Notes under the pieces: model-generated | The model's database searches: none | Seen by the model: the letters and a program-made list of their open reading frames with translations, nothing else | Told to the model about the DNA's origin: nothing | Translations under genes and position numbers: made by a program | NCBI GenBank assembly: GCA_003221455.1 | Contig: QHRX01000077.1 | Coordinates: 1 to 34,341 of the forward strand | Length of the DNA: 34,341 bases | Direction: 5' to 3' | Source: Candidatus Rokuibacteriota bacterium | Lineage (GTDB): Bacteria; Methylomirabilota; Methylomirabilia; Rokubacteriales; CSP1-6 | Shown: piece by piece, positions 1 through 34,341 of the stretch | Layout of the letters: every line of letters starts with the position of its first letter | How positions within the stretch are numbered: the first letter of the stretch is position 1

Positions 1-24
1 AACGGTGTTCGGGATGTAGCGCAC
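1..24 (-). CDS. gcvPA: Glycine dehydrogenase (decarboxylating) subunit 1, first 8 codons
   Basis: Only the amino terminus is present; the gene runs off the left edge. Reading leftwards from a GTG at 24-22 the codons give MRYIPNTV. MRYIPNT is the usual beginning of the alpha subunit of the two-subunit glycine decarboxylase (P-protein), which decarboxylates glycine and passes the aminomethyl group to GcvH. The start lies two bases after the gcvH stop, so it is the third gene of a gcvT-gcvH-gcvPA operon. The call rests on eight codons plus context. A full-length GcvP usually has a different amino terminus, so the split form is the better guess. Confidence 0.6.
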
Positions 25-26
25 TG

Positions 27-419
27 CTAGTGCCCGCCGCCCGCGAGGAACGCCTCGTACTGCTCCGCCGTCAGCAGCGTGTCGAGCTGCGCTGGCTGGC
101 TCGGCGTGATGACGATCATCCAGCCCTTCCCGTAGGGATCCTGATTCACGAGCTCGGGCGCCTGCCGCAATGTGTCGTTGACCTCGGCGACGGTGCCGTC
201 GAGGGGCGCGAAGAGGTCGGAGACCGCCTTGACCGACTCCACCACGCCGAAGCCCTGCATGCGCGTCACCTTCGCGCCCGTCTTGGGCAGTTCCACGAAC
301 ACGATGTCGCCGAGCTGCTCCTGGGCGTAGGCCGTGATGCCGACCCGGACCCGCCCGCCCTCGGCCTTCGCCCACTCGTGCTCCCGCGTATACCTCAGCT
401 CGGCCGGCACGTTCGCCAT
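27..419 (-). CDS. gcvH: Glycine cleavage system H protein
   Basis: This 130-residue protein is the lipoyl carrier of the glycine cleavage system and shuttles the aminomethyl group between P, T and L proteins in the cytoplasm. The family's usual length is about 125-130 residues. The typical opening (RYTREHEWAK) is present, and the lipoylation site is Lys64 in the motif ESVKAVSD, followed by the conserved PLDGTV turn. The ATG at 419 is preceded by GGAG eight bases upstream. A longer in-frame reading exists to the left of this start, but it merely crosses gcvT in another frame. The gene sits 11 bases after gcvT and 2 bases before gcvPA, so the three are probably co-transcribed. Confidence 0.97.
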   Translation of the reverse strand: MANVPAELRYTREHEWAKAEGGRVRVGITAYAQEQLGDIVFVELPKTGAKVTRMQGFGVVESVKAVSDLFAPLDGTVAEVNDTLRQAPELVNQDPYGKGWMIVITPSQPAQLDTLLTAEQYEAFLAGGGH

Positions 420-430
420 CGCGTCTCCGT

Positions 431-1537
431 TCAGCTCTTCTTGACGTGTGGGGGATGAAACGGCGTCTTCACGACCCGGGCCGCCTGCGGCACGCCACGC
501 ACCTCGATCGCGAGTTCCGAACCCACGTCGGCGAGCGCCGTCTCGACATACCCGATCCCGATGTACTTGTCGACCGAGGGTCCGTAAGAGCCCGAGGTGA
601 CCACGCCGACCTGGCGCCCGTTCGCCACGATCCGGTAGCCGTGGCGCGGCACGGCCCGGTCGACCATCTCGAAGCCGACCAGCCGGCGCGGGACTCCGGC
701 CGCCCGGACCTTCTCGATCGCATCGCGTCCGATGAAGTCGCCCTTGGGGGGCTTGACGACCCAGCCGAGGCCGGCCTCGAGCGGGTTCGTGGTCAGGTCG
801 ATGTCGTTGCCGTAGAGGACGTAGCGCATCTCGAGCCGCAGCGTGTCGCGGGCGCCGAGGCCGACGGGGGCGACGCCGGCCACCCGGCCGCGGTCGAGGA
901 GCTCCCGCCAGAGGCGCTCGGCCTCCCCCGCCGCGACGTAGAGCTCGAACCCATCCTCGCCGGTGTACCCGGTGCGGGAGAGGAGCGCCCGGGCGCCGGC
1001 GACCGCGCCGGCCGCGAAGTGGTAGTAGCGGAGGCTCTTCACGTCGGCGTCGGCGAGCTCTGCCACGAGCGCCTCCGCCCGCGGCCCCTGCACGGCGAGC
1101 AGCGCGGTCTCGTTCGAGATGTTGCGCCAGCGGGCGCCGGACTCGCCGTGTCCGGTCACCCACCTCCAGTCCGTGTCGATGTTCGACGCGTTCACGGTCA
1201 GCATGAACCGGTCGCCGGCGAGCCGGTGAACGGTGAGGTCGTCGACGATGCCACCCGCGGGATCGCAGAGGAGGGAGTACTGGACCTGTCCGACCTCGAG
1301 GGCGGCGACATCGTTCGTGGTCAGCGTCTGGAGCGTCGCGACCGCCCCGGCGCCCGTGACCTCGAACTCGCCCATGTGGCTCACGTCGAAGAGACCGACG
1401 GCCCGGCGCACGGTGCGATGCTCCTCGAGGATGCCCGCGTACTGCACGGGCATCTCCCAGCCGCCGAAGGGCACCATCCGGGCGCCGGCGGCGACGTGCG
1501 CGGCGTAGAGCGGCGTGCGCCTGAGCGGTTCGCTCAC
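431..1537 (-). CDS. gcvT: Glycine cleavage system aminomethyltransferase (T protein)
   Basis: This 368-residue T protein transfers the methylene carbon from aminomethyl-GcvH to tetrahydrofolate and releases ammonia. The opening RTPLYAAHVAAGARMVPFGGW, the FDVSHMG motif near residue 50, the catalytic aspartate in GIVDDL (about 99-100) and GLGARDTLRLE near residue 225 are all family hallmarks, and the length is normal. The start is GTG at 1537; the protein begins six residues before the conserved TPLY motif, as in homologues. No Shine-Dalgarno sequence is visible. A possible -10 box (TAAGAT) ends only nine bases upstream, so the message may have almost no leader. It is the first gene of the gcv operon and diverges from the peptide-binding protein gene. 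Confidence 0.96.
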   Translation of the reverse strand: MSEPLRRTPLYAAHVAAGARMVPFGGWEMPVQYAGILEEHRTVRRAVGLFDVSHMGEFEVTGAGAVATLQTLTTNDVAALEVGQVQYSLLCDPAGGIVDDLTVHRLAGDRFMLTVNASNIDTDWRWVTGHGESGARWRNISNETALLAVQGPRAEALVAELADADVKSLRYYHFAAGAVAGARALLSRTGYTGEDGFELYVAAGEAERLWRELLDRGRVAGVAPVGLGARDTLRLEMRYVLYGNDIDLTTNPLEAGLGWVVKPPKGDFIGRDAIEKVRAAGVPRRLVGFEMVDRAVPRHGYRIVANGRQVGVVTSGSYGPSVDKYIGIGYVETALADVGSELAIEVRGVPQAARVVKTPFHPPHVKKS

Positions 1538-1546
1538 AACTCGGTC

Positions 1547-1552
1547 ATCTTA
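1547..1552 (-). promoter_or_regulatory. Candidate -10 box for gcvT
   Basis: On the minus strand TAAGAT ends nine bases before the GTG of gcvT and has the TAnnnT pattern. No good -35 box is visible at the usual distance. It is reported because the same close spacing recurs at other starts in the window. Confidence 0.3.
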
Positions 1553-1665
1553 CAACGAAACGTCTCACCTCGCTTCCTGGCGGCCGTCTTGTCGCGTCGG
1601 GCCGCGCCCCGCAGCCGCCGCCTCGACGGCTCGCCACGACTCGATGGCACCACGACTCGATGGCC

Positions 1666-1694
1666 TTGACCGCTATTGGTGGCGGGGCTACGCT
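1666..1694 (+). promoter_or_regulatory. Sigma-70-like promoter for the peptide-binding protein
   Basis: TTGACC (1666-1671) and TACGCT (1689-1694) are separated by 17 bases. The predicted transcript starts near 1701, leaving a leader of about 33 bases that contains the strong ribosome site GAGGAGGA (1718-1725) before the ATG at 1734. Confidence 0.45.
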
Positions 1695-1733
1695 CACGCT
1701 GCTGCGTGCGCCGGCCCGAGGAGGACGACCTGC

Positions 1734-3362
1734 ATGAAGCGACGCGACCTGCTCAAGCTCGGCGGCGCGGCGGTGGCCGCCGCCTCCGGAGCCGTCCTCG
1801 ACCTCGGTCCGCAGCCGGCGGCCGCGGACACGCCGAAGCGCGGGGGCGTCTTTCGGCTGCGCGGCGAGGATCCGCTCGGCTTCGACCCGCAGCTGAGCCC
1901 CTCCTACAGGACCATGACGAATCTCTCCTTCACCCACAGCCGGCTCGTGAAGGTGAAGGCGGGACCGTCGGTCAGGCCAGGCACCCTTCCTCTCGAGCCG
2001 GACGTCGCCGAGTCCTGGTCCCGGCCCGACGACGTCACCTACGTCTTCAAGCTCCGCCGAGGGGTCCGCTGGCATCCGAAGCCTCCCGTCAACGGGCGCG
2101 AGCTGACCGCCGACGATGTCAAGTTCACGTACGAGCGGTTTCTCTCCGTGCCGGGCAATCCGAACCGGCAGACCTTCGATCAGATCGCGAAGATCGAGGC
2201 GCTCGATCCGCACACCGTCAGGTTCAGTCTCAAGGAGCCGTTCGCCTGGTTCCTCGACGCGCTGGCGTCGACCTCGGCCTGGCTCATCCCGCGCGAAGCG
2301 GTGGAGCAATTCGGAGATCTCAAGCGGGCCGAGGCCTGTATCGGGACCGGCCCGTGGATGCTCGAACGCTACGAGCCCAACGTCCGCCTCGCCTTCGTCC
2401 GGCACCCTCACTACTTCGCCACGGACCTCCCGTACGCCGACGGTGTCGAGGTGACGATCGACAACGACCCGGCCTCCCGCTTCGCGAACTGGCTCGCCGG
2501 CCGCTACGACTTCGCCCCCGAGTACGACATGATCGTGCGCCGGCTCGATCTGGACCTCGCCCGGCGGCGGAAGTCCGGGCTCCAGACGGCGGAACTCACG
2601 GTGGCGCTGGGCGGGCTCAGCTGGATGCGGCTTGACCGACCGCCGTTCCACGACATCCGCGTCCGCCGGGCGATGGCGCTCGCGAGCAACTGGAAGGAAG
2701 TGCTCGAGAGCAACGCATGGTCCCAGGGCCACGGCGTCCCGAACCCGGCGGTTCCCGCCGCCTTCAAGGAGTGGTCGATCCCGATCGACGAGCTCCCTCC
2801 CGAGGGCCGGCGGCTGTACGAGCAGAACCTGCCCGAGGCCAGGCGCCTGCTCGCGGAGGCCGGGTACGGGGGCGGCTTCAAGACCTCACTCGAGACCACG
2901 CCCGGGTACGGCCCCGACTGGATCGACGCGGTCCAGATCGGCCTCCGCCAGCTCAAGGCGGTCGGGATCGAGACCGAGCTGAAGCTCAAGGAGTACGGCG
3001 CGTACGTCGCCAGCACGGTCCTCGGGAAGTTCGAGCGGATGGCCGCCGGGCTCTTCGGGGCGTGGACCGATCCCGACAGCTACCTGGCTCGCTACTACTT
3101 GCCCGGCCAGCCCACCAACGCCGGCGGGGTGAACGACCCCCGGCTCACCGACATGATCCGGCTCGAGCGCCGGACCTTCGACGTCGGCAAACGGCGGGCG
3201 ATCCTGTACGACATCCAGCGTTACCTCTCCCAACAGGTCTATTACCTGTACGGCCCCTCGTCGGTCGCGGTCGCGGCCTGGGAGGGGCACGTCAGGAACT
3301 TCGCGCCGAATTTCGGCCACGACTACGGCGGGCGGCTCGTGGCCGCCTGGCTCGACCGCTGA
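1734..3362 (+). CDS. ABC transporter substrate-binding protein, family 5 (peptide/nickel type)
   Basis: This 542-residue exported protein belongs to the DppA/OppA-like SBP_bac_5 family, which binds peptides, nickel or related solutes in the periplasm and delivers them to a Dpp/Opp-type permease. It opens with a twin-arginine signal (MKRRDLLKLGG, then an alanine-rich stretch to about residue 31). The mature part shows the family pattern: GFDPQLS, a VTYVFKLRRGVRWHP segment, and LTADDVKFTYER. The chosen ATG has GAGGAGGA eight to nine bases upstream. Longer readings in the same frame lack a ribosome site and would bury the signal. No permease or ATPase lies beside it; the nearest matching ATPases are dppD/dppF at 19-21 kb. 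The ligand cannot be read from the sequence. Confidence 0.9.
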   Translation: MKRRDLLKLGGAAVAAASGAVLDLGPQPAAADTPKRGGVFRLRGEDPLGFDPQLSPSYRTMTNLSFTHSRLVKVKAGPSVRPGTLPLEPDVAESWSRPDDVTYVFKLRRGVRWHPKPPVNGRELTADDVKFTYERFLSVPGNPNRQTFDQIAKIEALDPHTVRFSLKEPFAWFLDALASTSAWLIPREAVEQFGDLKRAEACIGTGPWMLERYEPNVRLAFVRHPHYFATDLPYADGVEVTIDNDPASRFANWLAGRYDFAPEYDMIVRRLDLDLARRRKSGLQTAELTVALGGLSWMRLDRPPFHDIRVRRAMALASNWKEVLESNAWSQGHGVPNPAVPAAFKEWSIPIDELPPEGRRLYEQNLPEARRLLAEAGYGGGFKTSLETTPGYGPDWIDAVQIGLRQLKAVGIETELKLKEYGAYVASTVLGKFERMAAGLFGAWTDPDSYLARYYLPGQPTNAGGVNDPRLTDMIRLERRTFDVGKRRAILYDIQRYLSQQVYYLYGPSSVAVAAWEGHVRNFAPNFGHDYGGRLVAAWLDR

Positions 3363-3544
3363 AGCGGTCAGCCGGGTCTCGCCGGGAGAGGGCCGAGCGA
3401 CGACCAGGCGGCGGCAGGACGGGCGGGCGGGTCGTCGGCCCGACAGGGAGGACCGGGCTCTTCCGGCCGGCCGGACCCACTCCCCCTGACCGCCCTCGTC
3501 CTGGTCCCGATTCGCCCGGGCCCCGCGCGTTGCACGGGGTCTGA

Positions 3545-4429
3545 CTAGACCAGGTTCAGCAGCCGGGCCGGATTGTCGACGATCATCGTCCGGATCTCGT
3601 CGGGCCCGATCCCCTGCTCGAGGAGCATCTGCACGAACATCCGCAGGCCCTCGGGCGGCATCGGGTGGTGGAGCTGGCCGAAGTCGGTCGCGAGAACGCA
3701 GTGCTGGGGGCCGATCTCGCGGATCGACTTCGTCATCTGTTCGAGGCTCAGGCTCTGCCAGGCGGGCATCATCACGATGATGTCCTTCTCGAGCACGGCG
3801 CCCTCGGCCGCCAGCGCCTTCTGGTCTTCGACCGTCAGCCCCGTGAGGGTGAGGTCCGGATGGGTGACGAGGATCCGCGTCACCCCCGCCCGGCGCGCCT
3901 CGCGGACGAGCGCCATGATCTCCCGCGGCGAGAGGTGGCCGGTCGAGAGGCAGATGCCGGCGTCCGCGATCAGGTCGAGGATTTCCCGCGCCGCCGGCAC
4001 GACCACACCCGCCGCGTCGAGGACGCCGATCCCGCGGGCCGGGGTCCGCGTCTCCGTCCGACCCTTCATCGCCTTGCCGAAGTGGCTTCCGCCGAAGTGG
4101 TCGATGTGGTGCTGCGCCGAGAGCGTCGGCATCCAGACCATCCGGGCGCCGAGCTTGATGGAGTTATCGACCGCGGCCGGGTTGAGCCCACCCGTGTGGT
4201 GGTTCAGGACGATGCCGCCGTAGGCCTCGATGCCGGACACCTGGCGGCGGACCAGCGCGGCCCGGCCGGTCGTGTCCTGCTCGTGAGCCTTCAGGAGGAC
4301 ACCTCGCATGCCCCGCGCCCGCGCCTCCGCCGCCAGCCCGACGTCGTCCGTGACCCGCTCGAAGAGGCTCGGCGCGGCGTGCTGGTGCAGATCGATGGCG
4401 CCCTGAAGCAGCTCGTCACAGAGCCGCAC
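3545..4429 (-). CDS. DUF6282 family protein, probable metal-dependent hydrolase
   Basis: This protein of 294 residues resembles the DUF6282 group, which looks like a PHP/amidohydrolase-type TIM barrel. Early HxH (DLHQH), LKAHEQ, LNHHTGG, STGHLSP and VTHPD motifs provide several histidines and an aspartate that could bind metal, and the end DNPARLLNL is amidohydrolase-like. The reaction is unknown. I chose the GTG at 4429 because it lies 14 bases after the upstream lipoprotein stop and just before the conserved DELLQGAIDLH segment. A TTG at 4480 would overlap that gene and add 17 unconserved residues. It is the last gene of the pyroglutamate-type operon, which suggests a hydrolytic step on a related compound. 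This is inference. Confidence 0.75.
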   Translation of the reverse strand: MRLCDELLQGAIDLHQHAAPSLFERVTDDVGLAAEARARGMRGVLLKAHEQDTTGRAALVRRQVSGIEAYGGIVLNHHTGGLNPAAVDNSIKLGARMVWMPTLSAQHHIDHFGGSHFGKAMKGRTETRTPARGIGVLDAAGVVVPAAREILDLIADAGICLSTGHLSPREIMALVREARRAGVTRILVTHPDLTLTGLTVEDQKALAAEGAVLEKDIIVMMPAWQSLSLEQMTKSIREIGPQHCVLATDFGQLHHPMPPEGLRMFVQMLLEQGIGPDEIRTMIVDNPARLLNLV

Positions 4430-4443
4430 GGTCGCCGCCCCGC

Positions 4444-4890
4444 TCAGCGGGAGACCGAGTAGCCGCGACCGCCCATGCAAGCCGCGAAGGCCTTGTCGTA
4501 GCCCTGCCTCGAAGCCTCGTACTGGTGGGTGCCGCCGATCACGCCGCCGCCGACCCCGCCCGCCACCGCGCCGACCGCCGCGCCCGTGCCCGCGTTACCG
4601 GTGATGGCTCCGATCGCGGCGCCGGCCGCCGCGCCTCCGAGGGCGCCGATCGCCGCGCCGATTCCGGCGCCGGCCGCCGCGCTCTGGCCGGGGTTGTAGC
4701 CAGTCTGCTGCTGGGCCCATGCCGCGCACTGCTGGGTGTCACGGGCCTGCTGGTCGGGCGACTGACCCTTGGCCGGATAGACGCCGACCTCCGCTTGGGT
4801 TGGCGGCCCGGCCGGGCCGGTCGCGCATCCCGCCACGACCAGCGCGAGGGCCGCCAGCCATCCCGGTCTCGTCGCGAGGATCCTCTTCAT
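4444..4890 (-). CDS. Glycine-zipper lipoprotein
   Basis: This 148-residue protein carries a lipoprotein signal: MKRILATRPGW, a hydrophobic stretch, and a lipobox ending in Cys22 (VVAGC). The middle (roughly residues 70-125) is an alternation of Gly and Ala in GAAIGA-like repeats, typical of glycine-zipper domains that insert into or stabilise outer membranes. The end carries a short Cys-containing segment (AFAACMGGRGYSV). The ATG at 4890 has GGAGG upstream and overlaps the stop of the preceding lipoprotein gene by four bases. A function cannot be assigned beyond envelope association. The DTQQCAAWA segment and the AACMxxRGY ending resemble sequences in the neighbouring lipoprotein (SRTCAWA, AQCMRARGY), so the two may share an ancestor. 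Confidence 0.85.
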   Translation of the reverse strand: MKRILATRPGWLAALALVVAGCATGPAGPPTQAEVGVYPAKGQSPDQQARDTQQCAAWAQQQTGYNPGQSAAAGAGIGAAIGALGGAAAGAAIGAITGNAGTGAAVGAVAGGVGGGVIGGTHQYEASRQGYDKAFAACMGGRGYSVSR

Positions 4891-5303
4891 CTGGTTTTGT
4901 CCTCCGCCGCGCGGCTCGCGACCTCGTAGCCACGCGCCCGCATGCACTGCGCGTAGACGTCCTCGAACCTCCGCCGCCCGCCCTGCCCGAGGTGGGACGG
5001 GCTCGGCGAGGCCGGCCCGACCGCCTCCGGCGTCGCCACGGGGGCGGGCGCCACCAGCGAGCGCGCCCGGACGGGCCCCCAGGTGAAGGCCCCCATGATC
5101 GCGTTCTCCTCGGGCGAGAGGTCCGCCCAGTAGCCGGAGGCGTCCTCGGCAGCCCACGCGCACGTGCGCGAGTCCCACGCGAGTTCCTGGGCCCCCTGGC
5201 GGGAGAGCGGGCGCATCGACGGGAGCGGCGCCGCCGCGCACCCGGCGGCGAGGGCCGCCGCCCCCGCGAGCGCGAGCGCCCGGCGCGCCGAGCCGCGCGT
5301 CAT
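4887..5303 (-). CDS. Small hypothetical lipoprotein
   Basis: This 138-residue lipoprotein is not recognised as a named family. It has a positively charged start (MTRGSARR), an alanine-rich hydrophobic core and a lipobox ending in Cys22 (ALAAGC). The mature protein includes SRTCAWAAEDASGYW near residue 50 and ends with YAQCMRARGYEVASR. It has two cysteines in contexts matching those in the next gene. The ATG at 5303 overlaps the pxpA stop by four bases (ATGA), and its own stop overlaps the next start in the same way. Tight translational coupling to pxpA and to the glycine-zipper lipoprotein is therefore likely. Longer readings start inside pxpA and are unlikely. Confidence 0.75.
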   Translation of the reverse strand: MTRGSARRALALAGAAALAAGCAAAPLPSMRPLSRQGAQELAWDSRTCAWAAEDASGYWADLSPEENAIMGAFTWGPVRARSLVAPAPVATPEAVGPASPSPSHLGQGGRRRFEDVYAQCMRARGYEVASRAAEDKTR

Positions 5304-6076
5304 GACCGCGGCATCCATTCGCGAAGCGGCCTCACCTGGCACCCGGCCTTCTCGAGTGCCTCGCGGACGGCCCGGACGATACTCGGCGCGCCCGGCGTGT
5401 CGCCGTGGCAGCAGATCGTCTGCACCGAGACATCGACGTCCACACCGTCGAGGGTCCGCACCCGGCCCTCGATCGCCAGCCGGACCGCCTGCGCCGCCGC
5501 CGCCCGCGGATCCGTGATCAACGAGCCCGCCACCTTCCGGGAGACGAGCCGCCCGTCGACCTGGTAGGCACGATCGGCGAAGCCCTCGCCGGCCACCCGC
5601 GCGCCCATCTTCCGGCAGCGCGCCTCGAACGTCCCCGAGGCCGCCACCATCAGGATCAGCTTCATCGCGATCGACGCCGCCCCCGCCGCCTCGGCCAGCT
5701 CCTCGTCGGCTTCCATCATGTTGTAGAGGATGCCGTGGGGCTTGACGTGCTGGAGGGCCGCGCCGGCCAGCGTGACCACCTCTCGGAGGGCGCCCGTCTG
5801 GTAGACCATGTAGTCGCGCACTTCCTGCGGGTTCACGTCCATGCGCCGGCGGCCGAAACCCATGAGGTCGGGCAGCCCCGGGTGCGCTCCAATGGCCACG
5901 CCGTGCCGGAGGGCGAGCTCGACCGTCGCCCGCATTACATGCGGGTCGCCGCCGTGGAAGCCGGCGGCGATGTTGGCCGAGGTGATGAAGGGCATGATTT
6001 CGGCGTCCGCGCCGAGCGTCCAGCGCCCGTAGCTCTCGCCCATGTCGCAGTTGAGGTCGATCGGCCGCGCGGTCAT
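5300..6076 (-). CDS. pxpA: 5-oxoprolinase subunit A (LamB/YcsF family)
   Basis: This 258-residue protein is the LamB/YcsF-type subunit that, with PxpB and PxpC, cleaves 5-oxoproline to glutamate using ATP. The family signature is complete: DLNCDMGESYG at the start, SANIAAGFHGGDP, GAHPGLPD, HVKPHGILYN and ICCHGDTPGA near the end. The length is normal (about 245-260). The ATG at 6076 overlaps the stop of the aminotransferase by four bases. In many bacteria pxpA lies next to pxpB and pxpC; here an aminotransferase gene sits between pxpC and pxpA. If pxpC is truly broken, the complex may not work. Confidence 0.95.
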   Translation of the reverse strand: MTARPIDLNCDMGESYGRWTLGADAEIMPFITSANIAAGFHGGDPHVMRATVELALRHGVAIGAHPGLPDLMGFGRRRMDVNPQEVRDYMVYQTGALREVVTLAGAALQHVKPHGILYNMMEADEELAEAAGAASIAMKLILMVAASGTFEARCRKMGARVAGEGFADRAYQVDGRLVSRKVAGSLITDPRAAAAQAVRLAIEGRVRTLDGVDVDVSVQTICCHGDTPGAPSIVRAVREALEKAGCQVRPLREWMPRS

Positions 6077-7357
6077 GCCACCGCCCTCTCGAGCACCCCG
6101 TCGAGCGCCGTGATGAACCGGTCGATCTCGGCCTCCGTCATCGCGAGCGAGCACGCGCCCAGGCCGCGCTGGCTCAACAGAACCCCGTCGTTCAGGAGCC
6201 CCATGAACACCCGGAGCGGCGCCGCCGGGTCGCTCGGCCGGCTCGACCGGTAGTCAACCAGGCGCTTGCCCGTCCAGTGCAGGCAGAAGAGCGACCCGAC
6301 CCCGCTCACCTGCGCCGCGAGCTTCCGCTTCCGGAAGAGCGTCGTCACCCCGGCGCGCAGCCGCTCGCCGAGCAGGTCGAGCCGCGCGTACGCCGCCGGC
6401 CCGAGCTCCGCCAGGGTCGCGAGCCCCGCGGCCATCGTGAGCGGGTTCGCGTTGAACGTCCCGCCGTGGCTGATGCGGGCGCCGCCCGTGCGCGGATCGT
6501 ACGCACTCATGATGTCCGCGCGTCCACCGAACGCCCCCACCGGGAGCCCCCCGCCGATGATCTTTCCGAGCGTCGTCAGATCGGGCCGCACGCCGTAGCG
6601 CTCCTGCGCGCCGCCCGCGGCGACCCGGAACGAGATCACCTCGTCGAAGACCAGCACGATCCCGTGCTGCGCGGTCACCGCGCGCAGCCGCTCGAGAAAG
6701 CCGGCGACGGGCGGGAGGATCCCGCCGATGCCGAGCAACGGGTCGACCAGCACGGCGGCGAGGTGCGCCGCCTCCTTCGCGATGATCTTCTCACACGCCT
6801 CCGCGTCGTTCCAGGGAAGCACGATCACGTGCTTGACGATCTCCCTCGGGATCCCGCTCGAGGCCGGGACCGGCTTCGGCCGCCGTCGGCTCCCGGCCGC
6901 TGACGGGTCCGGCGCCACGCTCACGAGCACCGAGTCGTGGGTACCGTGGTAGGCGCCCTCGAACTTCGCGACCTTGTTACGGCCCGTGAAGGCCCGGGCC
7001 GCGCGGACGGCGTTCAGCGTGGCCTCGGTCCCTGAGTTGGTGAAACGCAGGGTCTCGAGCGAGGGGACACGGCGCACGAGCGCCTCCGCCAGCCGGATCT
7101 CGTGCTCGGTCGGCCCCGGGAACGAGGCGCCGGCCGCGGCCGCTTCCTGGATCGCCTTGACCACGGGCGCCGGCGCGTGGCCGAGGATCAGGCTTGTGTA
7201 GTTGCCGTTGAAGTCGAGCCGCTCGACACCGTCCACGTCCCAGACGCGCGCCCCCTCGCCGCGCGCGGCCGGGCATCACGCGCGCGGCCTCCGCGTAGAG
7301 GGCGCGGGAGCGCGGCGTCCGCGACTGGTAGGCGGCGAGCTCCCGGTCGAGGCTCAT
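6073..7357 (-). pseudogene. Class III aminotransferase (glutamate-1-semialdehyde aminomutase-like), frameshifted near its start
   Basis: The product is a PLP-dependent class III aminotransferase of the HemL-like type. It shows TNSGTEA, YHGTHDSVLV, the VFDEVISFR aspartate motif and the PLP lysine in TLGKIIGGG. The true start is the ATG at 7357: AGGAGG precedes it and it lies four bases after the pxpC stop. The first frame reads MSLDRELAAYQ to ARVMPG and then turns to nonsense near 7265-7275. The family sequence resumes in another frame at GEGARVWDVDG. Relatives have about 15-20 residues between these points, so a deletion with a frameshift is likely. An internal GTG at 7236 would give a shorter protein without a ribosome site. 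This is either a pseudogene or an assembly error. The substrate is unknown. Confidence 0.8.
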
Positions 7358-7361
7358 GGCG

Positions 7362-8227
7362 TCACTCCTCCTGGATCGCCGCGTCGAGCGCCGCCCGCGC
7401 CTCCCGGAGGAGGGCGTGCGCGGCCTCGACGGTGATCTCCTGGAAGCGCAGGCGGGCGCCCGGCCGGAGCTGGCCGACCCGGCCGACGTCGACCGAGCAC
7501 ACCGTCGCGATCTTTGTGTAGCCGCCGGTCGACTGCCGGTCCGCCAGCAGCACGATCGGCTGCCCGTCGCCCACCACCTGGACCCCGCCGAGCGGGATGC
7601 CGTCCGAGACGATGTCGTGGCCGCGCGCGTGGGCGATCCTCGGCCCCAGGAGGCGGGCGCCCATCCGATCCGACTGCGGCAGCATCTCGTACGCTCCTTC
7701 GAGAAACGTGGCGATCCCCGCCGGCGTGAACCGGTCGGCCTGCGGCCCGAGCACGACCCGGACCGTCGTCTCGCCATCGTACCGCGGGATCGACCCGGCG
7801 TGGACGACACGGGCCGGGCTCGGCCGCCCGGCGCCGAGCCGGACCGCGTCGCCCCGTCGCAGGGCGCGCCCATTGTAGCCGCCGAGCTGGCCCCGCAGGT
7901 ACGTCGCGCGCGAGCCGAGCACGAGGGGCAGGTCCAGGCCGCCCGCGAACGCGAGGTAGCCGCGGATGCCACGCCCGGCCAGGCCGAGCGACACGATGTC
8001 TCCGGCGCGGACCGCGACCGTGCGCCAGCGGGGCGCCTCTCGAGCCGCGGGCCGGCGAGCGTGCACTCGAGGCCGGCCGCAGCGTCGGGATTCCCCACCA
8101 GGCGGTTGGCGAGGACGAAGGCGGCCCGATCGATCGGGCCCGACTCGGGGATGCCGTAGCGCAGGTATCCGCGCCGGCCGAGGTCCTGCACGGTCGTCAG
8201 CGGCCCCGGCTCCACGACGCGGATCAT
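7362..8227 (-). pseudogene. pxpC: 5-oxoprolinase subunit C (KipA/AHS2 domain), frameshifted
   Basis: PxpC carries the AHS2 domain and works with PxpB and PxpA to open 5-oxoproline. The ATG at 8227 overlaps the pxpB stop by four bases. The first frame gives the proper beginning (EPGPLTTVQDLGRRGY, then LECTLAGPRLE), about 63 residues, and ends in sense near 8039-8044 at a CTCGAG. The second frame then gives APRWRTVAVRAG, RGYLAFAGGLD, GPQADRF, the SDRMGARL motif and a normal carboxyl end at 7362. Compared with E. coli YbgK about 23 residues, including the conserved TGA segment, are missing at the junction. The rest is intact and shows no other stop, so the damage is recent or an assembly error. 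Confidence 0.85.
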
Positions 8228-8955
8228 TCGGGAGTGATGGCCGGCGTGAACGTCCCGGCGGCGACCGCGGCGGCGAGCGCTTGGTACTCGGCGCGGCCGA
8301 TCATGCGGAAGCGCACGCGGTCGCCCGGCCGGAGCAGCACGGGATCCGCGGCGGCCGGATCGTACAGGCGCAGCGGCGTCCGCGCGATGATCCAGAACCC
8401 GCCCGGGCTCTCGACCGAGTAGATACAGCACTGGGCGCCGCCGATGCCGATGCTCCCGGGCGGGGTCGCCGTGCGCGGCTGCTCGAGGCGGGGGATCGCG
8501 AGGCGGTCGGGCAGCCCGCCCATGTACGGGAGCCCCGGCGTGAAACCGATGAAGTGGACGAGGTACTCGGCACCCGCGTGGAGGCGGGCCAGCTCGTCCG
8601 GCCCGAGCCCGAGCTTCTTCGCCGCCGCGTCCAGGTCGAAGCCGAGATCGCCCCCGTAGGTGGCCGGGAGCTCGACGAGGCGCGACGGCGGCAGCGCCGC
8701 GGGCCGGGCGTGCGGGAGGAGCTCCTTGAGGGCAGCGATCAGCGCCCCGTAGGCAACGACGAAGGGGTCATAGTAGACGAGCAGTGATCGGTAGCTCGGA
8801 ACGGTCTCGACGACGCCGCCGACCCCCCGCGCCCGGATCAGGTGCTCGAGGGCGCGGACGCGCGCGTTGAGCTCCGGACTGATCACGTCGCCGAACTCGA
8901 CGGAGAGCGCCAAGTCGCCCGCCGGCAGGAAGCGAGGCTCGGGGTAGCCGGGAAT
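8224..8955 (-). CDS. pxpB: 5-oxoprolinase subunit B (KipI/AHS1 domain)
   Basis: PxpB carries the AHS1 domain and forms the PxpBC part of the 5-oxoprolinase. Motifs seen are GFTPGLPYMGGLP, TPPGSIGIGG, SPGGFWIIARTP and LLRPGDRVRFR. The start is a problem. The first ordinary start is a TTG at 8913, but the codons upstream read PEPRFLPAGD, which matches the first strand of the family (compare RCYLIGE in E. coli YbgJ). No ATG, GTG or TTG precedes it. An ATT at 8955 lies two bases after the upstream stop, and I propose it as the start, giving 243 residues. With the TTG the protein would have 229. The stop overlaps pxpC by four bases. Confidence 0.88.
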   Translation of the reverse strand: MPGYPEPRFLPAGDLALSVEFGDVISPELNARVRALEHLIRARGVGGVVETVPSYRSLLVYYDPFVVAYGALIAALKELLPHARPAALPPSRLVELPATYGGDLGFDLDAAAKKLGLGPDELARLHAGAEYLVHFIGFTPGLPYMGGLPDRLAIPRLEQPRTATPPGSIGIGGAQCCIYSVESPGGFWIIARTPLRLYDPAAADPVLLRPGDRVRFRMIGRAEYQALAAAVAAGTFTPAITPE

Positions 8956-8957
8956 GC

Positions 8958-9746
8958 CTAGAGTACCGCGAGAGCCGAGTTGGGCAGATCGGTGATGAAC
9001 ATGTGGCCCGGGCTATGGGTGATCATGAACGGCGGCTTCGACGCGAGCGCCACCGCCTGCGGCGTGACGCCGCAGGCCCAGAAGACCGGAACCTGGCCCG
9101 GCCCGACCGGCTGCGGGTCTCCCCAGTCGGGCCGGCCCAGGTCCCGGATGCCGAGGGCGGCCGGGTCGCCGACGTGGACCGGCGCACCGTGGGCGCTCGG
9201 GAAGCGCGCCGTCACCGTGACCGCCTTCGCGACATCGCCGGACCGGATCGGGCGCATCGAGACGACCATCGGCCCGTGGAAGCGGCCCGCCGGCCGGCAC
9301 TCGGTCGTCGTTTGCCACATGGCGACGTTCTTTCCGTGCTCCATGTGCCAGAGGGGAATCCCCGCGTCGAGCAGCGCCCACTCGAAGGTGAACGAGCAGC
9401 CGATCAGGAAGGCGACGAGATCGCCGCGCCAGTAGGGGGTGGCGTCGGTGACCTCGTCGGCGAGCTGGCCGTCCGTGTAGATCCGGTAGCGCGGGAGGTC
9501 CGTGCGCAGGTCCGCGCCGGGCGCGACGCCGTGGGGCTCGGGCGAGCCGGGTTCGGTGACCTCGAGCAGCGGGCAGGGGCGCGGGTTACGCTGGCAGAAG
9601 AGCAGGAAGTCGTAGGCCTGCTCCCGCGGCAGCGCGGCCAGGTTCGCCTGGACGAAGCCGCGAGCGAGGCCGGCCGTCACCCCGGCGAGCTTGCCGCTCC
9701 GGATCTCGGCGCGGATCTCCCGCGGGTGCCGGGAATCGATGGCCAT
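8958..9746 (-). CDS. DUF1445 family protein (YcsI-like hydro-lyase / D-glutamate cyclase)
   Basis: This 262-residue protein belongs to DUF1445, represented by B. subtilis YcsI and by the D-glutamate cyclase that turns D-glutamate into 5-oxo-D-proline. The motifs [58 protein letters not shown] and [12 protein letters not shown] are all present and the length is normal. It is the first gene of the operon. Its ATG lies nine bases after an extended -10 box, with no ribosome site. In many genomes this family lies next to the 5-oxoprolinase genes, as here, which supports a role in making or using oxoproline. The exact substrate is not certain. Confidence 0.92.
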
Positions 9747-9755
9747 GGCGCGTCC

Positions 9756-9764
9756 AGTCTAGCA
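9756..9764 (-). promoter_or_regulatory. Extended -10 promoter for the pyroglutamate-type operon
   Basis: On the minus strand the sequence is TGC followed by TAGACT, an extended -10 (TGnTAnnnT), nine bases before the ATG at 9746. There is no clear -35 box, as is common for extended -10 promoters. The predicted leader is about two bases. The rest of 9765-9943 shows no gene. Confidence 0.45.
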
Positions 9765-9943
9765 GACCGGCAGACGAGGCCGGAGCGTCGCGTCTTGGCC
9801 ACGCCGACCGCCTCGGCGAAGTCTTGGCGTTCGCCCCCCGAGGAGGTCCGGGACGGAACCAACGGGATGACGAGGGCCGCGCCGCGCGCGGCCCGGGCGA
9901 GGAGCCCCTCGACGGGTCTCGGACCGGTCGGCGGCGGCGACCG

Positions 9944-10933
9944 TTACGTCAGGTGGGTAAGGCGGGGCCAGAGGGCGGGATTGCCGAGCACCTGCGGCTT
10001 CTCACCGCGCAGCACCCGCAGCATCTCGCCGACGACCGTGACGGCGATGTTCCGGTTCGCCTCGTCGCTCACGCCCGCGATATGCGAGGTGCAGACCACG
10101 GTCTCGAGGTTGAGAAGGGGGTGGTCGACGGGAGTCGGCTCCTCCTCCCAGACGTCGAGCCCCGCCGCCTTGATCCTGCCCCGGGTGAGGCCCTCGAAGA
10201 GGGCCCGCTCGTCCTGCGTCTTGCCGCGGCAGGTGTTCACGAAGACCACCCCCGGCTTCATCTTCGCGATGGTCCCGGCGTTGATGATGTGCTGCGTCTC
10301 CGTCGTCAGCGGCGTGTGTACGGTGATCACGTCGGACTGCGCGAGGAGCTGGTCGAGCGAGACCGGCTCCGTCTCCCGCCTCCGGAGCTCGTCCGGCGCG
10401 ACGTACGGGTCGCAGCCGAGCACGCGCATGCCGAACGCGCGCGCGATGTGAGCGACGCGCCGCCCGATGTTGCCGACGCCGATGACGCCGAGGGTCTTCC
10501 CCTTGAGCTCGAAGATGCCCAGGGCCCGCCGTTCGACCCACTCGCCCTTGCGCGTCGCCCGGTCGATCGCGAGCGTCTTCTTCGCGGCCACCAGCATGAG
10601 CATGACCGCGTGCTCAGCCACCGCGTCGGAGTTCGAGCCCGGCGCGTGGACGACCGGGATGCCGAGCCGCGTGGCGGCGGGCAGGTCGACGGTGTCGAGC
10701 CCGACGCCGTGGCGCCCGATGACCTTCAGCTGCTTGCAGGCGGACATCAGGCGCTCGCTGCAGTTCGGCCGGATGCGGAACAGAATGCCCTCGGCGGCGC
10801 GGGCCGCCGCGATCACCCCGTCCTCGGTCAGGTCCGGGCAGACCGTGACCCGGGCTTCGGTTTCGAGCAGCGTGTGCCCGTCTGGATGAATCGGGCCCGC
10901 GAGGACGACGAGCGGTTTCGCGATGGGGGCCAT
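9944..10933 (-). CDS. D-isomer-specific 2-hydroxyacid dehydrogenase
   Basis: This 329-residue NAD-dependent oxidoreductase reduces a 2-keto acid or oxidises a D-2-hydroxy acid. It has the nucleotide-binding fold GVIGVGNIG (about 149-157), an acidic residue after the second strand (CDPY), and the catalytic trio Arg236 (NTCRGK), Glu265 (DVWEEEP) and His284 (TSHIAG). The arginine motif reads CRG where most relatives have ARG. It resembles phosphoglycerate dehydrogenase but lacks a regulatory carboxyl domain, so serine synthesis is possible but not shown. The ATG has GAGGAGAG upstream and lies 29 bases after the methyltransferase stop. The two are probably one operon. Confidence 0.92.
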   Translation of the reverse strand: MAPIAKPLVVLAGPIHPDGHTLLETEARVTVCPDLTEDGVIAAARAAEGILFRIRPNCSERLMSACKQLKVIGRHGVGLDTVDLPAATRLGIPVVHAPGSNSDAVAEHAVMLMLVAAKKTLAIDRATRKGEWVERRALGIFELKGKTLGVIGVGNIGRRVAHIARAFGMRVLGCDPYVAPDELRRRETEPVSLDQLLAQSDVITVHTPLTTETQHIINAGTIAKMKPGVVFVNTCRGKTQDERALFEGLTRGRIKAAGLDVWEEEPTPVDHPLLNLETVVCTSHIAGVSDEANRNIAVTVVGEMLRVLRGEKPQVLGNPALWPRLTHLT

Positions 10934-10962
10934 GGCTCTCCTCTCGATAGGGGCGGCGTCCG

Positions 10963-11679
10963 CTACTTGGTGGCGATCAAGACCAGGCGCGGCGCGTCGA
11001 AGGCGAACGGCGAGCCGTCGAGGCTGCCGTGGAGATCGACGCGCCGCCAGCGCTCCGGGCGCAACATCGCGCGCAGCTCGTGGGCCGCGTACAGGCGGAA
11101 CTCGGTCTCGCCGAGGCGCTGGCCATCGTCCACCCGGTGCCAGACGCCGCGGACGCGGCTCGTCTCCGGGTCGAAGGTGTTCTCGATTCGCAGCCCGGCC
11201 ACGATCTCCTCGGCCGTCACGTGACGGATGAAGTGGTCGCGGTTGCGCGTGTCGAGCACGAACGTGCCACCGGGTGCGAGCGCCCGCCAGAAGCGGTCGA
11301 GCAGGAGCCGGTCTTCGTCGTCCGAGAAGTACCCAATGCTGCTGAAGAGGTTCACGGCGAGGTCGAACTCGCCCGAGAACTCCATATCTCGCATGTCTTG
11401 GCAGAGGAAGGTGCCATCGACCCGGGCGGCGGCGACGGCGGCGCGGGCGCGATCGAGCTCGGTCTCACTGAAGTCGACGCCCGTCACGCGATAGCCGCGG
11501 CGGGCAAACGCCACCGAGTGACGGCCGAAGCCGCACGGCGCGTCGAGCACGCGCCCGCCGTCGGGAAGCTTGACGTTGGCGACGATCCAGGCCACCGCGG
11601 CCTCCGGATCGTCCGCGGACTCGAAATCCTGCGAGATCGTGGGCCATGCTTCCCGGAAGAACCGCTCGCTCGGAAACAC
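10963..11679 (-). CDS. Class I SAM-dependent methyltransferase
   Basis: This 238-residue protein has the Rossmann-type methyltransferase signature VLDAPCGFGRHS (motif I), VTGVDFSE with the acidic residue of strand 2, and a later FDLAVNLFSSIGYF and ALAPGGTFVLDTRN. The DAPCGFGRHS wording is common among small-molecule methyltransferases. The substrate cannot be told. The start is GTG at 11679, placed six bases after a perfect TATAAT, which would give a leaderless message. Reading frames that extend further right cross the epimerase gene in antisense. It diverges from the epimerase and probably shares a transcript with the 2-hydroxyacid dehydrogenase. Confidence 0.88.
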   Translation of the reverse strand: MFPSERFFREAWPTISQDFESADDPEAAVAWIVANVKLPDGGRVLDAPCGFGRHSVAFARRGYRVTGVDFSETELDRARAAVAAARVDGTFLCQDMRDMEFSGEFDLAVNLFSSIGYFSDDEDRLLLDRFWRALAPGGTFVLDTRNRDHFIRHVTAEEIVAGLRIENTFDPETSRVRGVWHRVDDGQRLGETEFRLYAAHELRAMLRPERWRRVDLHGSLDGSPFAFDAPRLVLIATK

Positions 11680-11685
11680 GGCGCG

Positions 11686-11693
11686 ATTATAAT
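11686..11693. promoter_or_regulatory. Palindromic -10 box shared by two divergent, leaderless genes
   Basis: ATTATAAT is its own reverse complement and contains TATAAT on both strands (plus 11688-11693, minus 11691-11686). The plus-strand box ends seven bases before the ATG at 11701. The minus-strand box ends six bases before the GTG at 11679. The whole gap between the two starts is 21 bases. No -35 box or ribosome site is seen on either side. Confidence 0.65.
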
Positions 11694-11700
11694 ACGCCGC

Positions 11701-12678
11701 ATGACGACATTGGTGACGGGCGCGTTCGGCTGCATCGGGTCGTGGGTGATCCGCGGGCTGCTTGCCGCCGGCGAGCGACCGCTGGCCTTCGACTTCGCCG
11801 ACGATCCCTGGCGGCTCCGGATGGTCGCCGGTCCGGACGTGATGAGCCGCATCGCGTTCGTCCGCGGCGACATCGCCGAGAAGGATCAGCTCGTGAAGGC
11901 GATTGGCGACCACCGGGTCACGCGCGTGATCCACCTCGCCGCCTGGCAGGTCCCGCTCTGCCGTCAGGACCCGGCCCGGGGCGCGCTGATCAACGTCGTG
12001 GGCACCGCCAACGTGTTCGAGGCGGTCCGGGCCTGCCCCGGGCAGATCGGGCGCGTCGTCTACGTGTCCTCCGCCGGCGTGTTCGGTCCCCCGCACCTCT
12101 ACCCGTCCGGGCCGCTCGCCGACGACGCCCCCCCGCGGCCCGCGACGCACTACGGTGTCTACAAGGTCGCCAACGAGGAGACGGCGCGGGTCTGCTGGGA
12201 GGAGCACCGGATCCCGTCCTCCGGGTTCCGCCCGCTCTCGGTCTACGGCCCGGGCCGCGACTTCGGCGTGACGGCGGCGCCGACGCTCGCCATGAAGGCG
12301 GCGGTGCTCGGCCGACCCTTTCGGATCCCGTACGGGGGTCGGACCGACCTGATCTTCGTGGAAGACGTCGCGAACGCGCTCCTGACCGCGGCGAGCGCCG
12401 CGCTCGATGGCGCCCGCGTGTACAACCTCCACGGCGAGGCGGTGGCAATCGCCGACTTCGTGCGGCGGCTCCACACGCTCTGGCCGGGTGCCCAGGGTCT
12501 CGTCGGGCACGACGAAGTGCCCACGCCGTTCGCCGAGGCGCTGGACGACGCGCGATACCAGCGCGACTTCGGCCCGCGCCCCCGGACGTCGCTGGGCGAT
12601 GGCGCCCGCCGGACGCTCGAGGAGTTCGCACGGCTTCGGACGGAAGGACGGCTCGACGCGCGCGAGCTCGGCGTCTGA
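11701..12678 (+). CDS. NAD-dependent epimerase/dehydratase (extended SDR)
   Basis: This 325-residue protein is an extended short-chain dehydrogenase acting on a nucleotide sugar or similar substrate. The cofactor motif TGAFGCIG is at residues 6-13, followed by the strand-2 acidic residue (FDF), HLAAW, the catalytic serine in YVSSAGVFG, and the YxxxK pair in HYGVYK. FRPLSVYGPGRD and RTDLIFVEDVANA are typical later motifs. The substrate is unknown. The ATG at 11701 sits seven bases after TATAAT, and no ribosome site is present. The next gene starts two bases after the stop, so a plus-strand operon with the GNAT and ABC genes is likely. Confidence 0.9.
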   Translation: MTTLVTGAFGCIGSWVIRGLLAAGERPLAFDFADDPWRLRMVAGPDVMSRIAFVRGDIAEKDQLVKAIGDHRVTRVIHLAAWQVPLCRQDPARGALINVVGTANVFEAVRACPGQIGRVVYVSSAGVFGPPHLYPSGPLADDAPPRPATHYGVYKVANEETARVCWEEHRIPSSGFRPLSVYGPGRDFGVTAAPTLAMKAAVLGRPFRIPYGGRTDLIFVEDVANALLTAASAALDGARVYNLHGEAVAIADFVRRLHTLWPGAQGLVGHDEVPTPFAEALDDARYQRDFGPRPRTSLGDGARRTLEEFARLRTEGRLDARELGV

Positions 12679-12680
12679 CC

Positions 12681-13172
12681 GTGGACCTCCCCATCCGCCC
12701 GGCGGCGCCCGACGACGCCGGCGCGATCTGCCGCATCTACAACCAGGGGATCGAGGACCGCGGCGCCACCCTGGAGACCGAGCTCCGGACCCCCGAGGAA
12801 CGCCGGCAATGGCTGGCCAGGCGCGAGACGCGCCATCCGGTCATCGTGGCCGAGGAGGACGGCGAGGTCGTCGCCTGGGGGAGCCTCAACGCGTTCAGCC
12901 CGCGGGCCAGCTACCGCTTCGTCGCCGACTTCTCGATCTACGTCGAGCGCGGCCGGCGCGGTAAGGGCATCGGCCGCCAGCTCCTGGCCCGGCTCGTCGA
13001 GCTCGCCCGCGGGCACGGCTATCACAAGCTGGTGCTCGCCACCCTGCCCGGGAACGCGGCGGGGCTCCGGCTCTACGAGGCGTTCGGCTTCCGCACGGTC
13101 GGCGTGTACCGGGAGCAGGGCCAGGTCGACGGCCGGTGGGTGGACACGGTCATCATGGAGAAGCTCCTCTGA
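12681..13172 (+). CDS. GNAT family N-acetyltransferase (phosphinothricin acetyltransferase-like)
   Basis: This 163-residue protein has the full GNAT fold of the Pat/MddA group, which acetylates amino groups of amino-acid analogues such as phosphinothricin or methionine sulfoximine. Typical are IYNQGIEDRGATLET near the start, WGSLNAFSPRASYR, the acetyl-CoA loop RGRRGKGIGRQLL, and NAAGLRLYEAFGFRTVGVYREQG near the end. The start is GTG at 12681, two bases after the epimerase stop. Its natural substrate cannot be read from sequence. A detoxifying role is known for relatives. Confidence 0.9.
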   Translation: MDLPIRPAAPDDAGAICRIYNQGIEDRGATLETELRTPEERRQWLARRETRHPVIVAEEDGEVVAWGSLNAFSPRASYRFVADFSIYVERGRRGKGIGRQLLARLVELARGHGYHKLVLATLPGNAAGLRLYEAFGFRTVGVYREQGQVDGRWVDTVIMEKLL

Positions 13173-13200
13173 CGCCCGCGCGCCCGCGGGGAGGCCCGGA

Positions 13201-13977
13201 GTGGCCGCGACCGCGATCTCGGTAGCGGGCGTCGCCATGCGCTACGCGGCCCGCGGCGCCAGCGTGGCGGCCCTCGCGGACATGAGCTTCGACGTCGCGG
13301 AGCGCGAGTTCGTGGCGATCGTCGGGCCGTCAGGCTGCGGGAAGTCGACGCTCCTGAAGATCCTGGCCGGGCTCCTGCCCCCCACCCGCGGCGAGGCGCG
13401 CCTGCGCGGCACGCCGATCGCCGGCCCCCGCCGGGACATCGGCGTCGTGTTCCAGGCCCCGGTGCTCTTCCCGTGGCGGACCGTGCTCGACAACGTGCTG
13501 CTGCCGGTCGACGTGCAGGGGCTCCCCCGCGACCGTCACCGCCGGGCGGCGCTCGATCTGCTCGCCCTCGTCGGGCTCGAGGGCTTCGAGCAGCGGTACC
13601 CGTGGGAGCTGTCCGGCGGCATGCAGCAGCGGGTGTCGATCATCCGCGCGCTCATCCACGACCCGGCGATGCTGCTGATGGACGAGCCGTTCGGCGCACT
13701 GGACGCGATGACTCGGGAGCTCATGAACCTCGAGCTCCAGCGCATCTGGCTCGAGCGAAAGAAGACGGTCCTCTTCATCACTCATTCCATCCCGGAGGCG
13801 GTCTTCCTCGCCGACCGCGTGCTGGTAATGACGCCGCGCCCGGGCGCGATCATGGACGACGTCGCGGTGCGCCTGCCACGCCCGCGCTCCCTGGACGCGA
13901 TGAGCACCTCAGAGTTCGGGGGCTGCGTGGCCAGGATCCGGGCCCGCTTCAACGCGCAGGGGGGAGTCGACGCGTGA
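13201..13977 (+). CDS. ABC transporter ATP-binding protein, NitT/TauT type
   Basis: This 258-residue ATPase powers a nitrate/sulfonate/taurine-type importer. The Walker A motif is GPSGCGKST, the Q-loop region reads VFQAPVLFPWRTVLDNV, the signature is LSGGMQQRVSI, Walker B is LLMDEPFGALDAMTR and the switch is THSIPEAV. The LFPWRTVLDNV and PFGALDAMTR wording is typical of SsuB/TauB/NrtD proteins. The GTG at 13201 has GGGGAGG upstream. The permease follows seven bases later, and the binding protein after that, giving a complete transporter of three genes. Confidence 0.94.
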   Translation: MAATAISVAGVAMRYAARGASVAALADMSFDVAEREFVAIVGPSGCGKSTLLKILAGLLPPTRGEARLRGTPIAGPRRDIGVVFQAPVLFPWRTVLDNVLLPVDVQGLPRDRHRRAALDLLALVGLEGFEQRYPWELSGGMQQRVSIIRALIHDPAMLLMDEPFGALDAMTRELMNLELQRIWLERKKTVLFITHSIPEAVFLADRVLVMTPRPGAIMDDVAVRLPRPRSLDAMSTSEFGGCVARIRARFNAQGGVDA

Positions 13978-13984
13978 GCCGCCC

Positions 13985-14764
13985 ATGACGAGCACCCGCA
14001 ACGTGGCCCTCACGATCGGGCTCCTCTGCGTCTCGCTCGCGGGCTGGGAGGGGGCGGTGCGTCTCCTGGCGGTCCCCATCTACATCGTGCCGCCGCCGTC
14101 CCGGGTCGTGGTGGCCCTCTGGCGAGGCTTCGCGAGCGGCCTGTACCCCCGTCACCTCGTCTACACGCTCACGGAGACGGTGCTCGGCTTCCTCCTCGGC
14201 GCCGCGCTCGGCTTCTCGCTCGGCATCGCGGTCGCGAGCAGCCGGTACATCGAGTACTTCGTCTACCCGTACATCGTGATGTTCCAGTCGCTCCCGAAGG
14301 TGGCGCTGGCGCCGCTCATCGTCATCTGGTTCGGTCTCGGCCTCGCCTCGAAGGTCGTCAACGCCGCGCTCGTGGCCTTCTTTCCGCTGATGGTCAACAC
14401 GATGGTGGGCCTCCGATCGGCCGACGAGGACCGCGTGAGCCTCATGCGCGCGCTGGCGGCCAGCGAGCCGCAAATCTTCTGGATGCTCCGCCTGCCGGGC
14501 GCGCTGCCGTTCGTGATGGCCGGCCTCGACGTCGCGGTGATCCTGGCCCTCATCGGGGCGATCGTGGGCGAGTTCGTCGGCGCCCAGCATGGCCTCGGCA
14601 TGCTGATCCAAAGCATGAACTTCACCATGGACGTGTCCGGGCAGTTCTCGGTCCTGCTCCTCCTCTCCGTGCTCGGGCTCGCGCTCAACAAGGGCATTGC
14701 CGTCCTTCGCCGGCGCGTCCTCTTCTGGGACCCCTCGGTGAAGAGTCGGAGCGACGCCCTGTGA
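13985..14764 (+). CDS. ABC transporter permease, NitT/TauT type
   Basis: This 259-residue membrane protein is the BPD-type permease paired with the ATPase upstream. It has about six hydrophobic segments. The EAA-like coupling loop reads RALAASEPQIFWMLRLPGALP near residue 155 and is followed by the usual FVMAGLDVAVILALIGAIVGEF. QSLPKVALAPLIVIWFG is the conserved SsuC/TauC segment. The length is normal. Its stop overlaps the GTG of the binding-protein gene by four bases, so the two are translationally coupled. Confidence 0.93.
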   Translation: MTSTRNVALTIGLLCVSLAGWEGAVRLLAVPIYIVPPPSRVVVALWRGFASGLYPRHLVYTLTETVLGFLLGAALGFSLGIAVASSRYIEYFVYPYIVMFQSLPKVALAPLIVIWFGLGLASKVVNAALVAFFPLMVNTMVGLRSADEDRVSLMRALAASEPQIFWMLRLPGALPFVMAGLDVAVILALIGAIVGEFVGAQHGLGMLIQSMNFTMDVSGQFSVLLLLSVLGLALNKGIAVLRRRVLFWDPSVKSRSDAL

Positions 14765-15846
14765 GCGCCGGCCGGCGGCTGGCCGTCGCCGCTCTCGCGG
14801 CCGCCGCGCTGACGATCGTGCCGCTGGCGTCGGCCCGGGCCGAGCTCCGGCGGGTCCGCGTGGGCGTGTGCGCGCGGACGATCTCGGCGGGCATCGGCAC
14901 CCCGTTCGCGGTCGCCACGAAGATGGGATGGTTCAGGGCGGAAGGCGTCGAGGTCGAGCTGGTGCCGCTCCCGGGCTCCACGGACTGCGTCCGGACCGTC
15001 GCCACGGGGGAGCTCCCCGTCGCGCTGCCGAGCGTGGAGCCGCTCGCGATCGGCCGCCCGCAGGGAATCCGGGCGAGGGTCTTCTACACCGCCTACCAGG
15101 GGAACGTCTACGGCCTTGCCGTGCCCACCTGGAGCACCGTGCGGACCTTCGCCGACCTCAAGGGCAAGACCATCGGCGTCACCTCGCTGGCCTCGGCCGG
15201 CGTGATCATCGCCCGCGCCCTCGCCGCCACCGCCGGGCTCGACCCCGACCGCGACGTCAGCATCGTCGTCGCGGGCGAGGGGGCGCAGACGGCCGCAATG
15301 CTCAGGAGCCGGCAGATCGACGCGCTCAGCCAATTCGACACGCAGTACGCGATGGTGGAGAACGCGGGCGTCCCGCTGCGCCGGCTCGACGCCCACGGGA
15401 TCGACCGCTTCCCTTCCAACGGCTTCGTCGCCCTCGACCAGACGATCGCGAGGGACCGCCGCCTCTGCGTGGCGCTCGGGCGCGGGTATGCCAAGGGGAC
15501 GATCTTCGTCATCGCCAACCCGGAGGCGGCGATCCGGATCCTCTACGAGGTGTTCCCGGAAACCCGGCCGACGGGCAAGGACGAGGCCACGGCCATCGGC
15601 GACGACACGCGGGTCCTCGAGGCCCGCATCCAGAACTGGCGCCTCGAAAAGGCAGGGGTCGGGCGCTGGGGCGAGAGCTCGATGGCCAACTACGCCGCCT
15701 ACGTGGACTTCCTCTCCCGCTGGGGCGTGATCAAAGGGACGGTGCCCGTGACGGACCTCGTCACCAACGAGCTGATCCCCGAAATCAACCGCCTCGACGC
15801 GGGGAAGATCCGTGCCGAGGCGAAGGCCTGGAAGCCGGCCCGCTGA
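14761..15846 (+). CDS. ABC transporter substrate-binding protein, NMT1/THI5-like
   Basis: This 361-residue exported protein is the solute-binding part of the NitT/TauT-type transporter. It opens with a Sec signal (SAGRRLAVAA, alanine-rich, likely cleaved after ARA near residue 27). The mature protein has the family pattern GTPFAVATKMGWFRAEGVEVEL, LKGKTIGVTSLAS, a central dimension of QIDALSQFDTQYA, and a long helical end. The ligand is unknown: the family covers nitrate, sulfonates, pyrimidine precursors and others. The next gene, on the other strand, ends 12 bases after the stop, leaving no room for a clear terminator. Confidence 0.92.
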   Translation: MSAGRRLAVAALAAAALTIVPLASARAELRRVRVGVCARTISAGIGTPFAVATKMGWFRAEGVEVELVPLPGSTDCVRTVATGELPVALPSVEPLAIGRPQGIRARVFYTAYQGNVYGLAVPTWSTVRTFADLKGKTIGVTSLASAGVIIARALAATAGLDPDRDVSIVVAGEGAQTAAMLRSRQIDALSQFDTQYAMVENAGVPLRRLDAHGIDRFPSNGFVALDQTIARDRRLCVALGRGYAKGTIFVIANPEAAIRILYEVFPETRPTGKDEATAIGDDTRVLEARIQNWRLEKAGVGRWGESSMANYAAYVDFLSRWGVIKGTVPVTDLVTNELIPEINRLDAGKIRAEAKAWKPAR

Positions 15847-15858
15847 CTGGGCCGGGGC

Positions 15859-17106
15859 TCAGAGCGGGAGCAGGGTCCCCGCGGCGTCGAAGCGGAGCTC
15901 GGCCGGCTCGCCGAGGACCGTGAGGGTGCCGCGCTTGGCGATCTCGGGCAGGAGCGACTCCGACACCTCGATCTCGCCGAGCATCAGCGTGTTCTTGATC
16001 CGGACCACCCGCGCCTCCCGCTCGGGCACGAGCAGGCCCGTGCACGAGAGCGCGGCCTCGATCGCCTCCCGGTCCGAGTCGAACGCGGGCGGGAGCTTGG
16101 CGCCGCCCGGCGAGCAGGCGGCGAGGCAGTTGATCAGCGTGGCCTTCATGTCGATCTTCTCGACGAGCTTGCGTGTCGTGAAGTCCGCGCTGCCGATGCC
16201 GGTGGCGTTGCCGTACGTGTTGTCGGTAAGGTCGAGCGCGACGATCCAGAGGATCCGGGGATCGTTCGGGAACGGCTCGTGCGGGTTCGAGGGCCGACCG
16301 ATGACGTTCGTGTCCATGCCCGCGCCCGAGATGTTCTTGCCCACCTGCTCGACGATCAGCACCTCGAGCGCCGAGAACGGGAGCCGGGCCAGGTTCTCCT
16401 TCGCCGTCTTCAGGAGCCGCCGCTCGCCGGCCTCGAGGTCGGCCGCGGCGAACGCCTCGACGTGCGCCGTCTCGTCGTACCCGTTCTCGACGATGCCGAG
16501 GCCGAAGGCGATCTTCGCCTTGGCGAGCATCTCGCGGCCGACGTCGGTGATGACGGTCTCGTAACTGTGGCGGACGTTGGCGCGGTGGTACTGGATGGCG
16601 CCCTTGTACTTGCCGAGCCCGATCGTCATCATCTTGAAGAGGCCAGACTCGATCGAGCCCTTGAAGTCCGTGTGCGGCTTGATCCGGTTGACGAGGCACA
16701 CCCAGTCCGCGCCGGCCGCGCCCTTCTCGAGCCACACGGGCAGACCGAGGGCTTCTCCGACCTGGACGACCTCCATCGTCGCCCGGCACGGCACTCCCAT
16801 CGTCGTCTCGTTGATCCCGTAGTGGTCGAGGACCGAGAGCTGCCCCTCGGGCGTGCCCCCGCCGTGACTGCCCATCGCCGGAAAAATAAACGGCTTGGCC
16901 CCGAGCTCCTTGAGGTGGTCGACGGTCGCCTTGACGATCGTCGCGTAGTTGGAGATACCGCGACTCGACGTCCCGATGGCGACGACGTCACCCCCCCTGA
17001 TCGGGTGTCCGCACGCGGCGAGCGTGGCGCGCGTGGCGCGGGAGATGTCACTGACGACGGGACGAGCGAAACGCTGCCGGACCCGGACCATCTTCGGGAG
17101 TGCCAT
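15859..17106 (-). CDS. LarA-like DUF2088 protein (lactate racemase N-terminal domain)
   Basis: This 415-residue protein resembles the nickel-pincer racemase LarA in its amino-terminal DUF2088 domain. The features seen are GTSSRGISNY, PAMGSHGGGTPEGQ, NRIKPHTDFKGSIESG and MTIGLGKYKGA. The last two are the most typical. LarA interconverts D- and L-lactate, but DUF2088 relatives act on other 2-hydroxy acids or are untested, so no substrate is claimed. The larB, larC and larE genes needed to build the cofactor are not in the window. I chose the ATG at 17106 because it lies six bases after a strong -10 box. An ATG at 17115 is also in frame but falls inside that box. Confidence 0.75.
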   Translation of the reverse strand: MALPKMVRVRQRFARPVVSDISRATRATLAACGHPIRGGDVVAIGTSSRGISNYATIVKATVDHLKELGAKPFIFPAMGSHGGGTPEGQLSVLDHYGINETTMGVPCRATMEVVQVGEALGLPVWLEKGAAGADWVCLVNRIKPHTDFKGSIESGLFKMMTIGLGKYKGAIQYHRANVRHSYETVITDVGREMLAKAKIAFGLGIVENGYDETAHVEAFAAADLEAGERRLLKTAKENLARLPFSALEVLIVEQVGKNISGAGMDTNVIGRPSNPHEPFPNDPRILWIVALDLTDNTYGNATGIGSADFTTRKLVEKIDMKATLINCLAACSPGGAKLPPAFDSDREAIEAALSCTGLLVPEREARVVRIKNTLMLGEIEVSESLLPEIAKRGTLTVLGEPAELRFDAAGTLLPL

Positions 17107-17112
17107 AGCGGT

Positions 17113-17141
17113 CATATACGACGACGCCGGAGCCAAGTCAA
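17113..17141 (-). promoter_or_regulatory. Sigma-70 promoter for the LarA-like gene, leaderless
   Basis: On the minus strand TTGACT (17141-17136) and TATATG (17118-17113) are separated by 17 bases. The ATG at 17106 follows the -10 box after six bases, where transcription would be expected to begin. Confidence 0.65.
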
Positions 17142-17169
17142 GCCTGAAATGCCCGTTTCCGCTTGACTT
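17135..17169. repeat. 9-bp inverted repeat carrying both divergent -35 boxes
   Basis: AAGTCAAGC (17135-17143) and GCTTGACTT (17161-17169) are perfect reverse complements with 17 bases between them. Each arm contains the TTGACT -35 box of the gene reading outward, so the two promoters are mirror images from this dyad. It may be a shared regulator site or simply two good -35 boxes. Confidence 0.75.
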
Positions 17170-17192
17170 TTGCCGGTCCGCGCCGGTATACC
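17163..17192 (+). promoter_or_regulatory. Sigma-70 promoter for bamD
   Basis: TTGACT (17163-17168) and TATACC (17187-17192) are separated by 18 bases. The ATG of bamD follows 12 bases later, so the leader would be only about five bases and holds no ribosome site. Confidence 0.6.
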
Positions 17193-17204
17193 TGGACTGC
17201 TCAA

Positions 17205-17966
17205 ATGGGCCTACATCTGTCCCGGCTTCGGACGGTCTGCCTCGCGACGCTCCTCTTCCTCGGCGGCTGCGGATGGCTCACCGCCACGCCGCAGCCGGTC
17301 CTCCCGGCCGAAGAGCTCTACCGCCTCGGCGAGCAAGATCTCGCGCGGAGTCGCTACGAGGACGCGCGCAGCCGGTTCAAGGACATCGTGGCCCGCCACC
17401 CGGATTCGTCCTACGCGCCGCGCGCGCGTTTCCTCATCGGCGAGACGTACTTCCGCGAGGGCGAGTTCGACAAGGCGGTCAAAGAGTTCGAGGCGTTCCT
17501 CGCCTTCTATCCGCAGCACCAGATCGCCGACCTCGTCCAGTACCGGCTCGCGGTGAGCTACTATGACCAGATGAAGCCGGTCGAGCAGGACCAGGCGCTT
17601 ACCGGGAAGGCGCTGGCGCAGTTCAAGAAGCTCGTCAAGGACTACCCGCAGAGTCGCTACGCGTCGGACGCGCTGGCGAAGATCGACATCTGCCGCGGCC
17701 GCCTCGCCCAGAAGGAACTGTTCATCGCGCACTACTACTACGACCAGCAGGACAATACCGCCGCCGCCCGCCAGCGGCTCGAAGGCATCCTCAAGAACTA
17801 TCAACACACGCTCGTCATCCCGGAGACGCTCTTCCTTCTCGCCGAGGTGAACTTCAGAGAAGCGCGGACCGCCGAGGCCGTGGCGCTGTTCCGCCGGCTG
17901 GCCGCCGAGTATGCCTACACCGAGTGGGGAAAGCGCGCCGCCCAGCGCCTATCGGTCTCCAGGTGA
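17205..17966 (+). CDS. bamD: Outer membrane assembly lipoprotein BamD (YfiO family)
   Basis: BamD is the essential lipoprotein of the BAM complex that inserts beta-barrel proteins into the outer membrane. This 253-residue protein has a lipoprotein signal with lipobox Cys22 (LFLGGC) and then tetratricopeptide-like repeats with regular helix pairs. Typical pieces are AEELYRLGEQDLARSRYEDA, FLIGETYFREGEFDKAVKEF, YPQHQIADLVQYRLAVSYYDQM and LVKDYPQSRYASDA. The ATG at 17205 starts the signal; a TTG at 17163 lies inside the -35 box and is not credible. The threonine aldolase gene begins four bases after the stop, so a shared transcript with metabolic genes is likely, an unusual setting for bamD. Confidence 0.93.
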   Translation: MGLHLSRLRTVCLATLLFLGGCGWLTATPQPVLPAEELYRLGEQDLARSRYEDARSRFKDIVARHPDSSYAPRARFLIGETYFREGEFDKAVKEFEAFLAFYPQHQIADLVQYRLAVSYYDQMKPVEQDQALTGKALAQFKKLVKDYPQSRYASDALAKIDICRGRLAQKELFIAHYYYDQQDNTAAARQRLEGILKNYQHTLVIPETLFLLAEVNFREARTAEAVALFRRLAAEYAYTEWGKRAAQRLSVSR

Positions 17967-17970
17967 TCCG

Positions 17971-19011
17971 GTGCCACACGACGTCGTCGACCTGCGCTCC
18001 GACACGCTGACCCTCCCCACCCCCGCCATGCGCGAGGCGATGGCGCGGGCGGACGTGGGCGACGACGTGTGGGAGGAGGATCCGACGGTCCAGCGCCTGG
18101 AGGGCCTGGCGGCGGGCCTCATGGGCAAGCAGGCGGGGCTCTTCGTGGCGTCCGGCACCATGGGGAACCTCGTGTCCGTGGTCGCCCAGACGCGCCCGGG
18201 ACAGGAGCTCGTCCTCGACGCTGACTCTCACATCTTCAACTACGAGGTGGCGGGCTCCGCGGTGATCGGGCACGTCCAGACCCGTCCGATCACAACCGAG
18301 CGCGGCTTTCTCTCCCCCGCACAGGTCGCCGAGGCGATTCGGCCGCGTAACATCCACGTTCCGGCGACGGGCCTCGTCTGCGTCGAGAACACCCACAACC
18401 GCCACGGCGGCACGCTCTGTGCACCCGAGGAGATCTCGGCGGTGGCGGCGGTGGCCCACGGGGCGGGGGTGCCGGTGCACCTCGACGGCGCGCGCCTCTT
18501 CAACGCGGCGGTGGCGCTCAAGCGGCCCGCCCGCGACTTCGCGGCCGACGCGGACTCGGTGACGTTCTGCGTCTCCAAGGGGCTCGCCGCCCCCGTCGGC
18601 TCGGTCGTCTGCGGCACCCGCGACTTCATCGCGCGCGCGCGCCGGCTGCGGAAGATGCTGGGCGGCGGGATGCGGCAGGTCGGGGTGCTGGCGGCCGCCG
18701 GCATCGTCGCCCTCGAGCAGATGATCGACCGCCTCGCCGAGGACCATGCCAACGCGCGCCGGCTGGCGGGCGGCGTGGCCGCCCTGCCGCGGATCCGGCT
18801 CGACCTCGCCCGCGTGCAGACCAACATCGTCCTCTTCTCGGTCGATCGGCCGGGCGGCGTCGAGGAACTGGTCGCGGGCTCGGCGGCCCGCAAGATCAAG
18901 ATCCACGCCGTCGGCCCCGCCTCGATCCGGTGCGTGACGCACAAAGACGTCGACGAGGCGGACATCGATCGGGCGCTGCAGGCGTTCGCCGAGATCACCC
19001 GGGCCTGGTAG
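17971..19011 (+). CDS. ltaE: Low-specificity L-threonine aldolase
   Basis: This 346-residue PLP enzyme cleaves L-threonine (and allo-threonine) to glycine and acetaldehyde. The family pattern is complete: [15 protein letters not shown] at the start, [44 protein letters not shown] and the PLP lysine at 203 in [13 protein letters not shown]. The length is normal. The start is GTG at 17971, four bases after the bamD stop, with AGGTGA just upstream. Its glycine product is the substrate of the gcv system at the left of the window. The ATPase genes dppD and dppF follow with short gaps. Confidence 0.94.
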
Positions 19012-19019
19012 GGCGCCCG

Positions 19020-19997
19020 ATGGCCGAGCGGCTCCTCGAGGTGAAGGACCTGACGACCCACTTCTTCACGGACGACGGTGTCGTCCGAGCGGTCGACGGC
19101 GTCAGCTTCCACGTCGACAAGGGCGAGACGCTCGGCGTCGTCGGCGAGTCGGGGTGCGGCAAGAGCGTGACCGCGCTGTCGATCATGCGCCTCATCCCGC
19201 AGCCCCCGGGCCAGATCGTCCGCGGCCGGATCGACTACAACGGACGCAACCTGCTCGAGCTCCCCCCGAAGGAGATGCGGAAGATCCGGGGCAAGGAGAT
19301 CTCGATGATTTTCCAGGAGCCGATGACGTCGCTCAACCCGGTCTTCACGGTGGGCGAGCAGATCGCCGAGGCGCTGCGCCTGCACGAGGGCCTGAACCGG
19401 CGCGACGCGCTGGACCGTGCGATCGAGATGCTCCGCCTCGTGCACATCCCGAACGCGGAGCGCCGGGTCCGCGAGTACCCCCACCAGCTCTCGGGCGGCA
19501 TGCGGCAGCGGGTCATGATCGCGATGGCGCTGTCGTGCAGCCCGAAGCTCCTCATCGCCGACGAGCCGACCACCGCGCTCGACGTGACGATCCAGGCCCA
19601 GATCCTCGAGCTGTTGAACGAGCTGAAGGCGCGGTTCGGGATGGCGGTCCTCCTCATCACCCATGACATGGGGGTGATCGCCGAGACCGCCCAGCGGGTC
19701 ATCGTCATGTACGCGGCCCAGGTCGTGGAGGAGGCCTCGGTCCGGGAGCTGTTCAAGGAGCCCCTCCATCCCTACACCCAGGGGCTGCTCCGCTCGATCC
19801 CGCGCATCGACCTCGCCGCGACCCAGCGGCGGCGCCTCCAGACGATCCCGGGCACCGTGCCCACGCTGCGCGGCGAGGCCCGGCCCGGCTGCCGTTTCGC
19901 GCCACGCTGTGAGTTCGCCCGGCCGGCGCACTTCGACACCGACCCGACGCTGAAGGACGTCCGGCCCGGCCACAAGGTGGCCTGCTTCCTCTACTAG
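19020..19997 (+). CDS. dppD: Peptide-type ABC transporter ATP-binding protein (DppD-like)
   Basis: This 325-residue ATPase drives a dipeptide/oligopeptide importer together with DppF. Walker A is GESGCGKS, the Q-loop reads [13 protein letters not shown], the signature is [11 protein letters not shown] and Walker B is [14 protein letters not shown]. The carboxyl end has the oligopeptide-transporter extension with HPYTQGLL and cysteines in GCRFAPRC and VAC. A cysteine usual between them is replaced here (ARPAHFD). The ATG lies eight bases after the threonine aldolase stop. No permease gene adjoins it; dppB and dppC are missing from the window. Confidence 0.93.
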
Positions 19998-20003
19998 GCT
20001 CCG

Positions 20004-20975
20004 ATGGCCGAGGCGCTCCTGCGGGTCCGGCATCTGAAGAAATACTTCCCGATCCGGGGGGGGGTGTTCTCGCGGGAGGTCGCGCGCGTCCACGCCGTCG
20101 ACGACGTGTCGTTCGACATCCGGCCGGGCGAGACGCTCGGGCTCGTCGGGGAGTCGGGCTGCGGCAAGTCCACGACCGGCCGGACCATCCTCCGCCTCGT
20201 CGAGCCCACCGCGGGCGAAGTGTGGTTCCAGGAGCGGAACGTCACCGCGCTCGACAAGCGGGCGCTCCGCCAGATCCGCAAGGAGATGCAGATCATCTTC
20301 CAGGACCCCTACGCCTCCCTGAACCCGCGGATGACGGTGCGATCGATCATCGGCGAGGCGCTCGTCATCCACAAGCTCGCCCGAGGCCGTCGCGAGCGCG
20401 AGGAGCGCGTCGTACAGCTGCTCGAGACGGTGGGCCTCTCCGCCGAGCACCTCCGGCGCTACCCGCATGAGTTCTCCGGGGGCCAGCGTCAGCGCATCGG
20501 CATCGCCCGCGCCCTCGCCGTGAGCCCCAAGCTGATCGTCGCCGACGAACCGGTGTCGGCCCTCGACGTCTCGATCCAGGCTCAGATCATCAACCTGCTG
20601 GAGGAGCTTCAGCAGAAGTTCGGCCTCACCTACCTCTTCATCGCCCACGACCTCTCGGTCGTCGAGCACATCTCGACGCGCGTGGCCGTGATGTACCTCG
20701 GCAAGCTCGTCGAGGTCGCCCCCGCCAAGGAGCTCTACACGAACCCGAAGCATCCCTACACGGAGGCGCTCCTCTCCGCCGTGCCGATCCCGGATCCCGC
20801 GATGCGGCGCCGCCGCATCCTGCTCGAGGGCGATGTGCCGAGCCCGATCCGGCCGCCCTCGGGCTGCCGCTTCCACACCCGCTGTCCGATTCGGGTGCCC
20901 TCGTGCGCCGAGAACGATCAGCTGCTGAAGGAGGTCGCGCCGGGCCACTGGGTCGCGTGCCAGGTCCGCGCATAG
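20004..20975 (+). CDS. dppF: Peptide-type ABC transporter ATP-binding protein (DppF-like)
   Basis: This 323-residue ATPase is the partner of DppD. The opening [12 protein letters not shown] is typical of DppF/OppF. Walker A is [12 protein letters not shown], the Q-loop reads [16 protein letters not shown], the signature is [11 protein letters not shown] and Walker B is [14 protein letters not shown]. The carboxyl extension has [12 protein letters not shown] and all four usual cysteines ([14 protein letters not shown]). It begins six bases after the dppD stop. Its stop is followed by a 58-base gap before the hydrolase gene. Confidence 0.94.
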
Positions 20976-21033
20976 CGCGAGCCCCATCGCTGCCCCGTGG
21001 GCGGGCCGGCTCCCCCGAGACCGGTGACGGTTC

Positions 21034-21840
21034 TTGAGGGTCGAAGTCGGCGACATCAAAATGTACTGCGTGGAGGCGGGCGCGGGCGAGCCCCTCGTCC
21101 TCGTCACGGGCCTCGGCGGCGACCACACCGCGTGGGGCTTCCAGGTCCCGGTCCTTGCCGAGCGCTACCGCGTGATCGCCTTCGACAACCGCGGCGCCGG
21201 GCAAACCGATCAGCCCGATCTGCCCTACACGACCCGCGGCATGGCCGAGGACACCGTCGGGCTGATGGACGCCCTCGGGATCCCGCGCGCCCACGTGTGC
21301 GGCGTCTCGCTCGGCGGCATGATCGCCCAGGAGCTGGCGCTCAACCATCCCGACCGCGTGCTCTCGCTCCAGCTGCACTGCAGCCTCGCGCGTCCGGACG
21401 CCTACCTCCTGGCCCTCGGCCGGACGTGGCTCGAGATGCGGGCGGCGCTGTCGCGCGAGGCGTTCACGCGCGCGATGTCGCTCTGGCTCTTCGCGCCGGC
21501 GACCTTCGCCACCCGCGCCGGGTTCGTGGAAGATGTGGTCCAGAACATGCTGGCCAATCCCCACCCGCCGACCCAGGTCGGCTTCGCGCGGCAGGCCGGG
21601 GCCGTCGCCGGCCACGATACGCTCGACCGCCTCGATCGGATCCGCTGCCCGACCTTGGTCACGGTTGGCACCGAGGATATCCTCGTGCCCCTCCGCTTGT
21701 CGCGCGTGCTCGGCGACCGCATCCCGCGCGCGGAGCTGCACGGGCTCGAGGGAGGCGGGCACGGCTACTTCATCGAGATGGCTCCGGCGTTCAACGCGGT
21801 CGTCCTCGACTTCCTCGGCCGACACCGGGGGGAGCGTTGA
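21034..21840 (+). CDS. Alpha/beta hydrolase
   Basis: This 268-residue protein has the alpha/beta hydrolase fold with a complete triad: Ser92 in GVSLGG, Asp215 in VGTEDILVP and His243 in GGGHGYF. The oxyanion region is VTGLGGDHTAW and the strand before the nucleophile is FDNRGAGQTDQP. This wording is close to the 3-oxoadipate enol-lactonase/esterase group, but the substrate is unknown. The start is uncertain: TTG at 21034 keeps the first strand (RVEVGDIKMYC), while an ATG at 21061 would cut it. No clear ribosome site is present for either. It may be co-transcribed with dppDF. Confidence 0.88.
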   Translation: MRVEVGDIKMYCVEAGAGEPLVLVTGLGGDHTAWGFQVPVLAERYRVIAFDNRGAGQTDQPDLPYTTRGMAEDTVGLMDALGIPRAHVCGVSLGGMIAQELALNHPDRVLSLQLHCSLARPDAYLLALGRTWLEMRAALSREAFTRAMSLWLFAPATFATRAGFVEDVVQNMLANPHPPTQVGFARQAGAVAGHDTLDRLDRIRCPTLVTVGTEDILVPLRLSRVLGDRIPRAELHGLEGGGHGYFIEMAPAFNAVVLDFLGRHRGER

Positions 21841-21976
21841 ACGGTCGCGGCGCGTAGCTCCCAAGCCGCGTCACGGCGCCGACGTCAGCCGGCCGACGCC
21901 TCCCCGCGCCGGGGCGCTAAGCGCCGCCGACGCCAACGCTTTTCGGTGGCACCCCCGTTGCATCGAACGATGAGTC

Positions 21977-22726
21977 ATGCGGGTGTTCGTCTGCGCCGCG
22001 GCCGCCGGATGGGCGTTCCTCCTCCTCGGCCTCGACCGCGTCTCGGCCGGGCAAGGCTGCGCCTTGCCCCCCCGGACCGTGCGGGCCGAGCTCGACGCCG
22101 GGGGAGCGCGCTACGAGTGGACGAGCAGCTGCGGGGGCGCGCGCGTCGTGATCCGCGGCAGTTACAACGACCGGACGAACCGCGCCACCGAGGTCGTCGT
22201 CTTTCCCGACCACGGGGGAGCCACGAACGCCTTCGAGGTGCGGTGCGCCAGAAACCCGTGGGCGCCCGGCGAGCGGCTGCGCTGCGCGCGGCTCCATACG
22301 GTCGTCAATGTCCGGTCCGCGTTCACGGAGCCGTGGTTCGGACAGGGCGACCTGCGCCAGAAACCCAAGGGGCCCCCGGCCCGGACCGACGGCGGGCGAG
22401 CCTGGGCGCCGACTCCCCTCCTGCCGCCGAACGGGACCGTGCTGCCGAGCACCCGCGAGGCTCAGGTCGAGCTCCGCTGGACCTCGAGCGGGGGCGGGGC
22501 CGCCCACTACCGGGTCGAGCTCCAGCGAGGGATCAGCGCGCAGGGGCCGTTCAGCGAGGTGCAGGACGCCGACGTCACCGGCAACGCCGGGCTCTCGGTC
22601 GCCTACACGGTCGCCGCCGATGTCCTCGGGGCGGCCCCGCACCAGTACTGGCGCTGGCGGGTCGGCCAGACGACCAGCGCCGGCGGGCCCCGCTTCAGCG
22701 CGTGGCAGACCTTCTCGTTCCGCTGA
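21977..22726 (+). CDS. Hypothetical secreted protein
   Basis: I do not recognise this 249-residue protein as a named family. It opens with a Sec-type signal (RVFVCAAAAGWAFLLLG, cleavage near residue 24, VSAG), then has several cysteines (QGCALPP, SSCGG, EVRCAR, LRCAR) that could form disulfides. The last 90 residues (PPNGTVLPSTREAQVELRW, HYRVELQRG, YWRWRVGQTTSAG) read like a single fibronectin type III-like beta domain. It is likely exported to the periplasm or surface. It ends directly beside the stop of the convergent acyl-CoA dehydrogenase gene. The sequence before it (21841-21976) holds no gene. Confidence 0.65.
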   Translation: MRVFVCAAAAGWAFLLLGLDRVSAGQGCALPPRTVRAELDAGGARYEWTSSCGGARVVIRGSYNDRTNRATEVVVFPDHGGATNAFEVRCARNPWAPGERLRCARLHTVVNVRSAFTEPWFGQGDLRQKPKGPPARTDGGRAWAPTPLLPPNGTVLPSTREAQVELRWTSSGGGAAHYRVELQRGISAQGPFSEVQDADVTGNAGLSVAYTVAADVLGAAPHQYWRWRVGQTTSAGGPRFSAWQTFSFR

Positions 22727-23863
22727 TCAACCGAGCAGCCGGCGACTGATCACCGATCGCTGGATCTGGCTCGTCCCCTCCCAGATCTGGTAGACGCGCG
22801 CGTCGCGGTAGAGACGCTCGATCGTGAATTCCTTCGAGTAGCCGTAGGCCCCGTGGACCTGGAGGGCGTCGGTCGTGACCCGGGCCGCCGTCTCGGAGGC
22901 GAAGAGCTTGGCCTCCGCGGCCTCGCGGGTGACCGATCGCCCCTGGTCCTTCAGGAAGGCGGCCTTTCGGACGAGGAGGCGCGCGGCCTCGATCGACGCC
23001 GACATATCGGCGATCATGAACTGGATTGCCTGGAACGCGGCGAGCGGCTGGCCGAAGGCGCTCCGTTGCCGGGCGTAGCCGATCGCCTCCCCCATGGCCG
23101 CCTGGGCGATCCCGACGGCCTCCGCGCCCATTCCGATCCGACCCGTGTCGAGCGAGGCCATCGCCCGCTTGAAGCCGTCCCCGGGCGCGGCCAGCAGGCG
23201 CGACGCGGGCACGCGGCAGTCCTCGAAGATCAGCTCGCCCGTGGCCAGGCCGCGGACACCCATGAGGTGCTCCCTCGCGCCGCGGGAGAACCCGGGGGTG
23301 CCGAACTCCACCAGAAAGAGCGCAATGCCCTCCCGGCCCCGCTGCTGGTCTGTCGTGGCGACGACCACCGCCACGTCGCAGACATGCGCGGCCGTGATGA
23401 AGCGCTTGGTGCCGTTGAGGACCCAGCCATCGCCGGCCGGCCGCGCGGAGGTCTGGACGCCGGCCACGTCGGAGCCCGTCCCCGGCTCGGTCTGCGCGAT
23501 GACGCAGATCTTCTCGCCCCGCACGAGAGCCGGCAGGTACGCCTGCCGCTGCGCCTCGCTTCCGTTGTGGAGCAGCATGTCGGTCATCAGCTTGACGAGG
23601 AGCTGGGAGTCGGCGACCGCGGCCGAGGCCCGGGCCAGCTCCTCCTGCACGACCGCCCACGTGAGCGTATCGGCGCCGGCGCCGCCGTACTCGGGCGGCG
23701 CCGTCATCCCGAGGAGCCCGAGGTCGCCCATCCGCTGGTAGAGGTCCCGCGGGAATTCGTCGGTGCGATCGATCTCCGCCGCGCGGGGCTTGATCTCCTT
23801 CTCGGCGAACGCCCGCGCCATCTCCTGCGCGAGCCGCTGGTCCGCGGTGAGGTCGAAGTGCAT
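22727..23863 (-). CDS. Acyl-CoA dehydrogenase
   Basis: This 378-residue FAD enzyme oxidises an acyl-CoA to the enoyl-CoA. It shows the usual length and motifs: PPEYGGAGADTL, IAQTEPGTGSDVAG, LNGTKRFITAA, MASLDTGRIGMGAEAVGIAQAA, and the catalytic glutamate at 362 in YQIWEGTSQI, placed as in short-chain/isovaleryl-type enzymes. Which chain it uses is unknown. GAGGGGGG is a plausible ribosome site before the ATG. An extended -10 box lies 15 bases upstream. No other beta-oxidation or electron-transfer gene is nearby. Confidence 0.94.
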   Translation of the reverse strand: MHFDLTADQRLAQEMARAFAEKEIKPRAAEIDRTDEFPRDLYQRMGDLGLLGMTAPPEYGGAGADTLTWAVVQEELARASAAVADSQLLVKLMTDMLLHNGSEAQRQAYLPALVRGEKICVIAQTEPGTGSDVAGVQTSARPAGDGWVLNGTKRFITAAHVCDVAVVVATTDQQRGREGIALFLVEFGTPGFSRGAREHLMGVRGLATGELIFEDCRVPASRLLAAPGDGFKRAMASLDTGRIGMGAEAVGIAQAAMGEAIGYARQRSAFGQPLAAFQAIQFMIADMSASIEAARLLVRKAAFLKDQGRSVTREAAEAKLFASETAARVTTDALQVHGAYGYSKEFTIERLYRDARVYQIWEGTSQIQRSVISRRLLG

Positions 23864-23878
23864 GCCCCCCTCGCGCCC

Positions 23879-23887
23879 ACCCTAGCA
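23879..23887 (-). promoter_or_regulatory. Extended -10 for the acyl-CoA dehydrogenase gene
   Basis: On the minus strand TGC followed by TAGGGT fits TGnTAnnnT, 15 bases before the ATG at 23863. It lies in the non-coding tail left after the ClC remnant. Confidence 0.35.
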
Positions 23888-23940
23888 CAGGACGGCGTGC
23901 CCGAGTCCGGCCCCGGGGCCCGCGTCAGCTCGACCGGTCG

Positions 23941-24272
23941 GCGAGCGCGCCGGCCGATCGGCACCAGGACCTCGAGCGCGCCCAGGTGGTTGCCCGCCGG
24001 CGGGACGAGCGTCGCGCGCCACCGCCCGAAGAAGAAGAGGGTCGTGAACAGGCCGATCAGGCAGAGCAGCCCCAGCGCGACCCAGGCGCGAGGACGCCGA
24101 TCCCGATCGCGAGGATCGAGACCGGGAGGACGCGGCCGGTCGGCGTGAGGTCGCCGAGCTCGGCGGGGGCGCCGTCACCCTCGGGCGGGCCGATCGCGCG
24201 GGATCGCCTTCCCGGCGCGCCGGCGGCTGGAGCCTCCCGATCCGTCGCGTCGCCGTATCTCGACCTCGCCAT
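23941..24272 (-). pseudogene. Remnant of a ClC-type chloride channel gene (5' part only)
   Basis: Starting at an ATG at 24272, seven bases after the marR stop and with AGGTGA upstream, the first frame gives a polar lead and then RVLPVSILAIGIGVLA, the start of a first membrane helix. It then shifts near 24087-24092. The next frame reads AWVALGLLCLIGLFTTLFFF, then GRW and PAGNHLGALEVLVPI, which is typical of the amino-terminal part of ClC chloride channels. After about 23956 the similarity ends. The remaining 300-plus residues, including all ion-binding motifs, are gone. Both a frameshift and a large truncation are seen, so no channel is made. The marR-ClC order suggests it was once a two-gene operon. 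The tail (23864-23955) holds only a promoter-like box. Confidence 0.7.
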
Positions 24273-24279
24273 TCAGCCG

Positions 24280-24756
24280 TCACCTGTGGATGCGGGCGCC
24301 CCCTCGGTCTCCGGAGTTCCCGGCGTGGGCCACGAGGGACCCGGCGAGCCGCCGGACCGCTGGGCGCACCGCCGCGAGCTCGGCGAGATGGTGCAGCGAG
24401 AGCTCGCGGAGCACCGTCTCTCCCCGCGGCGTGAGTTCAACGAAGACCCGGCGTCGGTCGACGGTTGCGCGGCGCCGCCGCACGAGCTTCCGCTCCACCA
24501 GGCGGTCGATCAGCTCGACGGCGCTGTGGTGTTGCACCTGGAGCCGCTCGGCCAGCTCGCCGACCGTCGCGTGCCCGTGCCGCGGGAGGCCCTTCACGGC
24601 GAGCAGGAGCTGGTGGTGCTGGGGCTCAAGGCCGGCGGCACGGGCCGCCCGCTCGCTGAATCGGAGGAACCGGCGGATCTGGTAGCGGAACTCGGCCAGG
24701 GCCCGGTAGGCGGCCGGCGTCACCCACCCCCGGGCCGCTCGTTTGTATCGTTGCAC
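24280..24756 (-). CDS. MarR family transcriptional regulator
   Basis: This 158-residue winged-helix protein shows the MarR pattern: an amino-terminal helix (AAYRALAEFRYQIRRFLRFSE), LEPQHHQLLLAVKGLP, the recognition helix region GELAERLQVQHHSAVELIDRL, and the wing RRRRATVDRRRVFVELTPRGE. Such proteins bind palindromes as dimers and often respond to small ligands. I favour the GTG at 24756: it is six bases after a -10-like TACGTT and inside a perfect palindrome. A GTG 12 codons further on is possible. The gene next downstream is the ClC remnant, and the liv operon diverges from it, so either could be a target. Confidence 0.88.
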   Translation of the reverse strand: MQRYKRAARGWVTPAAYRALAEFRYQIRRFLRFSERAARAAGLEPQHHQLLLAVKGLPRHGHATVGELAERLQVQHHSAVELIDRLVERKLVRRRRATVDRRRVFVELTPRGETVLRELSLHHLAELAAVRPAVRRLAGSLVAHAGNSGDRGGARIHR

Positions 24757-24766
24757 GATACAAACG
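24740..24766. promoter_or_regulatory. 27-bp perfect palindrome, probable MarR operator
   Basis: The arms CGTTTGTATCGT (24740-24751) and ACGATACAAACG (24755-24766) are exact reverse complements around TGC. The site covers part of the marR -10 box (TACGTT, minus strand 24768-24763) and the first codons of marR. A bound repressor would block RNA polymerase there, so autoregulation is the simplest reading. It is AT-rich against a GC-rich background. Confidence 0.8.
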
Positions 24767-24818
24767 TAGCACACGCGCCGCCTGGGCGGGACGGCCGGCC
24801 CACCCTCGGGCCCGCGCG

Positions 24819-24827
24819 TGGTACACT
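24819..24827 (+). promoter_or_regulatory. Extended -10 promoter for the liv operon
   Basis: TGG followed by TACACT fits the extended -10 form. Transcription would start near 24834, leaving about 44 bases of leader with AAGGAGG (24860-24866) as ribosome site. The palindrome at the marR start lies some 50 bases upstream. Confidence 0.4.
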
Positions 24828-24877
24828 GCGGCGGCGCCGGAGCCCCGGCGCGTTGCGGCAAGGAGGGGTCCCGGGTG

Positions 24878-26095
24878 ATGAGACGGGTGTGGCGCCTCGC
24901 GGCGCCGGTCGCGATCGGGATCGCGGCCGGGTTCACCCCCACCCCGGCCGGCGCCGGCGACGTCCTCAAGATCGGTGCGCCGCTGGCGGCGACGGGGGCA
25001 GAAGCCCGGGAGGGTGCCCTCGCCAAGCAGGGCTACGACCTCTGGGCCGAGACCGTGAACGCCCGCGGCGGGCTCAAGGTCGGGGCGAAGTCCTACCGGG
25101 TCGAGATCATCTATTACGACGATCAGAGCAAGCCCCAGATCTCGGCCGAGCTGACCGACAGGCTGATCAGCCAGGACCACGTGAGCTTCCTGCTCGGGCC
25201 CTACGGCAGCCCGGCGACGTTCGCCGACGCCGCCGTCGCCGAGAAGTATCGGGTCCCGATGGTCGAGGCCAACGGCGCGGCCCGAAAGATCTTTGCCCAG
25301 GGCTACCGCTACGTCTTCGGCGTCCTGAGCCCCGCCGACGAGTACGCGGCCAGCATGCTGAGGGCGGCCGCCACCCTGGCGCCCCGGCCCCAGACGGTCG
25401 CCATCCTGGCCGCCGACGACCTCTTCTCCCTCGAGGTCGCGAACGGGGCGCGGGACTGGGCCGAGAAGAACGGCCTCCGCGTCGTCTACTTCCAGAAGTA
25501 CCCGGTGGGCGTCGCCGACCTGAGCGCCCCGCTGACCAGCATCAAGTCGCTCCGGCCCGACATCCTACTGGGCTCCGGGCATCTGCAGGAGAGTCTCCTG
25601 ATCATGAAGCAGGCGCAGACCCTGGACGTCAGCGTGGGCTTCTACGGCTTCACGGTGGGACCGACGACCCCGGACTTCGTGACCGCGCTCGGACCGGCGG
25701 CCGAGGGGGTCTTCGCGTCGTCCCAGTGGACGCCCGACGTGAAGTACCGGGGACCGGTCTTCGAGACCGCCGCGGCCTACGCGAGGGCCTTCGAGCGCAA
25801 GTACGGGTTCATCCCCGACTATCACGCCGCCGAGAGCAGCGCGGCCGGCGTGGTCCTCCAGCTCGCCGTCGAGAAGGCCCGGAGCGTGGACCCGGCCCAG
25901 GTGCGGGAGGCGCTGGCCTCGCTCGACGCGATGACGTTTTACGGGCCGGTCCGGTTCAACGCCCAAGGGCTGAACGACCGGAAACCGATGGTGACCGTGC
26001 AGATCCAGCAGGGCCGGGTGGTCACGATCTGGCCCCGGGAGGTCGCGGCGGCGAAGGCCATCTACCCGACCCCGCCCTGGAGCGCGCGGAAGTAA
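24878..26095 (+). CDS. livJ: Branched-chain amino acid ABC transporter substrate-binding protein
   Basis: This 405-residue exported protein belongs to the type I periplasmic binding fold family (Leu/Ile/Val-binding and relatives, Peripla_BP_6). It has a signal ending near residue 26 (PTPAGAGD), then LKIGAPLAATGAEAREG, the IIYYDDQSKP strand, and FLLGPYGSPATFADAA. The length is normal. The ATG at 24878 and a GTG three bases before it are both in frame behind AAGGAGG; spacing slightly favours the GTG. The full liv set follows, so this protein delivers a branched-chain amino acid, amide or similar compound. The exact ligand is unknown. Confidence 0.92.
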   Translation: MRRVWRLAAPVAIGIAAGFTPTPAGAGDVLKIGAPLAATGAEAREGALAKQGYDLWAETVNARGGLKVGAKSYRVEIIYYDDQSKPQISAELTDRLISQDHVSFLLGPYGSPATFADAAVAEKYRVPMVEANGAARKIFAQGYRYVFGVLSPADEYAASMLRAAATLAPRPQTVAILAADDLFSLEVANGARDWAEKNGLRVVYFQKYPVGVADLSAPLTSIKSLRPDILLGSGHLQESLLIMKQAQTLDVSVGFYGFTVGPTTPDFVTALGPAAEGVFASSQWTPDVKYRGPVFETAAAYARAFERKYGFIPDYHAAESSAAGVVLQLAVEKARSVDPAQVREALASLDAMTFYGPVRFNAQGLNDRKPMVTVQIQQGRVVTIWPREVAAAKAIYPTPPWSARK

Positions 26096-26138
26096 CGAGC
26101 CGGGTGGCCGACGGCCGCGGCTCCGCTCGGGCCCCCGC

Positions 26139-27010
26139 GTGAGCCCGGAGCTCCAGATCGCGCTCCAGAACGCGATCAACGGGCTCCTGCTGGGCGGCAC
26201 CTACGCGCTGGTGGCCGTCGGTTTCTCGCTCGTCTGGGGAGTCCTCAACGTCGTCAACCTCGCGCATGGCTCCCTGGTCATGCTCGGGGCCTACGTGACG
26301 TACTGGCTCTACACCCGCTACCGTCTGGACCCGTTCGCGACCCTCCCCCTCACCGGCCTCGCCCTCTTTGGCGTTGGCTACCCGCTGCAGCGTCTCGTCA
26401 TCAACCAGGTGATCCGCGCCTCGTTCCTGATCACGTTCCTCCTGACCTTTGGCCTGGACCTCCTCGTGACCAACCTGGCGCTCGCGGCGTGGACGGCCGA
26501 CGTGCGCGCGGTCACGACGCCCTACTCGGGGCGGAGTCTCGCCCTCGGCCCGCTGGCGCTGCCGCTCGTCCGGGCGATCGCCCTGTTCGTGGCGCTCGGA
26601 GCCGCGGCGCTACTCCAGCTGCTGCTGACCCGCACGCGGCTCGGCAGCGCGATCCGCGCCACCGCCTCGGACCTGGAAGCGGCGCGCCTGATGGGCATCC
26701 CGGTCGCCCGCGTCTACGCCCTCACGTTCGCGATCGCCGCGGCGACGGCTGGCGTCGCGGGCGGCCTCATCAGCCTGAGCTTCCCGATCTTCCCCGCGAT
26801 GGGCGCCGGGTACACGCTGATCGCGTTCGTGGTCTGCGTGCTGGGCGGGCTCGGCAGCGTTCCCGGCGCCTTCCTGGGCGGGCTCCTACCTACGCGGCGG
26901 CCTGGCTCGGCCCGAACTACGACAACATCGTGGCGTTCAGCGCCCTCGTCCTGGTGCTCGTCCTCCGCCCCGCCGGCCTCCTCGGCCGGGCCGAGCAGTT
27001 CCGCGGATGA
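26139..27010 (+). pseudogene. livH: Branched-chain amino acid ABC permease LivH, frameshifted near its end
   Basis: LivH is one of the two membrane subunits of the importer. The first frame from GTG 26139 gives QNAINGLLLGGTYALVAVGF, VNLAHGSLVMLGAY and IRATASDLEAARLMGIPVARVYALTF, then VCVLGGLGSVPGAFLGGLL to about 26887. The next frame continues YAAAWLGPNYDNIVAFSALVLVLVLRPAGLLGR and stops at 27010 in an ATGA overlap with livM. Homologues have about six more residues (an LGLVE-like piece) between GGLL and YAAAW, so about 16 bases appear deleted. Without a shift, translation runs on open to 27935 as nonsense. This is a broken gene or an assembly error. Confidence 0.85.
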
Positions 27011-27948
27011 CGCCCGCCCTCTCCGTGACCGCGCGGCGGGCCGGGGGGTGGCGGCTGGCGCTCGTGCTCGCGCTGGCCGTCGCGGTCGGCCTGCCCGCCC
27101 TGACGAACACCTACTACGTCCGGCTCGCGACGGGCATCCTCATGTTCGCCGCCCTCGCCTGCGGATGGAACCTGATCGGCGGCTACGCTGGCTACCCGGA
27201 CTTCGGGGCGGCGGCGTTCCTCGGCATCGGGGCCTACACGACCGGCGTCCTCATGGCGCGGGCGGCGGTCCCGTTCCCGCTGGCGCTCCTGGCCGGGGGC
27301 GCCGTGCTGCTCCGCCTGCGCGGGCACTACTTCGCGATCGCGACACTCGGCTTCATGCTCGTGCTCCAGCAGCTGGCGGCGAACCTCGAGCTGACCGGGG
27401 GCGGCTCGGGGATGAACCTGCCGGTGGCGCGGAGCTTCACGACCTTCTACTACTGGATGCTCGGCGTGTGCGCGCTCGCGGTGGCGGCCGGCCTCTCCCT
27501 GCCCCGGCTGCGGGTCGGCTACGCGATCGCCGCCATCCGCGAGAATCAGGCGGCGGCGGAAGCCCTCGGCATCGCGCCCCTGCCGTACAAGATCGTCGCC
27601 TATTCGGGCAGCGCCTTCGTCTTCGGGCTCGTCGGCGGCGTGTACGCCTACTGGTTCACGTTCATCGATCCTCCGACCGTGTTCAACGTGGACTTCGCGA
27701 TCCAGGCGATCGTGATGACGCTGTTCGGCGGCCCCGCGACCGCGCTCGGTCCCGTGGCGGGCGCGATCGTCCTCAAGAGCCTCGACACGGTGCTCACGAA
27801 CGTCTCGATCTTCCTCCACAACGTGTTCTTCGGCGCGCTCGTGTGCCTGCTCGTGGTCTTCGCCCCGCGGGGCCTCGCCGACCTCCGGCGTGCGCGCGGC
27901 GGGATCCTCGCGGCGCTCCGGGCGACGTTGCGTGAGAACCGGATCTGA
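27007..27948 (+). CDS. livM: Branched-chain amino acid ABC permease LivM, possible in-frame deletion
   Basis: LivM is the second membrane subunit. This 313-residue protein has the usual NLIGGYAGYPDFGAAAFLG segment, LRLRGHYFAIATLGF, the coupling loop AIRENQAAAEALGIAPLPYK and several hydrophobic helices. Between LLAGGAV and LLRLRGHY the family normally has about 13-15 more residues that complete a helix (GLLLGLP-like). These are absent here without a frame change, near 27300-27315. Its ATG overlaps the livH stop by four bases, and its stop overlaps the livG start (TGATG). Whether the shortened helix still works is doubtful. Confidence 0.9.
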   Translation: MTPALSVTARRAGGWRLALVLALAVAVGLPALTNTYYVRLATGILMFAALACGWNLIGGYAGYPDFGAAAFLGIGAYTTGVLMARAAVPFPLALLAGGAVLLRLRGHYFAIATLGFMLVLQQLAANLELTGGGSGMNLPVARSFTTFYYWMLGVCALAVAAGLSLPRLRVGYAIAAIRENQAAAEALGIAPLPYKIVAYSGSAFVFGLVGGVYAYWFTFIDPPTVFNVDFAIQAIVMTLFGGPATALGPVAGAIVLKSLDTVLTNVSIFLHNVFFGALVCLLVVFAPRGLADLRRARGGILAALRATLRENRI

Positions 27949-28682
27949 TGCCCCTCTTGGCGGTGCAGGGGCTCACCAAGCTCTTCGGGCGACTGGTCGC
28001 GGTCGACCACGTGGACCTCGCGATCGAAGCGGGCGAGGTCGTCGGGCTCATCGGCCCAAACGGCGCCGGCAAGAGTACCCTCGTGAACCTGATCAGCGGG
28101 TTCGAGCCGCCGTCGGAGGGCGCCGTCGCCTTCGCCGGACGCCCGCTCGACGCGCTCGGTGCCCCGGCGATCGCGCGCCTCGGGCTCGCCCGCACCTTCC
28201 AGATCGCCCAGCCCTTCCGCGCGATGACGGTCCGCCAGAACGTGGCGGTGCCCGCGCTGTTTCGCGCCGTGCCCGCACCGAGCGTCGGGGCGGCGCTCCG
28301 GGAGGCGGACCGCCTGCTCGACTCGGTCGGGCTCGGGCCGAAGGCCGCGCTACCCGCGGGGGCCCTCACGACCCCGGACCTGCGCCGGCTCGAGTTGGCC
28401 AAGGCACTCGCGCTCCAGCCCCGGCTGATGTTGCTCGACGAGGTCATGGCCGGCCTCACCCCGGCCGAGGTCGACGCGGCGATGGCGCTGCTGCGGGAGG
28501 TCAACGCGCGCGGCATCGCGCTCCTGGTGATCGAGCACGTGCTGCGGGCGGTGATGGGGCTCTCGAGCCGCGTCGTCGTCCTCCACCATGGCCGCAAGAT
28601 CGCCGAGGGGCCGCCCGCCCGGGTGACGGCCGACCCCGCGGTCATCGAGGCCTACCTGGGACCGGGGCCGGCCTCCCGATGA
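27948..28682 (+). CDS. livG: Branched-chain amino acid ABC transporter ATPase LivG
   Basis: This 244-residue ATPase has Walker A GPNGAGKST, the Q-loop area ARTFQIAQPF, a region TTPDLRRLELAKAL in place of the usual LSxGQ wording, Walker B LMLLDEVMAGLTPAE, and the switch histidine in VIEHVLRAV. The LSGGQ-type signature is therefore replaced by TTPDLRR, a variant I also associate with LivG relatives in uncultured high-GC bacteria. The carboxyl end has the DPAVIEAYLG motif. It overlaps livM by one base and livF by four. Confidence 0.93.
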   Translation: MPLLAVQGLTKLFGRLVAVDHVDLAIEAGEVVGLIGPNGAGKSTLVNLISGFEPPSEGAVAFAGRPLDALGAPAIARLGLARTFQIAQPFRAMTVRQNVAVPALFRAVPAPSVGAALREADRLLDSVGLGPKAALPAGALTTPDLRRLELAKALALQPRLMLLDEVMAGLTPAEVDAAMALLREVNARGIALLVIEHVLRAVMGLSSRVVVLHHGRKIAEGPPARVTADPAVIEAYLGPGPASR

Positions 28683-29404
28683 GGCCGCAGCTCGAGGTGC
28701 AAAACGTGGATGCGGGCTACGGAGCCGTCCAAGTGCTCTGGGACGTCTCGCTCGAGGTGGGAGCAGGCGAGGCGGTCGCGCTCATCGGGGCCAACGGCGC
28801 CGGCAAGTCCACGCTCCTCCGTGTGATCTCGGGCCTCCTCCGGCCCGAGCGGGGCCGGGTGGCATTCCAGCAGCGCGACGTCACGGGCCTCCCGCCGGAG
28901 CGTCTCGTCCACCTCGGAATCGCCCACGTCCCGCAAGGCCGACGCCTCTTCTCCGACCTCTCGGTTCGCGAGAACCTGCTCCTCGGCGCCTGGGCGCGGC
29001 GGGAGCGGGCCGCGATCGCGGCCGACCTCGAGCACATGCTCGACCTGTTCCCCGCCCTCGCCGATCGCCTGGCGCTCCCCGCTCGCCAGCTCTCCGGCGG
29101 CGAGCAACAGATGGCCGCGGTCGCGCGCGCGCTCATGGCGCGCCCGCGCCTTCTCCTGATCGACGAGCCGTCGCTCGGGCTGGCGCCCCTCGCCGTGCGA
29201 GCGCTGATGGAGGTCGTGGTCCGGCTCCGGCGCGAAGGCGTGAGCATCCTGCTCGTGGAGCAGGACGTGACGGTGGCGCTCGGCCACGCCGATCGCGGCT
29301 ACGTCCTGGAGACGGGACGGATCGTCCTCGCCGACAGGGCGGCGGTGCTCCTCGAGAACCCGCAGGTTCGCCGGGTCTACCTCGGTCTCACCGCGACGTC
29401 GTGA
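28679..29404 (+). CDS. livF: Branched-chain amino acid ABC transporter ATPase LivF
   Basis: This 241-residue ATPase is the partner of LivG. The motifs are GYGAVQVLWDVSLEV, Walker A GANGAGKST, the Q-loop-like HVPQGRRLFSDLSVREN, the signature LSGGEQQM, Walker B LLLIDEPSLGLAPL and LLVEQDVTVAL. It ends with VRRVYLG, typical of LivF. The ATG at 28679 overlaps the livG stop by four bases. The 123 bases after it, up to the convergent M23 gene, hold a 13-bp palindrome (29480-29492) without a T-run and no gene. Confidence 0.94.
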   Translation: MRPQLEVQNVDAGYGAVQVLWDVSLEVGAGEAVALIGANGAGKSTLLRVISGLLRPERGRVAFQQRDVTGLPPERLVHLGIAHVPQGRRLFSDLSVRENLLLGAWARRERAAIAADLEHMLDLFPALADRLALPARQLSGGEQQMAAVARALMARPRLLLIDEPSLGLAPLAVRALMEVVVRLRREGVSILLVEQDVTVALGHADRGYVLETGRIVLADRAAVLLENPQVRRVYLGLTATS

Positions 29405-29527
29405 GCGGGGCCCACGCCGGCGGGACGCGGCCGGGCCATCCGGAGAGGTCCTATTCGGCAGGGACCGCCGAGGCGCCGCCACGGGACCCGTGAGGACCGC
29501 GCACGGCACGTGGCGAGTTCGACGCGG

Positions 29528-30409
29528 CTAGTTCCACATGTAGAGGCGCGGGTTCACCGAGTGGCCCTTGACGATGATCTCGTAGTGCAGGTGCGGACCG
29601 GAGGACTTGCCGGTGTTCCCGGTGAGCGCGATCAACTGCCCGCGCACCACCTGCTGCCCGGGCGCGACCAGCAGCTTCGACAAGTGCCCGTAGATGGTCC
29701 GAATGTCGTGGCCGTGCTCGAGGATCAGGCAGAGCCCGAACTCGCCCTGCTCCCCCGCAAACACGACGGTGCCCGGCGCCGGGGCGTGGACGCCCGCACC
29801 GCGATCGGCGGCGATGTCGAGCCCGCTGTGGAACTCCTCCGCCCCCGTCCACGGCGAGGGGCGGGTGCCAAATTCCGAGTTGACGGCGCCGCGCACGGGC
29901 CAGCGCGACGGCATGAGCGCGAGCGCCTTGCCGGCATGCTCCATCAGCCGCTCAAGCGCCCGGAGGTTCTGGCCCGCCTCGCCGACCGTCTCGGCGAGCC
30001 CGTCAAGCTCCTCGAGCGCTGACGGCTTGTGCCCGGCGGGTTCGGGCAGCGCCGTGGCACCACCGATCCCCGGAGTCCTCCGCACGAGCCCGACGTCGGG
30101 GCCGAACGGTTCCCAGATCTTCGCGTCGAGCTCGCGCCAAGAACCAACCTCGAGCCGGATCTCGGCGATCCGCTTCCGGAGGGCGGTGACGATCCCGTGT
30201 TGTTCGGCGAGCTCGCGCTGCAAGGCGGCGGGGCTGGCGGCCAATTTCCGCACGCGGATGTAGTCGCCGACGAGCACGGACACGGTGGTGAACCCGAGCG
30301 TCACCACCACGACGGCGGCCGAGACCGCCCACCCCGGCAGGTGCACGCGCACCGGCCGGGACCCGTCGCTCGAGACGATGAAGATGTTGAGCCGTCGAGC
30401 GCGGCTCAC
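29528..30409 (-). CDS. M23 family metallopeptidase (LytM-type) with N-terminal membrane anchor
   Basis: This 293-residue zinc peptidase cuts peptidoglycan cross-bridges or stems. It has a short cytoplasmic lead, a membrane helix at about 26-48 (WAVSAAVVVVTLGFTTVSVL), a coiled-coil-like stretch (about 58-100, EQHGIVTALRKRIAEIR), and the M23 domain from about 170. The zinc ligands are His194 and Asp198 (HSGLD) and His275, with His273 in PHLHYE. The domain is complete. It starts four bases after the bactofilin stop. Bactofilin and M23 genes are often paired in shape-control loci (for example CcmA and Csd1 in Helicobacter), so a role in local wall remodelling is likely. Confidence 0.93.
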   Translation of the reverse strand: MSRARRLNIFIVSSDGSRPVRVHLPGWAVSAAVVVVTLGFTTVSVLVGDYIRVRKLAASPAALQRELAEQHGIVTALRKRIAEIRLEVGSWRELDAKIWEPFGPDVGLVRRTPGIGGATALPEPAGHKPSALEELDGLAETVGEAGQNLRALERLMEHAGKALALMPSRWPVRGAVNSEFGTRPSPWTGAEEFHSGLDIAADRGAGVHAPAPGTVVFAGEQGEFGLCLILEHGHDIRTIYGHLSKLLVAPGQQVVRGQLIALTGNTGKSSGPHLHYEIIVKGHSVNPRLYMWN

Positions 30410-30413
30410 TAAC

Positions 30414-30821
30414 TCACCGCTTCAAGGCCACCAGTGTGCTGTCGGCGGGCGTGGAGCCGGCGGGCTTTGCGCTGGTCATCCGGCAGTGTCCGTCGAAGAG
30501 CACGCCCTCCGCGACCACCACGACGGGGGCTTCGACGTCACCGAAGACGCGCGCGCCCTCCTTGAGCTCGACCCGATCACTGGCGACGACGTTCCCCACC
30601 AGCTCGCCGCTGACGATCAGCGTGCCGGCGCGGACGTTAGCGTTGACGACCCCCTTCTCGCCGATGATCAGCGTGTCGACGGACGCGATCTCGCCGTGGA
30701 ACTTGCCGTTCAGCATCACGGTGCCGCTGAACGTGTACTTGCCCTCGATCTCCGAACCCTCGTCGATAAACGCGCTCAGGTCGTTGCGCGCCGCCATCGC
30801 CTTCCGGGTCTTTCGCCACAT
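30414..30821 (-). CDS. Bactofilin (polymer-forming cytoskeletal protein), copy 1
   Basis: This 135-residue protein is a bactofilin: a short flexible lead, then a right-handed beta-helix of repeated hydrophobic turns (LSAFIDEGSEIEGKYTF, GKFHGEIASVDTLIIGEKGVV, then NANVRAGTLIVSGELVGNVV), then a polar tail. Bactofilins polymerise on the inner membrane and recruit wall enzymes. It lies 18 bases after the second bactofilin and four bases before the M23 gene. IIGEKGVVNANV is shared almost word for word with its neighbour, showing a tandem duplication. Confidence 0.93.
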   Translation of the reverse strand: MWRKTRKAMAARNDLSAFIDEGSEIEGKYTFSGTVMLNGKFHGEIASVDTLIIGEKGVVNANVRAGTLIVSGELVGNVVASDRVELKEGARVFGDVEAPVVVVAEGVLFDGHCRMTSAKPAGSTPADSTLVALKR

Positions 30822-30839
30822 CGTCCGTATCGCGCGCGG

Positions 30840-31298
30840 CTAGGCCTGCGCGCCGACCCGCTTGTCCTCGACGAGGTAGACGGGCAGCTTCGCCTGGCGC
30901 CCGCCCGGCTTCACGACGTTGCCGCTGAAGGACCCGCCCTTGGAGATGACGAGCGAGTCCGTCTCGATGTTGCCGTTCACCCGTCCGGTGGCGGTGATCT
31001 CGACGGTACCGGTCGCCACCATCGTGCCCTCGTACGCTCCCCGGATGATGGCGTCGACGGTCTGCACGTTCGCGTTCACCACGCCCTTCTCGCCGATTAC
31101 GAGCTGCCCTCCGACGTTCAATTCGCCGCCGACCTCGCACTCGATGTGTATGGAATCGGCGACCTCGAATTTCCCGTCCATCTTCGCGGTGGCGCCGACG
31201 ACCGTGAGCAAGGTCACCGGGGTGGCGGGGCGGCGCTCATCCGGCGCGGACGACCCAACCGCCATCGCCGGTCTCGAAGCTCTCGAACGACCGAGCAT
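30840..31298 (-). CDS. Bactofilin (polymer-forming cytoskeletal protein), copy 2
   Basis: This 152-residue bactofilin is the first gene of the envelope operon. After a polar lead (about 1-30) the beta-helix runs from VTLLTVVGATAKMDGKFEV to SFSGNVVKPGG, with VIGEKGVVNANVQTVDAIIRG in the middle. The end carries a short tail (YLVEDKRVGAQA). I chose the ATG at 31298 because a perfect GAGGAGG lies six to seven bases upstream. An alternative start at 31319 adds seven residues and would include the ribosome site. A probable promoter lies 110 bases upstream. Confidence 0.93.
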   Translation of the reverse strand: MLGRSRASRPAMAVGSSAPDERRPATPVTLLTVVGATAKMDGKFEVADSIHIECEVGGELNVGGQLVIGEKGVVNANVQTVDAIIRGAYEGTMVATGTVEITATGRVNGNIETDSLVISKGGSFSGNVVKPGGRQAKLPVYLVEDKRVGAQA

Positions 31299-31409
31299 CC
31301 GCGCCTCCTCAAGACCCACGTTCGCTAGTCGGTGCGGACACGCCAGGGGGAGTGCGCCCCCGGGCAGGTACTGCCGTCATTGGGCGCCGCCGGAATGTAG
31401 CCTCTTTCC

Positions 31410-31438
31410 CTTCTAGCATCTGGTCTGGGCAGTGTCAA
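31410..31438 (-). promoter_or_regulatory. Sigma-70 promoter for the bactofilin-M23 operon
   Basis: On the minus strand TTGACA (31438-31433) and TAGAAG (31415-31410) are separated by 17 bases. Transcription would start near 31403, leaving about 105 bases of leader with GAGGAGG before the ATG at 31298. Within the leader GGGGG and CCCCC (31346-31361) could form a small hairpin. Confidence 0.6.
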
Positions 31439-31446
31439 CGTTCTCG

Positions 31447-31464
31447 GAGTGTCGTCTAACACTC
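31447..31464. repeat. Small dyad between divergent promoters
   Basis: GAGTGT (31447-31452) and ACACTC (31459-31464) are reverse complements with six bases between. The dyad lies between the bactofilin -35 box and the -10 box of the aminotransferase gene, a suitable place for a regulator. It is short and could be chance. Confidence 0.4.
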
Positions 31465-31485
31465 TGAAAAGTGGCCCTTTCGTAG

Positions 31486-31491
31486 TATCAT
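31486..31491 (+). promoter_or_regulatory. Candidate -10 box for the aminotransferase-hom operon
   Basis: TATCAT matches five of six bases of TATAAT. The -35 region is poor. Transcription would begin near 31498, leaving about 16 bases of leader with AAGGAGA (31502-31508) before the ATG at 31514. Confidence 0.4.
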
Positions 31492-31513
31492 CGACGAGAC
31501 CAAGGAGATCCCG

Positions 31514-32683
31514 ATGGACGAGTTCTACCGGATCAAGCGCCTCCCTCCCTACGTGTTCGCCATCGTCAATGACTTGAAGACCAAGGCCCGGGCGCGGGGC
31601 GAGGACATTATCGACCTCGGCATGGGCAATCCGGACCGCGGCACGCCGAAGCACATCGTCGCGAAGCTGGTCGAGGCGGCCCAGAACCCGCGGAACCACC
31701 GGTACTCGGCCTCGCGAGGGATCAGCCGCCTGCGCGTGGCGATCACGCGGTGGTACCGGACCCGTTACGGCGTGGAGCTCGACCCCGACTCCGAAGCGAT
31801 CGCGACCATCGGCGCCAAGGAAGGACTCGCCCACCTCGCCCTCGCCGTGCTCGGGCCCGGCGACGGGGCGCTGGTGCCGAACCCGACCTATCCGATCCAT
31901 TCCTACTCGGTCGTCATCGCCGACGGCGACCTGCGTTCGGTGCCGCTCGAGCCCGGCGGCGACTTCTTCGGACGCTTGGAGGAGGCGGCCAAGCTGGCCT
32001 GGCCCAAGGCGAAGCTCCTGATCCTCTCGTTCCCGCACAACCCGACGACCACGTGCGTGGATCGGGCCTTCTTCGAGACGGTGGTCGCCTTCGCCCGCGA
32101 GCACCGGCTCATGGTCGTCCACGACTTCGCCTACGCGGATCTGGCCTACGACGGCTACCGGCCGCCCTCGTTCCTCGAGGCTCCGGGCGCCAAGGACGTC
32201 GGAGTCGAGCTGTTCTCACTCACCAAGTCCTACAACATGGCCGGCTGGCGGCTCGCGTTCTGCTGCGGCAACCGGCAGATGGTGCACGCGCTCGCCCGCA
32301 TCAAGTCGTATCTCGACTACGGCGTCTTCCAGCCGATCCAGATCGCGGGCATCGTGGCGCTGGAAGGCGACCAGTCGGTCGTGCGCGACATCAGCGAGAT
32401 CTACCGCAAGCGGCGCGACGTGCTCGTGAACGGTCTCAACAAGCAGGGCTGGACCGTGCCGAAGCCCAAGGGGACGATGTTCGTCTGGGCGCCCATCCCC
32501 GAGGAGTTCCGACCGATGGGCTCGCTCGAGTTCGCCAAGCTCTGCGTACAGGAGGCCAAGGTCGCGGTGTCGCCCGGAGTCGGGTTCGGCGAGTACGGCG
32601 AAGGCTACGTCCGGTTCGCCCTCGTCGAGAACGAGCTGCGGATCCGGCAGGCGCTCCGCGGCCTCAAGCACCTCACGCGGTAG
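31514..32683 (+). CDS. alaC: Class I/II aminotransferase (AlaC-like alanine transaminase)
   Basis: This 389-residue PLP enzyme resembles the glutamate-pyruvate transaminase AlaC, which makes alanine from pyruvate and glutamate. It has the opening [73 protein letters not shown] and the PLP lysine at 238 in [13 protein letters not shown]. The length is normal. AlaC-type aminotransferases often precede hom, as here, which may link them to aspartate-family amino acids; other amino-donor uses are possible. The ATG has AAGGAGA upstream. The homoserine dehydrogenase gene follows after 25 bases. Confidence 0.92.
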
Positions 32684-32708
32684 CCAGCCACCCGCGGGAC
32701 GGACACGC

Positions 32709-34010
32709 ATGCGCGACGTCAAGATCGGGTTGCTCGGGCTCGGCACGGTCGGCGGCGGTGTGGTCAAGATCCTGGAGACCCACCGGGAGATGCTGGAAAA
32801 GCGCACGGGGGCCCGGCTCACCCTGGCGGCCATCGCCGACGCCGACCTCGCGCGGCCCCGAGACGGCCTCGACCTCGCGCGGCTGCCCATGGTCCAGGAT
32901 GCCGCCCGCGTGCTCGACGACCCCGCGATCCAGATCGTGATCGAGCTGATCGGGGGGCTCGAGCCGGCGCGCACCTTCGTCCTGCGCGCGATGGCCGCCG
33001 GCAAGCACGTGGTGACCGCCAACAAAGCGCTGCTCGCGCACCACGGCGCCGAGCTGTACGCGGAGGCGCGGCAGCGTGGGGTGACCCTCGCGTTCGAGGC
33101 CGCGGTCGCCGGCGGCATTCCGCTGATCCGCGCGGTCAAGGAAGGGCTCGTCGCCAACCGCATCCTGTCCTGTTACGGCATCGTCAACGGCACCTGCAAC
33201 TACATCCTCTCGAAGATGACCGACGCCGGCGAGGACTTCTCCGTCGTCCTGAAGGAGGCCCAAGCCCACGGCTACGCCGAGGCCGATCCGACCTTCGACG
33301 TCGAAGGAGTGGATTCGGCCCACAAGCTGCAGATCCTGGCCTCGCTCGCCTTCCGAACCTACGTCGAGCTGAAGGACATCTATACGGAGGGCATCGCCTT
33401 GGTGACGGCGCAGGACATCGCCTACGCGCGGGAGCTCGGCTACCGCATCAAGCTCCTCGCGATCGCGAAGTCGAGCGACGGCGGGATCGAGATCCGGGTG
33501 CACCCGACGATGATCCGCGAGCGGTCGCCGCTGGCCGCGGTGTCGGGTGTGTTCAACGCCGTCTTCATCACGGGCGACAGCGTCGGCGACCTCATGTTCT
33601 ACGGCCGCGGCGCCGGCCAGATGCCGACCGCCTCGGCGGTGCTCTCGGACACGGTTGAGATCGCGACGCGGCTCGCCCACGGCGTGCCCGCCCTCCACCT
33701 TGACCTCCCGACCGGAGACCAGCGCGCGCTGCCGCTCCGGCCGATGGAGACGATCCGCTCCGCCTACTACCTCCGCGTCATGGCCGCCGACCGCCCGGGC
33801 GTGCTCTCGCAGATCGCGGGCATCCTCGGACAGCAGGACATCTCGATCGTCTCGGTGCTCCAGAAGAGCCGCGCCAAGGCCGAGGCCGTCCCCGTGGTCA
33901 TGATGACCCACGAGGCCAGCGAGCGGGGCATGCGCGCGGCGCTGGCGGCCATCGACCGTCTGCCCGTGGTCGCGGCGCGCACGACGATGATCAGGGTCGA
34001 AAATGCGTAG
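32709..34010 (+). CDS. hom: Homoserine dehydrogenase
   Basis: This 433-residue enzyme reduces aspartate semialdehyde to homoserine. The NAD(P) motif GLLGLGTVGGGV is at the start. The middle has ELIGGLEPARTF, VVTANKALLAHHG, the catalytic-domain piece FEAAVAGGIPLIRAVKEGL and NGTCNYILSKMTDAG, then YAEADPTFDVEGVDSAHKLQ. A carboxyl ACT domain begins near residue 353 (YYLRVMAADRPGVLSQIAGI), so feedback control by threonine is likely. The length matches long-form Hom. It lies between alaC and thrC in the same direction. Homoserine kinase (thrB) is not seen between them. Confidence 0.97.
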   Translation: MRDVKIGLLGLGTVGGGVVKILETHREMLEKRTGARLTLAAIADADLARPRDGLDLARLPMVQDAARVLDDPAIQIVIELIGGLEPARTFVLRAMAAGKHVVTANKALLAHHGAELYAEARQRGVTLAFEAAVAGGIPLIRAVKEGLVANRILSCYGIVNGTCNYILSKMTDAGEDFSVVLKEAQAHGYAEADPTFDVEGVDSAHKLQILASLAFRTYVELKDIYTEGIALVTAQDIAYARELGYRIKLLAIAKSSDGGIEIRVHPTMIRERSPLAAVSGVFNAVFITGDSVGDLMFYGRGAGQMPTASAVLSDTVEIATRLAHGVPALHLDLPTGDQRALPLRPMETIRSAYYLRVMAADRPGVLSQIAGILGQQDISIVSVLQKSRAKAEAVPVVMMTHEASERGMRAALAAIDRLPVVAARTTMIRVENA

Positions 34011-34124
34011 CGAGGGCGGCGACGTGTGGCCGCGCCCGGTGCGCGCTCCGTCGCGCGTTGGCGTCGCCGGCGCGGCCGGCCGGGGGGACGCTCGCAGGAG
34101 GGGCGGCGCCCCCCGCCGCGCGGC

Positions 34125-34341
34125 ATGAGCGCGTGGCCGGGGGTCATCGAGCGGTACCGGGAGTTTCTGCCGGTCTCGGCGAAGACGCCGGTGGTCACGC
34201 TGCTCGAGGGCAACACCCCGCTGGTGCCGGCGCCCCGGCTGGCGGAGGCGACCGACCCGAGCCTCAAGATCTATCTGAAGTGCGAGGGCTTCAATCCCAC
34301 CGGGTCGTTCAAGGACCGCGGGATGACGATGGCGATCTCGA
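34125..34341 (+). CDS. thrC: Threonine synthase, amino-terminal part
   Basis: The first 72 codons of threonine synthase are present; the gene runs off the right edge. The enzyme turns O-phosphohomoserine into threonine. GVIERYREFLPV, VVTLLEGNTPLV and the PLP lysine at 63 in NPTGSFKDRGMT identify it. The ATG at 34125 gives the usual opening, but the nearest ribosome site (AGGAGGGG, 34096-34103) is 21 bases away. A GC stem, GGCGG 34102-34106 with CCGCC 34113-34117, lies between. The gene is 114 bases after hom. Lack of thrB nearby means homoserine kinase is elsewhere. Confidence 0.93.
   Translation, partial: MSAWPGVIERYREFLPVSAKTPVVTLLEGNTPLVPAPRLAEATDPSLKIYLKCEGFNPTGSFKDRGMTMAIS

Follow-up and report, generated by a model that had tools for sequence, protein, structure and literature searches.

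A putative bidirectional -10 box shared by two divergent, probably leaderless genes in Candidatus Rokubacteria

Introduction

Bidirectional promoters that arise from the symmetry of the -10 element were described by Warman et al. (2021, Nat Microbiol 6:746) and are presented further in PMC10268837 and PMC12825309. They are defined by start sites lying 7-25 bp apart (PMC10268837) and fall into separation classes of 10, 18 and 23 bp, of which the 18-bp class is the commonest (PMC12825309). For five such promoters of Escherichia coli, the two directions did not compete at basal activity and did so only under strong activation (PMC12825309). A second described system is that of the leaderless genes, for which a TANNNT motif about 12 bp upstream of the start is the mark in other bacteria (PMC3160421; for Deinococcus, PMC12340547). 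The word 'leaderless' appears neither in PMC10268837 nor in PMC12825309, the words 'divergent' and 'bidirectional' do not appear in the Deinococcus paper (PMC12340547), and our literature search found no paper naming Rokubacteria and leaderless genes together.

The locus analysed here has features of both systems. Like Warman-type promoters, as far as they are presented in the sources above, it has two predicted -10 elements that overlap on opposite strands and a position between divergent mRNA genes, where such promoters may lie; its start sites are expected within the 7-25 bp range (21-23 bp here, i.e. near the 23-bp class), and steric exclusion of polymerases is likewise to be expected. It differs from them, within the same limits, in that both mRNAs are predicted to be leaderless, so that the promoter core forms much of the intergenic region, and in that the offset of 2 bp (ANTATANT) is not that of the commonest 18-bp class. 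As in the leaderless genes of Deinococcus-Thermus and Actinobacteria (PMC12340547, PMC3160421), TANNNT lies just upstream of the start, a Shine-Dalgarno (SD) sequence is absent and a clear -35 element is not needed; those two papers treat single genes, whereas here one element would serve two genes, in Rokubacteria. Bidirectional promoters themselves being known, what would be new is a doubly leaderless one.

Results

The shared box and the genes on either side

Candidatus Rokubacteria, to which the named closest relatives of the epimerase assign the genome, are soil and groundwater bacteria. The features of the locus are listed in Table 1, with positions counted in the window, i.e. the whole stretch of 34,341 nucleotides that was analysed.

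Table 1. Positions of the shared box, of the genes around it and of a second divergent pair
Feature	Position	Strand	Remarks
Class I SAM-dependent methyltransferase (Methyltransf_25), 238 aa, GTG start	10963..11679	-	Pfam; predicted to be leaderless, with transcription from 11679 or close by
NAD-dependent epimerase/dehydratase (extended SDR), 325 aa, ATG start	11701..12678	+	Pfam; predicted to be leaderless, with transcription from 11701 or close by
GNAT-type acetyltransferase, probable second gene of the + operon	12681..13172	+	named by eye from the translation
Intergenic gap, 21 bp	11680..11700		nothing but the promoter core, flanked by GC-rich stretches of 6 and 7 nt
Shared core ATTATAAT, two putative -10 hexamers	11686..11693	both	4-bp overlap, offset 2
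Putative epimerase -10, TATAAT	11688..11693	+	7 nt (ACGCCGC), then ATG 11701
Putative methyltransferase -10, TATAAT	11686..11691	-	6 nt (CGCGCC), then GTG 11679
Core of the SUMF1-like/aminotransferase pair	G000:C318:3375-3402 (L130), also L129, L131		3/3 genomes of the window's genus

The 8-bp core sits in the middle of the gap. The first T of its hexamers is 12 nt (methyltransferase) and 13 nt (epimerase) upstream of the respective starts, and the start codons are 22 bp apart, or 23 bp in relatives with a 22-bp gap. ATTATAAT was seen once in the window against 0.01 expected and is present in a single copy in the 4.41-Mb genome; TATAAT was counted twice in the window, both times in the core (0.19 expected from shuffles). 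There is no SD motif anywhere in the 21-bp gap. The positions where a -35 element would stand (spacers of 16-18 bp) give 1-3 matches out of 6 on either side, nothing recognisable, and with no more than 3 of 6 on both sides the strength of the promoter is unproven. The first-pass annotation had reported TATAAT on both strands at these distances from the GTG and the ATG, a 21-base gap and no ribosome site for either gene; the sequence agrees on every count.

Both starts are backed by orthologs, which have an RTG in the same codon position or close to it and concordant protein N-termini. Over positions 10963-12678, both frames stay open well past the true starts, as frames of 515 and 549 aa that reach into the gene opposite, so that automatic gene calling could readily carry either start over the promoter. 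Elsewhere in the window (29528-31319, - strand), two adjacent bactofilin-like genes lie beside an M23-peptidase-like gene, all named by eye from their translations.

Leaderless signal in the genome and in the family

Leaderless genes are, on the pattern counts that follow, general in this genome and in its family. When the genome was searched for TATAAT followed by RTG, independently of gene calling, the distance between the two peaked at 6-7 nt, which accounted for 18 of the 68 sites found over the 25 spacings from 0 to 24. A count over 57 genomes of the family gave 225 TATAAT-N7-ATG sites versus 12 for the reversed control, and 65 TATAAT-N13-ATG sites versus 10. The signal corresponds to the TANNNT mark of leaderless genes described in other bacteria (PMC3160421, PMC12340547).

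Conservation of the box

The search of related genomes for the core and the gap that had been suggested with the first annotation turned up the shared layout in 19 genomes (genera g1, g5, g9, g15 and g19), with a gap of 21-22 bp; these genomes are mutually related and most of them are draft MAGs. Their core reads ATTATA(A/T/G)T, the offset between the overlapping -10s being fixed at 2 bp. Of the eight core columns, seven show no variation, unlike those of the flanks. The one variable column (position 7: A, T or G) corresponds to -8 of the epimerase hexamer and falls outside the methyltransferase hexamer; the mirror position, which belongs to the methyltransferase hexamer, is constant in the 19 genomes. 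The -8 position of a -10 hexamer is weakly specified, and T-12, A-11 and T-7 of the + hexamer are constant in 19/19. The perfect palindrome, which was how the box had first been described, is confined to the window's genus, and the relatives carry ATTATATT or ATTATAGT. With variation restricted to the epimerase hexamer, the comparison indicates that the conserved object is two predicted -10 elements overlapping by 4 bp, rather than a palindrome.

Shared and separate layouts

Each gene also has a promoter signal of its own among the relatives. The methyltransferase orthologs have a TATAAT-like hexamer near the start in 39/39 cases (TACAAT in two), at a distance of mostly 6-9 nt and of 11 nt in one genus; in genus g20, the probable GTG lies a few bases downstream of the start that the script assigned. 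TANNNT precedes the start by 6-9 nt in 23 out of 29 epimerase orthologs, against a background of 1.4% of all RTG triplets, and five of the six without it have an SD match. None of the shared-box epimerase orthologs has an SD motif. It appears that the epimerase gene is SD-led or leaderless depending on the genus.

A longer gap (45-231 bp), with a separate -10 for each gene, is found in several genera. In these long-gap relatives, the box is resolved into two -10s, each at an almost unchanged distance from its start. Three states are found among the relatives: long-gap and SD-led, two separate leaderless promoters, or a single shared box.

The leaderless epimerases without a shared box have in common an extended -10, i.e. 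TGn before TAnnnT (often TATSGT), in 12/12 cases, at 7-9 nt from the start (L024, L028, L031 and others). TGn precedes none of the shared epimerase promoters. By inspection, it could not, since its G would displace the A needed by T-7 of the methyltransferase hexamer. Sharing would then amount, from the geometry, to swapping an extended -10 for a near-consensus hexamer.

The box after loss of the epimerase

Five genomes (G010, G020, G062, G063 and G064) have no intact epimerase, and in them the box and the start codon persist before the GNAT gene; the + direction appears to have been preserved after loss of the original gene. In G010, where the epimerase is absent, an intact shared box is followed by the first codons (MTTL) with the acetyltransferase fused to them in frame, and in G020 the acetyltransferase begins directly behind the box. 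In G062, G063 and G064 (L134, L135 and L146), the former leaderless start codon opens remnant epimerase frames of 12 or 37 codons, which enter the acetyltransferase gene. Translational coupling is possible where such frames run into the acetyltransferase.

Recurrence in the family

The divergent pattern CAY-N7-ANTATANT-N7-RTG was found 20 times in the family versus 3 for the control, and its N6/N7 version 15 times versus 1; many of the matches are orthologous, so these counts are not independent. The rest of the phylum showed no enrichment, with 2 matches of the pattern versus 5 of the control. Within the family, seven unrelated divergent pairs with long frames on both sides match the pattern. 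One of the seven joins a thioredoxin-like protein and an FAD-linked oxidase (G011 and G080). Another is present in all three genomes of the window's genus, where the genes of a SUMF1-like (sulfatase-modifying-factor-like) protein and of a class I/II aminotransferase diverge from an overlapping -10 core, AGTATAAT (Table 1).

The maximum-likelihood tree of the methyltransferase requires six changes between shared and not shared, four of them forced by well-supported branches; the count is that of one gene's tree, and gains are not distinguishable from losses in it. Within those limits, the changes make a single ancestral origin of the shared box doubtful.

Discussion

The box is very probably a bidirectional housekeeping (sigma-70-type) promoter giving two leaderless mRNAs. 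The case is built from sequence: the geometry of the gap, the conservation of the core, the genome-wide leaderless signal and the retention of the box after loss of the epimerase. RNA polymerase would bind in either orientation to one of the two opposite-strand -10 hexamers, which overlap by 4 bp in the core ANTATANT. We infer that transcription starts, in each orientation, on the initial base of the start codon or beside it, which puts some 22 bp between the two sites, one on each strand; with starts so placed, both mRNAs would be leaderless and a ribosome-binding site unnecessary. Two features of such systems are seen in the sequence, i.e. overlapping -10 hexamers on the two strands, conserved and of predicted function, and TANNNT about 12 bp upstream of starts that have no SD. 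The two orientations could not be occupied simultaneously. Since the -35s are poor on both sides, occupancy is expected to be low and competition weak, and the two genes are probably transcribed in parallel and not exclusively. A further promoter may exist inside either coding sequence, alongside the shared box. The central proposal of the first-pass annotation, that one box acts as the -10 of two divergent genes lacking SD sequences and probably leaderless, is supported by the conservation of core and gap.

The same annotation had added that only one polymerase could use the box at a time and that the two operons may be mutually exclusive, as a simple built-in switch. A polymerase shuts out the other only for as long as it stays bound. 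In favour of a switch, where competition at the single box would alternate the two operons, a shared -10 does entail steric exclusion, both hexamers are near-consensus, and in E. coli one direction is repressed when the other is strongly activated (PMC12825309). However, basal activity was too low for competition at all five E. coli bidirectional promoters tested (PMC12825309). Neither side of the box has a recognisable -35, and no feedback loop or memory element was seen. In addition, relatives drive the same pair of genes from two separate promoters, which implies that exclusivity is not a conserved requirement. The switch is not supported and is, in our view, very unlikely.

Two other readings concern what the box is for. 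It could be used by the methyltransferase alone, the epimerase being read from a promoter inside the methyltransferase gene and the + hexamer being a by-product of near-symmetry: the methyltransferase hexamer is indeed the more strictly conserved (39/39), and the near-symmetry of TATAAT does yield incidental reverse hexamers. Such a by-product would not account for the constancy of T-12, A-11 and T-7 of the + hexamer in 19/19 genomes, T-7 lying outside the methyltransferase hexamer, nor for the TANNNT found 7-9 nt from the start of epimerase orthologs that have their own promoter. A leadered transcript would have no SD, and the box still stands before the GNAT gene where the epimerase has been lost. 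This makes use by the methyltransferase alone very unlikely indeed. An operator for a dimeric regulator of both genes, and not primarily a promoter, would fit a perfect palindrome sited between divergent genes, as in the window's genus. Eight bases is short for it, and the separation of the box into one -10 per gene in long-gap relatives, with start distances nearly unchanged, speaks against it. Variation outside the methyltransferase hexamer with a fixed mirror position is predicted by overlapping -10s, not by a symmetric operator; as the symmetry is not conserved, the palindromic operator was rejected and the chance of it is slight in the extreme.

Coming back to the bidirectional promoter, a broader and rather doubtful idea is that leaderless pairs of this family have repeatedly dropped separate promoters for one selected -10 core, and kept it even when one gene was lost and replaced, as the choice of orientation would fix the ratio of the two outputs or lower noise. 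Sharing would bar the TG extended -10 of unshared relatives, each fusion forcing a change of promoter type.

To conclude, the pair would be a near-minimal divergent arrangement, with one 8-bp promoter core and zero 5' untranslated region on either side. With relatives in three promoter states, the evolution and the cost of a bidirectional promoter are open to study as a natural series. More generally, leaderless genes appear to be widespread in Rokubacteria, which bears on the calling of starts in uncultured genomes.

Follow-up and report, generated by a model that had tools for sequence, protein, structure and literature searches.

A palindromic site in the promoter region of the regulator's own gene is a trait of the MarR family, whose members act as homodimers that come off DNA upon ligand binding or oxidation, and autoregulatory operators of this type are a known kind. 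For SCO3205 of Streptomyces coelicolor, operator sites were identified by comparison, SPR and crystal structure, with base contacts coming from the N-terminal half of helix alpha-4 (PMC3737563). The locus considered here lies in a 34,341-nucleotide stretch of Candidatus Rokuibacteriota DNA, hereafter the window, and its marR appears to share the family trait. As for SCO3205, putative autoregulatory pseudopalindromes upstream of the regulator gene were predicted through comparison of orthologues, and the contacts of helix alpha-4 may find a likeness in the window protein; the operator there, however, is TTnAAnnnTCAA as against TATCGT-N3-ACGATA here, and SCO3205 has two operators and a proven divergent site, while the window has one putative site (PMC3737563). 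HucR and other divergent MarR regulators likewise have a single site between divergent genes, but in those systems the divergent gene is the target, whereas in the window the link to the divergent gene is not conserved (PMC5487221). Three things are new at the locus, namely the partner, which is a ClC gene, the family to which the operator belongs, and the putative intermediate state in which the window is found.

The palindrome, CGTTTGTATCGT-TGC-ACGATACAAACG, is the perfect 12-3-12 inverted repeat at 24740-24766 that the initial annotation had reported, with 12 of 12 arm positions complementary around a 3-nt spacer. No other perfect inverted repeat with arms of at least 12 and a spacing of 0-8 occurs in the window; when the window was simulated with a first-order Markov model, such repeats averaged 0.18 per sequence, and in 100 simulations none of them reached an AT content of 50%. 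The description of the site as an AT-rich spot in GC-rich DNA was equally accurate, since of all 27-mers in the window the one poorest in GC begins at 24742 (GC 0.37, against 0.71 for the window as a whole). Within its own 4.41 Mb genome the 21-bp core TTGTATCGTNNNACGATACAA occurs once even when up to 3 mismatches are allowed, and the 15-bp core TATCGTNNNACGATA is exact only at the palindrome, recurring with one mismatch at one more place and with two mismatches at twelve. A genome scan for the half-site CGTTTGTATCGT (up to 1 mismatch), suggested earlier as a check, did return four other places, every one of them a lone, unpaired half-site. The one-mismatch core (TATCGTGAGCCGATA, L127:1501-1515, i.e., G000:C255:17269-17283) lies just 5' of a GNAT acetyltransferase gene; because about 0.9 such cores are expected by chance in this genome (base-composition arithmetic), C255:17269 is not claimed as a second copy of the operator. 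The features of the locus are collected in Table 1.

Table 1. Features of the marR locus, in window coordinates.
Feature	Position	Strand	Basis and remarks
Acyl-CoA dehydrogenase gene, next after the clcA stump	22727..23863	-	Pfam
Block with clcA stump, marR, operator and liv genes (5.66 kb)	23865..29526		Congener G033 has the same two flanking genes but lacks the block between them
Broken clcA (ClC channel), with its N-terminus split over two frames	23953..24233	-	tblastn; no homology beyond about residue 116 of 506
marR	24283..24723	-	Pfam, AlphaFold2 model; likely start GTG 24723-24721, by homologue comparison; 147 codons before stop
Perfect 12-3-12 palindrome, putative MarR operator	24740..24766		24746-24760 holds the conserved core TATCGT-N3-ACGATA
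Branched-chain amino acid type ABC binding protein gene, divergent from marR	24878..26095	+	Pfam Peripla_BP_6 and others

The protein encoded beside the palindrome exceeds the curated Pfam cut-offs for the MarR domain with both MarR_2 (PF12802, 47.9 bits vs. 27) and PF01047 (34.4 vs. 24.6), and matches none of the named MarR equivalogs (HpaR, SlyA, OhrR, FabT, AdcR, E. coli MarR), for which the best score was 33.5 bits against NCBIfam cut-offs of at least 120. Its AlphaFold2 model (mean pLDDT 88.4) is predicted to have the winged helix-turn-helix fold of solved MarR proteins and places a putative recognition helix, with Ser67 and Glu70, at residues 65-77; the PDB entries matching the model, with E between about 3e-6 and 2e-5, are MarR proteins, several of them solved in complex with operator DNA. 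An in-frame GTG sits at the centre of the palindrome, and a start at that codon would put the first codons of marR over it, as originally annotated. This overlap was not borne out, because homologous MarR proteins start 3' of their palindromes. In 66 of 69 Bryobacterales loci a start codon, in whichever frame, lies no more than 22 nt past the core, distances of 3 and 5 nt being the most frequent; GTG 24723, 16 nt downstream of the palindrome, is thus preferred over the central GTG as the likely start. Nor could coverage of the -10 box be confirmed, as a sigma-70 consensus scan of 24600-24950 returned no promoter-like site on either strand and the match to TATAAT is weak here (GATACAAAC). In relatives, the marR-proximal half of the palindrome runs on into TATAAT-like sequence (CGATATAATC in L007), which makes an overlap with the -10 of marR plausible.

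Comparison of the upstream regions of orthologues had been set beforehand as the refuting test, and it returned an equivalent palindrome in both groups of genomes covered, the window's own family and the Bryobacterales. In the order, MarR homologues were found at E <= 1e-15 in 18 of 60 genomes, the own genome counted, and in the phylum at 1e-20 in 18 of 95, all within one family. A TATC..GATA palindrome lies upstream in 19 of the 20 homologue places outside the own genome, L020 being the exception. In at least 14 of the 19 family regions fetched, the gene 3' of marR codes for a short lipoprotein (ad hoc ORF caller), and the one such lipoprotein that was scanned belongs to the OmpA family. These marR and OmpA-type lipoprotein pairs (L029-L046) have the closest MarR on the tree and a palindrome in the same place as the window, from which they differ in the partner gene and, for 12 of 19 operators, in having TATCA together with Gln70. 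Loci L003, L005 and L021 apparently carry a second TATCA-type palindrome in tandem, further upstream of marR. At L034:9156-10193 (+) (G010:C67), marR and the OmpA-type gene share a single 345-codon open frame, possibly a MarR-lipoprotein fusion or the result of a lost stop. In L035 (G012:C310) the OmpA-type protein 3' of marR continues into a stretch with CxxCH, which we take to be a haem-binding motif, and may be a cytochrome fusion.

A scan for the exact core in contigs of 84,980 species, with no selection for MarR, gave six loci. Two of these (L023 and L024, both Bryobacterales) lie directly 5' of a MarR 49-51% identical to that of the window; the remaining four (L025-L028), with no match to the window MarR and no evident marR beside the site, were set aside. 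The gene 3' of marR is a ClC gene both in L024 (Pfam Voltage_CLC, 254.8 bits, cut-off 24.8) and in L023 (by similarity; L052 is the same place), and the L024 partner scored 162 and 156.5 against the ClcB and ClcA equivalogs, below their cut-offs of 482 and 350. Using the L024 MarR as query against 250 Bryobacterales genomes, we retrieved 75 places in 72 genomes (L051-L125), with upstream sequence for 74. The operator core was present with no more than two mismatches in 69 of the 74, and exactly in 52 of these, while shuffled controls reached two mismatches in 6 of 1480 cases and never fewer. A ClC gene follows marR on the same strand in 68 of the 74 and in L066, hence in 69 of 75 places. The operator is missing in L092, L094, L098, L103 and L104, and for four of these five the sequence fetched shows no ClC gene either. 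In L114 and L117, by contrast, the operator is present although the sequence fetched gave no ClC match. No paper on this marR-clcA module was found in searches of an open-access library; one may exist elsewhere.

The window resembles the Bryobacterales pairs in its homologous MarR, in the operator core, which stands exact before marR, and in ClC sequence following on the same strand; clcA continues there as a ClC gene, whereas only a frameshifted N-terminal stump, and no intact ClC gene, follows marR in the window. Bryobacterales ClC proteins used as tblastn queries matched directly 3' of marR in the frames 24233-24072 and 24081-23956 (joint E 5.5e-15), and 24087-23953 aligned with the ClC protein of L113 over 45 residues at 75.6% identity (E 9.4e-20). 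Recognition of this remnant rests on tblastn, since Pfam gave no ClC match to the two fragments alone. The frameshift could in part be an assembly error; the truncation is harder to explain in that way. Congener G033 has the acyl-CoA dehydrogenase gene next to the peptidase-like gene (window 29528-30409), with 256 bp between the two and neither marR nor liv beside them, so that the whole 5.66-kb block is absent there; at E <= 1e-15 neither G032 nor G033 has a marR.

Upstream sequence exists for 95 MarR rows; an operator is present in 89 of them, and in all 89 the operator base and the helix residues agree. In 77 of 77 cases with a TATCG operator, residue 67 is Ser or Thr and residue 70 is Glu (50) or Gly (27), while in 12 of 12 with TATCA residue 70 is Gln and residue 67 is Ala, Gly or Asn. 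The difference between the two operators is symmetric, altering both half-sites, and both residues fall inside the predicted recognition helix. In the structure reported for the SCO3205 complex with DNA, His77 touches a guanine (PMC3737563), and position 70 would correspond to this histidine if the conserved arginines (74 here, 81 in SCO3205) are aligned. In the best tree the TATCA rows form one clade, with unstarred support of 69/87, and the agreement between helix and operator counts as a single event and not as a statistical replicate, because the change happened once on the tree.

By far the best explanation of the palindrome, to which we assign a probability of roughly 0.87, is that it serves as the autoregulatory operator of the adjacent MarR. 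The original suggestion to this effect is strongly supported by comparison, through the equivalent sites just upstream of this marR family in two distant genome groups (19 of 20 family and 69 of 74 Bryobacterales homologues) and through the co-variation of their sequence with the recognition helix; the homologues in which the site is missing, 5 of 74 in Bryobacterales and 1 of 20 in the family, count against it. A MarR dimer would set one recognition helix in each TATCGT half-site and, once bound, would block the marR promoter, repressing marR and anything cotranscribed with it until a ligand or condition releases the protein. In Bryobacterales the gene after marR is the ClC channel/antiporter, which may come under the same repression. 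In the window the remaining circuit would consist mainly of marR repressing itself, because clcA is a stump there; it may be regarded as the autorepressor of a marR-clcA module with a decayed target gene, and the divergent liv genes, if affected at all, would be so only because of where they lie.

A nucleic acid hairpin, acting as attenuator or terminator in place of a protein site, is conceivable insofar as a transcript starting upstream could fold the site into a 12-bp stem closed by a 3-nt loop, but we consider it very improbable. The letters are conserved and not the pairing alone: outside the core only 27-58 of 89 loci pair, while the core letters are nearly fixed, although for TATC..GATA this conservation is partly by construction because the operator finder favoured those bases. 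Moreover, the core changes with the recognition helix of a protein, and the scan of 24600-24950 showed no terminator-like site. Alternatively, marR and its site may no longer work and be drifting along with the broken clcA. The state of clcA and the lack of marR in G032 and G033 would agree with such a relic, yet marR is an intact open frame with a family-typical helix, and the palindrome matches perfectly over arms of 12 bp, whereas most relatives have shorter ones; the two together suggest that both are maintained, and we judge decay of the regulator improbable.

The same MarR dimer might also control the divergent liv operon, perhaps as a new job taken up after the decay of clcA. The binding-protein gene is followed by permease and ATPase genes up to 29404 (Pfam), and its likely start, ATG 24878, is 111 nt from the palindrome; the liv promoter that had been placed about 50 bases away was not found by the scan. 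The divergent layout, in which the 154 nt separating the likely marR and liv starts contain a single operator, would suit shared control, divergent genes being often controlled by MarR regulators (PMC5487221). Further arguments on this side are the presence of marR and liv in one block absent from G033, and locus L047, where a liv operon likewise diverges from the gene of a distant MarR (43% identical), the divergent protein being 24% identical; liv genes occur in the fetched marR stretches of L040 and L045 as well, though not divergently. Against this, the core was found within three mismatches upstream of none of the 19 other homologous binding-protein genes of the order that were fetched, among the matches listed. 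The binding protein had no match at E <= 1e-60 in the 250 Bryobacterales genomes, no liv genes were seen in the 8 longer Bryobacterales marR regions, liv has no further operator closer to it, and the scan of 24600-24950 showed no promoter. Control of liv from this site, raised in the initial annotation, is therefore not supported and seems unlikely, if somewhat less so than decay of the regulator; the conspicuous neighbour is probably not the regulated gene. The idea that liv was the ancestral MarR target was rejected on the same three comparisons, with the liv homologues, the Bryobacterales genomes and their marR regions.

Returning to autoregulation, the tree offers a possible history of the locus. 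Among 96 rows, the window MarR is sister to its 19 relatives in the family, with starred support of 97/81, and together they are nested among Bryobacterales rows, the root being placed by midpoint only. The simplest reading is that the lineage once had marR-clcA, of which the window would have kept the old operator and the clcA stump, while its sisters would have gained an OmpA-type partner and, in some cases, a new operator code. More broadly, we tentatively propose, at slightly less than even odds, an undescribed family of MarR repressors dedicated to Bryobacterales ClC transporters. The window's lineage would have lost the channel and its sisters gained the OmpA-type lipoprotein partner, part of them then switching from TATCG to TATCA in both half-sites (Glu70 to Gln, Ser67 to Ala, Gly or Asn), and the window genome would be a surviving intermediate with the old code, a broken channel and no new partner. 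For a ClC-linked MarR group that has apparently not been studied, the comparison provides a defined putative operator together with candidate residues for specificity. The genomes would also form a natural series in three states, the old code beside a channel, the old code beside a broken channel, and the new code beside another partner gene; repressor rewiring could be probed in it via two residues and one symmetric base pair.

The only ClC gene detected by Pfam in the window's own genome, L050:2377-4137 (-) (G000:C295), is 31% identical to the Bryobacterales type and represents another type. Any Voltage_CLC match was present in only 2 of 59 genomes of the order, the other being a short piece in G053.
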